Below the pieces are notes generated by a model. The model had not been told where the DNA came from, ran no database searches, and saw nothing but the letters and a program-made list of their open reading frames with translations. The position numbers and the translations under genes are program-made. A stretch of 52,499 nt of DNA from Ruminococcus sp. (GTDB lineage: Bacteria; Bacillota; Clostridia; Lachnospirales; Lachnospiraceae). The DNA lies in assembly GCA_013911065.1 (NCBI GenBank), contig JACERV010000034.1:1-52499 (forward strand), written 5' to 3'. How positions within the stretch are numbered: position 1 is the stretch's first letter; each line of letters begins with the position of its first letter. Positions 1 through 52,499 of this stretch are shown here, piece by piece.

Positions 1-74
1 AGGTAGATAGGGCGGAGGTGGAAGTGCAGCAATGCATGGAGCTGACCGTTACTAATAGGTCGAGGGCATAACCA
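1..74 (+). rRNA. 23S ribosomal RNA, 3' end only
   Basis: The first bases carry the conserved 3' end of bacterial 23S rRNA: the GAGCTGACC block, then TACTAATAGGTCGAGGGC and a short closing strand of helix 1. The gene runs in from before the window, so only about 74 nt are seen. The exact 3' end is estimated by analogy with other 23S genes. No 5S rRNA follows before the terminator at 153-177, so the 5S gene of this operon must lie elsewhere, probably upstream of the 16S gene or at another locus. Confidence 0.93.
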
Positions 75-152
75 GGCAGGGCAATAGGAGAGAAGGATGA
101 TTCTTTGTATGCAGTTTTGAAGGTACATTCAGATAGGAAGAATGAGAGTAGA

Positions 153-177
153 CGATACCGGAAGGTATCGTTTTTTA
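153..177 (+). terminator. rrn operon intrinsic terminator
   Basis: A perfect 7-bp stem, CGATACC (153-159) with GGTATCG (164-170), has a GGAA tetraloop and is followed by six T residues. It lies about 80 nt after the 23S end with no gene between, so it most likely ends the rRNA transcript. Confidence 0.85.
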
Positions 178-221
178 TTTTGAGAATATTCTGAAAATGG
201 AGAGCAAAAGGGTCAGTCCCC
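177..221 (+). repeat. Dispersed repeat, copy 1
   Basis: About 44 bases starting ATTTTGAGAATATTCTGAAA and running into AGGGTCAGTCCC match bases 27865-27908 with one mismatch. Copy 1 sits directly after the T-run of the rrn terminator. Only the left part of the element is clear here; the palindromic right half present in copy 2 is degraded to an A/T-rich tail. Confidence 0.7.
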
Positions 222-361
222 TTTTAAAAATTTCCCTTTAAAAAACTGTGATTAGTTTCCATATTTCGCCTTTTTTTATTAAGTTAAGATGATATAATGG
301 TCATGGTGTTTTGTCCAAATATAATAAAGTGGGTCTTAAAAATCTTATGAGGAGGAATTTT

Positions 362-1021
362 ATGAGCAGAAAAAGAGGAGTGTCAGCTATTTTGCTGATA
401 GTGATGGTACTTACGTTGCTTGGAGGATGTGGGAGGACCTTTGATGCAAGTGGCTATACAAAGGCTGTGTTGGATGTTTCTTATAAGAATGAGATAGAAG
501 AATATATCCAGCTAACTGGAGAATCTAAAGAAGAAGCAGAGAAAATTTTTACAAAGAATATGGATGTTACTATGGAGGCCTTTCAATCGATGAGTTTTCC
601 TGAGAATTTGGAAAGTCAATTCAGGGAGTTGTTTGAGATATTGGCCAAAAACGTAAAGTATACAGTGGGCGAGGCTGTAGAGGATAAGGACGGTAATTTT
701 ACAGTTGACGTGTCCATTGAACCGATTACGATTTTTAATGATACATATGAAGAGTTTCAGAAGCAGGCTCAGGAATACGCCACAAAGGTAGCAAATGATG
801 TGATGAATGGTGCCGAGGTGCCTTCTGATGAGGATATGCAGAATAATGTATATGAAATTTATTATAATATCCTGAAAAGTACAGTAGATCAAGGCATTAA
901 ATATGGTGAAGCCGAGATCGTTACAGTACATGTAAATAAAGGCGATGGAAATATCTATGAAATTCTCAAAGAGGATATGGTGACACTGGACGAAAAAATG
1001 ATATCTCAGGATGTTCTTTAG
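362..1021 (+). CDS. Putative lipoprotein (DUF5105-like)
   Basis: This 219-aa protein starts with a lysine/arginine-rich n-region, a hydrophobic stretch and the lipobox LGGC, so it should be a lipoprotein anchored outside the cell membrane. The mature part is acidic and mostly helical, starting FDASGYTKAVLD, a pattern I associate with DUF5105-type Firmicutes lipoproteins. That family name is from memory and its function is unknown. An in-frame TTG lies 51 nt upstream at 311, but GAGGAGG at 349-355 is ideally placed for the ATG at 362, and this start puts the signal peptide at the very N-terminus. It appears monocistronic, and the next gene is on the opposite strand. Confidence 0.8.
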   Translation: MSRKRGVSAILLIVMVLTLLGGCGRTFDASGYTKAVLDVSYKNEIEEYIQLTGESKEEAEKIFTKNMDVTMEAFQSMSFPENLESQFRELFEILAKNVKYTVGEAVEDKDGNFTVDVSIEPITIFNDTYEEFQKQAQEYATKVANDVMNGAEVPSDEDMQNNVYEIYYNILKSTVDQGIKYGEAEIVTVHVNKGDGNIYEILKEDMVTLDEKMISQDVL

Positions 1022-1050
1022 CAGGCAGACATTTAGAGAATCAATTGAAA

Positions 1051-1074
1051 AATAGAAGGCATAAGCCTTCTATT
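1051..1074 (-). terminator. Intrinsic terminator, minus strand (overlaps gene end)
   Basis: A perfect 10-bp stem, AATAGAAGGC (1051-1060) with GCCTTCTATT (1065-1074), has loop ATAA. Read on the minus strand it is followed by a run of T. It overlaps the stop codon of the 54-aa gene at 1070-1234 and may also slow plus-strand transcripts from the lipoprotein gene. Confidence 0.65.
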
Positions 1075-1234
1075 CACCGCCAGGTCCGTCTCTCCGTGGG
1101 CGTTTGTCAGGTGAGGGATCTGTAGATTCTCCAGAAGTTAGATTGCCGTCATAAGCGTCTTTACTTTGAGAATAGTCCTTTAAACTATTTAAAGCTTTTT
1201 CCTTGGTAGAAGAAGATGTTGTTTTTTTAGCCAT
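1070..1234 (-). CDS. Small hydrophilic protein, 54 aa, unknown function
   Basis: A minus-strand reading frame encodes a 54-aa protein beginning MAKKTTSSSTKEKALNSL and ending with a basic/proline/glycine tail (DKRPRRDGPGGE). AAAGGAG lies 9 nt before the ATG at 1234; a second in-frame ATG at 1240 is too close to that site. A terminator hairpin overlaps its stop codon. A good ribosome binding site, clean stop and own terminator make it a likely real gene, though it is shorter than usual ORF cut-offs. It has no membrane segment or signal peptide, is likely disordered, and matches no family I recognise. Confidence 0.6.
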   Translation of the reverse strand: MAKKTTSSSTKEKALNSLKDYSQSKDAYDGNLTSGESTDPSPDKRPRRDGPGGE

Positions 1235-1301
1235 GTGCATACACTCCTTTCAGGTTTAGTGTCTGCAGCAATGGATAAAATATACATTGGAACACGAAAT
1301 A

Positions 1302-1330
1302 TTGACAGTGGCTAATAACTCATGTATTTT
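1302..1330 (+). promoter_or_regulatory. Sigma-A-type promoter of the GNAT gene
   Basis: TTGACA at 1302-1307, a 17-bp spacer and TATTTT at 1325-1330 resemble a housekeeping promoter. It lies about 60 nt before the acetyltransferase start at 1390. Confidence 0.6.
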
Positions 1331-1389
1331 GTATATAAAAGATTGAAACTTGTTTGATAAATGAATTGCAAGTCACAGGAGGGATAAAC

Positions 1390-1893
1390 ATGCTGTATTT
1401 AAAAGAAGCCAATGTACAAGATGTGGAAGAGGAGTACGCTTTTATAAAAGATCTGCCTGCAGATGAAAATGGTTTTACAAATAATGATTGTGGGATAGAA
1501 AAAGCGGAATTTCTAAATACAGTTTTGCCCCGTATGATAAATCATTCAAAGGGGATTGATTTGCCGGATGGATTTGTGCCCGGATCTGAATTCTTCTTAT
1601 GGGAAGATGACACTATTGTTGGTTTGTTTAGGATAAGACATTATTTAAATGAGTTTTTGCGAAATAATGCCGGTCATATTGGATACGGAATCAAGAAGGA
1701 ACATCGAGGCAGAGGACTGGCAACGAAAGGCTTGGCTCTTGCAATAGAAAAGGCCAAGGAAATCATCAGAGAGGATGAAATTTACATGTCTGTAAACTGT
1801 GATAACCTTGCATCTTTAGAAGTACAGAAAAAGAATGGTGCATATATCCATCATTCTGATAATGAAAAGCACTATACACGAATTAAAATATAA
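1390..1893 (+). CDS. GNAT family N-acetyltransferase
   Basis: This 167-aa protein has the GNAT fold signature: GHIGYGIKKEHRGRGLATKG around residues 93-112 contains the R-G-x-G-L-A loop that binds the acetyl-CoA pyrophosphate, and the later VNCDNLASLEVQKKNGA block is the usual C-terminal helix. It should acetylate a small molecule or protein amine in the cytoplasm; the substrate cannot be read from sequence. A TTG-started frame extends upstream to 1354, but AGGAGG at 1378-1383 supports ATG 1390. It has its own promoter and no operon partner. Confidence 0.85.
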   Translation: MLYLKEANVQDVEEEYAFIKDLPADENGFTNNDCGIEKAEFLNTVLPRMINHSKGIDLPDGFVPGSEFFLWEDDTIVGLFRIRHYLNEFLRNNAGHIGYGIKKEHRGRGLATKGLALAIEKAKEIIREDEIYMSVNCDNLASLEVQKKNGAYIHHSDNEKHYTRIKI

Positions 1894-1969
1894 AATGCAA
1901 ATATGATATCTACATCTTTTCTATGTATAAAAGTTCTATTCTGCTGCATACTATGCCTGAGGTGATGAT

Positions 1970-2116
1970 ATGGATAAAAAGCAGAACGAACAGCAAAACA
2001 GGCAGAAGAACCTGGACAAATACAACAGTGTTACGGAGAAGGTAAAGCCGGAAAATCAGAACCAGGGACACAATGTCAAAAAAGAAGCAGTGGACGTAAA
2101 AATAAGACAGGTTTAA
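1970..2116 (+). CDS. Small hydrophilic protein, 48 aa, unknown function
   Basis: ATG at 1970 follows the Shine-Dalgarno-like AGGTGATGAT and opens a 48-aa frame rich in Gln, Asn and Lys (starts MDKKQNEQQNRQKNLDKY). An intrinsic terminator begins at its stop codon. It has no Cys, no membrane segment and no known motif. Composition resembles the small spore-associated or disordered proteins common in Clostridia, but that is only an impression. It could also be a chance frame; the aligned terminator and ribosome binding site argue otherwise. Confidence 0.5.
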   Translation: MDKKQNEQQNRQKNLDKYNSVTEKVKPENQNQGHNVKKEAVDVKIRQV

Positions 2117-2143
2117 GATATTCATTTATTTGGATATCTTTTT
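2115..2143 (+). terminator. Intrinsic terminator after the 48-aa gene
   Basis: AAGATAT (2115-2121) pairs with ATATCTT (2134-2140) and the right arm runs into a TTTTT tract. It starts inside the stop codon of the small gene. Confidence 0.6.
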
Positions 2144-2162
2144 CTGCGTAATAAAAAGGAAC

Positions 2163-2238
2163 AGCCCGGAATCTGGTGAGGACTCCGGGCTTTGTGGTGG
2201 GAAAGGAACTAATAAATGGTGAGGAGAATTAGTTCCTT
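2163..2238. other. Two strong hairpins in intergenic DNA
   Basis: AGCCCGGA pairs with TCCGGGCT (2163-2191), and AAGGAACTAAT pairs with ATTAGTTCCTT (2203-2238). Neither is followed by a convincing T-run on either strand. They lie between the 48-aa gene and the convergent tspO gene and may block read-through or be relics of a palindromic repeat. Confidence 0.45.
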
Positions 2239-2290
2239 CTATAAAGTAAACAATCATGTAAAGAAAAACTTACGCAGAATTTTACATAAA

Positions 2291-2755
2291 TTAATTTCTT
2301 AAATAAATTATGAAATTTAGATAGGCAGCAAACATACACCATAAAAGATATGGAATTTGTAAGTAAGCTGCAATAGGGCTTATTTTATAAAATTGTTTGA
2401 TCATTATAATTATTAGAATAATTAATACTATTAACCATAAAAAGGCAAATAAATATTGAGAAAAGCCAAAGAAAATAATGCTCCAGCAAAAATTAAAAAA
2501 TAGTTGGAGTACATATATTTTTAAAGCATTTCGTGTATTTGGATTGTTTGAAGAATAAACTATGTAAGATGAAACTCCCATTAAAATATAAAGTATCGTC
2601 CAAACGATAGGAAAAATAAAGGCGGGCGGACTTAATTCTGGTTTGTTTAATGAAGAATACATTGACATATTCCCACTGATAAGTGCGGAGAAGGAACCAA
2701 TAGCCAATGGAATGAGAATTGAGATTATAAGGGCGCTTCTATTTTGTGGTTTCAT
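2291..2755 (-). CDS. tspO: TspO/MBR family membrane protein
   Basis: A 154-aa, five-helix membrane protein matching the TspO/MBR (translocator/peripheral benzodiazepine receptor-like) family in length and motifs. The conserved loop LNKPELSPPAFIFPIVWT, the NFCWSIIFFG motif in helix 3 and PYLLWCMFAAYLNF in helix 5 are visible. Family members bind porphyrins and related ligands in the cytoplasmic membrane, and bacterial homologues are linked to tetrapyrrole and stress control; the role here is not known. It stands alone. AAGGATC lies about 9 nt before the ATG. Confidence 0.93.
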   Translation of the reverse strand: MKPQNRSALIISILIPLAIGSFSALISGNMSMYSSLNKPELSPPAFIFPIVWTILYILMGVSSYIVYSSNNPNTRNALKIYVLQLFFNFCWSIIFFGFSQYLFAFLWLIVLIILIIIMIKQFYKISPIAAYLQIPYLLWCMFAAYLNFIIYLRN

Positions 2756-2926
2756 ATGGTTAGGATCCTTAGAGGTATCTGTAAAGAATATGCAACCACA
2801 GTCATGAGTATGTGTGTGATAAACAGAATGAAATTAAAAAACTGCAATATAGCAGGACTTAAGTAGACATTAAAAGCAGAGAAGTAGTATAGAATTGGTT
2901 AATTGTTGAAATCCTCAAAAAACGAA

Positions 2927-2968
2927 AAATGTCTAAAATCCTTGTAAATATTAGGATTCCAGACATTT
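2927..2968 (-). terminator. Intrinsic terminator of the VOC gene (minus strand)
   Basis: AAATGTCTAAAATCCT (2927-2942) pairs with AGGATTCCAGACATTT (2953-2968), 14 of 16 positions. Read on the minus strand it is followed by TTTTT-CG-TTTTTT, a good terminator 28 nt after the VOC stop codon. Confidence 0.75.
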
Positions 2969-2995
2969 ATCACTAGTCTTAAAAGCAGGGGATGA

Positions 2996-3403
2996 TTATT
3001 CCTTCATCAAAGTAAACATCCAGTTTACACCAAATTTATCTTTCAAGCTGCCATGGAGAACGGCAAAGAAAGATGGAGCGAGTTCCATGTATATATGGCC
3101 ATTCTCTTTTAAAATATCCCACGCTTTTTTAACTTTATCTGCATCCGCTGTAGTGAAAGATACATACATATTACTGCCCATTTCAATGCCGCCCGAAGCG
3201 TCGGCACACTGTAATTCCATGTTATCAATAGCAATTCGGGCATGCAGAACCAATCCTTTATCTTCTTCCGAGATGGGAAATGCAGGATTTGGCGGCATAT
3301 CGCCATAGGTTTGTTTCTCAACGATTTCAGCGTCAAAGGCACGGGAATATATATCCAAAGCTTCTGCGCAATTACGATTATACATAAGATAATGTCCGAG
3401 CAT
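2996..3403 (-). CDS. VOC family protein, PhnB-like
   Basis: A 135-aa single-module vicinal-oxygen-chelate protein of the PhnB/3-demethylubiquinone-methyltransferase-like type. Typical marks are the N-terminal HYLMYNRNCAEALDIYSRAF (YxG/N-x-A-x-EAL-x-FY type), the GDMPPNP segment, the central ADASGG and the C-terminal DKFGVNWMF. Such proteins are often dimeric; most have no proven activity, and members of the wider fold include glyoxalases and bleomycin-binding proteins. AGGAGG sits 9 nt before the ATG. It has its own terminator and no operon partner. Confidence 0.85.
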   Translation of the reverse strand: MLGHYLMYNRNCAEALDIYSRAFDAEIVEKQTYGDMPPNPAFPISEEDKGLVLHARIAIDNMELQCADASGGIEMGSNMYVSFTTADADKVKKAWDILKENGHIYMELAPSFFAVLHGSLKDKFGVNWMFTLMKE

Positions 3404-3536
3404 TTGTTTTTCCTCCTAGAGTTTAGTTTAATAAAAGCATTCTACTTTACGGATAAATTATACCATGCTCTTTTAGCAAAATCATTATTTTCTGCCATCG
3501 AGGCATACTTCCTTGAATGAAAGAATATAGAGTGCT

Positions 3537-6221
3537 TTACTCATTTTTTTCAACTGCCTTCTCTTCTATAAATCTATCTTTACATACCCACCGGTCAAAA
3601 ACTGCCAGCACCCCGGGGAGCAAAAAGACGATCAGAAGAATGGACACTGCAGCCCCCTTTGAAATCGTATGGACAATCTGACCAATCGTCGGATCTTCAA
3701 AAGCATAACCGACAACTGCGGTTACCAAGACCATGATGAGACCGGAAGTCATAATCGTGTGAATAGAGTCGTTATAAGCCGATATTATTGCCTCTTTTTT
3801 ACTTTTTTTCGAGCGGTTTTCCCGGTAATAGCTGACATAGACAATTGCATAGTCGATTGTCGCACCCATCAAGATACTCTGGACGATTAGTAGTGCCAAA
3901 TAATTAATGTCCATGCCCTGAAGATTCATAATACATGTCGTGGCATAAACCGCTGTTTGAATCAACAAAATCAAAATAGCAGGTACCAAAACATTGAGGA
4001 AGGTAAGCAGTACCACCATGAAAATTACAAAGGCCGTTAAGAGAGTAATATTCTGTTGTTCCATGCCGAAGGTTTTCCCCATTTCAAAAGCCATTGGGGA
4101 ACTACCTATTAAGTAGTATTTACCACCCGTCACTCTGTCTAAGTCCTTCTCCAGATTATTAAAGAAGGCTGTTGTTCCCTTGGATTCTTCCGGTAGCTTA
4201 GTGTTAACAATCATTAGCGAGTGATTTTTACCCCGGATCTGACTCAGACTGTCTTGCACTTCATCTTGGGCTGCGTTTAAATCTTCTTTAATATCCCCAT
4301 CCATAAAATTTTCGTATTTCGGATTATTTGCCAAGTCATCAGCAGCAAAATCCAGCATCTCCGGAATGGTTAAGGTCCAGTCCAGATTCGCCTCATGCTT
4401 GCTATAGTAAAGCGTATATAGAAGTTCCATTCTGGATTCTGTCATCTCCACAGACATTCCGGAAAGTAATTCCGCCATTTCCTTAGCTGTATAGATTTTA
4501 TCCTGCATCACCCCACTTATAATCCCCTGAAGCATCTGCATCTGAGCCATACTTTCCTGTGTCATAGAGGCTGCGGCGGCCTGGTTCTGACCAAGCATCT
4601 GGGTAAAATCAAAAATGCTCAAGGAAGGAGCTCCGGTCATAGCAAAAAGCTGATTGATCATCGCTGGATCTACCCCAAACAGGCCGGCAAGTTCTTCGGC
4701 ACTTCGTTGCCTGCTAAGTTCTTCTTTACTGCTAAAAGGTTTTAGTAGTTTTAGCTGACTCTTACTTTCTTCGTCCAGCTCTTTCGAAAAAGTTTCATTA
4801 TTTGCGATGTCCTGGTCAACAAAGGTGAGGAAATCTCCTAATTTGATAGGACCGATTTCTCCGTTTTTGTAAAACTCATAGTAAATAAGCCCCAGCATAT
4901 CGCTATCAAGCTCGAAGTCTGTATCCTCACCGGCTGCTTTCATTTCTTCTATCATTTTCGTAGCCGTATACGCTTTCCCCAGAGTATTTCCATAAGCCAT
5001 TACACTATCAACATCTTTATTTTGTTCAATCTCAGGCACGAGTGCTTCAATCACTTTCTCATCTTTATTCTCATACAGAACAACGATGGCATTCGTCCGC
5101 GGAAATACATCATCAATCTCCGTATCAGGCGGCATGGTAAAGACAATGTTAGATCTTCCCTGTAATAAAAACATTGCAATGAAAAGCACACCCAGAGCTA
5201 CTGTAATGGGATAACGGAACTTATAGCTGAAGCGCCCCAATCTGCCCATGGGAATATGTAGAACTCTCTTCCCTGTTTTATGAATCGCTTTATCAAAAAG
5301 CAAAATCAAGGACGGCAGCACTGTCAATACACAAAGCAGGCTAATCAGCACACCTTTTGCCAAAACAACTCCCAGGTCCTGTCCTATTTTAAAACTCATG
5401 AATATCAAGGCCAACAGACCAACAATGGTGGTTACCGAACTGCTGGCAATTGAGGAAAAAGCACCAATAATTGCCTTTTTCATGGCGTCCGGGCGGTTTT
5501 CGTCTTTCCTTAGCTCCTGGCGATAACGGTTCATCAGGATTATCGAGTAATCCATTGACAGCACCAGCTGCAATAAGGCGCTGATGGAAAAGGTTATTTG
5601 GGACACCTGAGGCAAAATTACATTCGTCCCCATATTTATGATGATTGCCAATCCGATGGTTATTAGAAATAAAAATGGCTCTACCCAGGAATTACACATC
5701 AGAAACAGAATTATCATCATAATAACAAAAGCCAGCCCCATTATCCACAGCGGTACCTCCCCGCCATTGGTATCATCAACGCTATAGGTCATGCTATAGG
5801 TTCCGGTAAAATCATCTGCCACCGCTTTCTCTACGGCATTCATCTCGGCCGAACGATAGTCATAAGGGATGTTTAAAATGTAAAGTGTATAATCGCCCTT
5901 ATTGTATTCCTGATCATCTGCTTCGTAATTTACGCTGTCCACATATTTAATCTCTTCCAAGTCTGTTTTTAAAGTGGCTTTTTCTTTCTCCGGCACGTTT
6001 TTAAACATGATCCTAACTGTGTTTGCTACAGCCGTATCCGGAAACTCATCTTCCATAATTTTTACCCCTTTTCGCATCTGCGAGTCATTGGGCAAGAATT
6101 TGGTCATATCGGTCACGATATTAATCTTAGGTATTAATAAGCCGCTTATTATTGCCAGCAGTACCACAACTGCGAGAATAATATAACGTCCTTTCACTAA
6201 AAAATCAGCTAACTTTTTCAT
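3537..6221 (-). CDS. MMPL/RND family transporter
   Basis: An 894-aa membrane protein with the two-fold RND/MMPL layout: a TM helix near residues 12-30, a large outside loop, a block of five to six helices (about 160-330), a second outside loop rich in Gln/Met, and a second helix block (about 710-880). The sterol-sensing-like segments LLQLVLSMDYSIILMNRYRQE and LIVQSILMGATIDYAIVYVSYYRE each carry the Asp-Tyr pair expected in the proton relay. It probably exports lipids, lipoglycans or hydrophobic toxins. An upstream GTG at 6245 would add eight residues, but AAAGGAG (about 12 nt away) better serves the ATG at 6221. A divergent TetR gene adjoins it, as is common for drug- or lipid-responsive pumps. 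Confidence 0.9.
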   Translation of the reverse strand: MKKLADFLVKGRYIILAVVVLLAIISGLLIPKINIVTDMTKFLPNDSQMRKGVKIMEDEFPDTAVANTVRIMFKNVPEKEKATLKTDLEEIKYVDSVNYEADDQEYNKGDYTLYILNIPYDYRSAEMNAVEKAVADDFTGTYSMTYSVDDTNGGEVPLWIMGLAFVIMMIILFLMCNSWVEPFLFLITIGLAIIINMGTNVILPQVSQITFSISALLQLVLSMDYSIILMNRYRQELRKDENRPDAMKKAIIGAFSSIASSSVTTIVGLLALIFMSFKIGQDLGVVLAKGVLISLLCVLTVLPSLILLFDKAIHKTGKRVLHIPMGRLGRFSYKFRYPITVALGVLFIAMFLLQGRSNIVFTMPPDTEIDDVFPRTNAIVVLYENKDEKVIEALVPEIEQNKDVDSVMAYGNTLGKAYTATKMIEEMKAAGEDTDFELDSDMLGLIYYEFYKNGEIGPIKLGDFLTFVDQDIANNETFSKELDEESKSQLKLLKPFSSKEELSRQRSAEELAGLFGVDPAMINQLFAMTGAPSLSIFDFTQMLGQNQAAAASMTQESMAQMQMLQGIISGVMQDKIYTAKEMAELLSGMSVEMTESRMELLYTLYYSKHEANLDWTLTIPEMLDFAADDLANNPKYENFMDGDIKEDLNAAQDEVQDSLSQIRGKNHSLMIVNTKLPEESKGTTAFFNNLEKDLDRVTGGKYYLIGSSPMAFEMGKTFGMEQQNITLLTAFVIFMVVLLTFLNVLVPAILILLIQTAVYATTCIMNLQGMDINYLALLIVQSILMGATIDYAIVYVSYYRENRSKKSKKEAIISAYNDSIHTIMTSGLIMVLVTAVVGYAFEDPTIGQIVHTISKGAAVSILLIVFLLPGVLAVFDRWVCKDRFIEEKAVEKNE

Positions 6222-6273
6222 CGGTCTGCTTCTCTCCTTTATCACTTGACGATTTAGTCACTATCTCTTTATA

Positions 6274-6353
6274 ATATACATATGTTGTTTTTTCAACCAT
6301 CGAAATTTTCGTTATTGTTGAAAAGTATACATATTTCTTCAATATGTTGACTT
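6274..6353. promoter_or_regulatory. Intergenic control region between MMPL pump and TetR gene
   Basis: The 165-bp divergent gap holds an inverted repeat TTTTCAAC (6290-6297) / GTTGAAAA (6317-6324) flanked by ATACATATG- and GTATACATAT-like sequence. On the minus strand TTGAAA and TATAAA stand 17 bp apart towards the pump. The repeat is a plausible TetR operator controlling both genes, inferred from position and symmetry only. Confidence 0.45.
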
Positions 6354-6386
6354 ATTCATCGTTTTTTTATAATTAAGGAGCTTACT

Positions 6387-6929
6387 ATGAATCATAAAGA
6401 TAATCGCCGCGTCCAAATGACAAAACAATTGCTACGGGATAGCCTTTTAGAATTACTTAAGGAGGAAGATATCCATAAAATATCCATCCGACGCCTTTGT
6501 GAATTAGCAGATGTTAACCGGTCCACCTTTTACAAATACTACAGTTCTCAGTATGATCTTTTAAAAGATATGGAGGATCGGCTTCTGGAACAAATCCAAG
6601 GTCAATTAGGGGAGCAAAGCAAGCTTACTGATCATGAACGTCTGATAAACATTATTGATTTTTTGCGTACCCATCTGGATTTAAGTAAAATGCTGATTAA
6701 TACCAATGTTAATCCGGAATTCCCCAAGAGAGTTCTTTATCTTCCAATTATCCAGGAGAAGATCAATGAAAAATATACTTTGAATAATGGGGCTGAAAGT
6801 ACATATTTTATTGATTTTTTACTTTATGGGAGTTATCAGATTATCAGGCGCTGGGTCAATAACGGATGTCTGGAAAGCCCGAAAGAATTAGCTGAGATTA
6901 TAGACAGTATTTTTCAGAAAATCATCTAG
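6387..6929 (+). CDS. TetR/AcrR family transcriptional regulator
   Basis: A 180-aa protein with a TetR-type helix-turn-helix at residues 20-60: MTKQLLRDSLLELLKEEDIH, then ISIRRLCELADVNRSTFYKYY, where the recognition helix ends in the canonical FYKYY. The C-terminal ligand domain (about 80-180) resembles the TetR_C domains found in Firmicutes regulators with a short dimer domain. AAGGAG lies 6 nt before the ATG. It is transcribed away from the MMPL exporter, so it most likely represses that gene and itself until an effector, possibly the exported compound, binds. Confidence 0.88.
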   Translation: MNHKDNRRVQMTKQLLRDSLLELLKEEDIHKISIRRLCELADVNRSTFYKYYSSQYDLLKDMEDRLLEQIQGQLGEQSKLTDHERLINIIDFLRTHLDLSKMLINTNVNPEFPKRVLYLPIIQEKINEKYTLNNGAESTYFIDFLLYGSYQIIRRWVNNGCLESPKELAEIIDSIFQKII

Positions 6930-7071
6930 AGAGGAGCTGGCAATCAAAAACATGGTACCTGTGCAGAAACGTATATTGATACTTTTCCAACGGCTTAGTC
7001 TGGCCATCGAAAAGCAGTTTTCTGTCCCCCAAAAGTTTCATCTCCGGAATTTTTTGAGCATTTAAAAATAT

Positions 7072-7110
7072 ATGAGCCGTTGTCATTGAAAGACAACGGC
7101 TCATTGTTTT
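7072..7110. terminator. Bidirectional terminator after tRNA-Trp
   Basis: A perfect 13-bp stem, ATGAGCCGTTGTC (7072-7084) with GACAACGGCTCAT (7092-7104), is followed by T-runs in both directions: TGTTTTTTTA on the plus strand and ATATATTTTT on the minus strand. It ends the tRNA transcript and may end any read-through from the TetR gene. Confidence 0.85.
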
Positions 7111-7115
7111 TTTAG

Positions 7116-7186
7116 CAGGGGATGAGAGAATCGAACTCCCACCAAAGGTTTTGGAGACCCCTATCATACCATTTGACCAATCCCCT
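7116..7186 (-). tRNA. tRNA-Trp (anticodon CCA)
   Basis: On the minus strand 71 nt fold into a full cloverleaf: acceptor AGGGGAT/ATCCCCT, D stem GTCA/TGAT, anticodon stem GGGGT/ACCTT (with two G-T pairs) around loop CTCCAAA, a 4-nt variable region, and T stem GGGAG/CTCTC around TTCGATT. Anticodon CCA reads UGG, so it is tRNA-Trp. Discriminator G is followed by C and not by CCA, so the CCA end must be added after transcription. Confidence 0.95.
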
Positions 7187-7219
7187 GTATCGTGCGGCAT
7201 AATTGCCAGTCACTAGATT

Positions 7220-7248
7220 AGTATACTAAGAGATGCAGTATTTGTCAA
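7220..7248 (-). promoter_or_regulatory. Promoter of tRNA-Trp
   Basis: On the minus strand TTGACA (7243-7248), exactly 17 bp, then TATACT (7220-7225) form a near-consensus sigma-A promoter. Transcription would start near 7213, about 27 nt before the tRNA. Confidence 0.8.
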
Positions 7249-7337
7249 GAAAAAGCTTACGAATCTTGTAGGATTTTTGTTACAATCCAGCCATGCAGTT
7301 ATTCCTGATATTTATTTAGCGTTTGCTAAATTTACAG

Positions 7338-8024
7338 TCAGGCAGGTTCTATTTTATCTACATATAATGTATTTCCGTTAACATGAAATTTTACTTCTAT
7401 TCCGGCATATTTCATTCCATAGATACGATCAGGGTCATGCTGGTAAGATGGGCGGGGGTCCTGTGCAAGAACTGCCAGTAATGCTGATCTGTGGCATTCT
7501 GGTATAAGCTCCAGCCATTTCTGAGGGCAGTCTACTTTCAATGTATAATCTTTGAAAGAGCCGCCGAAACCTTCGGAGGCCTCCGGATGACTGTCTACAA
7601 AAGGTAGGTACGGTTTAATATCGAAGATTGGCGTGCCGTGCATCAAATCTGCATCTGACACATGGAGGACGGAGCCAAATTCTGAAGTTATTTCAATTCC
7701 TGTCAGTCGGACACAGGAGAGGCCGAGGGCATTGGGTCGGAAAGGGGAACGTGTGGAAAATACACCCATCCGGCGGTTACCACCCAATCTTGGGGGACGT
7801 ACCGTAGGAGACCAGTCTTCCCTTATAGATTCTGAAAATCCCCAGATCAGCCAGATATGAGAATAATCTTCCAGTCCCCTTAAAGTATCGGGATTTCTGA
7901 ATGCAGGTTCAAATATAATGTCCGCATGAAGTTCTTCCACTAGTCCACTTTGTCTCGGGATTCCAAATTTTTCGGGGAAATTACTGTGGATATGTGCAAT
8001 CGTTTTTAAGGTATAAGAGTCCAT
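7338..8024 (-). CDS. trmO: tRNA (N6-threonylcarbamoyladenosine(37)-N6)-methyltransferase TrmO
   Basis: A 228-aa protein of the TrmO/YaeB/UPF0066 family, which methylates t6A37 in tRNA reading ACY threonine codons, using S-adenosylmethionine. Conserved marks are FPEKFGIPRQSGLVEE, LRGLEDYSHIWLIWGF, the RPPRLGGNRRMGVFSTRSPF stretch followed by RPN and GLS (SAM pocket), and HGTPIFDIKPYLPFVDS. The C-terminal extension after about residue 150 carries the DPRPSYQHDPDRIYGMKY signature. A longer frame opens at 8114 but lacks family resemblance before ATG 8024; AGGAGG lies about 12 nt upstream of that ATG, a slightly long spacing. It stands alone. Confidence 0.93.
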   Translation of the reverse strand: MDSYTLKTIAHIHSNFPEKFGIPRQSGLVEELHADIIFEPAFRNPDTLRGLEDYSHIWLIWGFSESIREDWSPTVRPPRLGGNRRMGVFSTRSPFRPNALGLSCVRLTGIEITSEFGSVLHVSDADLMHGTPIFDIKPYLPFVDSHPEASEGFGGSFKDYTLKVDCPQKWLELIPECHRSALLAVLAQDPRPSYQHDPDRIYGMKYAGIEVKFHVNGNTLYVDKIEPA

Positions 8025-8124
8025 AGTTATGCGTATCCTCCTAAATATAAACAGGCAGTTTATTTTATCTGTCATTTGAAAATGTACCACAGAAAAGCAG
8101 TGAGAGTCAATCACAGCATTTCGT

Positions 8125-8153
8125 TTGCTATAAAATACAGCCTGTAGTATAAT
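8125..8153 (+). promoter_or_regulatory. Promoter of the SseB-domain gene
   Basis: TTGCTA (8125-8130), 17 bp, then TATAAT (8148-8153) give a good sigma-A promoter. The start of transcription would fall near 8160, about 20 nt before the ATG at 8183. Confidence 0.7.
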
Positions 8154-8182
8154 TTTAGTAAATAAATGAATCGAGGTCTGCC

Positions 8183-8977
8183 ATGGAAAATAAATTTCTA
8201 ATGCAAGTAAAGAAGATGCAGAAAATGAAAACTACATATGTAGCTTTTGGTCAGGGAACGAAGATGCCTTTTATTACATGTGACAAAGATACATTTAACG
8301 ATCAGATATGGGTGTTTGCAACTGAGGCAAAAGCAAAGGAGGTTACCCAGAGGTTTAAGGATGAAAATCAGGACTTTATGATGATTGTACGTATAGAAAA
8401 TAACCAGCTTTTGGGATTTTACAGCAGCCTGCATCTCCTAGGGGTAAATGAAGTGGTATTTGTGGAAGAGGAACAAATGAGTAAAGTTCCCCTGGATAAA
8501 TTGGTTATGCAGCCGGATTATTCAAAACTTTCTGAGGAAAAGCGGCCTGTTGTAAACCCGCAGATGCAATTGACGGGACTTTATTTTATGCAGGAAGTGT
8601 ATCGGAGTAAGCCAAGTAATGAAAAACCGGAACTTCGTGAATTGGAGGAGGAAATGGTGGTTAACCTGGTACGCTCAAGATTTCTCATGGCTTTGGACAT
8701 ACAAGGGGGGAAACGTATGCCTGATGGTTCCAATGTAAAAATTCCATGTGTAAAAAATAAAGAGGGAAAGACATTTCAGCCTATTTTCACGGATCATAAT
8801 GAGCTGAGAAAATTCAATACGGGAGGTAAGTTCCAGGCGAATGTAGTGGAATTTACGAATATTGAAAAAGTACTGGGACAAGGTGTAGAAGGAATTGTGA
8901 TAAATCCCCAGAGCATGAATATTGTGATTTCAAAAGAGAAGATTCCGAGTCTTTTGCAGCGGTTTGCCCAGGATTGA
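8183..8977 (+). CDS. SseB family protein
   Basis: A 264-aa soluble protein. The C-terminal half (about residues 155-262) matches the SseB domain: LVRSRFLMALD, VKIPCVKNKEGKTFQPIFTD, then ELRKF and GVEGIVINPQSMNIVIS. SseB was named from enhanced serine sensitivity in E. coli, and its biochemical role is unclear. The N-terminal half (FGQGTKMPFITCD, QIWVFATEAKAKE) looks like a second, diverged copy of the same fold, which is a common double-module layout in Clostridia. The start uses a weak GAGG site 7 nt upstream and is supported by the promoter at 8125-8153. Confidence 0.8.
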   Translation: MENKFLMQVKKMQKMKTTYVAFGQGTKMPFITCDKDTFNDQIWVFATEAKAKEVTQRFKDENQDFMMIVRIENNQLLGFYSSLHLLGVNEVVFVEEEQMSKVPLDKLVMQPDYSKLSEEKRPVVNPQMQLTGLYFMQEVYRSKPSNEKPELRELEEEMVVNLVRSRFLMALDIQGGKRMPDGSNVKIPCVKNKEGKTFQPIFTDHNELRKFNTGGKFQANVVEFTNIEKVLGQGVEGIVINPQSMNIVISKEKIPSLLQRFAQD

Positions 8978-9003
8978 AATGAAAGAACTATAACCCTGGA
9001 AAA

Positions 9004-9089
9004 CGCAGCAGGAGGGATTTGAACCCCCGGAGCGTTTCCGCTCTTCTGCTTTCGAGGCAGATGCCATTAGCCAGCTCGACCACTGCTGC
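9004..9089 (-). tRNA. tRNA-Ser (anticodon CGA)
   Basis: An 86-nt minus-strand cloverleaf with acceptor GCAGCAG/CTGCTGC, anticodon stem TCTGC/GCAGA around loop CTCGAAA, a long class II variable arm (GAGCG-GAAA-CGCTC) and T stem GGGGG/TCCCT-type around TTCAAAT. Anticodon CGA reads UCG serine codons. The long variable arm confirms serine. CCA is not encoded after the discriminator G. Confidence 0.95.
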
Positions 9090-9186
9090 ATACCAAGGTA
9101 TTGTAACAAATTTTGCTAATAAACACCAGTATTTTTGCAATAAAATTGAAGTGTCTTATGGGGTTTCCAAAAATCTCAGGTATGTC

Positions 9187-9215
9187 TTGACAAATTATGG
9201 TACGCTGTATATAAT
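9187..9215 (+). promoter_or_regulatory. Perfect consensus sigma-A promoter
   Basis: TTGACA (9187-9192), exactly 17 bp, then TATAAT (9210-9215). Both hexamers match consensus with no mismatch. Transcription would start near 9222, giving a leader of about 90 nt before the GTG start of the membrane protein at 9313. This is the strongest promoter seen in the window. Confidence 0.88.
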
Positions 9216-9312
9216 AGTAACAGATACTATTATTGATATTGTTTTTTGTGGCGGGTTTTTGGTGAAAAGTCGAAAACTGGGAAATCTATTTTACATAAGG
9301 TTGGGAATAAAT

Positions 9313-9963
9313 GTGAAAAGAGTATTTGGATTATTTGAAGCTATTTTTGATATATTTTATCTCATTGTGGGGTTCCTGGCCGGAGTAATACTTCTAACGG
9401 GGGCTGGTTCAGGGGATGCCAGGTTTTTGGCTGGCATTATGACTTTTATTCTAATATTCGGTGATGCTTTTCATTTAGTGCCGCGTATCAGGGTGATTAT
9501 GAGCGGAAATGAAGAAAGCCTGCGTTCTGCATTGGGAAGAGGAAAGCAGATTACCTCCATCACAATGACTATATTCTATTTGTTCCTATGGCAGCTTGGC
9601 CTTATGCTCAGTTCCCAGGGACGAAATAGTTTTTGGACAATAATTGTATATATATTAGCAGCGGTGCGTATCCTGATTTGTCTTTTTCCTCAAAACAGGT
9701 GGAGCGACCGTTATCCTCCGGTTAAGTGGGGTATATGGCGCAATATTCCCTTTTTTATGCTGGGGGTAATTACTGCTGCATTTTTCTTTTTGCATAGGAG
9801 CCAGATGCCGGGGGTTGATTTATTATGGCTTGCTATTTTGCTTAGTTTTGCATTTTACCTTCCGGTTGTTCTTTGGGCAAACCAAAATCCGAAAGTCGGT
9901 ATGTTTATGCTTCCGAAAACCTGTGCTTACTTGTGGATATTATATATGTGCCTTTCCCTCTGA
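9313..9963 (+). CDS. Seven-helix integral membrane protein, unknown function
   Basis: A 216-aa protein with seven predicted membrane helices (about residues 6-28, 36-58, 75-95, 107-124, 135-155, 165-185, 195-214) and few charged residues. I do not recognise the family. The frame stays open back to 9019 across the tRNA-Ser gene, so the true start must be later; the GTG at 9313 gives MKRVFGLFEAIF with an AAGG-like site about 10 nt upstream and fits the promoter at 9187-9215. A catalase gene follows 100 bp downstream on the same strand with no obvious terminator between, so co-transcription is possible. Confidence 0.65.
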   Translation: MKRVFGLFEAIFDIFYLIVGFLAGVILLTGAGSGDARFLAGIMTFILIFGDAFHLVPRIRVIMSGNEESLRSALGRGKQITSITMTIFYLFLWQLGLMLSSQGRNSFWTIIVYILAAVRILICLFPQNRWSDRYPPVKWGIWRNIPFFMLGVITAAFFFLHRSQMPGVDLLWLAILLSFAFYLPVVLWANQNPKVGMFMLPKTCAYLWILYMCLSL

Positions 9964-10063
9964 TAAGATATGAGAGTCCAGGATATAGGGGAAAGCGGGT
10001 TTCTAATGCGCAAAACATCTTTGCGGTGTTAAAAAATAAGAATAAAAGAAAGGAGTATTTAGA

Positions 10064-11569
10064 ATGGATGATTACAAAAAGTTGACAAATGAGGTTGGGG
10101 CACCGGTTGCAGATAATGAGAATTCGATTACTGCAGGTTCCCGTGGTCCTGTAGTAATGCAGGATGTATGGCTTATGGAGAAAATGGCTCATTTCAACCG
10201 TGAGGTAATTCCCGAAAGGCGTATGCATGCTAAAGGCTGGGGGGCATACGGTAAGCTTACCGTAACCCATGATATTTCCATGTATACAAAGGCCAAAGTG
10301 CTTCAGCCGGGGGCAGAAACCGAGTTATTTCTTCGCTTTTCTACAGTAGCCGGTGAGAGGGGAGCTGCTGACTGTGAGCGGGATATTCGCGGCGTAGCAG
10401 TGAAGTTTTATACGGAAGAAGGAAACTGGGATTTGGTTGGAAATAATACCCCTACTTTTTTTATCCGTGATGTACATAATTTTTCTGACTTAAACCGTGC
10501 TGTTAAAAGGGACCCCCGTACAGGGCGCCGGAGCGCACAAAATAACTGGGATTTCTGGACATTACTGCCTGAGTGTTTCCATCAGATTACAGTTGTAATG
10601 AGTGACCGGGGTATTCCTGCAAGTTTCCGGAATATGCATTTCTTTGGTGAGCATACGTTTTCTTTCTACAATGAGAAAAATGAGCGTTTCTGGTGCAAAT
10701 TCCATTTTAAGACTCAGCAGGGAATTAAGAACCTTTCTAATGAGGAAGCAGCGAAGATCAACGGTATGGACAGAGAACACCACGGCAAGGATTTGTTTGA
10801 AGCTATTGAGAGCGGTGATTTTCCAAAGTGGACAATGTATGTACAGATTATGACAGAAGAACAGGCGAACAATCATTATGAGAATCCTTTTGATATCACA
10901 AAGATTTGGCCACACAAGGAATTTCCACTGATTGAAGTAGGAGTATTGGAGTTGAACCGCAATCCTGAGAACTTTTATGCCGAGGTGGAGCAGGCTGCCT
11001 TTACACCTGCCCATGTTGTGCCAGGAATTGGTTTTTCACCGGATAAATTCCTTCAGGGACGTTTATTCTCTTACGGTGATGCGCAGCGTTACCGTCTGGG
11101 TGTGAATCATAATCTGATTCCTGTTAACCGTGCCAAAGTGGAGGTAAACCAGTATCATCGTGACGGTGCTATGCGCGTGGACGGCAACTATGGCGGAGCT
11201 CCGGCTTACACTCCAAACAGCGCAGGGGTTTGGGCGGCGCAGCCTGATGTTATGGAACCGCCTTTGGATATTGAGGGGGCAATGTGGAGGTATGATCCTA
11301 AAGATGATCCTACCGATGATTGTTTCCGTGCAGGAGGTAATCTGTGGCGTGTAATGACCGAAGACAAGAAGCAGATTCTGATTGAGAATACTGCGAATGA
11401 TATGGCAAGCGTTACTGAGAATATTAAATACCGTCATGCTGCTCACTGTTATCTGGCTGATGTTGAGTATGGAGAGCGTTTTGCTAAAGCCGCAGGACTT
11501 GATCTGGATAAAGTAATTGAACTTTCAAAACTGGATAACGACGAATTAAACAGAGTTACGACATCTTAA
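10064..11569 (+). CDS. katA: Catalase (heme, monofunctional)
   Basis: A 501-aa small-subunit (clade 3-like) heme catalase that converts hydrogen peroxide to water and oxygen in the cytoplasm. Visible motifs: distal His55 in [31 protein letters not shown], distal Asn in [13 protein letters not shown], and the proximal heme ligand Tyr337 in [13 protein letters not shown]. Length fits the family. AAAGGAG lies 8 nt before the ATG. The gene is intact, so the organism can probably cope with oxygen or peroxide exposure if it obtains heme. No clear PerR box was seen in the 100 bp upstream. A strong terminator follows at 11624-11654. Confidence 0.97.
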
Positions 11570-11623
11570 AGTTATACCAATTGAACCTGGAGCGTTCAAT
11601 TAAATAAGAGCTCATAGTAAGGG

Positions 11624-11654
11624 ACAGGGTATGCCAAAAGGCATGCCCTGTTTT
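11624..11654 (+). terminator. Intrinsic terminator of the catalase gene
   Basis: ACAGGGTATGCC (11624-11635) pairs with GGCATGCCCTGT (11640-11651) across loop AAAA, with one G-T pair, followed by TTTT. Confidence 0.85.
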
Positions 11655-11738
11655 GAGGATAAGTGATTAAAGGATATGACGGAATCTATTGTAAGAAAAG
11701 TTGGGAGAAATGGATAAAGTTTCAGTATAATATTTACC

Positions 11739-11779
11739 CACAATAGAGTATTGTGAAATGAAATGGTGTACTTTATAAT
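11739..11779 (+). promoter_or_regulatory. Promoter and candidate operator of the PucG-like gene
   Basis: TTGTGA (11751-11756), 17 bp, then TATAAT (11774-11779) form a sigma-A promoter about 80 nt before the ATG. A perfect inverted repeat CACAATA-GAG-TATTGTG (11739-11755) overlaps the -35 element, where a repressor or activator could act. The adjacent PucR-family regulator is an obvious candidate, but no known PucR box was matched. Confidence 0.6.
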
Positions 11780-11857
11780 AAGTATGTATTTAAGAAATTC
11801 TAAGGGAGGAACATCCTGAGGAATTTTTTGTGTTTCTAGAGGAAAGGAAGGAAATTC

Positions 11858-13087
11858 ATGCAATTTAGAGAAATTAATCCATCACCGCGCACCCTAATGA
11901 CACCTGGTCCGGTAGAAGCTGACCCGAGAGTGCTTCGTGCAATGAGTTCACATATCCTTGGTCAGTTTGACCCGGAATTTACAGCATTGATGAATGAAAC
12001 AATGGAAATGGAACGTCAAGTGTTTCAGACAAACAATCGCCAGACTTATGTTGTGGATACTACATCCAGAGGCGGTCTTGAGACAGTATTGAGTGGTGCG
12101 GTTTGTCCGGGAGATAAAGTGCTCATTCCTGCATTTGGCCGTTTTGGATATCTTCTGGCGGAGATTCTTGAACGTTGCGGAGCTGAAATTACACTTCTGG
12201 AAAGAGCGTGGGGAACTGTATTTGATCCCCAGGAAATTGAAGATGCATTGAAAAAGGACAGCTATAAGGTGGTTGCCTGTATTCATGGTGAGACATCCAC
12301 TTCCATGATGCAGCCATTGGATGAGCTTGGAGAAATCTGTGAGAAATATGGAGCTTTGCTGATTGTGGATTCTGTAGCCACACTTGGAGGAGCCGAAGTA
12401 AAAGTGGACGAGTGGAAGCTTTCCGCATGTATTGCGGGAACCCAGAAATGTATTTCTGCACCGTCTGGTTCCGCACTGATTACGTATAACCAGCAGGTTG
12501 AAGATATTGTAAAAGCAAGAAAACGTGTGGAAAAGGGGATTCGTACAGCAGATGATATTGCTGGAAAACTGCCGGGAATTCCAAGCAACTATCTGGATCT
12601 CGGACAGTTGGAGGATTACTGGAGCCCCCGACGTTTAAATCATCATACTGAAGCGACCAGCATGCAGTATGCGGTACATGAAGCTCTTCGCTGTATTTTA
12701 GAGGAGACTTTGGAAGTCCGGTTTGCACGACATAACCTGAATGATAAGGCTCTTATAGCCGGTCTTAGGGCAATGGACTTAACAATCTTTGGAGATCTGG
12801 CACATAAGATGCCGGTTGTCACAGCGATTAACATTCCTGAGGGTGCAGATGGAAAAGCAATCAGAGGAATGCTTTTAAATGAATTTGGAATTGAAATTGC
12901 AACTTCTTTTGGACCGTTAGATGGAAAAATCCTTCGGATTGGAAATATGGGATACTCCAGTCAGAAGAGAAATATCTTGATTTTACTTGGTGCACTGGAA
13001 GCTGTAATGCTTGCGAATGGTGTGAAAGTTCCGTCAGGAGAGGCAGTTGCGGCTGCGCTTGCTGTTTACAAAAAGGAAGAAAAGTAG
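11858..13087 (+). CDS. PLP-dependent aminotransferase class V, PucG-like (ureidoglycine/alanine/serine-glyoxylate type)
   Basis: A 409-aa fold-type I aminotransferase of class V. TPGPVEADPRVLRAM at the N-terminus, the SRGGLETVLSGAV cofactor loop, VDSVATLGG with the pyridine-binding Asp, and the Schiff-base lysine K197 in AGTQKCISAPSG are characteristic of alanine/serine-glyoxylate and (S)-ureidoglycine-glyoxylate transaminases. The PucR-family gene directly downstream points to PucG-type purine-nitrogen metabolism, but no other allantoin gene is in the window, so the amino donor remains open. GGAAAGGAAGG lies 7 nt before the ATG. It ends at its own terminator (13106-13144). Confidence 0.85.
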   Translation: MQFREINPSPRTLMTPGPVEADPRVLRAMSSHILGQFDPEFTALMNETMEMERQVFQTNNRQTYVVDTTSRGGLETVLSGAVCPGDKVLIPAFGRFGYLLAEILERCGAEITLLERAWGTVFDPQEIEDALKKDSYKVVACIHGETSTSMMQPLDELGEICEKYGALLIVDSVATLGGAEVKVDEWKLSACIAGTQKCISAPSGSALITYNQQVEDIVKARKRVEKGIRTADDIAGKLPGIPSNYLDLGQLEDYWSPRRLNHHTEATSMQYAVHEALRCILEETLEVRFARHNLNDKALIAGLRAMDLTIFGDLAHKMPVVTAINIPEGADGKAIRGMLLNEFGIEIATSFGPLDGKILRIGNMGYSSQKRNILILLGALEAVMLANGVKVPSGEAVAAALAVYKKEEK

Positions 13088-13105
13088 AATAATTTTTATT
13101 GGTTC

Positions 13106-13144
13106 AGAGACGAGCTCCTGTAAACAGGGGGGAGTCTCTTTTTT
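13106..13144 (+). terminator. Intrinsic terminator after the PucG-like gene
   Basis: AGAGAC...CCTG pairs with CAGG...GTCTCT around loop TAAA, with a few interior mismatches, followed by a TTTTTT run. Confidence 0.75.
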
Positions 13145-13277
13145 ATGTAACAGGAAACTACATATCCCATAGATATCTGTTAATGTTATGGTACAGTTTT
13201 TTGTTTCTTATGGTATAATATAAAAAGAATACTGCTAATAATTTTATTATCAAAAAATTTTTAATCGTAGGTGAAAT

Positions 13278-14948
13278 ATGGGATTTACAGTAGAAGATCT
13301 CCTGCAGATCGGGGAAGCAAAAAAGCTGTCCGTGATCTGCGGAGAAAAAGGACTTAAAAATGAAATAAAAGGTGTTACCATTATTGAGGCTCCCGATATT
13401 GTTAGGTTTATCAATGGAGGGGAATTGCTGCTGACCGGATTATTTGCTTTTAAATCCTGTAGTGTGGAAGAATACAAAAGCCACCTCCAGGAGCTGAAGG
13501 GAAAGAAAGTCAGCGGTCTTGTATTGAAGCGGGGAAGAACCGTAGAAGAGGCAGATGTCAAGATTGCATTGTTGAAAGAATTTGCGGAGAACAATAATAT
13601 ACCGCTTATTGAAGTTCCATTTGAGATGTCTTTCCAGGTGATTGTGGGTTTGGTTATGGAGCGTTTGTTCAACGAAGAAGTTACCCAGCTAAAATATTAT
13701 AAGACAACCCATGATAATTTTTTAGCATTGATGCTGTCACACAGCTCAAAAGAGAATAAAATCGGAGATATTCTGGGGCTGCTGGATAAGATGATTTGTA
13801 ATCCGGTGGCGCTTTACGATCAGTATATGTGCTGTTATTCTTCCACGGGAAGTGAAACGGAAAGATTGCAAATTTCAGAAAATGCAAAGAAATATGATCC
13901 TGGAATTCTGACGAACTATAAGTATTTAAAGCAGGAAGACGAAGATATCAGATATATTGTAGAAATCAATCTGAATGTGGGAATTAAGATGTATTTGGTT
14001 ATTACCGAGACGATATCAAAATTTAGTCTGATGGATTGTATTGCGGTAGAAAATGCTATTATTGCACTTCAATATGAGTTTGCAAGAACATTTGCTGTGT
14101 CGGAGCTGGAGAAGAAATTTCAGAACGATATTCTGCATAATATTTTGAGCGGGAATATAGATTCTATAGACGAACTAAAGAAAAGCTCTACTCTTTTGGA
14201 TGTCAATATTGATGGATATTATAGGGTGATTGTTTTTGGTGTGACGAATGAAGGAAACTCCCGGAAGGATATTAATGAAAAGATTCACCATGTTGATTTA
14301 CTGGAAAAAACCGTTATCCAGCGGATTCCGAACAGCAAGGTGCACAGAGATCTGGATAAAATTGTTGTTGCGATGGAAGTCAATTCTGATTCTTCCCAGA
14401 TAGAGTACAGAGAAGAATTAAAGGATGTTTTGAAACAGGTGCAGACATTTATGACTGCTCAGAATAAATATCTGAAGGTAAAGGCTGGAGTCGGAAGAAT
14501 TGTAAAAGGCATTATTCATCTGCCGGAAACTTATAAAGAGGCAAATGATGCCTTTTTGTTTGTAGATATTGCAGGGGATATTGTGGGAGAAGGTGCAACA
14601 CAGATGATGCTCTTTTCCGACCTTGGGATTTTTAAACTGCTGTGCCAGTTGGATGACCCGGCAATGCTGATGGAGTATGTACCTGAGACCCTGGAGAAAC
14701 TATATGACTATAAAAAACCTCAGAGAGATGATTTTATCATGACGCTGAAAACATATCTGGACAAAAACCAGAATCTTTCCAAGACAGCGCAGGACTTGTA
14801 TATACACTATAAGACTGCAGCTTACCGGATTGAAAAGATTGCAAAGATAACAGGAATTGATTTTGATAATGCGAATGAAGTACTTGCAGTAAGAATTGGC
14901 CTTGTAGTACATCGTATGATAGAAAATTATAATAAAAAGGTTATGTAA
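13278..14948 (+). CDS. PucR family transcriptional regulator
   Basis: A 556-aa regulator with the PucR architecture: N-terminal PucR/CdaR-like sensory domain (about residues 1-125, GFTVEDLLQIGEAKKLSVICG, then VTIIEAPDIVRFINGGELLLT), a central GGDEF-like domain (about 280-410) and a C-terminal HTH_30 domain (about 485-545, TLKTYLDKNQNLSKTAQDL, then YIHYKTAAYRIEKI). In Bacillus subtilis PucR controls purine catabolism genes; relatives control other nitrogen pathways. It lies 190 bp after the aminotransferase with a terminator between, so it is transcribed separately. TAGGTGA precedes the ATG. It likely controls the upstream gene through the inverted repeat at 11739-11755. Confidence 0.9.
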   Translation: MGFTVEDLLQIGEAKKLSVICGEKGLKNEIKGVTIIEAPDIVRFINGGELLLTGLFAFKSCSVEEYKSHLQELKGKKVSGLVLKRGRTVEEADVKIALLKEFAENNNIPLIEVPFEMSFQVIVGLVMERLFNEEVTQLKYYKTTHDNFLALMLSHSSKENKIGDILGLLDKMICNPVALYDQYMCCYSSTGSETERLQISENAKKYDPGILTNYKYLKQEDEDIRYIVEINLNVGIKMYLVITETISKFSLMDCIAVENAIIALQYEFARTFAVSELEKKFQNDILHNILSGNIDSIDELKKSSTLLDVNIDGYYRVIVFGVTNEGNSRKDINEKIHHVDLLEKTVIQRIPNSKVHRDLDKIVVAMEVNSDSSQIEYREELKDVLKQVQTFMTAQNKYLKVKAGVGRIVKGIIHLPETYKEANDAFLFVDIAGDIVGEGATQMMLFSDLGIFKLLCQLDDPAMLMEYVPETLEKLYDYKKPQRDDFIMTLKTYLDKNQNLSKTAQDLYIHYKTAAYRIEKIAKITGIDFDNANEVLAVRIGLVVHRMIENYNKKVM

Positions 14949-14992
14949 AATCCAAAAAAGCAGGCTCTTAGGAGTCTGCTTTTTGGATTTTC
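14947..14992 (+). terminator. Intrinsic terminator after the PucR-family gene
   Basis: A long stem, AAAATCCAAAAAAGCAG with CTGCTTTTTGGATTTT and one bulged base, starts at the stop codon and ends in a short T-run. It would also work on the minus strand because the outer stem is A/T-rich. Confidence 0.75.
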
Positions 14993-15075
14993 TATATGAG
15001 TTGACTTGATATTCTATCCACTTTTTATGAGAATCATGTTACGTTTATTCCAATAACTAAAAAGGAGGAAGTAGA

Positions 15076-17724
15076 ATGATAGGTTTATCCAGGATCTTAA
15101 TAAATTATCAGGAAAATCCTGTTGGAATTGAAACAGTCGACCAGATTGGATGGAGTATTATTTCTGATAAAAAGAATGTATTCCAGGAAAGTTATGAGCT
15201 TCAAATAGGAGAAGATGAGGCCTTTGGCATGCTTGTTTATGACAGTGGAGTAGTCAGGAGTGAAGAATCTGCTCATATTGCAATTGAGAAAAATATACTG
15301 AAGCTGGCATCTTCTAAAAAATACTTTATCCGTGTGCGGATTACCGGGAAAGATGGGGAGATAAGTGACTGGAAGGAGGGATTTTTCGTAACAGCGCTTT
15401 TGGCGGAGAAGGACTGGAAAGCGGAATTTATTACGATAGAGACAGAAGAAGATAAAGATGAGAGTAAAGGTTCTTATTTACGGAAAGAGTTTGTAATTGA
15501 GAAAAAAGTAAAGGCTGCCTATGCACATGCTACAGCACTGGGACTTTATCATCTTTATATCAATGGAAAGAAGGTAGGGGAGGATGAATTTGCTCCAGGC
15601 TGGACCTCCTATAATAAGCATCTGTTATATCAGACCTATGATGTTACAGACTATCTGGAAGAGGGGGAGAATGCGGCAGCAGGGCATATCGGTCCAGGAT
15701 GGTATAAGGGGACAGTAGGATTTGTCAGAATGCGCGGGCATTATGGGACGAGAGCTGCATTTGCCTGCCAGATTATTGTTGAGTATGAGGATGGAAGCAG
15801 AGAATCTTTCCGGACAGATACTTCATGGATGGGAACTTACAGCCCTGTTTTGTTCTCTGAGCTATATGACGGAGAGACTTATGATGCACGCAGGGAGATA
15901 GAAGGGTGGAACGAGCCCGGGTGTCCTATAGACTCCTGGCAGCGGACAGAGGCTGTCAGTTTTGATACATCAGTATTGTCGGCTCAGAGCGGCAGTAAGG
16001 TTAAGAAAGTTACAGGGGTTCCCGCAAAGAGAATCTTTACGACCCCTCAGGGTGATACAGTTATTGATTTCGGACAAAATATGACCGGATGGATTGAATT
16101 TAAGGTGAAGGGGCAGGCGGGAGACAAGGTGGAATTAAACTGCTTTGAAGTACTTGATGCAAAGGGAAATGTTTATTTAGACAATCTTCGCTCTGCAAAA
16201 GAAACAATTATATACATATGTAAGGATGAGGAAGAAGTTACATTCCATCCCAATTTCTCTTTCCAGGGGTTTCAGTTTGCAAAAGTTTCTTCCTATCCGG
16301 GAGAACTCGCGACTGACTATTTTACAGCCTATGCCCTGCATTCTGACATGGAGGTCACTGGGGAGTTTGAGTGCTCTAATCCGGACATTAACCAGTTACA
16401 GCATAATATTGTTTGGGGAATGAAAGGGAATTTCCTGGATGTGCCGACAGACTGCCCCCAGAGAGATGAACGTCTGGGATGGACGGGAGATGCACAAATA
16501 TTCTGCCGTACCGCTACATTTTTATATGATACCTATACGTTCTACACAAAGTGGCTGAAGGATGTGGAAGCAGACCAGAGAGAGGAAGGAGGGGTTCCTC
16601 ATGTTGTGCCGGACATTCTGATTGGAAAATCCTCTGCAGACCGTCTGATGAAAGACGGAGACCATTCTGCTGCTGCATGGGCAGATGTGGCAGTGATTCT
16701 GCCATGGACCCTTTATCTGATATATGGTGATGTTACAGTTATTGAGCGCCAATATGACAGTATGAAAGCATGGATTGGTTTTATGAAGGAGCATTCCAAA
16801 GGGAATATATGGAATTATAAGCTGCAGTTTGGTGACTGGGTAGCGCTGGATGCAGAAGAAGGAAGTTATTTTGGAGCAACCCCCAATGATTTGACCTGTA
16901 CAGCATATTATGCATATTCAACAAGGCTTTTTTCAAAAATGGCAAAGATTGTGGGAAGAGATGAGGATGCCGAGGAATATACCAGACTGTATCAGGAAAT
17001 ATTGGATACTTATCAGAAAACATTCTTTGATGAATCGGGGCACTTAAATGTGCAGACACAGACAGCGCAGATTGTCTCATTATATTTTGATTTAGTGCCG
17101 GAAGAATACCGTCAGAATGTGGTAGAGGATTTGCTGAAGCTTTTGGAAAAGGAGAATGGACACCTGGTGACGGGGTTTGTAGGAACCCCATATTTCTGCC
17201 ATGCATTAAGTCAAAACGGGCATACGGAGGAAGCTTATGAGCTATTGTTAAAAGATGATTTCCCGTCATGGCTGTATCAGGTTAAGATGGGCGCTACGAC
17301 AATATGGGAGCACTGGGACGGCATGAAGCCTGATGGAAGTATGTGGAGCCCCGATATGAACTCTTTTAATCATTACGCGTATGGTGCAATCGGAGAGTGG
17401 ATGTACCGAGTGGCGGCGGGGATCGAATGTGAGGAATCCCGCCCTGGATATAAACATATTATAATTGCGCCTCATCCGGGCGGAGGACTTGATTTTATAA
17501 GAGCTTCTTATAAGAGCATTTACGGAAAAATCATTTCCAACTGGAAACTGGACGGCAGGAGAGTTACTTTAACTGTAGAAATTCCATGTAATACATCTGC
17601 GTCTATTTGTCCGGCAGGGGCAAAAAAGATTCTGGAGCCGGGCGGACTGGAATTTGTAATGAAAGAAAATGGATACCAGGCAGAGGCAGGGTCTGGACAA
17701 TATACCATTGTATATGAAATTTGA
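15076..17724 (+). CDS. Alpha-L-rhamnosidase (GH78)
   Basis: An 882-aa glycoside hydrolase family 78 enzyme releasing terminal alpha-L-rhamnose from oligosaccharides or plant glycosides. Domain order matches the family: N-terminal fibronectin-like domain (1-110), rhamnosidase N domain (about 125-300, with HATALGLYHLYINGKKVG and FAPGWTSYNK), concanavalin-like domain (about 310-430), the (alpha/alpha)6 catalytic barrel (about 435-780), and a C-terminal beta domain. The barrel shows DCPQRDERLGWTGDAQIF with acidic D464/E465 and TTIWEHWDGM. There is no signal peptide, so it acts inside the cell on imported substrate. AAAGGAGG precedes the ATG. An ABC transporter follows 92 bp downstream. Confidence 0.93.
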   Translation: MIGLSRILINYQENPVGIETVDQIGWSIISDKKNVFQESYELQIGEDEAFGMLVYDSGVVRSEESAHIAIEKNILKLASSKKYFIRVRITGKDGEISDWKEGFFVTALLAEKDWKAEFITIETEEDKDESKGSYLRKEFVIEKKVKAAYAHATALGLYHLYINGKKVGEDEFAPGWTSYNKHLLYQTYDVTDYLEEGENAAAGHIGPGWYKGTVGFVRMRGHYGTRAAFACQIIVEYEDGSRESFRTDTSWMGTYSPVLFSELYDGETYDARREIEGWNEPGCPIDSWQRTEAVSFDTSVLSAQSGSKVKKVTGVPAKRIFTTPQGDTVIDFGQNMTGWIEFKVKGQAGDKVELNCFEVLDAKGNVYLDNLRSAKETIIYICKDEEEVTFHPNFSFQGFQFAKVSSYPGELATDYFTAYALHSDMEVTGEFECSNPDINQLQHNIVWGMKGNFLDVPTDCPQRDERLGWTGDAQIFCRTATFLYDTYTFYTKWLKDVEADQREEGGVPHVVPDILIGKSSADRLMKDGDHSAAAWADVAVILPWTLYLIYGDVTVIERQYDSMKAWIGFMKEHSKGNIWNYKLQFGDWVALDAEEGSYFGATPNDLTCTAYYAYSTRLFSKMAKIVGRDEDAEEYTRLYQEILDTYQKTFFDESGHLNVQTQTAQIVSLYFDLVPEEYRQNVVEDLLKLLEKENGHLVTGFVGTPYFCHALSQNGHTEEAYELLLKDDFPSWLYQVKMGATTIWEHWDGMKPDGSMWSPDMNSFNHYAYGAIGEWMYRVAAGIECEESRPGYKHIIIAPHPGGGLDFIRASYKSIYGKIISNWKLDGRRVTLTVEIPCNTSASICPAGAKKILEPGGLEFVMKENGYQAEAGSGQYTIVYEI

Positions 17725-17755
17725 TTGGATTTTCAATGTGGGATTGTCAGATTAT

Positions 17756-17781
17756 CCATGTGCAATGGAAAAAACACATGG
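17756..17781 (+). other. Intercistronic hairpin before the substrate-binding protein gene
   Basis: CCATGTG (17756-17762) pairs perfectly with CACATGG (17775-17781). No T-run follows. Such stem-loops before binding-protein genes often protect the downstream mRNA and raise its level over flanking genes; that role is inferred. Confidence 0.4.
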
Positions 17782-17816
17782 TAGCATAGAGTCATCAAAA
17801 GTAAGGAGGAAAAAAT

Positions 17817-19121
17817 ATGAAAAAGAAAATTGTTGCAGTATTTTTATGTGCAGCTATGGTTACTGGCATGGCAGCAGGATGTGGGTCATCCTCTGATAAG
17901 AAGTCGGAGACTTCCGCAGACGGGAATGAAACAACAGAATTGACCCTTCTGATTGACACGGATGTGACGATCGCAGGTTTTGAGGCGGTGGCGGCAAAGG
18001 CTGAGGAGGAGATTGGCATCAAGGTCAAAATTGAGACAAGGCCTGGAGGGGCAGACGGAGACAACATTGTAAAAACCAGATTAGCATCCGGTGACATGGC
18101 GGATCTTTGCTTGTATAATTCAGGAGCATTGTTAAATGCTTTGAATCCGGAAGAATATTTCCTTGATATTTCAGGAGAAGATTTTGTATCAAGAATAGAT
18201 GATAATTACAAGTCGGCAGTTTCCGTGGGAGACAAAGTATTCGGTGTTCCCTATCAGTCCTCACAGGCGGAGGGAATTGTTTACAGCAAAACTTTGTATG
18301 AAAAATACAATCTGGAAGTTCCTAAGACATGGGATGAATTTCTTGCAAACTGTGACGTGCTGAAAGAAAACAAAGAAACAGCAATTTTAGGTACGTTTGC
18401 CGATTCCTGGACTGCACAGGTTCCGTTTTTGGGTGATGCTTATAATCTGCAGCAAAGTGATCCTGAGTTTGCAGAGAAATTTGACGCAGGAGAAGCAAAA
18501 TGGGCAACCACACCTGCAGCTCTCAGGAGTTTTGAGAAGTTAGCGGATACAACACAATATTACAACGAGGATTATCTTGCCACTACATATGATGACGGAT
18601 GTGACATTATGGCAAATGGGGAAGCAGGACACTGGTTTATCCTGTCACAGGCACTGTCTAATATTTATGAACTGTATGGGGATCAGGTGAATGATCTTGG
18701 GGTATTTGCAGTGCCTGGTGACAGTGCAGACGATAATGGAATTACCCTTTGGTATCCGGCAGCACTTTATGGAAACAAAAACAGTGATAAGACAGATGCC
18801 ATTCTGAAGTTTATGGAATTTTACTTGTCTGATGAAGCCCTGGATGCATATTCAGAGGCAGTACTGCCAGACGGCCCATATTGCGTGAAAGATTATGAAA
18901 TGCCAGACAATGCCTATGACGCGGTGGCAAATGATATCCAGGCTTACTTTGAATCGGGTAAAAATGCACCGGCTCTGGAATATATCAGCCAGGTGAAAGG
19001 TGCGGATTGCCCTGCTATCTGCCAGGAATTAGGCTCCGGTCAGACAACAGCACAGGAAGCAGCTCAAAAATATGATAAAGATTGTGAAAAGCAGGCAACC
19101 CAGCTTGGGCTGAACTGGTAG
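17817..19121 (+). CDS. ABC transporter substrate-binding lipoprotein (family 1, sugar)
   Basis: A 434-aa extracellular solute-binding protein. MKKKIVAVFLCAAMVTGMAAGC is a lipoprotein signal peptide with lipobox MAAGC. The mature protein shows the family 1 pattern: LTLLIDTDV, IKVKIETRPGGADGDN, LASGDMADLCLYN, VFGVPYQSSQAEGIVYSK and LEVPKTWDEFLANCDVLK. It should bind an oligosaccharide outside the membrane and hand it to the two permeases that follow at 7 and 2 bp spacing. The neighbouring intracellular rhamnosidase suggests a rhamnose-containing oligosaccharide or glycoside. AAGGAGG lies 8 nt before the ATG. Confidence 0.94.
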   Translation: MKKKIVAVFLCAAMVTGMAAGCGSSSDKKSETSADGNETTELTLLIDTDVTIAGFEAVAAKAEEEIGIKVKIETRPGGADGDNIVKTRLASGDMADLCLYNSGALLNALNPEEYFLDISGEDFVSRIDDNYKSAVSVGDKVFGVPYQSSQAEGIVYSKTLYEKYNLEVPKTWDEFLANCDVLKENKETAILGTFADSWTAQVPFLGDAYNLQQSDPEFAEKFDAGEAKWATTPAALRSFEKLADTTQYYNEDYLATTYDDGCDIMANGEAGHWFILSQALSNIYELYGDQVNDLGVFAVPGDSADDNGITLWYPAALYGNKNSDKTDAILKFMEFYLSDEALDAYSEAVLPDGPYCVKDYEMPDNAYDAVANDIQAYFESGKNAPALEYISQVKGADCPAICQELGSGQTTAQEAAQKYDKDCEKQATQLGLNW

Positions 19122-19128
19122 GGCGGAT

Positions 19129-19986
19129 ATGGAAAGGAAAAAGATATATTCGAATTGGTTCATCGTACCGGCAATGGTAATTTTTACCGTGTTTTTTCTT
19201 CTGCCGATGGTGATATCCTTTTTTTTCAGTATGACGGTGTGGGATTTTAACAGTTTCACATTTTGCGGGTTTGACAATTTTAAGACTTTCTTTTCAGACA
19301 CCTCCTTGTCAAGTTCGATCAAAAATACTTTGATTTATGCAATTCTCACCTGTGGACTGAAATTGATTCTTGCATTTTTCCTGGCAGTGTTTCTGACAAG
19401 TAAAATTAAAACGAAGAATTTCCTCAGATCTGTAGTGTTTTTCCCAAACCTGATTAGTACCATAGCGGTAGGAATTACATTTTGTGCTCTGATGCACCCG
19501 TCAAAGGGGCTGATCAACCAGGTAATTACGATGCTTGGCGGGACAGGAGTGGACTGGCTTGGAAATACGAAGACGGCACTCTATGCGGTCATATTAACGG
19601 ATGTATGGAAGGGTGTCGGTGTGGCAACGGTGATTTTTATTGCAGGGATGCAGTCGATTGACAAAACCTATTATGAGGCAGCATCCATAGATGGTGCTAC
19701 CGGATGGGAGCAGCTGAAGGCAATTACTGTGCCTCTTAGCAGACCTGCTATGAATTCTGTAATTATTCTGGCATTTATCAGCGGTATGCGTACATTTGAT
19801 TTAATCTGGGCTATGACAGGCGGAGGCCCGGGGTATGTGACGGAGGTAATGGCATCTACAGTGTATAAACAATATGCAGCAGGGTTCTACGGATTATCTA
19901 CGGCAGGAAATGTAATTATGTTTATTTTGATTGCCATTCTGGCATTTCCGCTTCAGAAATTTCTGCTTAGCAGGGAGGTGGATTAG
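19129..19986 (+). CDS. ABC transporter permease (MalF-like)
   Basis: A 285-aa inner-membrane permease with six helices. The EAA loop that contacts the ATPase is at about residues 184-205 (YEAASIDGATGWEQLKAITV), and MTGGGPGYVTEV is the usual substrate-pathway loop of carbohydrate permeases. It pairs with the next gene to form the channel. The ATG is 7 bp after the binding-protein stop, with GGGCGG-like sequence before it. Confidence 0.94.
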   Translation: MERKKIYSNWFIVPAMVIFTVFFLLPMVISFFFSMTVWDFNSFTFCGFDNFKTFFSDTSLSSSIKNTLIYAILTCGLKLILAFFLAVFLTSKIKTKNFLRSVVFFPNLISTIAVGITFCALMHPSKGLINQVITMLGGTGVDWLGNTKTALYAVILTDVWKGVGVATVIFIAGMQSIDKTYYEAASIDGATGWEQLKAITVPLSRPAMNSVIILAFISGMRTFDLIWAMTGGGPGYVTEVMASTVYKQYAAGFYGLSTAGNVIMFILIAILAFPLQKFLLSREVD

Positions 19987-19988
19987 CT

Positions 19989-20819
19989 ATGAAAAGAAAA
20001 AAGAAATTATATCTTCTGGGAGATATTTTGGGAATTCTGGCGGCAGCTATAGTATTTATTGTTCCATTTGTATTTATGCTGGTCAATGCTCTGAAAGAAC
20101 GGCGTGAAGCGAACTTATTAAGTATAGGGCTGCCAAAAGAAACCCATTGGGAAAACTTTATTGAAGTATTTAAGGCAAACGATTATCAAATTCTGACAGC
20201 TTTCAAAAACAGCGGTCTGCTTGTAGTTGGCTCTGTATTGATACTAATTGTAGTTGGCTCTATGGGCGGATATGTTTTGCAGAGAAGAAAAGATTCTGTC
20301 ATGGGTATAATGAATTCGCTGATTATGGCGGGCCTGATGGTACCGGCAGCGATTCTCCCGACAATCTGGGTGCTGCAGAAACTTCACCTCTATAAAACAA
20401 TAGGGGGAATGATACTGGTAGAGGTTGCACTGCAAATACCGTTCACAATTATGCTGTTTAGAGGATTTATGAGTTCTATTCCGATTGAATTAGAAGAGGC
20501 GGGATATATGGATGGATGTTCACGCTGGAAAATCTTTACTACTATTATTTTTCCACTGCTGAAACCGGTGACTTCTACAGTAATTATTTTGAATGCAGTA
20601 ACTATATTTAACGATTTTACAAATCCACTGTACTTCCTTCCGGGCTCGGAAAATGCAACAGTACAGTTAACACTTTATAATTTTATGGGGCAGTATTCCA
20701 GTTCTTATAATATGCTGTTTGCAGATGTTATTCTGATTACAGTCCCCATGCTTCTGCTCTTTATATTCTTTAATAAAAGAATTGTAGACGGCATGGTGGC
20801 AGGCGCAGTGAAAGGTTAG
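19989..20819 (+). CDS. ABC transporter permease (MalG-like)
   Basis: A 276-aa six-helix permease, the second half of the sugar channel. It shows the MalG-type EAA loop EEAGYMDGCSRWKIFTTIIF (about residues 168-187) and ends near the membrane with DGMVAGAVKG, the canonical carbohydrate-permease C-terminus. The gene begins 2 bp after the first permease. No ATPase follows, so a shared MsmK/UgpC-type ATPase encoded elsewhere must power this importer. Confidence 0.94.
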   Translation: MKRKKKLYLLGDILGILAAAIVFIVPFVFMLVNALKERREANLLSIGLPKETHWENFIEVFKANDYQILTAFKNSGLLVVGSVLILIVVGSMGGYVLQRRKDSVMGIMNSLIMAGLMVPAAILPTIWVLQKLHLYKTIGGMILVEVALQIPFTIMLFRGFMSSIPIELEEAGYMDGCSRWKIFTTIIFPLLKPVTSTVIILNAVTIFNDFTNPLYFLPGSENATVQLTLYNFMGQYSSSYNMLFADVILITVPMLLLFIFFNKRIVDGMVAGAVKG

Positions 20820-20827
20820 AAAAAACT

Positions 20828-20877
20828 AAAAGGCAGGAAACAGGGCTGAGTCAGATCAATTCTGTCTCCAGCCTTTT
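20828..20877 (+). terminator. Intrinsic terminator after the ABC permease genes
   Basis: AAAAGGCAGGAAACAG (20828-20843) pairs with CTGTCTCCAGCCTTTT (20862-20877) at 14 of 16 positions. The right arm ends in a T tract. It separates the transport genes from the two-component system, so the latter probably depends on read-through or its own promoter (TATAAT at 20883-20888 lies just after the stem). Confidence 0.75.
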
Positions 20878-20915
20878 TATGGTATAATGCTTTTATTGAG
20901 CAGGGGGAAGAGGGC

Positions 20916-22703
20916 ATGAAATTTCAAAAGAAAATTATTCTTGTATATGCCGCGTTTTCTGTTTTAATAACAGGAATTTTTGCAGCCGCATACTACAATT
21001 TGAACGTGCGCCAATATAAGGAAAGAGAGTATGGAAATATCGAAACTGTATCTCATGTAAAATTGCAGCAGATGGAAGACACTCTGGAAGGGATGGAGTC
21101 GGCCATTACCTGGGTGCTGTCTGATATAGAGGTGCTGGAAGCACTGAAAAGACTGGCTACTATGGAGACAAATTCTTATGAAGACATGTATTTCAGTGAA
21201 TCCACTGCCACAGTACGTTCAAAAATGAATTCTTATTATCTGACAGAAAAATTTTACAGGACCATATTTTTTAATAAAATGGGAGTTACAATTGCAAATA
21301 ATAATTATGCAGCTACAGCATTGGATTCCGAAGCAGCCTATCAAAGCTATCCCTGGGTGGAAAAAGTGAGCAGCCACGGAGGCAGGGACGTTATTCTGGG
21401 GCTTCATCAGGATGATTGGGGAAACCGGATCAGGCCCCAGGTTATTTCTGTAGTGAAGGAAATACAGGGGATGGATATGGGATATATTGAAGTGCAGAAA
21501 GATAAAAAATCTCTGGATATTATGATGGAAAACTCGGACCCACGGATTACATATATCTTTTATACGAAGGATGGGAGGTTTATTTATTCCGATACGGATA
21601 CCGCAGATGCAGATTATTACTGGAAGGTAATGCAGGAAAACCCTGCAGACATACGCAAAATTGAGACTGAAAGTGGAGAGGAAGCATTATGCCTGATGCA
21701 GCAATCTGCGTTTCAGGATGTTGTACTTTTGACCGTTACCCGGGTGGATATTAGCAGAAGTGCAGTTCTGGCTGTGCTGCCGGTAAGTCTTCTCCTGCTT
21801 TTTGGGGCTTTAGTTTTGTCACTTGGGTATATTTATCTTACCTCAAGGCAGCTTACAAAACCCATCCAGCAGCTACAGCGTTTCATGGATACTACCAGGC
21901 TGGATAATATGGAGGCAGAAATACCGGAGAAAATTTCCAATGATGAAATTGAAGCACTTTATGTATCTTATAAAGATGTAATGAACCGGCTGAATGATTC
22001 CATGCTGAAAGAAAAGCGCATGTCACTTTTATCTTTGCAGGCCCAGTTTGATTTGCTGCAGGCCCAGGTGAACCCTCATTTTATCTATAATGTACTGAAT
22101 GTAATATCCAGCAGGGGAATGGTATCTGACGACGAAGTGATCTGTGATATGTGCAGCCAGCTTGCAGGAATGCTCCGGTATTCTACGAATACAAAGGATA
22201 AGTATGCTGTGGTAAGGCAGGAAATTGAATATCTTGAACTTTACCTTGGGTTACTGAAGTACAGATATGATTATAAACTCTCCTATACCATCGAAGTTGA
22301 CAGCAGGATATATACCCGGCCACTCCCTAAGATTGTCCTGCAGCAGATTGTGGAAAATGCAGTGAATCATGGGTATAGAGGCAGTACCGATGTCATCCGG
22401 GTGAAGGTAAGCGGAGGACAAAATGAAGATGGATGGTATCTGAAAGTTCACGATGATGGTCAGGGGATAAGAGAAGAAAAATTAGCTGAAATAAATAAAA
22501 ATATTTCCTATACAAGAAATAAGTTTACTATACACAGAAGCGATGTGGAATTGGAAATAGGGGGAATGGGTCTGGTGAATACATATGCCCGTCTCTATCT
22601 TCTGTATAATGAGGATTTGATTTTTGAAATATTGCCTGCAGAAGGGGGCGGAACGGATGTGATAATAGGGGTAAAGGAGAAGGGAGGAGAAAAGGATGTA
22701 TAG
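20916..22703 (+). CDS. Sensor histidine kinase, YesM-like
   Basis: A 595-aa membrane sensor kinase. There is one helix at about 7-27, an outside sensor domain to about 280, a second helix (about 282-312), HAMP (about 312-365), a His_kinase domain with the phospho-accepting His388 in QAQVNPHFIYNVLN, and a HATPase domain with N box QQIVENAVNHGY, G1 DDGQGI and G2 GGMGLVNTY. This is the YesM/LytS-like class that pairs with AraC-type response regulators to sense sugars. The stop overlaps the next gene by 8 bp, so the pair is translationally coupled. It probably controls the rhamnosidase/ABC genes upstream. Confidence 0.94.
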   Translation: MKFQKKIILVYAAFSVLITGIFAAAYYNLNVRQYKEREYGNIETVSHVKLQQMEDTLEGMESAITWVLSDIEVLEALKRLATMETNSYEDMYFSESTATVRSKMNSYYLTEKFYRTIFFNKMGVTIANNNYAATALDSEAAYQSYPWVEKVSSHGGRDVILGLHQDDWGNRIRPQVISVVKEIQGMDMGYIEVQKDKKSLDIMMENSDPRITYIFYTKDGRFIYSDTDTADADYYWKVMQENPADIRKIETESGEEALCLMQQSAFQDVVLLTVTRVDISRSAVLAVLPVSLLLLFGALVLSLGYIYLTSRQLTKPIQQLQRFMDTTRLDNMEAEIPEKISNDEIEALYVSYKDVMNRLNDSMLKEKRMSLLSLQAQFDLLQAQVNPHFIYNVLNVISSRGMVSDDEVICDMCSQLAGMLRYSTNTKDKYAVVRQEIEYLELYLGLLKYRYDYKLSYTIEVDSRIYTRPLPKIVLQQIVENAVNHGYRGSTDVIRVKVSGGQNEDGWYLKVHDDGQGIREEKLAEINKNISYTRNKFTIHRSDVELEIGGMGLVNTYARLYLLYNEDLIFEILPAEGGGTDVIIGVKEKGGEKDV

Positions 22704-24222
22704 AATTGTTGTGGCAGAAGATGAACCAGCGGCTTTGGGCCATGTTTGTATGATTCTGGAAAAGAAATGCCCCCAGTATCAGATTATAGGAACGGCAGGA
22801 AATGGACTAGAAGCGTTATGCCTAATCCGAAGGGAGCAGCCAGACGTATTGATTTCTGATGTGAGAATGCCGGTAATGGATGGGATACGGCTGATATCAA
22901 AAGTAAAAGAAGAATATCCAGAGATTCTTTCTATCATTGTTAGCGGATATTCAGAATTTGAATATGCGAAAGGGGCGCTTCAATCAGGCGTCTGCGATTA
23001 TATTCTGAAGCCCCTTGCCCCGTCAGATATAAAGGAGCTAATGGACAGGCTGGAACCTCGGTTAGATGCACTGTACTACGAAAAGCGGAACAAATTGTTG
23101 AAAGCATTGTGCAGCGGAGCGGAATCTGATTTCCGGGATTCTCTGTACCGTTACTTTCCGAAAGGCCGGTATTATGCGGCAATCTACAGAAAAAACGGAC
23201 TTCCAAAAAGGTTTTCCCAGAAGACGGGAGTAGAAATATTTTCAATGGAGGAAGAGAAGGTTTATATTTACGGGAGGGATGAAATGGAATCCCTCTATTT
23301 TTTCCCGGAGAATCTGTTGTTTTTGGGGGATTTCAGAGAGATGGCGGAGTGTATTTTTGAAAAAGAAAGAAATGCATATACATATCTGACGGCGGTGATG
23401 TACGAAGAACCCCTTACTTTAGAAGAATTCCCCCGAGTTGTAAAAAGGATGTACCGGAAACTGGATGAGTCTATTGTAATTGGAGAAAACCAGATGCAGA
23501 AGCTTTCTTGTGAAAGGATGGAAGAAGGCGGTTTTTCGGCAGCAAGAAGTGAGTGCGAGGCGGAGGGGAACATAGAGGAAAAGGAAAAATTAGAACATAT
23601 AGAATATTTAATCCGATACAAAGAAAATGGAAAGTTTACAGAAGAAATAAAGAAACTATTTAATATATATTGCAAACAAAAATATAGTCAGATATGCGTT
23701 GAATCGGCTGTGAAATATATTTTCCAACTGATATATAACACCTATCCTTCTGTAAAGAATGTTATAGACCTGGAATTCATGCTGGATGATGCGTTTTACT
23801 ATGCTTCGAATATGCAGGAGCTGACAGAGAGTATTCTCACTATTGTAAAGCAGTGTGTCCCGGAACTGGGGAAAGAAAAAATTGATAATAAGGAACAGTT
23901 TTTCCAATCTATTATATCTTATCTGAACGGACACATGGAAGAGGCCGTAACCCTGGGAAGTATCTGTAAAAGGTTTGGAATATCTCAGACATCTTTAAGC
24001 AGAATGTTCCGTACTTATGAAGGCACCTCCTTTAGCAATTATCTTACCAGAATAAGAATTGAAAAAGCAAAGCAGATGATGCAGCAGGACCCGGAGGCCT
24101 ATATCAGAGATATAGCCGAACGTGTGGGATACAGCGATCAGTTCTATTTTAGCAGGATATTCCGCTCGGTGACCGGTATCTGCCCGAAAGAATACATGGA
24201 GAAAGCCATGTTGCAAATCTGA
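22696..24222 (+). CDS. Response regulator, AraC-type (YesN-like)
   Basis: A 508-aa regulator with a receiver domain at residues 1-125 (acidic pocket EDEP, phospho-acceptor Asp55 in LISDVRMPVMDG, Lys in YILKPLAP), a long middle linker region, and a C-terminal AraC double helix-turn-helix (about 405-505, GSICKRFGISQTSLSRMF, then IRDIAERVGYSDQFYFSRIF). It is the partner of the overlapping sensor kinase and would activate the sugar-use genes on signal. GGAGAAAAGG lies about 5 nt before the ATG. Confidence 0.94.
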   Translation: MYRIVVAEDEPAALGHVCMILEKKCPQYQIIGTAGNGLEALCLIRREQPDVLISDVRMPVMDGIRLISKVKEEYPEILSIIVSGYSEFEYAKGALQSGVCDYILKPLAPSDIKELMDRLEPRLDALYYEKRNKLLKALCSGAESDFRDSLYRYFPKGRYYAAIYRKNGLPKRFSQKTGVEIFSMEEEKVYIYGRDEMESLYFFPENLLFLGDFREMAECIFEKERNAYTYLTAVMYEEPLTLEEFPRVVKRMYRKLDESIVIGENQMQKLSCERMEEGGFSAARSECEAEGNIEEKEKLEHIEYLIRYKENGKFTEEIKKLFNIYCKQKYSQICVESAVKYIFQLIYNTYPSVKNVIDLEFMLDDAFYYASNMQELTESILTIVKQCVPELGKEKIDNKEQFFQSIISYLNGHMEEAVTLGSICKRFGISQTSLSRMFRTYEGTSFSNYLTRIRIEKAKQMMQQDPEAYIRDIAERVGYSDQFYFSRIFRSVTGICPKEYMEKAMLQI

Positions 24223-24538
24223 TATAAAAGAGTTAAAATCTTTTCAGACTCTATTTTAAGACGATTGAGATAAACCAAAGAAGAAATATTTTTGTAAAAA
24301 ACAATTCAGCAGGGATGATGATGAAATATATTACTATAAAGAATGCATGTTGAGAGATGTTTATTAAATGGAGATTGCCGTAAGTCTCTGATTGGATTAT
24401 AATATTTAGTAAGATTATATGAAAGCTGGGTATTTTGTATTCTGGAGTGTTTGTGTGCCAAAATGAGGATAAAATACTTATGGGCAGAAAATTTGAAGAA
24501 GAGTTATAGCAGTGCGGAATTTTAAAGGGAGGTAAGAA
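24223..24538. other. Intergenic region, 316 bp
   Basis: No coding frame with a ribosome binding site is visible. It holds an imperfect A/T-rich hairpin just after the response regulator gene (AAAATC...GATTTT-like, no clear T-run) and the promoter at 24375-24403. The last 130 bases form the leader of the YcxB-like gene and are A/T-rich without a recognised riboswitch. Confidence 0.5.
24375..24403 (+). promoter_or_regulatory. Promoter of the YcxB-like gene
   Basis: TTGCCG (24375-24380), 17 bp, then TATAAT (24398-24403). The expected start near 24410 gives a leader of about 130 nt. Confidence 0.7.
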
Positions 24539-25084
24539 ATGATGATAGAATGTAAAACTATAATGAATAAAAATTCGCTTTCTATAATAAGTAAATATTA
24601 TTATAGAAATACGGAATATATACGCAAACTTAAGATAGTATTGCTGATTTGCGGTGTTCTTCTTTTTTTGATTGGCATTCCTTTTTTGACAATACAGTTT
24701 TTTACGAGTAGCTTTGACCTGAGTGGGAATACAAGCTTTATAATTTTTGCAGTAATATTAGGGGCAATATGTTTGTGGTATGTAGCTGGGGGAATGGAAA
24801 AGCAGGGGACTTACGCCATTGTAAAGCAATACTTTAAAAATGGAGAAAAAGAGAAAGTGTATAATTATACTTTTACTAAGGAGGGGATAAATATTGAGGA
24901 TTCTGGAAATACGGCTTTTTATAAATGGTCTTCAATAGAAAAGAATTATGAGGAGGGCCATTATTATATCTATGTGGCTAATAGCAAATATATTGTAATT
25001 GATAAGATGGGGTTTGTAGGTAATAGTCAATCTGAGTTTGAAAATTTGATAAAAGAAGTTTTGAAAGAGCCAATTGATAAGTAA
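24539..25084 (+). CDS. YcxB-like membrane protein
   Basis: A 181-aa protein with two adjacent membrane helices (about residues 32-55 and 62-82) and a soluble C-terminal part. The C-terminal segment FYKWSSIEKNYEEGHYYIYV, then KYIVIDKMGF and QSEFENLIKEVL fits the YcxB-like C-terminal domain seen in many Firmicutes proteins of unknown role. Two ATGs in tandem (24539 and 24542) follow AAAGGGAGGT; the first is given. It is preceded by its own promoter. Confidence 0.75.
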   Translation: MMIECKTIMNKNSLSIISKYYYRNTEYIRKLKIVLLICGVLLFLIGIPFLTIQFFTSSFDLSGNTSFIIFAVILGAICLWYVAGGMEKQGTYAIVKQYFKNGEKEKVYNYTFTKEGINIEDSGNTAFYKWSSIEKNYEEGHYYIYVANSKYIVIDKMGFVGNSQSEFENLIKEVLKEPIDK

Positions 25085-25186
25085 TCTAAAATTAAAACAC
25101 TGTACCATAATGTCATATTATGATACGTTTTTTGAATTCTTATGTTATGATAAAAAGATCGAAGAAATACCAGGGGAGAATTATTT

Positions 25187-27871
25187 TTGGAAGCAAACGG
25201 AAAAAAACAGTTGATAGTGGGAATCCTGGCTCATGTGGACGCAGGAAAAACAACTTTATCAGAGAGTATGTTATATGTCAGCGGAAGTATCCGGAAGCTG
25301 GGGCGGGTAGACCACCAGGATGCATTTCTGGACACGTATGAGCTGGAGCGTGCCAGAGGGATTACAATATTCTCCAAGCAGGCAGTGTTTTCCTGGAAGG
25401 ACATGGACATTACGCTGCTTGATACGCCTGGGCATGTAGACTTTTCCGCAGAGATGGAGCGCACTCTCCAGGTGCTGGATTATGCCATTCTTGTGATAAG
25501 CGGAGCGGATGGTGTACAGGGGCATACCACTACACTTTGGCGTCTGCTGAAACGGTATCAGATTCCAGTTTTTGTGTTTGTAAACAAAATGGATCAGGAG
25601 GGAACCAATCGGGAAGTTATTCTGGAAGAGCTGAAGAAACGTCTGGGGGACGGCTGTGTTGATTTCAGCAGAATTTCTACTATGGGGCAGGGTGATGAAG
25701 AATGGTTTGAAGAACTTGCCATGTGCCAGGAGGAATTGCTGGAGGAGTATCTTGGGACAGGACATATAAAGATGGATTCTGTGAAAGAAGCAATCAAGGA
25801 CAGGAAGGTATTTCCCTGCTATTTTGGCTCGGCTCTTCATGCAGAGGGCGTGGAGGAATTGCTGGAAGGTTTGCGGGAGTATACAAGGAACAAGACCTAC
25901 CCATCTGATTTTGGTGCAAAGGTTTATAAGATTGCCCGGGATGAGCAGGGAAACAGGCTGACTTATCTGAAAGTCACAGGGGGAATCCTTAAAGTGAAGG
26001 ACATACTTCCGGATATAGAGGAAAAAGTAAATCAGATCCGCATTTATTCCGGCTCAAAATATGAAACTGTGCAGGAAGTGGCAGCAGGCGGAGTCTGTGC
26101 CGCCGCAGGGCTTAACAATACTTATCCGGGACAGGGAATCGGTGGGGAAGAGGGACTGGATATGTTTATTTTGGAGCCGGTTCTTACCTATCAGGTACAG
26201 CTTCCCCCGGAGTGTGACGTGCACCGCATGCTGCAAAATCTGAGACAACTGGAGGAAGAAGAGCCTCAGCTGCACATTCTCTGGGAAGAGCAGCTGGGAG
26301 AAATCCATGCACAGTTGATGGGTGAGGTGCAGACGGAGATATTAAAAAGTATCATTTTGGAGCGGTTTGGAGTTTGTGTGGAATTTGGTACGGGGAATAT
26401 TGTATACAAAGAAACTATAGAAGGCTCCATAGAGGGTGTGGGACATTTTGAACCTCTGCGTCACTATGCAGAAGTACATCTTTTGCTGGAGGAGGGGGAG
26501 CAGGGACATGGACTTCAGTTTGCGGCAGACTGCAGCGAGGATATGCTGGACCGGAACTGGCAGCGGCTGATTCTCACCCATTTGGAAGAAAAAGAACACA
26601 GGGGAGTGCTGACAGGTTCTGGGATTACAGATATGAAAATCACGTTGATTGCTGGGCGGGCCCACCTTAAGCACACAGAAGGAGGAGATTTCCGTCAGGC
26701 GACTTACCGGGCAGTACGCCAGGGCCTGAAAAAAGCGAAAAGTGTCCTGTTGGAGCCCTATTATGAGTTCCGTCTGGAAGTTCCTTCAGAGAATATAGGC
26801 CGCACCATGTCGGATATTCAGAAAATGTACGGAAGCTTTGAGCAGCCTGAAGTGGACGGAGAGCTGTCTATCCTTACAGGGACGGTGCCGGTATCTACCA
26901 TGAGGGGGTATCAGACAGAGCTGCTTTCCTATACAGGAGGACGAGGCAGGATGTTCTGCAGCCTGAAAGGGTACATGCCGTGCCATAATGCAGAGGAAGT
27001 GATCGAACAAACAGGATACGATTCAGAAGCAGATGCTGAGAATCCTACAAGTTCCGTCTTTTGCGCACATGGTGCAGGATTTGTTGTGAAATGGAATCAG
27101 GTGGAGGAGTATATGCATGTGGAGAGTCCTCTCAGACTGCAGGTATCAAAGCAGGAGGAACAACTATATGAGCCGCCTGTATCTGTTTCACGTATAGAGT
27201 TGACTCAGGAAGAACTGGATGCCATTTATAGAAAGACTCCGGACCCGGTGCGAAGAAAACAATCCAACGGTCCCGTGATCATAAAGGCGCCGGAAAAGGG
27301 AAAGCCTGACGGTAAGTGGGAAGAACGGGAGAAAGAGAAGAAAACCAGGGAAGAATATCTGCTGGTAGACGGGTATAACATTATTTTCGCCTGGGAAGAG
27401 TTAAAAGAACTGGCGGAGGTAAATATTGAAGGTGCCAGAGATAAACTAATGGATATACTATGCAATTATCAGGGATATCGGAAATGTACTGTAATTCTTG
27501 TGTTTGATGCTTATAGAGTAGAAGGGAATTTAGGAAAAGTTCAAAAATACCACAACATTATTGTAGTGTACACAAAAGAAGCAGAGACGGCAGACCAGTA
27601 TATTGAAAAAACGGTCCGCAATATGGGCAGAAAATACGACGTTACGGTAGCCACCTCCGATGCACTGGAACAAATCATCATCATGGGTCAGGGAGCACAG
27701 CGCCTTTCTGCGGCAGGGCTGAAAGAAGAGGTAGAGCTGATGCTGAAAGAAATACGGAGTGAATATTTGGGCAGACCGGCTGAAGACAGGAATTATCTGT
27801 TTGACTATCTGACTGAGGACCTGGCGAAAGAGATGGAGAGCGTGAGATTAGGGGCAAAAAAGAAATTTTGA
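25187..27871 (+). CDS. TetM/EF-G-like translational GTPase fused to a YacP/Rae1-type NYN endoribonuclease domain
   Basis: An 894-aa fusion. Residues 1-660 follow ribosomal-protection/EF-G architecture: G1 AHVDAGKTT (15-23), ARGITI, G3 DTPGHVDF (from 79), G4 NKMD (133-136), then domains II-V ending GRGRMFCSLKGYMPC. Residues about 700-722 are a charged linker. Residues 723-870 match the NYN/PIN-like YacP (Rae1) domain: LLVDGYNIIF (D728), VFDAYR (D774), ETADQYIEK (D803), VATSDALEQ (D825), a complete acidic site. Rae1 cleaves mRNA in the ribosomal A site, where TetM/EF-G also bind. The domain IV loop reads HTEGGDFRQATY, without TetM's SPVST, so tetracycline protection is doubtful. TTG start, with GGGGAG 8 nt upstream. 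The stop lies in a dispersed repeat. Confidence 0.88.
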   Translation: MEANGKKQLIVGILAHVDAGKTTLSESMLYVSGSIRKLGRVDHQDAFLDTYELERARGITIFSKQAVFSWKDMDITLLDTPGHVDFSAEMERTLQVLDYAILVISGADGVQGHTTTLWRLLKRYQIPVFVFVNKMDQEGTNREVILEELKKRLGDGCVDFSRISTMGQGDEEWFEELAMCQEELLEEYLGTGHIKMDSVKEAIKDRKVFPCYFGSALHAEGVEELLEGLREYTRNKTYPSDFGAKVYKIARDEQGNRLTYLKVTGGILKVKDILPDIEEKVNQIRIYSGSKYETVQEVAAGGVCAAAGLNNTYPGQGIGGEEGLDMFILEPVLTYQVQLPPECDVHRMLQNLRQLEEEEPQLHILWEEQLGEIHAQLMGEVQTEILKSIILERFGVCVEFGTGNIVYKETIEGSIEGVGHFEPLRHYAEVHLLLEEGEQGHGLQFAADCSEDMLDRNWQRLILTHLEEKEHRGVLTGSGITDMKITLIAGRAHLKHTEGGDFRQATYRAVRQGLKKAKSVLLEPYYEFRLEVPSENIGRTMSDIQKMYGSFEQPEVDGELSILTGTVPVSTMRGYQTELLSYTGGRGRMFCSLKGYMPCHNAEEVIEQTGYDSEADAENPTSSVFCAHGAGFVVKWNQVEEYMHVESPLRLQVSKQEEQLYEPPVSVSRIELTQEELDAIYRKTPDPVRRKQSNGPVIIKAPEKGKPDGKWEEREKEKKTREEYLLVDGYNIIFAWEELKELAEVNIEGARDKLMDILCNYQGYRKCTVILVFDAYRVEGNLGKVQKYHNIIVVYTKEAETADQYIEKTVRNMGRKYDVTVATSDALEQIIIMGQGAQRLSAAGLKEEVELMLKEIRSEYLGRPAEDRNYLFDYLTEDLAKEMESVRLGAKKKF

Positions 27872-27945
27872 GAATATTCTGAAAACGGAGAGCAAAAGGG
27901 TCAGTCCCTTTTCAAAAGGGACAGTCCCCTTTTTACCTCTCCTTT
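27865..27945 (+). repeat. Dispersed palindromic repeat, copy 2
   Basis: Bases 27865-27908 repeat 177-221 with one mismatch. Here the element continues with AAAAGGGTCAGTCCCTTTT and AAAAGGGACAGTCCCCTTTTT, each a small palindrome. The stop codon of the GTPase-NYN gene (27869-27871) lies inside the repeat, so the element abuts or formed the gene's end. The second palindrome with its T-run could act as terminator for that gene. GGGACAGTCCCC-type palindromes are, to my knowledge, common repeats in Lachnospiraceae genomes. Confidence 0.75.
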
Positions 27946-27974
27946 TTGACAAATATCGACAGATATGTTAAAAT
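27946..27974 (+). promoter_or_regulatory. Promoter of the molybdenum hydroxylase operon
   Basis: TTGACA (27946-27951), 17 bp, then TAAAAT (27969-27974): one mismatch from consensus. Transcription should start near 27981. Confidence 0.78.
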
Positions 27975-27985
27975 AAGCGGACCAC

Positions 27986-28020
27986 AGGTGTGAATGACAA
28001 TCAGCATTTACACCTTTTTT
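27986..28020 (+). terminator. Terminator-like hairpin in the operon leader (possible attenuator)
   Basis: AGGTGTGAATG (27986-27996) pairs with CATTTACACCT (28005-28015) with one G-T pair; loop ACAATCAG; followed by TTTTTT then CGCGC. It lies just after the predicted start site and 55 bp before the first structural gene, so RNA polymerase would need to read through it to express the operon. No alternative antiterminator pairing was found. Confidence 0.65.
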
Positions 28021-28075
28021 CGCGCAAGATGTAAAACAAAGGTTACAATGTGCTGAAGGAGAAAGGAGAACCACT

Positions 28076-28876
28076 TTGCTGACGATTAACAATTATGTGA
28101 AAGCAAAATCCCTGGAGGAGGCTTACAAGCTGAATCAGGCCAGAAATGCCCGCGTTATGGGCGGCATGATGTGGATGAGGCTGGGAAATGCGAAGGTACA
28201 GACGGTGATAGATTTATCAGATCTGGGATTAGACCAGATTGAAGAAACGAATCATGTGTTCCGCATCGGAGCTATGTGCACGCTGCGGCAATTAGAACTT
28301 CATGAAGGACTTAAGGAGATGTATGGGGATGCCATTGCGGAATCTGTCCGTCACATCGTGGGGGTGCAGTTCAGGAACCAGGCAACCGTAGGAGGAAGTG
28401 TTTACGGCAGGTTTGGATTTTCTGATGTGCTGACCTGCCTTTTGGCACTGGATACATTTGTAGAATTATATAATGGCGGTACAATCCGCCTGTCCGAATT
28501 TATAAACCGGAAACGGGACAAGGATATTCTCATATCAATTGTTATAAGAAAAAGTAGTAGGAAACTTAGATATGACTCCATCCGCCAGACAAAGACGGAT
28601 TTTCCGGTGCTGGCATGTGCGGTTGTAACCGGGCTGGTTCATGGAAAAGAGACATGGTATTTTTCAGTTGGAGCAAGGCCGATGAAGGCGGCGGTTCTGG
28701 AAAAGGAATGGCAGATTCCGAGGGATATTTCCAGTGAACAGTTAGAAGCTTATGCGAAAGAAGCGGCGGCAGATTTTACTTACGGGTCAAATATGCGGGG
28801 AAGTGCCGAATACCGAAGGCACTTGGCGGAAGTTCTGATTCTGCGCGGGATACGCTCAATCTTGACGGAGGAATAA
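28076..28876 (+). CDS. Molybdenum hydroxylase (xanthine dehydrogenase family), FAD-binding subunit
   Basis: A 266-aa FAD-binding subunit. ARVMGGMMWMRLGNAK corresponds to the first FAD loop, DLSDLGLDQIEE and IGAMCTLRQLE follow the family pattern, and the second loop is QFRNQATVGGSVYGRFGFSDV. The C-terminal CO-dehydrogenase flavoprotein domain starts near residue 165. It passes electrons from the Fe-S subunit to an acceptor. The start is TTG with AAGGAG 7 nt upstream; no better ATG exists. It is the first gene of a three-gene operon with 2-bp spacing to the next. The substrate could be xanthine, another purine or another N-heterocycle. Confidence 0.9.
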   Translation: MLTINNYVKAKSLEEAYKLNQARNARVMGGMMWMRLGNAKVQTVIDLSDLGLDQIEETNHVFRIGAMCTLRQLELHEGLKEMYGDAIAESVRHIVGVQFRNQATVGGSVYGRFGFSDVLTCLLALDTFVELYNGGTIRLSEFINRKRDKDILISIVIRKSSRKLRYDSIRQTKTDFPVLACAVVTGLVHGKETWYFSVGARPMKAAVLEKEWQIPRDISSEQLEAYAKEAAADFTYGSNMRGSAEYRRHLAEVLILRGIRSILTEE

Positions 28877-28878
28877 TT

Positions 28879-29346
28879 ATGACGGTGGAATTTATATTAA
28901 ATGGGAAAAAGGCGGCTGCAGAGGCCGCAGGGGATACGCTGCTTCTCGATGCCTTGAGAGGCTTAGGATGTCATAGTGTGAAATGTGGCTGCGAGACGAC
29001 CAACTGCGGACTGTGTACTGTCTGGATTAATGGAAAGTCACGTCTTTCCTGCTCTGTACTGGCATTGAGCGTAGAGGGGCAGGAAATTACGACCCTGGAA
29101 GGCGTGAAGGAAGAAGCAGAGGAATTTGGTAAATTTCTGGCAAACGAGGGTGCGGAGCAGTGCGGTTTTTGTTCCCCCGGCTTTATCATGAATGTACTTG
29201 CCATGATGCGTGAGCTGGACAATCCAAGTGTGGAAGAAATCAAAGAGTATCTTGCAGGAAACCTGTGCAGGTGCACCGGTTATATGGGACAGCTTCGGGC
29301 TATCCGAAAATATCTGGAGCAGAAGAAAGAGGAGGTGCTTTCATGA
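28879..29346 (+). CDS. Molybdenum hydroxylase, 2Fe-2S subunit
   Basis: A 155-aa iron-sulfur subunit with two 2Fe-2S clusters: a plant-ferredoxin-type domain (CGCETTNCGLC at about residues 35-45 with a further Cys near 58) and an all-helical domain (CGFCSPG near 95, CRCTGY near 130). It moves electrons from the molybdenum centre to the FAD subunit. ATG follows the FAD subunit stop by 2 bp, and its own stop overlaps the next start by 4 bp. The order FAD, Fe-S, Mo is typical of Clostridia. Confidence 0.95.
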   Translation: MTVEFILNGKKAAAEAAGDTLLLDALRGLGCHSVKCGCETTNCGLCTVWINGKSRLSCSVLALSVEGQEITTLEGVKEEAEEFGKFLANEGAEQCGFCSPGFIMNVLAMMRELDNPSVEEIKEYLAGNLCRCTGYMGQLRAIRKYLEQKKEEVLS

Positions 29347-31631
29347 GAGTGGTAAACCAGTCTGTGCCGAAGGTGGACAGCCAGGCACTGGTGACAGGAA
29401 AAGCAGTATATACGGATGATCTGGCGCCGGCAGACTGTCTGATTGTAAAAGTAATGAGAAGCCCTCATGCCCATGCACTGATTCAGGATATCAATCTGAC
29501 CAGGGCACTGGCTGTTCCGGGAATTGAATGTATTCTGACATATGAGGACTGCCCGGATAAAAGGTTTACAATGGCAGGCCAGTCCTACCCGGAGCCGAGT
29601 CCGTATGACAGATTGATTTTAGACCAGCGTGTCAGATATGTTGGAGATGCGGTGGCAATTGTAGCGGGAAACAGCAAGGAAGCTGTAGACAAGGCAATGA
29701 AGCTGATCAAAGTAAAATATGAAGTATTAGAACCTCTGCTGGATTTCCGCAGGGCGAAGGACAATGCTATTTTGATTCATCCGGAAGAAAACTGGAAGAG
29801 TCTTTGTCCGGTCGGCGCTGATAATAAGAGAAACCTTTGTGCCCATGATGAGGATGCCTCAGGGGATATCGAGGCTGTGCTGGCATCCTGTGAGTATGTG
29901 GTTGACAGGACCTACCATACAAAAGCAAACCAGCAGGCTATGATGGAGACTTTCCGTACCTATACTCATTTAGATACCTACGGAAGATTAAATATTGTAT
30001 CTTCTACCCAGGTTCCATTCCATGTACGCCGGATTCTGGCAAATGCGCTGGATGTGCCAAAGTCTAAGATCCGCGTTATCAAACCTAGAATCGGCGGTGG
30101 ATTCGGGGCAAAACAGACTGTGGTTTCCGAAGTGTATCCGGCACTAGTCACCTGGAAAACCGGAAAACCAGCAAAAATTATCTATACCCGTGAGGAATCG
30201 TTTATTGCCTCTTCTCCCCGTCATGAGATGGAGGTCCATGTCCGTGTCGGTGCAGATAAGGATGGGATTATAAAAGGCATTGATGTCTACACTCTGTCCA
30301 ATACCGGGGCATTTGGAGAGCATGGTCCTACTACAGTAGGGCTGTCGGGGCACAAGTCTATCCCTCTGTACGGGAAAGCAGAAGCTTTCCGTTTTATTTA
30401 TGATGTAGTTTATACAAATGTGATGTCAGCAGGGGCTTACCGTGGTTACGGAGCCACCCAGGGAATTTTTGCGGTAGAATCTGCTGTAAATGAACTGGCA
30501 GACCAGCTTGGCATGGATCCGGTTGTCTTGCGTGAAATCAATATGGTAAAAGAAGGCCAGACAATGCCTGCTTATTATGGGGAAACAGCAAATAGCTGCG
30601 CTCTGGACCGCTGCCTGGAACGTGCAAAGAAGATGATAGACTGGGATAATAAATATCCCTGCCGTGATATGGGGAACGGAAAAGTCCGCAGTGTGGGTGT
30701 AGCTATGGCGATGCAGGGTTCTGGTATTTCTGCTCTTGATACTGCTGCCGTGGGTATAAAAATTAATGATGATGGTTTCTACAGTCTGATGGTGGGTGCT
30801 ACAGACATGGGAACCGGAAGTGATACAATACTGGCACAGATGGCCGCAGAGTGCCTGGAATGTGAAATGGAGGATATCATCGTACATGGTGTGGATACAG
30901 ACTCTTCTCCTTACGATTGTGGTTCCTATGCATCCAGCACCACCTATGTAACCGGAACAGCCGTGGTGAAAACCTGTGAGACCCTGCGGGAAAAGATTTG
31001 TGCGAAAGGCGCTGTATACTTAGGATGTTCCCCGGAGGATGTGGAGTTTGACGGAGAAAAGGTTTTAAACCTGAAAACAGGTGAAAGCATATCCAGACAG
31101 GAAATTGGCAACCGGGTTATGTGTAATAATGAAGAAGCCTTATACGCCAGTGAAGCCTTTACATCTCCGGTATCTCCGCCGCCGTTTATGGTTGGAATGG
31201 CAGAGGTGGAGATAGATAAAGAAACAGGCCAGCTCGAATTGATTGATTATGCCTCAGTTGTGGACTGCGGAACTGTAGTAAACCCGAATCTGGCAAGAGT
31301 TCAGGCTGAGGGCGGGATTGCCCAGGGAATCGGCATGGCACTCTACGAAGATGTTGTATATAGCGAAAAAGGAAAAAATTACAGTAACTCCTTTATGCAG
31401 TACAAGATACCAAGCCGCCTGGATGTAGGTGAAATCCGTGTTGAATTTGAAAGCAGCTATGAGCCAACCGGGCCGTTTGGAGCAAAATCCATTGGAGAGA
31501 TTGTAATTAACACCCCCCCTCCGGCCATTGCGAATGCGGTACAAAATGCAACCGGAGTGCTGATAAGGGAACTGCCTGTTACAGCTGAAAAAATCTATTG
31601 GGGGATACAGGAAAAGAAACAGGGCTTATAA
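29343..31631 (+). CDS. Molybdenum hydroxylase (xanthine dehydrogenase family), molybdopterin-binding subunit
   Basis: A 762-aa catalytic subunit that hydroxylates a purine or related heterocycle. Motifs: TGKAVYTDDL, IKPRIGGGFGAKQ (Mo cofactor loop), SAGAYRGYGATQG, GATDMGTGSDTILAQ, and PFGAKSIGEI carrying the conserved active-site Glu near the C-terminus. The frame opens further upstream (29265), but ATG 29343 has GGAGGTG 8 nt before it and starts at the family's usual place. Xanthine dehydrogenase is a good guess given the PucG/PucR genes about 15 kb away, but no cofactor-insertion or other purine genes adjoin it. Confidence 0.92.
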   Translation: MRVVNQSVPKVDSQALVTGKAVYTDDLAPADCLIVKVMRSPHAHALIQDINLTRALAVPGIECILTYEDCPDKRFTMAGQSYPEPSPYDRLILDQRVRYVGDAVAIVAGNSKEAVDKAMKLIKVKYEVLEPLLDFRRAKDNAILIHPEENWKSLCPVGADNKRNLCAHDEDASGDIEAVLASCEYVVDRTYHTKANQQAMMETFRTYTHLDTYGRLNIVSSTQVPFHVRRILANALDVPKSKIRVIKPRIGGGFGAKQTVVSEVYPALVTWKTGKPAKIIYTREESFIASSPRHEMEVHVRVGADKDGIIKGIDVYTLSNTGAFGEHGPTTVGLSGHKSIPLYGKAEAFRFIYDVVYTNVMSAGAYRGYGATQGIFAVESAVNELADQLGMDPVVLREINMVKEGQTMPAYYGETANSCALDRCLERAKKMIDWDNKYPCRDMGNGKVRSVGVAMAMQGSGISALDTAAVGIKINDDGFYSLMVGATDMGTGSDTILAQMAAECLECEMEDIIVHGVDTDSSPYDCGSYASSTTYVTGTAVVKTCETLREKICAKGAVYLGCSPEDVEFDGEKVLNLKTGESISRQEIGNRVMCNNEEALYASEAFTSPVSPPPFMVGMAEVEIDKETGQLELIDYASVVDCGTVVNPNLARVQAEGGIAQGIGMALYEDVVYSEKGKNYSNSFMQYKIPSRLDVGEIRVEFESSYEPTGPFGAKSIGEIVINTPPPAIANAVQNATGVLIRELPVTAEKIYWGIQEKKQGL

Positions 31632-32111
31632 TACCTTTTGGTATGCCAGCCTTTCACTTCCGTCTTCCATATAGATGATTCCACAGTATTTAAACCCGTT
31701 TTTATCCATGATGTGCTGCATGACGATATTGTCCCGGTGAGTATCTATCCGCAGGTTCCCGCACTGCTCAAATGCCCAGTTCAGGCAGAAAGAGGCGGCC
31801 CCGCGGATGGTTCCGTCGGAGATGATTCTATGCACAACACCATAAGGCAGCTCCGACAGCCACTGTCCATTGTAGATTTTGGCGTAAGTATCATCTTTGC
31901 CCTCTTTATAATAAAATGCGGCAATAATTTTACCGTGTTCCTCGCAGGCATAGCTGTTCCCTTCTTCAATATCCTGTGCCACCAATGTTTTAGAGGGATA
32001 GGAATTTCCCCATTGTGTGGGATTTCCATGACTTGTCATAAACTTTCTTGCGTTTTCATACATTTTCAGCAGAATATCTAAGTCTGCCATGTTTGCTTTT
32101 CTAATTTTCAT
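31626..32111 (-). CDS. GNAT family N-acetyltransferase
   Basis: A 161-aa GNAT protein: KIRKANMADLDILLKMYENA at the N-terminus, YACEEHGKIIAAFYY in the middle strands, and HRDNIVMQHIMDKNGFKYCG at the C-terminus, where the pattern N-x-x-M-x-x-x-x-x-K-x-G-F is the classic GNAT tail. The usual R/Q-x-x-G-x-G/A loop is degenerate (ISDGTIRGAASFCLNW). Its stop overlaps the convergent molybdenum hydroxylase gene by 6 bp. ATG 32111 is preferred over a TTG six bases upstream; AAAGG lies about 11 nt before it. Confidence 0.8.
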   Translation of the reverse strand: MKIRKANMADLDILLKMYENARKFMTSHGNPTQWGNSYPSKTLVAQDIEEGNSYACEEHGKIIAAFYYKEGKDDTYAKIYNGQWLSELPYGVVHRIISDGTIRGAASFCLNWAFEQCGNLRIDTHRDNIVMQHIMDKNGFKYCGIIYMEDGSERLAYQKVL

Positions 32112-32367
32112 AATCAAAACAACCTTTCAATATTATTAAATTGGGAAAAAATATATTGCATACTATGTGAGTTGTGTAAAATGTCTTATAATATATTTTA
32201 CTATAAATTCATTCTAAAGCGAACCCCTAAATTAGGCAATGACAAAAATACTGAAAAAGTGTATTTTTTTACCTTGAAAATCCGTCTATTTAATGCAATT
32301 ATAATAGGACAGACCTGTTGAATTTCTATGGTTCAATGGGAAATACTTACGAGGAAGGGGACATACA

Positions 32368-33765
32368 ATGAACGGCAGAAAGAAGTTGCTGCTTGCTTTG
32401 GGAATCACAGCCGGAATTCTGGTCTGTATTTACTGCGGAGTTTCTATTTATTTCATAAATCATTTCTATCACGGCACTAAAATCGTTGATGTTGATTTTT
32501 CCATGAAAACGGCGGATGAAGCCGATGCATATTTTGCAAAACAAATAGATACATATTCCTTGGCTGTGAGCCCAAAAGAAGGAGCTAAGGAAAACATAAC
32601 CGGCTCAGAAATATCCATGAAGTATAAGAGGACCGGAGGACTGGAAAAAGCACTGAAAGATCAGAGTGCTTTTCTTTGGCCTTCCATGTTCTGGAAGAAA
32701 CAGGATATTCAGATGGAGATGGAATTTGATTATGATCAAAAACAGCTTGTGGACAGGATACAGAGTCTCAAGAGTTTCCAGAATGAAGATAAGTCTGATC
32801 CGGTAGGCGCAAAACCGGAGTTTGACGGTAACAAATTTGTGGTAAAACCAGAGGTGCTTGGTACAAAGGTAGATCAGGAAGTGATGCAGGAGAAGATAAC
32901 CGGCGCCATTGATGGGCTGAAGGATACACTGGACATGGATAAGGAAGAATGTTATCTGAAACCTAAGTATACTTCTGAATCTAAGGAGGTGGCTGCCGCA
33001 CGTGATGCGCTGAATGATTATTGCAGGGCAAGTATTATTTATGATATGCCTCCCCAGCAGGAAGTTGTGGATAAGCAGTTGATTTCAACATGGCTGTCCT
33101 GGGACGAAAATATGAATGTCACATTCCATGAAGATCAGGTTAGAGAATATATGAATCAGTTTGCAGCGAAATATGAAACTCTTTATGGAACAAGGCCTTT
33201 GACAACTCCCTGGGGAAAAGCAACTGAAGTGAGCGGAGGAACTTATGGCTGGGCAATCGATGAGGCTGCCGAAGCTGAAGTCCTAATCGCCAGTATTAAA
33301 AATGGAGATATAGTTACAAAGGAACCTCCGTATATACAAAGGGCTGCTGTTCATGAGGCACAGGACTGGGGGAAGACATTTATTGAGGTAGATTTGAGTG
33401 AACAGTATATGTGGTATATCGTAGACGGAAATGTGGTACTTGAAACAGCCGTTGTAACAGGAAAACCTTATTCGCACTCCACTCCTCCGGGGGTATATGA
33501 TATTTTATGGACAACCACAAGTACGTTTTTAATAGGAAATATTTTGCCTGAGACAGGTGAGCCTGAGTACCGGACTTATGTAGACTATTGGATGCCGGTA
33601 ACTTACAGTGGGATTGGATTTCATGATGCTACATGGCAGGCGGCTTTTGGAGGAGATTTGTACTGGAGTAATGGCTCTCATGGATGCATCAATATGCCCC
33701 TGGATAGTGCTGCAGCCCTATATAATATGATAGCAGCCGGAACTCCGGTGGTAATGCATTATTAA
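32368..33765 (+). CDS. L,D-transpeptidase (YkuD) with N-terminal peptidoglycan-binding domain
   Basis: A 465-aa cell-wall enzyme anchored by one N-terminal helix (about residues 5-30). Residues 35-330 form PG_binding_4-like repeats (EADAYFAKQIDTYSLAVSP, PVGAKPEFDGNKFVVKPEVLG). The C-terminal YkuD domain (about 345-465) has EVDLSEQYMWYIVDG, TPPGVYDI, GIGFHDA and the catalytic SHGCINMP with the nucleophilic Cys. It makes 3-3 cross-links in peptidoglycan, which beta-lactams of the penicillin class inhibit poorly. AGGAAGGGG precedes the ATG. It stands alone. Confidence 0.93.
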   Translation: MNGRKKLLLALGITAGILVCIYCGVSIYFINHFYHGTKIVDVDFSMKTADEADAYFAKQIDTYSLAVSPKEGAKENITGSEISMKYKRTGGLEKALKDQSAFLWPSMFWKKQDIQMEMEFDYDQKQLVDRIQSLKSFQNEDKSDPVGAKPEFDGNKFVVKPEVLGTKVDQEVMQEKITGAIDGLKDTLDMDKEECYLKPKYTSESKEVAAARDALNDYCRASIIYDMPPQQEVVDKQLISTWLSWDENMNVTFHEDQVREYMNQFAAKYETLYGTRPLTTPWGKATEVSGGTYGWAIDEAAEAEVLIASIKNGDIVTKEPPYIQRAAVHEAQDWGKTFIEVDLSEQYMWYIVDGNVVLETAVVTGKPYSHSTPPGVYDILWTTTSTFLIGNILPETGEPEYRTYVDYWMPVTYSGIGFHDATWQAAFGGDLYWSNGSHGCINMPLDSAAALYNMIAAGTPVVMHY

Positions 33766-33945
33766 CCATTTCTGCCGCTGATGCATCATCATTTATAGAG
33801 TATGGACACTTATAAAAATAAGGATATTTATTAGCAATACTTATTAAAAATGATTAGAAATAGTATATAAACCTGTATGGACACACTATATATTGTATAA
33901 AATTAGATACAAGGGCTGTAAATGAAAATAGTTATCATTTAGCTA

Positions 33946-33974
33946 TTGCCATTTATTTAATGTGATGCTATACT
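33946..33974 (+). promoter_or_regulatory. Promoter of pflB
   Basis: TTGCCA (33946-33951), 17 bp, then TATACT (33969-33974) about 88 bp before the ATG. Upstream, TATGGACAC occurs twice (33801-33809 and 33876-33884), 75 bp apart, a possible regulator site. In the leader, AAGGAG (34013-34018) pairs with CTCCTT (34023-34028), a decoy Shine-Dalgarno-like hairpin before the true AAAGGAGG. The remaining 33766-33945 gap is A/T-rich with no gene. Confidence 0.65.
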
Positions 33975-34061
33975 GTGCGTGAAAAGGAAAAGATAACCTG
34001 TTTGCATCTTGAAAGGAGCCATCTCCTTCCAAGGCGTCTTGAGTAAAGGAGGATTTTATAA

Positions 34062-36314
34062 ATGACACAGTATGAGCAATGGAACGGATTTAATGGAAGA
34101 CTTTGGAAGGACGATATTAATGTCCGCGATTTTATCCAGAATAACTATACACCCTATGACGGAGATGAGAGATTCCTGGCAGAGCCAACAGAGGCAACAA
34201 ATAAATTGTGGGGAAAACTTCAGGAACTGCAGAAGGAAGAACGTGCCAGGGGCGGCGTTCTGGATATGGAGACAGAGGTGGTTTCCGGACTGACTGCTTA
34301 TGGCCCTGGTTATATTGATGAAGAGATGAAGGACTTGGAGCAGGTAGTCGGGCTGCAGACAGACAAACCCCTCAAAAGGGCATTTATGCCTTACGGCGGT
34401 ATCAAATTGGCAGAGCAGGCATGTACAACCTATGGATATACGCCAAGTGAAAAACTGCATGAGATTTTTACAAAATATCACAAGACACATAATCAAGGTG
34501 TATTTGACATTTATACTCCAGAAATGCTGAAGGCACGTCATAATAAGATAATTACCGGGCTTCCTGACACATATGGAAGAGGACGCATTGTAGGAGATTA
34601 CCGCCGGGTTGCTCTTTATGGAATCGACTATCTGATTGAGAAAAAGATGGAAGACTTCAATGAGACCGAGAGACACGGCATGAAAGGGACGGATTTCCGC
34701 ATTCGGGAAGAGGTTGCAGACCAGTTGAAGGCGTTGAAAGAAATGAAGGAAATGGCAGCAGTTTACGGCTATGACATTTCCCAGCCTGCGAAAGATGCAA
34801 AAGAGGCGGCTCAGTGGTTGTATTTCGGATACCTGGCGGCAATTAAGACCCAAAACGGTGCAGCCATGAGTGTGGGCCGTATCTCTACATTTTTAGATAT
34901 TTATATTCAAAGAGATTTGGAGAAGGGCCTTCTGACAGAGGCTCAGGCGCAAGAGCTGATTGACCACATGGTTATGAAATGCAGAATGGTGAAGTTTGCA
35001 AGAGTTCCTTCTTATAATGAACTGTTCTCCGGTGACCCTGTATGGGCAACCCTGGAAGTGGCAGGAATCGGACAGGATGGACGTTCAATGGTTACCAAGA
35101 ATGACTACCGTTTTCTGCACACACTGGAAAATATGGGACCGTCACCGGAGCCGAACCTGACAGTCTTATATTCCTCACGTCTGCAAGAGAACTTTAAGAA
35201 ATATGCTTCCCATATTTCTATTACTACAAGTTCCGTTCAATATGAAAATGATGATGTTATGCGTCCGGTATGGGGAGATGACTATGCAATCTGCTGCTGT
35301 GTATCTGCAACTCAGACAGGAAAAGAAATCCAGTTCTTTGGTGCACGTGCCAACCTGGCTAAGTGTCTGCTCTATGCAATCAACGGCGGAGTAGATACGA
35401 AGTCAAGGGAACAAGTGGCACCTGCATATAAACCAGTTACTTCAGAATATTTAGACTATGACGATGTAATGGATAAGTATGACAAGATGCTGGATTGGTT
35501 ATCCAAGCTTTATGTGGATACTTTGAACATGATTCACTATATGCATGATAAATATTACTATGAAGCAGCAGAGATGGCTTTGATTGATACAGATGTGAGA
35601 AGGACATTTGCTACAGGAATTGCAGGCTTCTCTCATGTGGTTGACTCTCTGAGTGCTATCAAATATGGAAAGGTCAAGGTCATCCGGGATGAAACAGGGC
35701 TTGCGGTAGACTACGAGACAGAAGGCAGTTTTCCGAAGTATGGAAATGATGATGACCGGGCAGATGATATTGCCGTATGGCTGCTGAAAACGTTCATGGG
35801 CAAATTGAGAAAATGCCACACTTACAGAAATTCAGAGCCTACAACTTCTATTTTAACGATTACTTCTAACGTTGTATATGGTAAAGCAACAGGTGCCCTT
35901 CCGGACGGAAGAAAAGCCGGCGAACCTCTTGCGCCGGGAGCAAATCCTTCTTATGGCGCAGAGCAGAATGGACTTTTGGCATCCCTGAATTCCGTTGCAA
36001 AGCTTCCATATGAAGAGGCACTGGATGGTATTTCTAATACTCAGACAATCAATCCGGGGGCATTGGGACACGATGCACAGGAGCGGGTTGAAAACCTGAC
36101 TCGTGTACTGGATGGATATTTTAATCAGGGTGCACATCACCTGAATGTAAATGTATTTGGAAAAGAGAAGCTGATTGATGCTATGGAACATCCGGAGAAA
36201 GAAGAATATGCGAACTTTACAATCCGGGTATCCGGATATGCGGTGAAGTTCATTGATTTAACCCGGGAGCAGCAGATGGATGTTATTTCCAGAACCTGCC
36301 ATGAAGATATGTAA
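34062..36314 (+). CDS. pflB: Formate C-acetyltransferase (pyruvate formate-lyase)
   Basis: A 750-aa glycyl radical enzyme converting pyruvate and CoA to acetyl-CoA and formate, central to anaerobic fermentation. [28 protein letters not shown] and [19 protein letters not shown] match true PFL and not the diol dehydratase or CutC branches. The catalytic Cys pair is within the ICCCVS stretch (C411-C413; C412/C413 by alignment to the usual ACCVS). The radical Gly725 lies in TIRVSGYAV near the C-terminus. AAAGGAGG precedes the ATG. The activase follows 148 bp downstream, after a strong palindrome. Confidence 0.97.
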
Positions 36315-36394
36315 CCTTAGAACAAAGAGTTTGCGAGTCAAACTCTTGCACCTGCTGCGAGTTGCGGCAGCAACACCTTCTTTGCCGCCGCAGT

Positions 36395-36424
36395 GATATC
36401 CCCCGCCTTAAGGCGGGGGATATC
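36395..36424. other. 30-bp perfect palindrome between pflB and pflA
   Basis: GATATCCCCCGCCTT (36395-36409) is followed directly by its reverse complement (36410-36424). The RNA would form a very GC-rich stem. Two weaker stems precede it: AGAGTTTG/CAAACTCT (about 36327-36348) and GCTGC/GCAGC. No T-run follows in either direction, so it is unlikely to be a simple terminator; it may lower pflA expression relative to pflB or stabilise the pflB mRNA 3' end. Confidence 0.7.
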
Positions 36425-36462
36425 TTCCCTTAGCAGGAATAACAGAACGGAAGGTGATAGTT

Positions 36463-37227
36463 ATGAAAGAACAAAGAGAACTGACAGGATATATTCATTC
36501 GTTGGAGAGTTTTGGTTCCGTAGACGGACCGGGAGTTCGGTATGTGATTTTTATGAGCGGCTGTGCAATGCGCTGTCAGTTCTGCCATAACCCGGACACC
36601 TGGAATATGCATTCCGGCACACAGTACACTGCGGACCAGCTTCTTGCCAAAGCAAGAAAGTACCGCTCCTACTGGGGAAGTGAAGGCGGCATTACTGTAA
36701 GCGGAGGGGAGCCCCTTCTGCAGATTGACTTTTTAACAGAACTTTTCAAAAGAGCAAAGGCAGAGGGAATTCATACTACTCTGGATACAAGCGGAAATCC
36801 CTTTACAAGAAAAGAGCCGTTCTTTGGAAAATTCCAGGAGCTTTTGAAATATACAGATTTAATATTACTGGATATTAAGCATATAGATGAAGAGAAGCAT
36901 CAGGAGTTAACGGGGTGCACAAATGGCAATATTCTGGATTTGGCAGAATATCTTTCGGAGGTCAGCCAGCCCGTCTGGATTCGGCACGTCCTGATACCCG
37001 GACGAAGCGATGAAGATATGTATTTAAAAAAGCTGGACAACTTTCTTCAAAAGCTGCATAATGTAGAGAAAGTGGAAGTGCTGCCTTATCATACACTTGG
37101 AACGTATAAGTGGAAGGAGCTGGGGCTTGACTATCCGCTTGAAGGGATAGAGTCTCCGTCCAAAGAGCGTGTGGAAAATGCAAGACGTCTGCTTCATGCA
37201 GATGGCGGAGGAGAAAAGACAGAATAA
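36463..37227 (+). CDS. pflA: Pyruvate formate-lyase-activating enzyme (radical SAM)
   Basis: A 254-aa radical SAM enzyme that installs the glycyl radical on PflB. The 4Fe-4S motif is C34-A-M-R-C38-Q-F-C41, followed by HNPDTW, the GGITVSGGEPLLQ SAM-binding stretch and HTTLDTSGN. Length and lack of extra ferredoxin domains indicate the PFL activase rather than activases of other glycyl radical enzymes. GTG at 36454 is in frame, but AAGGTG sits 7 nt before ATG 36463. Coupled by context to pflB. Confidence 0.96.
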   Translation: MKEQRELTGYIHSLESFGSVDGPGVRYVIFMSGCAMRCQFCHNPDTWNMHSGTQYTADQLLAKARKYRSYWGSEGGITVSGGEPLLQIDFLTELFKRAKAEGIHTTLDTSGNPFTRKEPFFGKFQELLKYTDLILLDIKHIDEEKHQELTGCTNGNILDLAEYLSEVSQPVWIRHVLIPGRSDEDMYLKKLDNFLQKLHNVEKVEVLPYHTLGTYKWKELGLDYPLEGIESPSKERVENARRLLHADGGGEKTE

Positions 37228-37250
37228 AAAGATGAAGGAGGCTGCATAGC

Positions 37251-37631
37251 ATGAAGGAACTGGCAACGGGGATTCAGCATATTGGGATACCTACAAATAA
37301 CATGGAGAAAACGGTGGAGTTTTATCAGAGCCTTGGGTTTGAGACTGCATATGAGACAGTGAATGACGGAGTAAGGGTTGTCTTTCTTAAACTGCACAAC
37401 CTGGTAATGGAGGCTTATGAGAACGGGTGTGCAAAGATGGAATACGGAGCGATTGACCATGTGGCGATTGATGTGACGGATGTTGAGAAGGCGTATGCAG
37501 AAGTCTGTTCCCTGGGATTGAATACTCTGAACGATGAGATACACTTTTTGCCATTTTGGGAAAATGGAGTGAAGTTCTTTACTATTGAAGGGCCAAATAA
37601 AGAGAGAGTTGAGTTTAGTCAATTTTTATAA
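37251..37631 (+). CDS. VOC family protein (glyoxalase I-like)
   Basis: A 126-aa single-domain vicinal-oxygen-chelate protein. IQHIGIPTNNMEKTVEFYQSLGFE is the first beta-alpha-beta module with a metal-ligand His, and IDHVAIDVTDVEKAYAEV the second with another His; the C-terminal FFTIEGPNKERVEF ends with the usual Glu ligand. This layout fits glyoxalase I or methylmalonyl-CoA epimerase-like enzymes; which one is unclear. AAGGAGG lies 8 nt before the ATG, 23 bp after pflA, so it is likely co-transcribed with it. Confidence 0.85.
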   Translation: MKELATGIQHIGIPTNNMEKTVEFYQSLGFETAYETVNDGVRVVFLKLHNLVMEAYENGCAKMEYGAIDHVAIDVTDVEKAYAEVCSLGLNTLNDEIHFLPFWENGVKFFTIEGPNKERVEFSQFL

Positions 37632-37982
37632 GCGCCTTAAGAAAAATGAAAAACGAAGTAATGATATGGCGCAGAGATGGGGATATCGTAAAATCACTAA
37701 AGTGATGGAGCGATATCCTCATTCTTATTGTAAGCCAGAAGAGCTGATACCCTAAAATAGTTGCAAAGCCAACTAATTTGCACTATAATATATTTGCGCG
37801 CTAAAAATGTAGCTGTTCAGGAGGGTAAGCTCAATTCCGCTTCGCTTCATCTCGCTTCGGCTAAACGCCGGATAGGAATATTTGCAAATTGCTCTTAACA
37901 AGTAAACTTGCACAGTCAGTTTGTGAATATTCCTGCCCTCCTGAATAGTGACCTAAAAATTAAGAATGGAGACTTTTCGAAA
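37632..37982 (+). other. Structured leader region before the MarR gene, 351 bp
   Basis: After the VOC gene, GGATATCG and CGATATCC enclose ATCACTAAAGTGAT, a stem at about 37680-37718. The promoter lies at 37761-37789. In the leader, CTGTTCAGGAGGG (37813-37825) pairs with CCCTCCTGAATAG (37936-37948), and AGGAATATT (37874-37882) pairs with AATATTCCT (37926-37934), giving a nested long-range stem with a 48-nt bulge containing CGCTTCG repeats. TTTGCAAA-type sequences recur at 37762-37782 and 37880-37889. No gene is seen here. Confidence 0.55.
37761..37789 (+). promoter_or_regulatory. Promoter with overlapping TGCAAA/TTTGCA operator
   Basis: TTGCAA (37761-37766), 17 bp, then TATAAT (37784-37789). 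An inverted repeat TGCAAA (37762-37767) / TTTGCA (37777-37782) spans the -35 and spacer, and a related ATTTGCAAAT palindrome lies at 37880-37889. MarR proteins bind such A/T-rich inverted repeats, so autoregulation by the downstream MarR protein is likely. Confidence 0.65.
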
Positions 37983-38429
37983 ATGATAGATAACATAGGA
38001 AAATTAAATGCTGCTGTGTATAGAAACTTACAAAGCATTTTAAATTACAAATTACGGGACATTCCAATTCGCGGAGGACAGCATGATTTCCTGTATGTGA
38101 TTTCCAAACGCGAGGGAATTACGCAGAAGGAACTTAGCCAGGAACTATATGTGGATAAATCTACAACGGCAAAAGCCGTCAAAAGTCTGGTTTCCCTTGG
38201 ATATATAAGAAAAGAGCCTTCACCTGATGACAAGCGTTTTGAAAAGTTATATCTTACCGAAAAGGGACAAGAGATAAAAGAGCACATTCAAAATACCTTT
38301 TTAGAGCTTGTGGAGATTGCAACAAAAAGTTTGTCAGCTAAAGAAGCCGAAGAAGCAGTCCGTCTGTTGAAAGTAATTCTTGATGGTCTGATAGAAGAGA
38401 AGCAGTGCCAGTTAAAAAAGGATGAATAA
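37983..38429 (+). CDS. MarR family transcriptional regulator
   Basis: A 148-aa winged-helix protein. GQHDFLYVISKREGITQKEL, then SQELYVDKSTTAKAVKSL is the helix-turn-helix, and the wing GYIRKEPSPDDKRFEKLYLT shows the D-x-R salt-bridge residues typical of MarR. The frame extends back to a TTG at 37908, but ATG 37983 with GGAG about 11 nt upstream gives a normal-length protein; a start slightly upstream cannot be excluded. It is the first gene of the unit with MFS transporter, FAD/Rieske and cyclase-like genes, which it probably represses. Confidence 0.85.
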   Translation: MIDNIGKLNAAVYRNLQSILNYKLRDIPIRGGQHDFLYVISKREGITQKELSQELYVDKSTTAKAVKSLVSLGYIRKEPSPDDKRFEKLYLTEKGQEIKEHIQNTFLELVEIATKSLSAKEAEEAVRLLKVILDGLIEEKQCQLKKDE

Positions 38430-38458
38430 ATGAAAACTGTGTAATGAAGGAGGAAAAG

Positions 38459-39637
38459 ATGGAAAACAAAAAACAGTCCTTGTGGACGAAAGATTTTATT
38501 ACCATTACAGTAATTAACTTACTTTTATTTTGTGGGTTTCAGATGCTGCTGCCGACTCTGCCTCTTTTTGCGAAGTCGTTGGGTGGTTCGGACACTGCCT
38601 TGGGATGGATTGTTGGCTCGGCTACGATAGCTTCTCTCATAATCCGGCCGGTTGCAGGAGTGATCCTTGACAAGATAGGAAGAAAAGGTATTCTTACGGC
38701 AGGGGTGTTTATTATGATACTGGTTACCTTAGTTTTTGGATGGCTTCCTTCTGTAGGCGCAATTATTGCCGTACGCTTTATGCATGGTATTGGATGGGGA
38801 ATGGCCAGTACAGCCAGCAGTACGATAGCATCTGATAAAATTCCCAAAAGCCGCTTTGGAGAGGGAATGGGTTATTTCAGCCTGTCCAGCAGTCTGGCAA
38901 TGGCTCTGGCTCCGGGTATAGCCCTTGGGATATTTGCAGCTCATGGTTTTAAAACCCTTACCTTCTGGTCAGCCGGTCTTTCTGCCGCTGTACTGTTATT
39001 ATCCTTTCTTGTTAGAAATACCCAGAGACCAGAGCTGCAAGAGACAAAAGTGAAAGCTGCAATCTACGAGAAGGCATCTATATTTCCATCTGTTATTATG
39101 TTTCTTGTCTGTGTTACTTATGGTTCTATTACTGGCTTTCTATCTATATATGCTACGGAAGCAGGGATTCAGAATATAGGAGTGTTTTTCTCTGTTTATG
39201 CAGTAACCTTGCTGGTGTCCAGACCTTTATCAGGAAAACTGACGGACCGTTTTGGTTTTAGCAGTGTGATTTATCCGGGGCTGCTGCTCCTTGCCGGGGC
39301 TATGGTCCTTTTATCCAGAGCTGTAACTCTTCCGGCATTTTTGGTTTGTGCCGCTGTATATGGTCTGGGATTGGGCTCGGTTCAATCCAGTCTTCAGGCA
39401 ATGGCAATTGTCCGTGCACCCAAGGAAAGGCGCGGAGCGGCAAATGCAACCTTTTTTACCGGTTTTGACGGAGGCATCGGATTTGGTTCGGTGATTGGGG
39501 GGATGATTGCATCTCTTGCCGGGTACAGCGGAATGTACCTGTATTTATCTCTGTTTGTTATTTTTGCAGGCATTCTTTATTACCTCTTTTTTACGAAGAA
39601 GAGGAAGCTAGACAATACCGGAAACTCTTTGAAATAA
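38459..39637 (+). CDS. MFS transporter
   Basis: A 392-aa major facilitator with about 12 helices. DKIGRKGILTAG in the loop between helices 2 and 3 is the MFS signature, with a related TDRFGFSSVIYPG in the second half. The family placement resembles drug/multidrug or sugar efflux carriers of Bacillota. A preceding in-frame ATG at 38444 is less likely; AAGGAGG lies just before ATG 38459. The stop TAA overlaps an in-frame ATG of the next gene. Given its MarR neighbour, export of a compound handled by the next two enzymes is plausible. Confidence 0.92.
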   Translation: MENKKQSLWTKDFITITVINLLLFCGFQMLLPTLPLFAKSLGGSDTALGWIVGSATIASLIIRPVAGVILDKIGRKGILTAGVFIMILVTLVFGWLPSVGAIIAVRFMHGIGWGMASTASSTIASDKIPKSRFGEGMGYFSLSSSLAMALAPGIALGIFAAHGFKTLTFWSAGLSAAVLLLSFLVRNTQRPELQETKVKAAIYEKASIFPSVIMFLVCVTYGSITGFLSIYATEAGIQNIGVFFSVYAVTLLVSRPLSGKLTDRFGFSSVIYPGLLLLAGAMVLLSRAVTLPAFLVCAAVYGLGLGSVQSSLQAMAIVRAPKERRGAANATFFTGFDGGIGFGSVIGGMIASLAGYSGMYLYLSLFVIFAGILYYLFFTKKRKLDNTGNSLK

Positions 39638-39684
39638 TGTATATTTTTCCAAATCCGGCACATTCTATTTCCGAGGTGAAGAGA

Positions 39685-41145
39685 ATGTTTGAAAAATCTA
39701 TTTGGAGTATGTCTGCATCTGGAAGAATGCGTCCTGCTTTGCAGGGTGATATCCGTACAGATGCAGTGGTTATTGGTGCAGGAATGGCAGGAATTCTGAC
39801 CGCTCATTTTCTGGAACAGGCAGGAGTGCAGTGTGTCGTATTAGAAGCGGACAGAATTGGAAGCGGACAGACGAAAAACACAACAGCCAAAGTAACTTCG
39901 CAGCACAGTCTGATATATGAGAAGCTGCTGCAAGATGTGGGTGTGGAGAAGGCACAGCAGTATGCCCGGGCAAATCAGGAGGCAATCGAGAGATACCGAA
40001 TCCTCGCCCGGAAATATAAAAGTAATGTAGACTGGCAGGACTGTGCGTCTTATTTATATACAAATCGGGATACGAAAGAGTTGAAGAAAGAATATGAAGC
40101 AGCGAAAAAGCTGGGGATTCCGGCTGAACTTGTAGAAAATATAAATCTGCCCTTTGAAGTGAAGCAGGCATTAAAATTTGAAGGACAGGGACAATTTCAT
40201 CCTTTGAAATTTCTATATAGCATTGCAGAGAATCTTACGGTATATGAAAAGACAAAAGTAAAGTACGTGGAGGACCATGTGGTGAAAACGGACCAGGGGC
40301 AGGTGCATGCGGAGCACATTGTATTTGCCTGTCATTACCCTTTTCAGAACAGGCCGGGATATTACTTTTTACGGATGCATCAGGAGCGGAGTTACGTTTC
40401 GGCATTAGCCGTGGGAACTACGCTGGAGGGGATGTATTATGGAATCGATAAAGATGGAATCTCCCTCAGGCAGTGGGGAGATAATCTGCTGATTGGCGGA
40501 GGCAGCCACCGTACAGGGAAACTGGGGGCAGGAAGCCCTTATGACTATTTAACCCATATAGCAGATTCATACTGGCCAGGCTGTCCCGAGGTTGCCCGCT
40601 GGTCTGCCCAGGACTGCATGACGTTGGATGGAATTCCCTATATTGGACAATATAGCAGCAGCACCCCTAACTGGTACGTGGCAACGGGATTTAGAAAATG
40701 GGGGATGACAAGTTCTATGGTATCCGCAATGATTTTATCAGACCTGATCTGTAAGCGGAAAAGTGAGTATGATGAGGTGTTTTCTCCTCAGAGGTTCCGT
40801 ATGCAGACCTCCATGGCGCCTCTCCTGAATGAGAGCGGTCATGCGGTAACCGGCCTGCTAAAACAGTTGGTGGGGATACCAAAGGAAAAACTGGAAGGTT
40901 TGCGTCCGGGACATGGAGGTATTGTAGAATACCAAGGCAGCAAATATGGTGTATACAAGGATGAGCTGGGAGTCACCTATGCAGTATCTGCCCGGTGCCC
41001 CCATATGGGCTGTCAGCTTCAGTGGAATAAGGTCGAAAAAAGCTGGGACTGCCCATGCCATGGTTCCCGGTTCGACTACAGAGGCAAGAGGCTGGACGAA
41101 CCTGCCCAGGAAGATATAGAATGTCATATCGGGAAGGAAAATTGA
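39685..41145 (+). CDS. FAD-dependent oxidoreductase with C-terminal Rieske 2Fe-2S domain
   Basis: A 486-aa fusion. Residues about 20-380 form a DAO-type flavoprotein with the Rossmann motif AVVIGAGMAGILTAHFLEQAG and VVLEADRIGSGQTKNTTAK, and the C-terminal FAD motif (NWYVATGFRKWGMTSSM). Residues about 405-480 are a Rieske domain with CPHMGC and CPCHGS ligands. The pairing is known in a family of Firmicutes proteins whose substrate is unknown. A longer start at 39637 overlaps the MFS stop; GAGGTG before ATG 39685 supports the shorter form. The cyclase-like gene follows after 1 bp. Confidence 0.88.
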   Translation: MFEKSIWSMSASGRMRPALQGDIRTDAVVIGAGMAGILTAHFLEQAGVQCVVLEADRIGSGQTKNTTAKVTSQHSLIYEKLLQDVGVEKAQQYARANQEAIERYRILARKYKSNVDWQDCASYLYTNRDTKELKKEYEAAKKLGIPAELVENINLPFEVKQALKFEGQGQFHPLKFLYSIAENLTVYEKTKVKYVEDHVVKTDQGQVHAEHIVFACHYPFQNRPGYYFLRMHQERSYVSALAVGTTLEGMYYGIDKDGISLRQWGDNLLIGGGSHRTGKLGAGSPYDYLTHIADSYWPGCPEVARWSAQDCMTLDGIPYIGQYSSSTPNWYVATGFRKWGMTSSMVSAMILSDLICKRKSEYDEVFSPQRFRMQTSMAPLLNESGHAVTGLLKQLVGIPKEKLEGLRPGHGGIVEYQGSKYGVYKDELGVTYAVSARCPHMGCQLQWNKVEKSWDCPCHGSRFDYRGKRLDEPAQEDIECHIGKEN

Positions 41146-41146
41146 G

Positions 41147-42052
41147 ATGAAGAGTGAATATTTCCATGGAGTGGACAGACGGTATCCATATTTTGAAGGC
41201 TGGTATCTGAAACACCAAAACAGGGGGAAAACAATTGCATTTATTCCTGCAGTACATGCAGATAAAAAGGGGCAGTGGAGTGCTTCCCTGCAGGTAGTAG
41301 TCAGTGATGGAGTAAATGATGGATCCTGGTATTTTACCTGGCCGATCGAGGCCTGTAAAATTTCAAAAAATAGATTCAGGGTAAAAATAGGAGAGAACTT
41401 ATTTTCGGAAAAAGGGATATCTGTGGATATAAAAACGGAAAAACTTACTATAAAAGGAAAGATTGGTTATTCCGGTTTCCAGAAAGTTAAGGGAGATGTC
41501 ATGGGGTTCTTCAGGTTTCTGCCATTTTTACAGTGTAATCATGGTGTTCTAAGCATGACTCACAGATTAGAAGGAAACTTAAATGTGAATGGAAAAACGA
41601 TTGAGTTTACAGATGGGAACGGCTATGCGGAAACAGACTGGGGACAGTCTTTTCCGAAGCATTATCTCTGGACACAATGTGGATTTGGCATGAAAGGCAG
41701 AAATAGTATTATGGTGGCTGCTGCCGATATTCCAATCCTGGGAACTAGTTTCAGAGGCTGTATCTGTGCCATTCATTATGAAGGACAAGAATACCGGATG
41801 GGAACTTATTACGGTGCCAGAATTTTAGAATATAGAGATGGGTGCGTGGCGCTCAGGCAGGGAAATATGATGCTGAAAGTAAAAAGATTGAAAGAGAGGC
41901 CATTTAAACTCCGGGGGCCTGAGAAGGGAAATATGGAGAGGATCATCAAAGAAAGCCCGGTATGCCGTGTCCAATATCAATTCCGGACAGGAAAAAAACA
42001 GGTATTTAATCTGCTATCGGGGCAGGCATCATTTGAACAGGTACTAGAATAA
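41147..42052 (+). CDS. Tocopherol-cyclase-like protein
   Basis: A 301-aa soluble protein resembling the tocopherol cyclase family: the N-terminal YPYFEGWYLKH, the central GYAETDWGQSFPKHYLWTQC and the two-lobe beta-barrel-like repeat structure. In plants and cyanobacteria the family closes the chromanol ring of vitamin E. Bacillota do not make tocopherol, so the substrate must differ. Overlapping expression with the FAD/Rieske gene (1-bp gap) suggests both act on one hydrophobic or quinone-like molecule. The ATG follows the previous stop directly, with AAGG within the end of that gene. Confidence 0.8.
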   Translation: MKSEYFHGVDRRYPYFEGWYLKHQNRGKTIAFIPAVHADKKGQWSASLQVVVSDGVNDGSWYFTWPIEACKISKNRFRVKIGENLFSEKGISVDIKTEKLTIKGKIGYSGFQKVKGDVMGFFRFLPFLQCNHGVLSMTHRLEGNLNVNGKTIEFTDGNGYAETDWGQSFPKHYLWTQCGFGMKGRNSIMVAAADIPILGTSFRGCICAIHYEGQEYRMGTYYGARILEYRDGCVALRQGNMMLKVKRLKERPFKLRGPEKGNMERIIKESPVCRVQYQFRTGKKQVFNLLSGQASFEQVLE

Positions 42053-42081
42053 AATTTTCAAACACGCTCTAAAAAATTGTA

Positions 42082-42110
42082 TTGAGTTGACCCGTTTTTC
42101 CGTATATAAT
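42082..42110 (+). promoter_or_regulatory. Promoter of the ABC-F gene
   Basis: TTGAGT (42082-42087), 17 bp, then TATAAT (42105-42110). The start near 42117 coincides with the 5' edge of the long hairpin at 42119-42169. Confidence 0.72.
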
Positions 42111-42118
42111 GGAGAAAT

Positions 42119-42274
42119 GGGTTTTTTATGCAGTTAGGAAACATAGTTTCCTAACTGCATAAAAAACCCTCCGGGAGATGCGCACTACGCGCATAAGGAA
42201 AATGGCCGCTAAAGCGACCGCGCTTCGGCGCGTGAGTCTGGCAAAGCCAGGCTCTTTGTTATGTAGTTAGGAAA
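42119..42274 (+). promoter_or_regulatory. Structured attenuator-like leader of the ABC-F gene
   Basis: A perfect 24-bp stem (42119-42142 with 42146-42169, loop ATA) starts at the transcript 5' end. A short frame inside it, 42128-42154, encodes MQLGNIVS. Further stems follow: ATGCGC/GCGCAT (42178-42194), CGCGC-TTCG-GCGCG (42219-42232), and GAG-CTGGC-AAA-GCCAG-CTC (42234-42254) followed by TTTGTT, terminator-like. ATGTAGTTAGGAAA (42261-42274) repeats the first arm with one change, so the middle strand 42146-42162 can pair with either copy. Mutually exclusive pairings plus a short frame resemble antibiotic-responsive attenuation of ABC-F genes. Confidence 0.6.
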
Positions 42275-42301
42275 ATGAAAAGTACAAAAGGGGATTTTTA
42301 T

Positions 42302-43858
42302 ATGAGTATTTTAAATGTTGAACGCCTTTCTCATGGATTTGGGGACCGCGGAATTTTTCAGGATGTTTCTTTCCGTCTTCTGCGCGGAGAGCACATTGGT
42401 TTAGTAGGGGCCAATGGGGAGGGAAAGTCCACGTTTTTAAATATAGTGACAGGCAAGCTGATGCCCGATGAAGGGAAGGTTGAGTGGGCAAAAGGCGTTC
42501 GTGTCGGCTATTTGGACCAGCACACTGTTCTGGAAAAAGGGATGACAGTACAGGATGTTCTGAAATCGGCTTTTTCCTATTTGTTTGAGCTGGAAGAAAA
42601 GATGAACGAAATCTGTGACGGTCTGGGGGATGCGGATTCCGATGAGATGGAGCGATTAATGGAGGAGCTGGGGACAATTCAGGATACCCTGACTCTTCAC
42701 GACTTCTATATTATAGATGCAAAGGTGGAAGAGGTAGCCCGGGCGCTGGGACTGTTGGATCTGGGCCTTGAGCGGGATGTCACAGATTTGAGCGGGGGGC
42801 AGCGTACCCGTATTCTACTGGGAAAACTGCTGCTGGAAAAGCCGGATATCCTGCTCCTTGATGAGCCTACTAATTATCTGGATGAGGAGCATATAACCTG
42901 GCTGAAACGGTATCTGACAGAATATGAAAATGCCTTTATCCTGATTTCTCATGATATACCATTTTTGGATGAGGTTGTAAACATTATTTACCATATGGAA
43001 AATCAGCAGTTAGACCGTTATGTTGGGAATTATGAAGATTTCCGCAGAATCTATGAGGTGAAAAAGGCACAGCAGGAAGCTGCATACAAAAGGCAGCAGC
43101 AGGAAATCAGTCAGTTAAAGGATTTTGTGGCGCGCAATAAGGCGAGAGTTTCTACACGGAATATGGCAATGTCCCGTCAGAAGAAACTAGATAAAATGGA
43201 GGTTATTGAGCTGGCGGCAGAACGTCCCAAACCGGAGTTTCATTTTAAGCAGGGGCGCACACCGGGAAAATATATATTTGAGACAAAGGATTTTGTGATT
43301 GGTTATGAGGAACCCCTGTCTAAGCCTTTAAATCTCTTTTTGGAAAGAGGTCAGAAGGTTGCACTGACAGGAGCGAATGGAATTGGAAAGACCACTCTGA
43401 TTAAAAGTATTATGGGCCTGGTGAAACCAGTCCGCGGGACATGTGAGCTGGGAGAGAATCTTTCAATTGGATATTTTGAGCAGGAGGGAGACGGCAATAA
43501 TAAAACAACCTGCATCGAAGAAATTTGGGGTGAGTTCCCCTCCTTTACCCAGTATGAAGTCCGCTCTGCATTGGCGAAATGTGGTTTGACTACAAAGCAT
43601 ATTGAGAGCCAGGTCCGCGTATTAAGCGGCGGGGAGCAGGCCAAAGTACGCCTGTGTAAGCTGATCAACCGGGAGACGAATGTATTGATGCTGGACGAGC
43701 CTACCAATCACCTGGATGTAGAGGCAAAAGAGGCTTTGAAACAGGCACTTTTGGAATACCGGGGAGCAGTTCTTTTGATTTGCCATGAACCCGAATTCTA
43801 TCAGGATGTTGTTCAGCAGGTATGGGATTGTTCAAAGTGGACAACGAGAGTTGTGTAG
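42302..43858 (+). CDS. ABC-F family ATP-binding protein
   Basis: A 518-aa soluble protein with two ABC ATPase domains and no membrane helices. Walker A GANGEGKST (about residue 39) and GANGIGKTT (about 366); signatures LSGGQRTR and LSGGEQAK; Walker B motifs followed by DEPTNYLD and DEPTNHLD. Between the domains lies the P-site tRNA-interaction linker (about 245-305, rich in Gln/Arg/Lys). ABC-F proteins bind the ribosomal E site and act in translation quality control or antibiotic resistance. ATG 42302 has AAAGGGG 8 nt upstream; the ATG at 42275 is in frame but poorly placed. Its leader suggests regulation by translation stress. Confidence 0.92.
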   Translation: MSILNVERLSHGFGDRGIFQDVSFRLLRGEHIGLVGANGEGKSTFLNIVTGKLMPDEGKVEWAKGVRVGYLDQHTVLEKGMTVQDVLKSAFSYLFELEEKMNEICDGLGDADSDEMERLMEELGTIQDTLTLHDFYIIDAKVEEVARALGLLDLGLERDVTDLSGGQRTRILLGKLLLEKPDILLLDEPTNYLDEEHITWLKRYLTEYENAFILISHDIPFLDEVVNIIYHMENQQLDRYVGNYEDFRRIYEVKKAQQEAAYKRQQQEISQLKDFVARNKARVSTRNMAMSRQKKLDKMEVIELAAERPKPEFHFKQGRTPGKYIFETKDFVIGYEEPLSKPLNLFLERGQKVALTGANGIGKTTLIKSIMGLVKPVRGTCELGENLSIGYFEQEGDGNNKTTCIEEIWGEFPSFTQYEVRSALAKCGLTTKHIESQVRVLSGGEQAKVRLCKLINRETNVLMLDEPTNHLDVEAKEALKQALLEYRGAVLLICHEPEFYQDVVQQVWDCSKWTTRVV

Positions 43859-43916
43859 TACATAGGATAAAAGTGATGAAGTTTTGAATAAACTTTTCAT
43901 TCAGGGAGGAACAGAG

Positions 43917-45209
43917 ATGGAATCAGGTTTTTTAATAAGCAGTGAGAACATCATAGGTTTGATTCAGCGCACATTAAATGAAGTAGATCCAAGACTTGTG
44001 GAACATGGAGTGCGTGTAGCTTATATCGTATCCTGTATGCTGGAAGTGGAGGGCGGGTACTCCCAAAAGGACAAACAAGATATCTATATACTCTCTGTGC
44101 TTCATGATATTGGGGCATATAAGACTGAGGAAATTGAGCGCATGGTTGAATTTGAGACAGGTGACATATGGGAACATTCCATATATGGTTATCTCTTCCT
44201 AAGTTACCTGTCACCTCTCAAAGAATGGGCCGAAATCATTTTATTCCATCATGTTCCGGCTAAGGAACTGCCTGAACTGTTGCCCCAAATTGAGAAGGGA
44301 ACGCAGTTTCTGAATTTGGCAGACAGGCTGGAAACATTAAGCAAAAATTTCAGCAGAAAAAAAATGATAGAAGAAATAAGGAGCAAGACATTTGCTTCCC
44401 TGGAAAAACAGCGGGACAGCCGGTTTCACGGACGGGTTATTGACATATTCAAGGAAGCAGAAAAAAGGTTTTCCATATTTGAAGAGCTGCAAAAAGACGG
44501 GGCAGAGTTTGTTAATAAGTTTTCCGGGATTGTGCTTACAGAGGATGCGTGCGCCCAGTTTTTAAAGATCTTAGCTTATGCTATTGATTTCCGCAGCCGG
44601 CATACTGTGACTCATACGATTAAGACAACGAGTATTAGCTGCTGTCTGGCACGCTATATGGGTATTTCCAAAGAGCGGATACAGCGTATTTATTATGGAG
44701 CAAGACTGCATGATTTGGGGAAAATCGGGATTCCTGTAGAAATATTGGAATCGCCCGGGAAACTGGATGCCCATGAGATGGATATTATGCGGACACATGT
44801 AAAGATTACAGAGCGGATATTAGACAATGCTGTTGCTCCTGATATTATAAAGATTGCACTCAGACATCACGAAAAAATAGACGGGAGCGGTTATCCCCTG
44901 GGGCTAAAAGGGGAGGAGATGACGCTGGAGGAGCAGATTGTTGCGGTTGCGGATATTGTCAGCGCCCTGCTTGGAAAACGCAGCTACAAGGAAGCTTATT
45001 CCAAAGACAAGACGCTTTCTATTATACAGAATATGGCAGATGCAGGAAAAATAAATTCTGATGTTGTATTGGCTCTGAGAGAGAATTTTGATAAAATGAT
45101 TGCAGAGGTTGAGGACAACTGTGTGCCTATTTTGAACAATTATTATGGGATACAGTCTGAGTACCTGAAACTGCTAGTGAAGTATCAAAGTCCAAAGGGC
45201 ATACCATAA
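43917..45209 (+). CDS. HD/HD-GYP domain phosphohydrolase
   Basis: A 430-aa cytoplasmic protein with two HD modules. The N-terminal module (about residues 20-130) has VEHGVRVAYIVS, LHDIGAY and LFHHVPA; the C-terminal one (about 215-400) has HTVTHTIKTTSISC, ARLHDLGKIGIP and the HD-GYP signature RHHEKIDGSGYP. HD-GYP domains hydrolyse cyclic di-GMP; the N-terminal HD could act on another phosphoester or be structural. There is no transmitter or receiver domain, so how it senses is unknown. GGAGG lies 7 nt before ATG 43917, preferred over 43884. It starts 58 bp after the ABC-F gene. Confidence 0.88.
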   Translation: MESGFLISSENIIGLIQRTLNEVDPRLVEHGVRVAYIVSCMLEVEGGYSQKDKQDIYILSVLHDIGAYKTEEIERMVEFETGDIWEHSIYGYLFLSYLSPLKEWAEIILFHHVPAKELPELLPQIEKGTQFLNLADRLETLSKNFSRKKMIEEIRSKTFASLEKQRDSRFHGRVIDIFKEAEKRFSIFEELQKDGAEFVNKFSGIVLTEDACAQFLKILAYAIDFRSRHTVTHTIKTTSISCCLARYMGISKERIQRIYYGARLHDLGKIGIPVEILESPGKLDAHEMDIMRTHVKITERILDNAVAPDIIKIALRHHEKIDGSGYPLGLKGEEMTLEEQIVAVADIVSALLGKRSYKEAYSKDKTLSIIQNMADAGKINSDVVLALRENFDKMIAEVEDNCVPILNNYYGIQSEYLKLLVKYQSPKGIP

Positions 45210-45216
45210 TACATAT

Positions 45217-45241
45217 TTCTTGAACTGATAATGTTCAAGAA
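45217..45241 (+). terminator. Hairpin after the HD-GYP gene
   Basis: TTCTTGAAC (45217-45225) pairs perfectly with GTTCAAGAA (45233-45241). No T-run follows, so termination is uncertain. A second stem GGCAGATA/TATCTGCC (45255-45274) overlaps the 3' end of the convergent MATE gene. Confidence 0.45.
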
Positions 45242-45265
45242 GGCATACCATACCGGCAGATAGGA

Positions 45266-46585
45266 TTATCTGCCTTCTGCAAAGTTTTTGGAGCGGAATA
45301 GCATTACGGCAGCCAGCAGCATAACAAGCCCTTCTGCCGCAGGTACTGTCAGCCAGATACCGGTAAGTCCCAACAGAGAGGACAAAAGGAAGGCAAGGGG
45401 AATCACAAGTAAAAACCCGCGCAGACAGGAGATCAGAAAGGCCTGTCTTGGTCTGTCGATGGAGCTGAAATAGACGGCGGAAATAATATTAATTCCAATG
45501 AACAAAAATCCGGTAAAATAAATATGCATTCCTTTTACTGCTATTTCACGAAGCTCGGTATTATGCTCTTTGTTGAACAGTTCTACAATACCGTCGGAAA
45601 ATATATATGTAACCCCGTAGGAAACCAGAGCAAATAGGACTGAGGCAGTCAAAGCATAACGCAGCACCTTTTTGATGTCCTGAGTTTCTCTTTTTCCGAA
45701 ACAACTGCTCAGCACCGGCTGAATACCCTGTGAGATACCTGTAAAAATGGATATCAGTACAAGTGCAATATTGGCTAGAATACCATAGGCTGCTACTCCC
45801 AAGTTTCCGCTGTCCTTTAAAATCAGTATATTAAAGACAATTATTACCACGCCTGAGGATACTTCTACAATTAAAGAAGATACACCAAGTGCAGAAATAT
45901 CCAGCATTCTTTTAAAACTTATTCGTGTACGATGCAAACGGAATTGATTCTCCTTTCGGATGAAATGACGGGAGAGAATCAGCATACTTACAATAGGTGC
46001 GATTCCCGTAGCAACTGCGGCGCCAGCCATTCCAAGCCCCAAAGGGAAGACAAACACATAATCCAGTATGATATTGGAAAGGCTGCCAAGCAGCATGGCC
46101 GTCATGGAGAGTTGTGGTTTTCCATCATTCCGTACAAAACAAAGAAGCAGATTGTTTAGCATAAACATCGGAGCAAACAAAAGCAGGATACGAAGGTAAA
46201 CTCCTGAAAGAGGGAGTATTGCCGCATCTGCCCCCAAAAGTGACGCAAGCTGATAAGGCAGCAGGAGTCCGATCAGGAAAAAGGCTGTTGCAAGAATCAG
46301 CACAAAGAAAAGGGATTGAGTGAAGATGATTTTCCGGGTCTCCTTTTCTCCGTTTCCTTCAGAAATGGAATAACGTGTGGCACCCCCCATTCCAATCATG
46401 AGTCCCAGCCCATTGATAAAACTGTAGACGGGAATGGCAAGATTCAGAGCAGTCAATCCGTCAGGGCCGACTCCCCGGGCGATAAAAAAGGTGTCTGCCA
46501 GAATATAGCAGGAAAGTCCGATCATACCCAGAATGTTAGTTGAGACATATTTGATAAAGGTATGAAGAATTGAATTTGTTTTCAT
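45266..46585 (-). CDS. MATE family efflux transporter
   Basis: A 439-aa protein with 12 membrane helices of the MATE (NorM/DinF-like) superfamily: GLSCYILADTFFIARGVGPDGLTALNLAIPVYSF in helices 1-2 is the family mark (ADTFFIARG), with LLFAPMFMLNNLLLCFVRNDGKP, the N-x-x-R-N-D-G-x-P loop, in the first half. It exports cationic compounds or drugs in exchange for Na+ or H+. CGGAGG lies 8 nt before the ATG. The leader upstream carries a terminator-like hairpin, so expression is probably controlled at the RNA level. Confidence 0.93.
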   Translation of the reverse strand: MKTNSILHTFIKYVSTNILGMIGLSCYILADTFFIARGVGPDGLTALNLAIPVYSFINGLGLMIGMGGATRYSISEGNGEKETRKIIFTQSLFFVLILATAFFLIGLLLPYQLASLLGADAAILPLSGVYLRILLLFAPMFMLNNLLLCFVRNDGKPQLSMTAMLLGSLSNIILDYVFVFPLGLGMAGAAVATGIAPIVSMLILSRHFIRKENQFRLHRTRISFKRMLDISALGVSSLIVEVSSGVVIIVFNILILKDSGNLGVAAYGILANIALVLISIFTGISQGIQPVLSSCFGKRETQDIKKVLRYALTASVLFALVSYGVTYIFSDGIVELFNKEHNTELREIAVKGMHIYFTGFLFIGINIISAVYFSSIDRPRQAFLISCLRGFLLVIPLAFLLSSLLGLTGIWLTVPAAEGLVMLLAAVMLFRSKNFAEGR

Positions 46586-46617
46586 AAAGATAATCCTCCG
46601 TAGTGTTTTAGTATTGT

Positions 46618-46680
46618 TAAAAAATAAGAAGCATCCGTTTCCATACCTTCAAAGGCCTATCGGTATGGCATACGAATGCT
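46618..46680 (-). terminator. Attenuator-like terminator in the MATE leader (minus strand)
   Basis: On the minus strand the stem AGCATTCGTATGCCATACC with GGTATGGAAACGGATGCT (arms at 46662-46680 and 46630-46647) is followed by CTTATTTTTT. It lies inside the leader between the promoter (46735-46763) and the MATE start at 46585, so it is a candidate regulated terminator. A smaller stem ATTCCT/AGGAAT (46687-46708) precedes it and may be part of a ligand- or protein-binding domain. No known riboswitch class was recognised. Confidence 0.65.
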
Positions 46681-46734
46681 TTAAGAATTCCTACCCGGCG
46701 GCAGGAATAAGCTGTTATTTTAAAATCTGATGGT

Positions 46735-46763
46735 AGTTTAACATAAATAAAAAAAGAAATCAA
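46735..46763 (-). promoter_or_regulatory. Promoter of the MATE gene (minus strand)
   Basis: On the minus strand TTGATT (46758-46763), 17 bp, then TAAACT (46735-46740). Transcription would start near 46728, giving a leader of about 143 nt with the attenuator-like hairpin inside. Confidence 0.55.
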
Positions 46764-46797
46764 TGGCTTTAAACCAGATAAGAAAGAGGTAAGATGT

Positions 46798-47967
46798 ATG
46801 AACAAGAAAGAAGTATTAGAAATAAGAAAACAATTCACTCCGGCCAACTGTGCCATCACCCGTATTTGTGGGTGCTATGTGGATTATGAGAAGAATAAAA
46901 AGGTGGAATCAAAGGATGCATTTCTTTCTCTGCCAGAGGAGGAGGCGTTTAAGTACTTTGATATTTTCAAAAAAACGCTGTCAGGTACAATGGGGAGAAA
47001 TCTGCTGAATATGGAGTTTCCTCTGGATTCAGAGATGCCAGGAGGGACCCAGGAGTTCCTGCTGAAGCTGAGAGACAGTAAACTGGAAGATGACATGCTG
47101 CTGGAGGAGTTTTATGATAAAATTATAGACAGCTACATATATGAAGAGAACTATTACATTGTTTTGATTCACGCAATGTACGACATCCCGGGAAAATCTT
47201 CGGACGGTATTGAGATGTTTGACGCATCTGATAATGTGTATGAGTATTTGCTGTGCAGTATCTGCCCTGTGGGCTTGTCTAAGCCCGGACTTTGTTATAA
47301 TGCAGAAGATAACCGGATTCAGGACAGAATCCGTGATTGGATTGTAGACAGGCCTGACAGAGGATTTTTGTTTCCGGCATTTACAGACAGAAATATGGAC
47401 ATTCACGGTGTACTGTACTATACCAAGAAGTCAGAAGATTTGCAGGAGGAAATGATTGACCAGGTCCTGGGAGCAAAGATGCCCATGTCTGCGGATACTC
47501 AGAAAGAGACGTTTCAGATGCTGATTGAAGACACATTGGGTGAGGACGGTGATTATGAGACGGTCCGCAATATACATGAAACGCTGAATGAGATGATAGA
47601 GGAACACAAAGAAGAGCCGGAACCTCTGGCACTGGACCGGACCGAGGTGAAGAAGGTTTTCGAAAAGAGCGGTGTACCGGTAGAAAAAATGGAAGAGTTT
47701 GACAAGAACTTTGAGGAGACGGCAGGAGAAAAGACATCTCTTCTTGCAGCAAATATTACTGAGACAAAGAAGTTTAACATTGAGACACCGGACATTACCA
47801 TTAAGGTGAATCCGGAGAGAATGGATCTGATAGAGACCCGCTTAGTTGACGGGCGCCAGTGCCTGGTAATTGCAGTGGATGACCATATAGAGGTAAATGG
47901 AGTAAATGTAAGGACTATGAAGAGGCCGGGGGGAGCGGAAGTACCATTGTTATCTGATGAAGATTGA
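46798..47967 (+). CDS. DUF4317 family protein
   Basis: A 389-aa soluble acidic protein starting MNKKEVLEIRKQFTPANCAITRICGCYVD, the distinctive start of the DUF4317 family found mainly in Lachnospiraceae and relatives. GCYVDYEKNKKV, then EEEAFKYFDIFKKTLSGTMGRN follow the family pattern. The C-terminal third contains a highly charged linker and a small beta-rich end. Function is unknown; family presence helps place the organism. AGAGGTAAG lies just upstream of the ATG. The amidohydrolase follows about 120 bp downstream on the same strand. Confidence 0.88.
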   Translation: MNKKEVLEIRKQFTPANCAITRICGCYVDYEKNKKVESKDAFLSLPEEEAFKYFDIFKKTLSGTMGRNLLNMEFPLDSEMPGGTQEFLLKLRDSKLEDDMLLEEFYDKIIDSYIYEENYYIVLIHAMYDIPGKSSDGIEMFDASDNVYEYLLCSICPVGLSKPGLCYNAEDNRIQDRIRDWIVDRPDRGFLFPAFTDRNMDIHGVLYYTKKSEDLQEEMIDQVLGAKMPMSADTQKETFQMLIEDTLGEDGDYETVRNIHETLNEMIEEHKEEPEPLALDRTEVKKVFEKSGVPVEKMEEFDKNFEETAGEKTSLLAANITETKKFNIETPDITIKVNPERMDLIETRLVDGRQCLVIAVDDHIEVNGVNVRTMKRPGGAEVPLLSDED

Positions 47968-48089
47968 AAATCTGCATAGAATCTGTTATTGTTAAAATGT
48001 GGACAAAGAAAGGCGGCAGGGCACGGTGGCTGTTCTGCGGACATGGGGAAATGTCAGATGAGGAATGTCCGGAAAGGTTGGTATTTTTA

Positions 48090-49298
48090 ATGATTTATTG
48101 TGGGAAACATTTGATTACAGGAGACGGAAAAACACATCTTATGGATGCAGCGGTAGTAGTAGATGAAAGCGGGAACATTCAAGATGTGGGGAACAGAGAT
48201 GAGATGGCAGGCAAGTATCCCGAAGATGAAGTGAAAGACTATGGGGACGCGACACTTCTTCCGGGACTTTGTGACATGCATGTACATTTCGGCTATTATT
48301 ACAGTCAGCCGGACCAGTATAATTTTGATGACTATATGATTGCCTATTACGCACAAGAGCAGGCAAAAACTGCACTGAGTCTTGGAATTACAACAGTGCG
48401 TGATTTATCTTCCCCTCATAACTTATGCAAGCAACTGCGTCTGGCAGGGGAAAAGGGGTATGTAAAAGTGCCCAGGATTATTCATTCTGATGCCGGTATG
48501 TGTATGACCGGGGGACACGGGCATGATGATGGTATTGAAGAAGTGGACGGAGAGTGGGAGATCCGTAAGGAAATCCGAAAACAATTACGTGACGGTGCGG
48601 ACTGGGTGAAGATACTGACAAGCGGAAGAACCAGCACACCCGAATTCACACAAGAAGAATTAAATGCTGCAGTGGATGAATCCCACCGTGTAGGGGTAAA
48701 ATGCGCGGTACATGCGGGACTTCAGCCTGCTCTTCAAATGTCTATAGATGCAGGGTTCGATACCATTGAACACGGAACCTTCCTTACTTATGAGCAGGTA
48801 AAACAAATGGCAGCAAACGGGCAGGCATGGGTTCCCACAATGACGGCATACACAGTACTTTATGAATTTTGCAAAGAAAAATTAGAAGCAGGATTTGACA
48901 AAGGAGACAGAATTGCAGCAAAAGCATTGAAGGATATGGCCTTTTTTGAGCCTGCCTATCATGCATATAAAGATAATTTTAAGAAGTTCTATGACACAGG
49001 CGTGACAGTTTGTACCGGAAGTGACATGGTACTGTATGAGGCTCCGCCCCTTCCGATCAACCGTGAGCTGGAATTGATGGTGGAGTATGGAATTACCCCA
49101 ATTCAGGCCATTGAAACTGCCACCTCTAATCCGGCCAAAGTGCTTGGGCTGGAGGATGTGATGGGACAGTTGAAACCGGGCCTGAAGGCTGATATGATTG
49201 TAGTAAAAGGAAATGTGGCTGAAGATATCAAGGCTGTGAATCACCTGGTGGATGTTTACATGGGCGGCGAATTAGTATATACGAATCAAGAGAAGTAA
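48090..49298 (+). CDS. Amidohydrolase family protein (imidazolonepropionase-like)
   Basis: A 402-aa metal-dependent hydrolase of the imidazolonepropionase/prolidase-like amidohydrolase group. LPGLCDMHVHFG carries the HxH metal ligands, SGGRTSTP-type and AVHAG and IEHGTF carry later ligands, and VCTGSDM the catalytic Asp. The C-terminal NPAKVLGLEDVMGQLKPGLKADM and IVVKGN is the typical end of the composite domain. It should cleave an amide or lactam bond in a cyclic or peptide-like substrate. The frame opens at 47964; ATG 48090 (GGAAAGG about 12 nt upstream) gives the usual N-terminus. A PatB-type gene follows 61 bp later. Confidence 0.88.
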   Translation: MIYCGKHLITGDGKTHLMDAAVVVDESGNIQDVGNRDEMAGKYPEDEVKDYGDATLLPGLCDMHVHFGYYYSQPDQYNFDDYMIAYYAQEQAKTALSLGITTVRDLSSPHNLCKQLRLAGEKGYVKVPRIIHSDAGMCMTGGHGHDDGIEEVDGEWEIRKEIRKQLRDGADWVKILTSGRTSTPEFTQEELNAAVDESHRVGVKCAVHAGLQPALQMSIDAGFDTIEHGTFLTYEQVKQMAANGQAWVPTMTAYTVLYEFCKEKLEAGFDKGDRIAAKALKDMAFFEPAYHAYKDNFKKFYDTGVTVCTGSDMVLYEAPPLPINRELELMVEYGITPIQAIETATSNPAKVLGLEDVMGQLKPGLKADMIVVKGNVAEDIKAVNHLVDVYMGGELVYTNQEK

Positions 49299-49359
49299 AC
49301 CGAAAGGCAGAGTTTAAAAGCTCTGCCTTTGGTGAATCAGCAAAAGGAGGAGAAACAGT

Positions 49360-50574
49360 ATGAAATACGATTTTACAACAATTATGGACCGGGCCGGGCA
49401 TGATGCAGAGGCTGTGGAACATATTCCGATGAAGGGGGCGCAGGTAAAAGATGGATTTTCCAGAATTCCCATGTGGGTTGCAGATATGAACTTTCCCACA
49501 TTGCCGACTATTTTGGAGGCAATAGAGGACAGGCTGAAACATCCCCACTTTGGCTATTTCGGACTGTCAAATCAATATTATGAAAGTATTATAAACTGGC
49601 ATAAGGACCGGTTTGGCGTAACAGGAATGGGACCCGCTGATATTGGTTATGAAAATGGAGTTCTTGGCTGTGTTTCATCGTCTGTTCAGGCTTTTACCGC
49701 ACCAGGGGAAGCCGTGCTGCTGCATTCCCCTACTTACATCGGGTTCACAAGGACAATAGAGAATATCGGCAGAAAAATTGTGCTGAGTGATTTGAAACGG
49801 GATGCAGACGGTGTATGGAGAATGGATTATGAGGATATGGAGAGAAAGCTTAGAAAGCACCATATTCATTGTGTCATTTTCTGCTCTCCACACAATCCCA
49901 CCGGAAGAGTGTGGAAAAGGGAAGAGCTTGAAAAAGCAATGGAATTGTATAAAAAGTATGACTGTGTGGTGATATCCGATGAGATATGGGCGGACCTTAC
50001 TATGCCGGGACATACACATATTCCCCTGCAGACCATATCTGAGGATGCAAGAAACAGAACAGTCAGTGTGTACGCACCATCCAAGACATTTAATTTGGCT
50101 GGATTGACTGGCTCCTACCATGTAATTTACAATTCATATCTGCGGGACCGGGTTGCAAAATTGTCCGGGGCTTCACACTACAATTCCTGCAACGTTCTTT
50201 CCATGCATGCACTGGTTGGAGCCTACAAGCCGGAGGGCAGGGAATGGGTCGACGAACTCAGAGAAGTCCTCAATGAAAATATAGAATATGCATACCATTA
50301 CATTACCAGCCATTTTGAAGGTATATCTCTGGCAAAACCGGAGGGAACTTATATGCTGTTTTTAGATTGCCGGCAGTGGTGCGTGGAACATCAGAAAACC
50401 TTAGACGAACTTCTTAGAGCCGGGATTGAGGTTGGGGTTATCTGGCAGGACGGCAGACCATTTCATGGAGAATACTCTATTCGGCTCAATCTGGCACTTC
50501 CTTATGAATTAGTAAAAGAGGCAATGGAAAGACTGGATAAGTATGTATTTGCTGAAAAGACTCTACAAAAATAG
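49360..50574 (+). CDS. patB: MalY/PatB family cystathionine beta-lyase (C-S lyase)
   Basis: A 404-aa PLP-dependent fold-type I enzyme of the MalY/PatB group, which splits L-cystathionine or other S-conjugated cysteines to homocysteine or thiols, pyruvate and ammonia. MWVADMNFPTLPTILEAIEDRL at the N-terminus, CSPHNPTGRVW, VISDEIWADL and the Schiff-base lysine K242 in APSKTFNLAGL identify the family. The end EYSIRLNLALPYELV holds the substrate carboxylate Arg. AAAGGAGG lies 9 nt before the ATG. A hairpin without T-run lies between it and the amidohydrolase (49300-49332), so both may share a transcript. Confidence 0.92.
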   Translation: MKYDFTTIMDRAGHDAEAVEHIPMKGAQVKDGFSRIPMWVADMNFPTLPTILEAIEDRLKHPHFGYFGLSNQYYESIINWHKDRFGVTGMGPADIGYENGVLGCVSSSVQAFTAPGEAVLLHSPTYIGFTRTIENIGRKIVLSDLKRDADGVWRMDYEDMERKLRKHHIHCVIFCSPHNPTGRVWKREELEKAMELYKKYDCVVISDEIWADLTMPGHTHIPLQTISEDARNRTVSVYAPSKTFNLAGLTGSYHVIYNSYLRDRVAKLSGASHYNSCNVLSMHALVGAYKPEGREWVDELREVLNENIEYAYHYITSHFEGISLAKPEGTYMLFLDCRQWCVEHQKTLDELLRAGIEVGVIWQDGRPFHGEYSIRLNLALPYELVKEAMERLDKYVFAEKTLQK

Positions 50575-50753
50575 ACTAGTATTAGCAATTACCACATGAT
50601 AAAATACTTTAAAAGCATTATATTTCCAAAAACTTCTGAACGGTATGCCCGTATCTAATTTCATTTCTTATGACAGATATCAATATGAGAAATCTCAATG
50701 CTTTGTATCCCATTTAACAGTAGAGAGGTTTCAGATATGGATAAGGACGTTTG

Positions 50754-50781
50754 TACCTCCTGCATTTTTACAAAGGAGGTA
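50754..50781 (+). promoter_or_regulatory. Hairpin hiding the ribosome binding site of the Rpn-like pseudogene
   Basis: TACCTCCT (50754-50761) is perfectly complementary to AGGAGGTA (50774-50781), which contains the Shine-Dalgarno sequence for the ATG at 50787. In the mRNA the site would be masked, which keeps translation low, as seen in some transposase genes. The preceding gap (50575-50753) has no gene. Confidence 0.55.
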
Positions 50782-50786
50782 GTTAT

Positions 50787-51345
50787 ATGCAGAATAGCAC
50801 ACAGAACAAAGAGACACCGGTAAATCAAACAATATGTGAAAAAACGAATGGAACGAATGTCCAGCGTACTTACAAATCCAGGCTGTTTGAAATGATATTT
50901 AGCGAGAAGACAGAGTTATTGGAGCTGTATAATGCAATGAATGAAACTAATTATGTAAATCCTGAACTTCTGGAGATCAATACCCTGGAAAATGCCATAT
51001 TTATGTCAATGCATAATGATATATTGACTTTAGAGGCAGCAGTAGAATTGGCCATTGGAGAATGTATCAAAGATGACATATTGGCGGAGTTTCTTTAGAA
51101 AGAACAGAGCGGAGGCGAAAAGTGTGAGCATTTATGAGTATGATGAAGAAAAACATATGCGGCAGGTAAAAGAAGAAGGAAGAGAAGAAGGAAAAGAAGA
51201 AGGGCGGGCCGAAGGTGCAAAAAGTAAGATGCTGGAGCTAGTTAATAAAAAACTGGAAAAAGGGAAATCTATAGGGGTGATTGCCGCTGAACTTGAGGAA
51301 AGTGAAGAAGTTATTAGAAAGTTGATAGAAGAGCAGGAGCATTAA
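50787..51345 (+). pseudogene. Decayed Rpn family (PD-(D/E)XK) nuclease/transposase gene
   Basis: Two overlapping frames (50787-51098 and 51055-51345) each cover part of one protein. The first starts with RTYKSRLFEMIFSEKTELLELYNA and ends AIGECIKDDILAEFL; the second continues RKNRAEAKSVSIYEYDEEKHM and a Glu/Gly-rich tail (EEGREEGKEEGRAEG). This is the start and end of Rpn-type recombination-promoting nuclease/putative transposase proteins of about 300 aa. An extra T in the CTTTAG run at about 51096 causes the frame change, and the central nuclease core appears deleted in frame at about 51022 (MHNDI joined to LTLEAAVEL). It is therefore probably inactive. Confidence 0.78.
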
Positions 51346-51375
51346 TTTTAAAATGAGTATAAAGAGGTGACTAAA

Positions 51376-51816
51376 ATGACAGGTGTAGAAATTGATTTTA
51401 TTGTAACGGATAGTCTTGCGGCGCTGGATTTGTATGAACGTATTTTTGAGGTGGAACGAATAGAAGTTACCAGTTTTCCAAAAGGACAAAATGAAGCTGT
51501 ATTCAGCATCTATGGAGCACGTTTCCATATGTTGGATGAAACCGCTGAATTCGGGCTGGTAGCTCCGCAGCCGGATGCGTCTCAATCATTCTGGTTCAAT
51601 ATATTGGTTCCCGATATTAAACAAGTGTATGATGCAGCTTTGGGGGCAGGCTGTACTGAAATACAGCCTGTTACAGAAATGGAAAGTTACGGAGCCAGCA
51701 ATGCTATATTCAAAGATTCATTTGGTTATGTGTGGATGCTTCACCAAATCCACAGGGAAGTCAGCTTTGAAGAACGAGTGCAGATGTGGGAAGACAGGCA
51801 GGAGGGAAAAGAGTAA
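51376..51816 (+). CDS. VOC family protein
   Basis: A 146-aa vicinal-oxygen-chelate protein of the PhnB-like/bleomycin-resistance type: VEIDFIVTDSLAALDLYERIFEVE at the N-terminus, FWFNILVPDIKQVYDAALGAG in the second half and FKDSFGYVWMLHQIHREVSF near the end. Function is unknown. AAAGAGG lies 8 nt before ATG 51376; a GTG at 51367 is in frame but overlaps that site. A bidirectional terminator follows. Confidence 0.85.
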   Translation: MTGVEIDFIVTDSLAALDLYERIFEVERIEVTSFPKGQNEAVFSIYGARFHMLDETAEFGLVAPQPDASQSFWFNILVPDIKQVYDAALGAGCTEIQPVTEMESYGASNAIFKDSFGYVWMLHQIHREVSFEERVQMWEDRQEGKE

Positions 51817-51865
51817 AGTTTCGTGAGAACACAGAAAAATATTTATGATATATCTATTCCGTATT

Positions 51866-51918
51866 TAAAATACCCACAGCATAAAAGGAATCACCCTTTT
51901 TACACTGTGGGTATTTTA
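51866..51918. terminator. Bidirectional terminator between VOC and HAD genes
   Basis: TAAAATACCCACAG pairs with CTGTGGGTATTTTA, a perfect outer stem of 13-14 bp with an A/T-rich inner loop that can pair further (AAAAGG with CCTTTT-like). A/T flanks on both sides supply T-runs for each strand, fitting two convergent genes. Confidence 0.8.
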
Positions 51919-51920
51919 AG

Positions 51921-52370
51921 CTATGAATAAAAGTCTCTTTTTATAAACTGTGCAACACTATCCTCGTTATTGCTGCCAATAATTCTTGTGGCAAGAGATT
52001 TTACGTCAGAAATACCATTGGCAGTTACATAGGACCGGTCAGCCTGGGTGAGCATTTCTATGTCATTTGTATTGTCACCAAAAGCTACGATTTCATCAAC
52101 ATCCAGAGAATTTTTTAGTTTCTGAATAGCTGAAGCTTTTGAAACGGAACATTCAGCAAATTCTATAAAATAATTATTACTATAAACATCATGACTCATT
52201 GTTCCCTTAATATCAGAAAGTGTGCTTTCGATTTGTCTTACGGATTGAATTTTTTCATAGGAGCCATAAGCCACGAAGAAAATGGGAGTGAATTCATCCT
52301 TTTGTGATAGAAGCTGTTCTGAAGTCATGGCTATGGAAGGGTACAGTAACTTGCGTTTTTCCAAATACAT
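51921..52370 (-). pseudogene. HAD-IIB (Cof-type) phosphatase, N-terminally truncated
   Basis: The 149-aa frame covers only the cap and C-terminal core of a Cof-type HAD phosphatase: SVSKASAIQKL with the motif III Lys, then IVAFGDNTNDIEML, the motif IV acidic pair, and the usual SNNEDSVAQFI end. The N-terminal core with the nucleophile motif DxDGT (about 120 residues) is missing. Homologous-looking sequence continues for about eight codons upstream of the ATG (52371-52394 region), then a stop codon appears, so the gene seems cut off. It would lack the catalytic Asp and be inactive. A frameshift rather than a deletion is possible but no DxDGT frame is seen before the window ends. Confidence 0.7.
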
Positions 52371-52382
52371 ATAATCACGTAT

Positions 52383-52415
52383 AATCCAATTATCTTAGAT
52401 GGTAATTGGATTTTT
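52383..52415 (+). other. Palindrome at the breakpoint of the HAD gene
   Basis: AATCCAATTA (52383-52392) pairs perfectly with TAATTGGATT (52403-52412) around a 10-nt loop, followed by TTT on the plus strand. It lies where similarity to HAD phosphatases stops on the minus strand. It may be the end of an inserted or deleted element or a terminator for a neighbouring plus-strand gene. The remaining bases to 52499 contain short frames without a clear gene. Confidence 0.5.
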
Positions 52416-52499
52416 CCTTTCTCCCAGATTCTCTGGGCATTTTAATCCATCTCTGATATATTTTGAAAAGGCACTGTGGATCTGTACCTATATAATTAC

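Follow-up and report, generated by a model that had tools for sequence, protein, structure and literature searches.

An EF-G/Tet-like GTPase fused to a Rae1-type nuclease domain is widespread in Lachnospiraceae and seems to have replaced stand-alone rae1

The gene at 25187..27871 (+ strand) of the window, the whole 52,499-nt stretch of contig JACERV010000034.1 analysed in this study, joins in one chain of 894 amino acids an EF-G/Tet-like GTPase and a NYN_YacP nuclease domain of the Rae1 type, and this fusion seems to have replaced the stand-alone rae1 gene. Rae1 is an endoribonuclease of the ribosomal A site. The domain content of the fusion, the conservation of its catalytic residues, the relationships of its parts, the single clade formed by the sampled fused GTPases and the lack of rae1 at its usual place were all observed directly. 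As judged from these sequence features, the protein is fairly probably a GTPase-tethered Rae1, which would enter ribosomes with an empty A site and cut their mRNA. The sequence-only reading knew of no functional description and was unaware that the architecture had been published in 2015, when a Tet protein with a YacP-like NYN domain was noted in "ten species of clostridiales" (Atkinson 2015, PMC4342817), and RNase-linked resistance was offered there as a guess at its role. These fusions very probably include the window protein. It shares with them the Tet-like body, the added YacP-like NYN domain and the occurrence in Clostridiales, but they were filed as Tet, whereas in this study the body groups apart from the Tet clade and rae1 has apparently been replaced. 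New in this study are the predominance of the fusion in the family, the loss of rae1, the assignment of the body to a non-Tet GTPase subfamily and the single fused clade. A full-text literature search with little coverage of subscription journals returned no functional study of the fusion among the papers listed.

The frame is open over 894 codons, as first read, from a TTG at 25187 to the end of the stop codon at 27871, and is preceded by AGGGGAG (25172..25178), read from the sequence as a likely ribosome-binding site 8 nt 5' of the TTG; this and all features below lie on the + strand. The G domain (residues 8-233, 25208..25885; Pfam GTP_EFTU, E 6e-54) bears the P-loop AHVDAGKTT, RGITI, DTPGH and NKMD. 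A complete set of GTPase motifs had been placed in the first 140 residues, which holds from the P-loop to NKMD; the G5-like motif SAL lies further on, at residues 215-217. Likewise, of the EF-G-like domains II-V proposed initially, Pfam recognised III (residues 330-401, 26174..26389; EFG_III), IV (404-518, 26396..26740; EFG_IV) and V (520-601, 26744..26989; EFG_C), whereas domain II (243-312, 25913..26122) reached 21.4 bits against the EF-G_D2 cut-off of 27 and is thus weak by HMM, though folded in the structure model. The tip of domain IV is made of loop I, GVGHFEPLRHYAEVH (residues 417-431, 26435..26479), characteristic of the GTPase subfamily, and loop III, GRAHLKHTEGGDFR (490-503, 26654..26695), delimited by alignment. 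Alignment also marks a C-terminal extension with SVFC..G...V.W (618-645, 27038..27121). The linker that follows (659-721, 27161..27349) was described at first as charged; its composition is indeed charged, and it is predicted to be disordered, with pLDDT <50 at residues 659-673 and 683-719 of the structure model.

The NYN domain (residues 723-887, 27353..27847) was identified by Pfam, by comparison with PDB 5mq9 and by alignment. NYN_YacP matches residues 725-887 (E 3.8e-54, 183.6 bits against a cut-off of 24.6), and the expected pair of NYN_YacP and GTP_EFTU/EFG matches is thereby found on one chain; the match to 5mq9 (YacP) has E 8e-28. The best solved-structure match of the protein is TetO (8.8e-81), and its structure model matches TetM (3j9y). 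The VIA-align list for this model is filled by EF-G-like chains over residues 1-624, and since these matches reach no further, the relationship of the NYN domain rests on sequence, that is, on its match to 5mq9. Conservation was followed in an alignment of 118 fused rows, representing 116 distinct proteins, with two genomes entered twice. K21, T60, H83, N133, K134, D136 and D728 are conserved in all 118 rows, and D774, D803 and D825 in 117, the remaining row having a gap; exactly these four Asp residues of the NYN domain had been pointed out in the beginning. The linker is charged and measures 60-198 residues (median 72.5) in 116 of the 118 fused proteins; in the window protein the tether has 63 residues. 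Bacillus subtilis Rae1/YacP (PDB 5mq8, 5mq9) is alike in its NYN sequence and in the four Asp. It differs in setting: Rae1 is a stand-alone protein of ~170 aa, encoded after rlmB in C. difficile and several relatives, whereas the NYN of the fusion is a C-terminal domain and lies at another locus.

The GTPase half has the motifs of translational GTPases of the EF2 family (P-loop, RGIT, DTPGH with its His, NKxD) and, by its sequence affinities, falls into a subfamily that is distinct from the acquired Tet proteins and has tip loops of its own. Loop I GHFEPLRHYAEVH, loop III GRAHxKHTEGGDFR and the SVFC extension are common to fused and stand-alone members, with variation in some stand-alone rows. 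The counterpart of loop III is SPVSTP in Tet rows (SPASTP in TetB(P)) and HEVDSS in EF-G; the window protein has HLKHTEGGDFR there, in agreement with the early remark that the TetM loop SPVST is absent. TetM Pro509, located in the drug site (PMC8161019), aligns with K495, a Lys in 117 of 118 fused rows and Gln in one, and the tip His of EF-G aligns with H493, a His in all 118. Domain order, fold and GTPase motifs are shared with Tet(M), Tet(O), Tet(S), Tet(Q) and TetB(P), at about 28-34% identity to acquired Tet genes; however, these proteins have other tip loops, lack the nuclease and form a separate clade, and the SVFC extension was not seen in Tet and EF-G rows. The fold, the expected binding to the factor site and the His at the H493 position are shared with EF-G, but the fusion scores 329.4 bits against the cut-off of 659.4 of the NCBIfam EF-G equivalog, and EF-G-sized frames of 709 and 705 aa are separately present in the window genome. 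On the NCBIfam model tet_protect (cut-off 775) the window protein obtained 443.6 bits and three relatives 374-422, against 879.8 for a Tet(M) control. This cut-off, the tip loops and the tree rule out a plain Tet label, which had been suspected of misleading. The suspicion that relatives carry resistance names proved right for Agathobacter rectalis WP_306784676.1 ('TetM/TetW/TetO/TetS family'); a Monoglobus relative is annotated as 'translation factor GTPase family protein'. A place in a defence system was considered as well and dropped, the sole PADLOC match (ThsB1) being a weak one of 20.6 bits that spans the linker and reaches into NYN, and taken as chance.

Stand-alone 'translation factor GTPase' orthologs from L. 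salivarius pMP118, Paenibacillus and Clostridia belong to the same subfamily. They resemble the fusion in a GHFEPLRHYAEVH-like loop I, an HTxGGDFR-like loop III, an SVFC-like extension and their place in one clade with it (100/99; for L. salivarius in the 69-row tree only), but are devoid of the nuclease domain. This grouping comes from a careful tree of 44 hand-chosen GTPase rows. It comprises 13 fused rows out of the 118, 14 stand-alone ones, six Tet proteins, eight members of a second chromosomal group, one intermediate and two EF-G; L141 of L. salivarius is not in it, nor are several of the stand-alone rows that a quick tree of 69 rows includes. In the 44-row tree the fused rows make one clade (100/98), fused rows and stand-alone orthologs together another (100/99), and the Tet proteins a separate one (100/100); the second chromosomal group likewise stands apart from the fused and orthologous rows. 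The fused clade has as its nearest sister a stand-alone GTPase from genome G202 (100/99); this genome has rae1 in the canonical place and the GTPase on a separate gene, and such a sister with separate halves looks like the pre-fusion state. The 69-row tree, in which long branches were flagged, gave the same main groups and nested L141 inside the fused rows, so that with this protein the fused label takes two changes instead of one. Its position there is as if the nuclease had been lost from a fusion. The NYN tree separates a clade (100/97) of 16 other clostridial Rae1 from a side that holds the fused NYN and the stand-alone NYN of Lachnospirales. Branching within that side is weak, and this tree alone leaves a single origin for the fused NYN neither demonstrated nor ruled out.

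Two groups of relatives deserve separate mention. L141, from Ligilactobacillus salivarius pMP118, adjoins rpsN (S14), is annotated as TetM-type resistance on megaplasmids, and has neither H493 nor K495 in its tip loop; 33 Ligilactobacillus records matched at 1e-90. The second chromosomal Tet-like group (L276-L280, L282, L284, L132) has YTMPKPCWAI and mostly HTxPxDF-type loops, and is sister of the acquired Tet proteins (95/90); the one member tested reached 602 bits on tet_protect, below the cut-off.

NYN_YacP was found in 264 of the 299 genomes of the window's family. When an NYN frame of at least 700 aa is taken as fused (the joined sequence was read for 118 rows), the fusion occurs in 242 of these 264 genomes, which bears out the expectation that it is present across Lachnospiraceae. 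NYN lies in a frame of 445-690 aa in five genomes, one of these being a frameshift, and in a frame of <300 aa in 17; four of the short frames (G095, G256, G042, G128) look like contig breaks or frameshifts of the fusion, which leaves 13 genomes with stand-alone NYN. Neither half is present in 35/299 genomes, some of them incomplete assemblies, and the fusion is therefore probably not essential. In the named genome collection, 481 of 489 pattern-matching stretches encode relatives, so the fused frame does not arise by chance; the best 80 of the 481 match nearly end to end and come from Faecalicatena, Muricomes, Blautia, Mediterraneibacter, Robinsoniella and others, mostly Lachnospiraceae records. 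NYN_YacP is also present in 220 of 342 genomes of the class, where, among the matches listed, fusion-length NYN frames occur in many clostridial families and stand-alone ones in others. In a phylum-wide draw the body was matched in 41 of 329 genomes at E 1e-60 or better, a count that pools fused, stand-alone and Tet-type matches. A mobile or phage gene was considered and set aside, as the NYN half matches few plasmid records (23 of 72,556; several of the 20 listed are very large). MT835563.1 and MT835514.1, unannotated faecal 'Bacteriophage sp.' contigs, carry almost complete fusions that cover 94 and 96% of the query; these could be prophage-borne or misassigned chromosome.

It was predicted that the window genome would have no stand-alone yacP, and indeed its sole NYN_YacP match is the fusion itself, in an assembly that is 95.6% complete. 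In the family, 7 of 10 loci with stand-alone NYN (L007, L151-L156) show the order cysS-mrnC-rlmB-rae1, whole or in a fitting part; the other three (L006, L013, L157) have no neighbour of this type within the available flanking DNA. The same group, together with thyX, is found in C. difficile. One of these genes, mrnC, has a role in 23S maturation. None of the 106 fused loci has cysS, mrnC, thyX, rlmB or secE in its flanks (about 1.5 or up to 6 kb). In the window genome cysS-mrnC-rlmB is followed, after 44 nt, by a sigma-factor-like gene, and the slot for rae1 is empty; rae1 sits between rlmB and the sigma-factor-like gene in G099, and so does rae1 with one further gene in G024. Among 30 other fused genomes, picked by hand, rae1 is absent around rlmB in 29. 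At least one canonical neighbour is in place in 19 of these 29 loci, with the sigma-like gene after rlmB in 15 and the place marked by upstream mrnC only in four; no canonical neighbour was recognised in the other 10, and evidence for an empty slot is weaker there. The lack of rae1 after rlmB in the window genome and in 29 of the 30 others is the basis for our view that the fusion seems to have replaced it. G589 (L234, L215) is the one genome of the 30 in which the fusion coexists with a canonical rae1 immediately behind rlmB, and it is suited to asking whether the two nucleases share work. Each of G418, G478 and G513 lists a second NYN match. The fusion itself has no conserved neighbourhood, the next commonest family occurring in 20 of 80 loci, and for the stand-alone GTPase no neighbour family is common to more than two of 12 loci. 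Alignment of five upstream regions revealed no leader or attenuator.

In the family, the two halves tend to occur together even when they are not joined. With GTPase presence set by E-value and identity bands chosen on the listings, a separate GTPase ortholog was found in 9 of the 13 family genomes with stand-alone NYN; it was lacking in G007, G016 and G020 (two of them <90% complete), and G068 has only another type. No ortholog was found in the 35 NYN-negative family genomes, a match in G213 being taken as Tet-like from its E-value alone. The association of the separate halves in the family gives Fisher p 4e-7, with kinship ignored. Across the 342 genomes of the class, with 23 that have only Tet-like matches (by E-value and identity) set aside, both halves occur in 134, the GTPase only in 7, NYN only in 86 and neither in 115; a fused gene, when lost, takes both halves with it. 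In non-fused genomes of the class the comparison is 14/100 versus 7/122 (p 0.04), a weak association that again ignores kinship. Strict co-dependence is thus unsupported outside the family, given the 7 genomes with GTPase only, the 86 with NYN only and the body alone in L. salivarius, and the halves can live apart. Their link is tightest in the lineage where the fusion took place.

How could such a protein work? On ribosomes with an empty A site, be they paused, starved or blocked, the EF-G/TetM-like body would bind the factor site, and domain IV would insert its tip, which bears conserved loops of its own, into the decoding centre. The body and Rae1 are expected at the same A site, and a hand-over would hence be needed: GTP hydrolysis would withdraw domain IV and let the body leave, after which the tethered NYN domain would cut the mRNA, either from within that A site or on an adjacent ribosome. 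Such a cut would begin decay and leave a truncated message for ribosome rescue, and the fusion would perform the job of the lost stand-alone rae1. We infer GTP hydrolysis, ribosome binding, mRNA cleavage and the order of these steps, as well as the view that drug protection is not the main role. The original proposal, in which the nuclease is brought to ribosomes that have stalled or are blocked by a drug, fits our findings as far as sequence comparison can tell; the tip loops and the GTPase tree weaken its further suggestion that TetM-like antibiotic rescue belongs to the job.

The main alternative is intrinsic protection from tetracycline or another A-site drug, with the body dislodging the drug as TetM does and the nuclease assisting, as suggested by Atkinson 2015. 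We regard it as unlikely, even though TetO is the best solved match and automatic annotation says Tet. Loop III is without SPVST and has Lys at the Pro509 position in 117/118 fused rows, the tet_protect score of 443.6 falls below the cut-off of 775 that real Tet(M) (880) exceeds, and the body lies outside the Tet clade (100/99 against 100/100). Moreover, the gene is present in most sampled genomes of the family among inconstant neighbours, and no leader or attenuator was seen, whereas tet(M) has an annotated leader peptide. A chromosomal TetM-like protein of B. toyonensis, Btoyo_0322, which may or may not belong to the subfamily, does confer tetracycline resistance, its knock-out lowering the MIC from 16 to 1 (PMC5209696). 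For an L. salivarius strain said to carry tet(M) and tet(L), an intermediate response to tetracycline is reported (PMC12502609), which is not decisive because the protein meant there is not certain. Since the fused form has mostly replaced the free enzyme in the family, cutting of mRNA on ribosomes is probable over tetracycline resistance.

Two other explanations appear improbable. The fusion might be a factor of rRNA or tRNA maturation or turnover, its GTPase docking on ribosomes or their precursors. Anantharaman and Aravind proposed such maturation for YacP-like NYN proteins, as cited by Atkinson 2015 (PMC4342817), and in unfused genomes rae1 adjoins mrnC and rlmB, whose product methylates 23S rRNA; yet B. 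subtilis Rae1 is described as a translation-dependent mRNA destabiliser (PMC10100781), and the fused gene is no longer in the rlmB operon in the genomes tested. An equally doubtful idea is that a translation GTPase and an unrelated Rae1 do two separate jobs, an accidental join having been kept as rae1 lost its own gene. Each half does exist without the other, and the linker is long and variable (60-198 residues), but fusion-length NYN frames in 242 of 264 family genomes and in many other clostridial families, as well as the company that separate halves still keep in 9 of the 13 family genomes with stand-alone NYN, speak against such an accident.

Returning to a GTPase-tethered Rae1, a broader version of it can be put forward only tentatively, from sequence data. 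In most of the family and in other Clostridia, a one-chain, GTP-gated nuclease of ribosome quality control may have replaced free Rae1; its GTPase, from a distinct and functionally undescribed subfamily, would inspect or clear the A site with tip loops of its own and hand it over to NYN, so that mRNA cleavage on stalled ribosomes would be coupled to GTP hydrolysis. Clearing of the A site would likewise be the role of the stand-alone members, at least some of which would then bear a wrong tetracycline-resistance label. If this is true, most genomes of Lachnospiraceae, a major gut group, run ribosome-dependent mRNA cleavage via a dedicated GTPase in place of free Rae1, which would offer a handle on how Rae1-type enzymes choose ribosomes, and some listings of the TetM/TetW/TetO/TetS type in this subfamily are probably not tetracycline resistance. 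Separate halves in G202 and fused ones elsewhere represent two natural states, and would make the coupling directly testable.

Some features of the DNA downstream of the gene may be added. Three genes directly downstream (28076-31631) resemble, by look, a molybdenum hydroxylase cluster and are apparently unrelated to the fusion. A dispersed repeat, AAAAGGG(T/A)CAGTCCCCTTTT, is found at 206-225 and, just downstream of the gene, at 27894-27913 and 27914-27933. These are three matches in the window at no more than 3 mismatches against 0 expected, and the N-form of the repeat occurs in 9 exact copies across the genome, compared with 0 copies of the reversed pattern.
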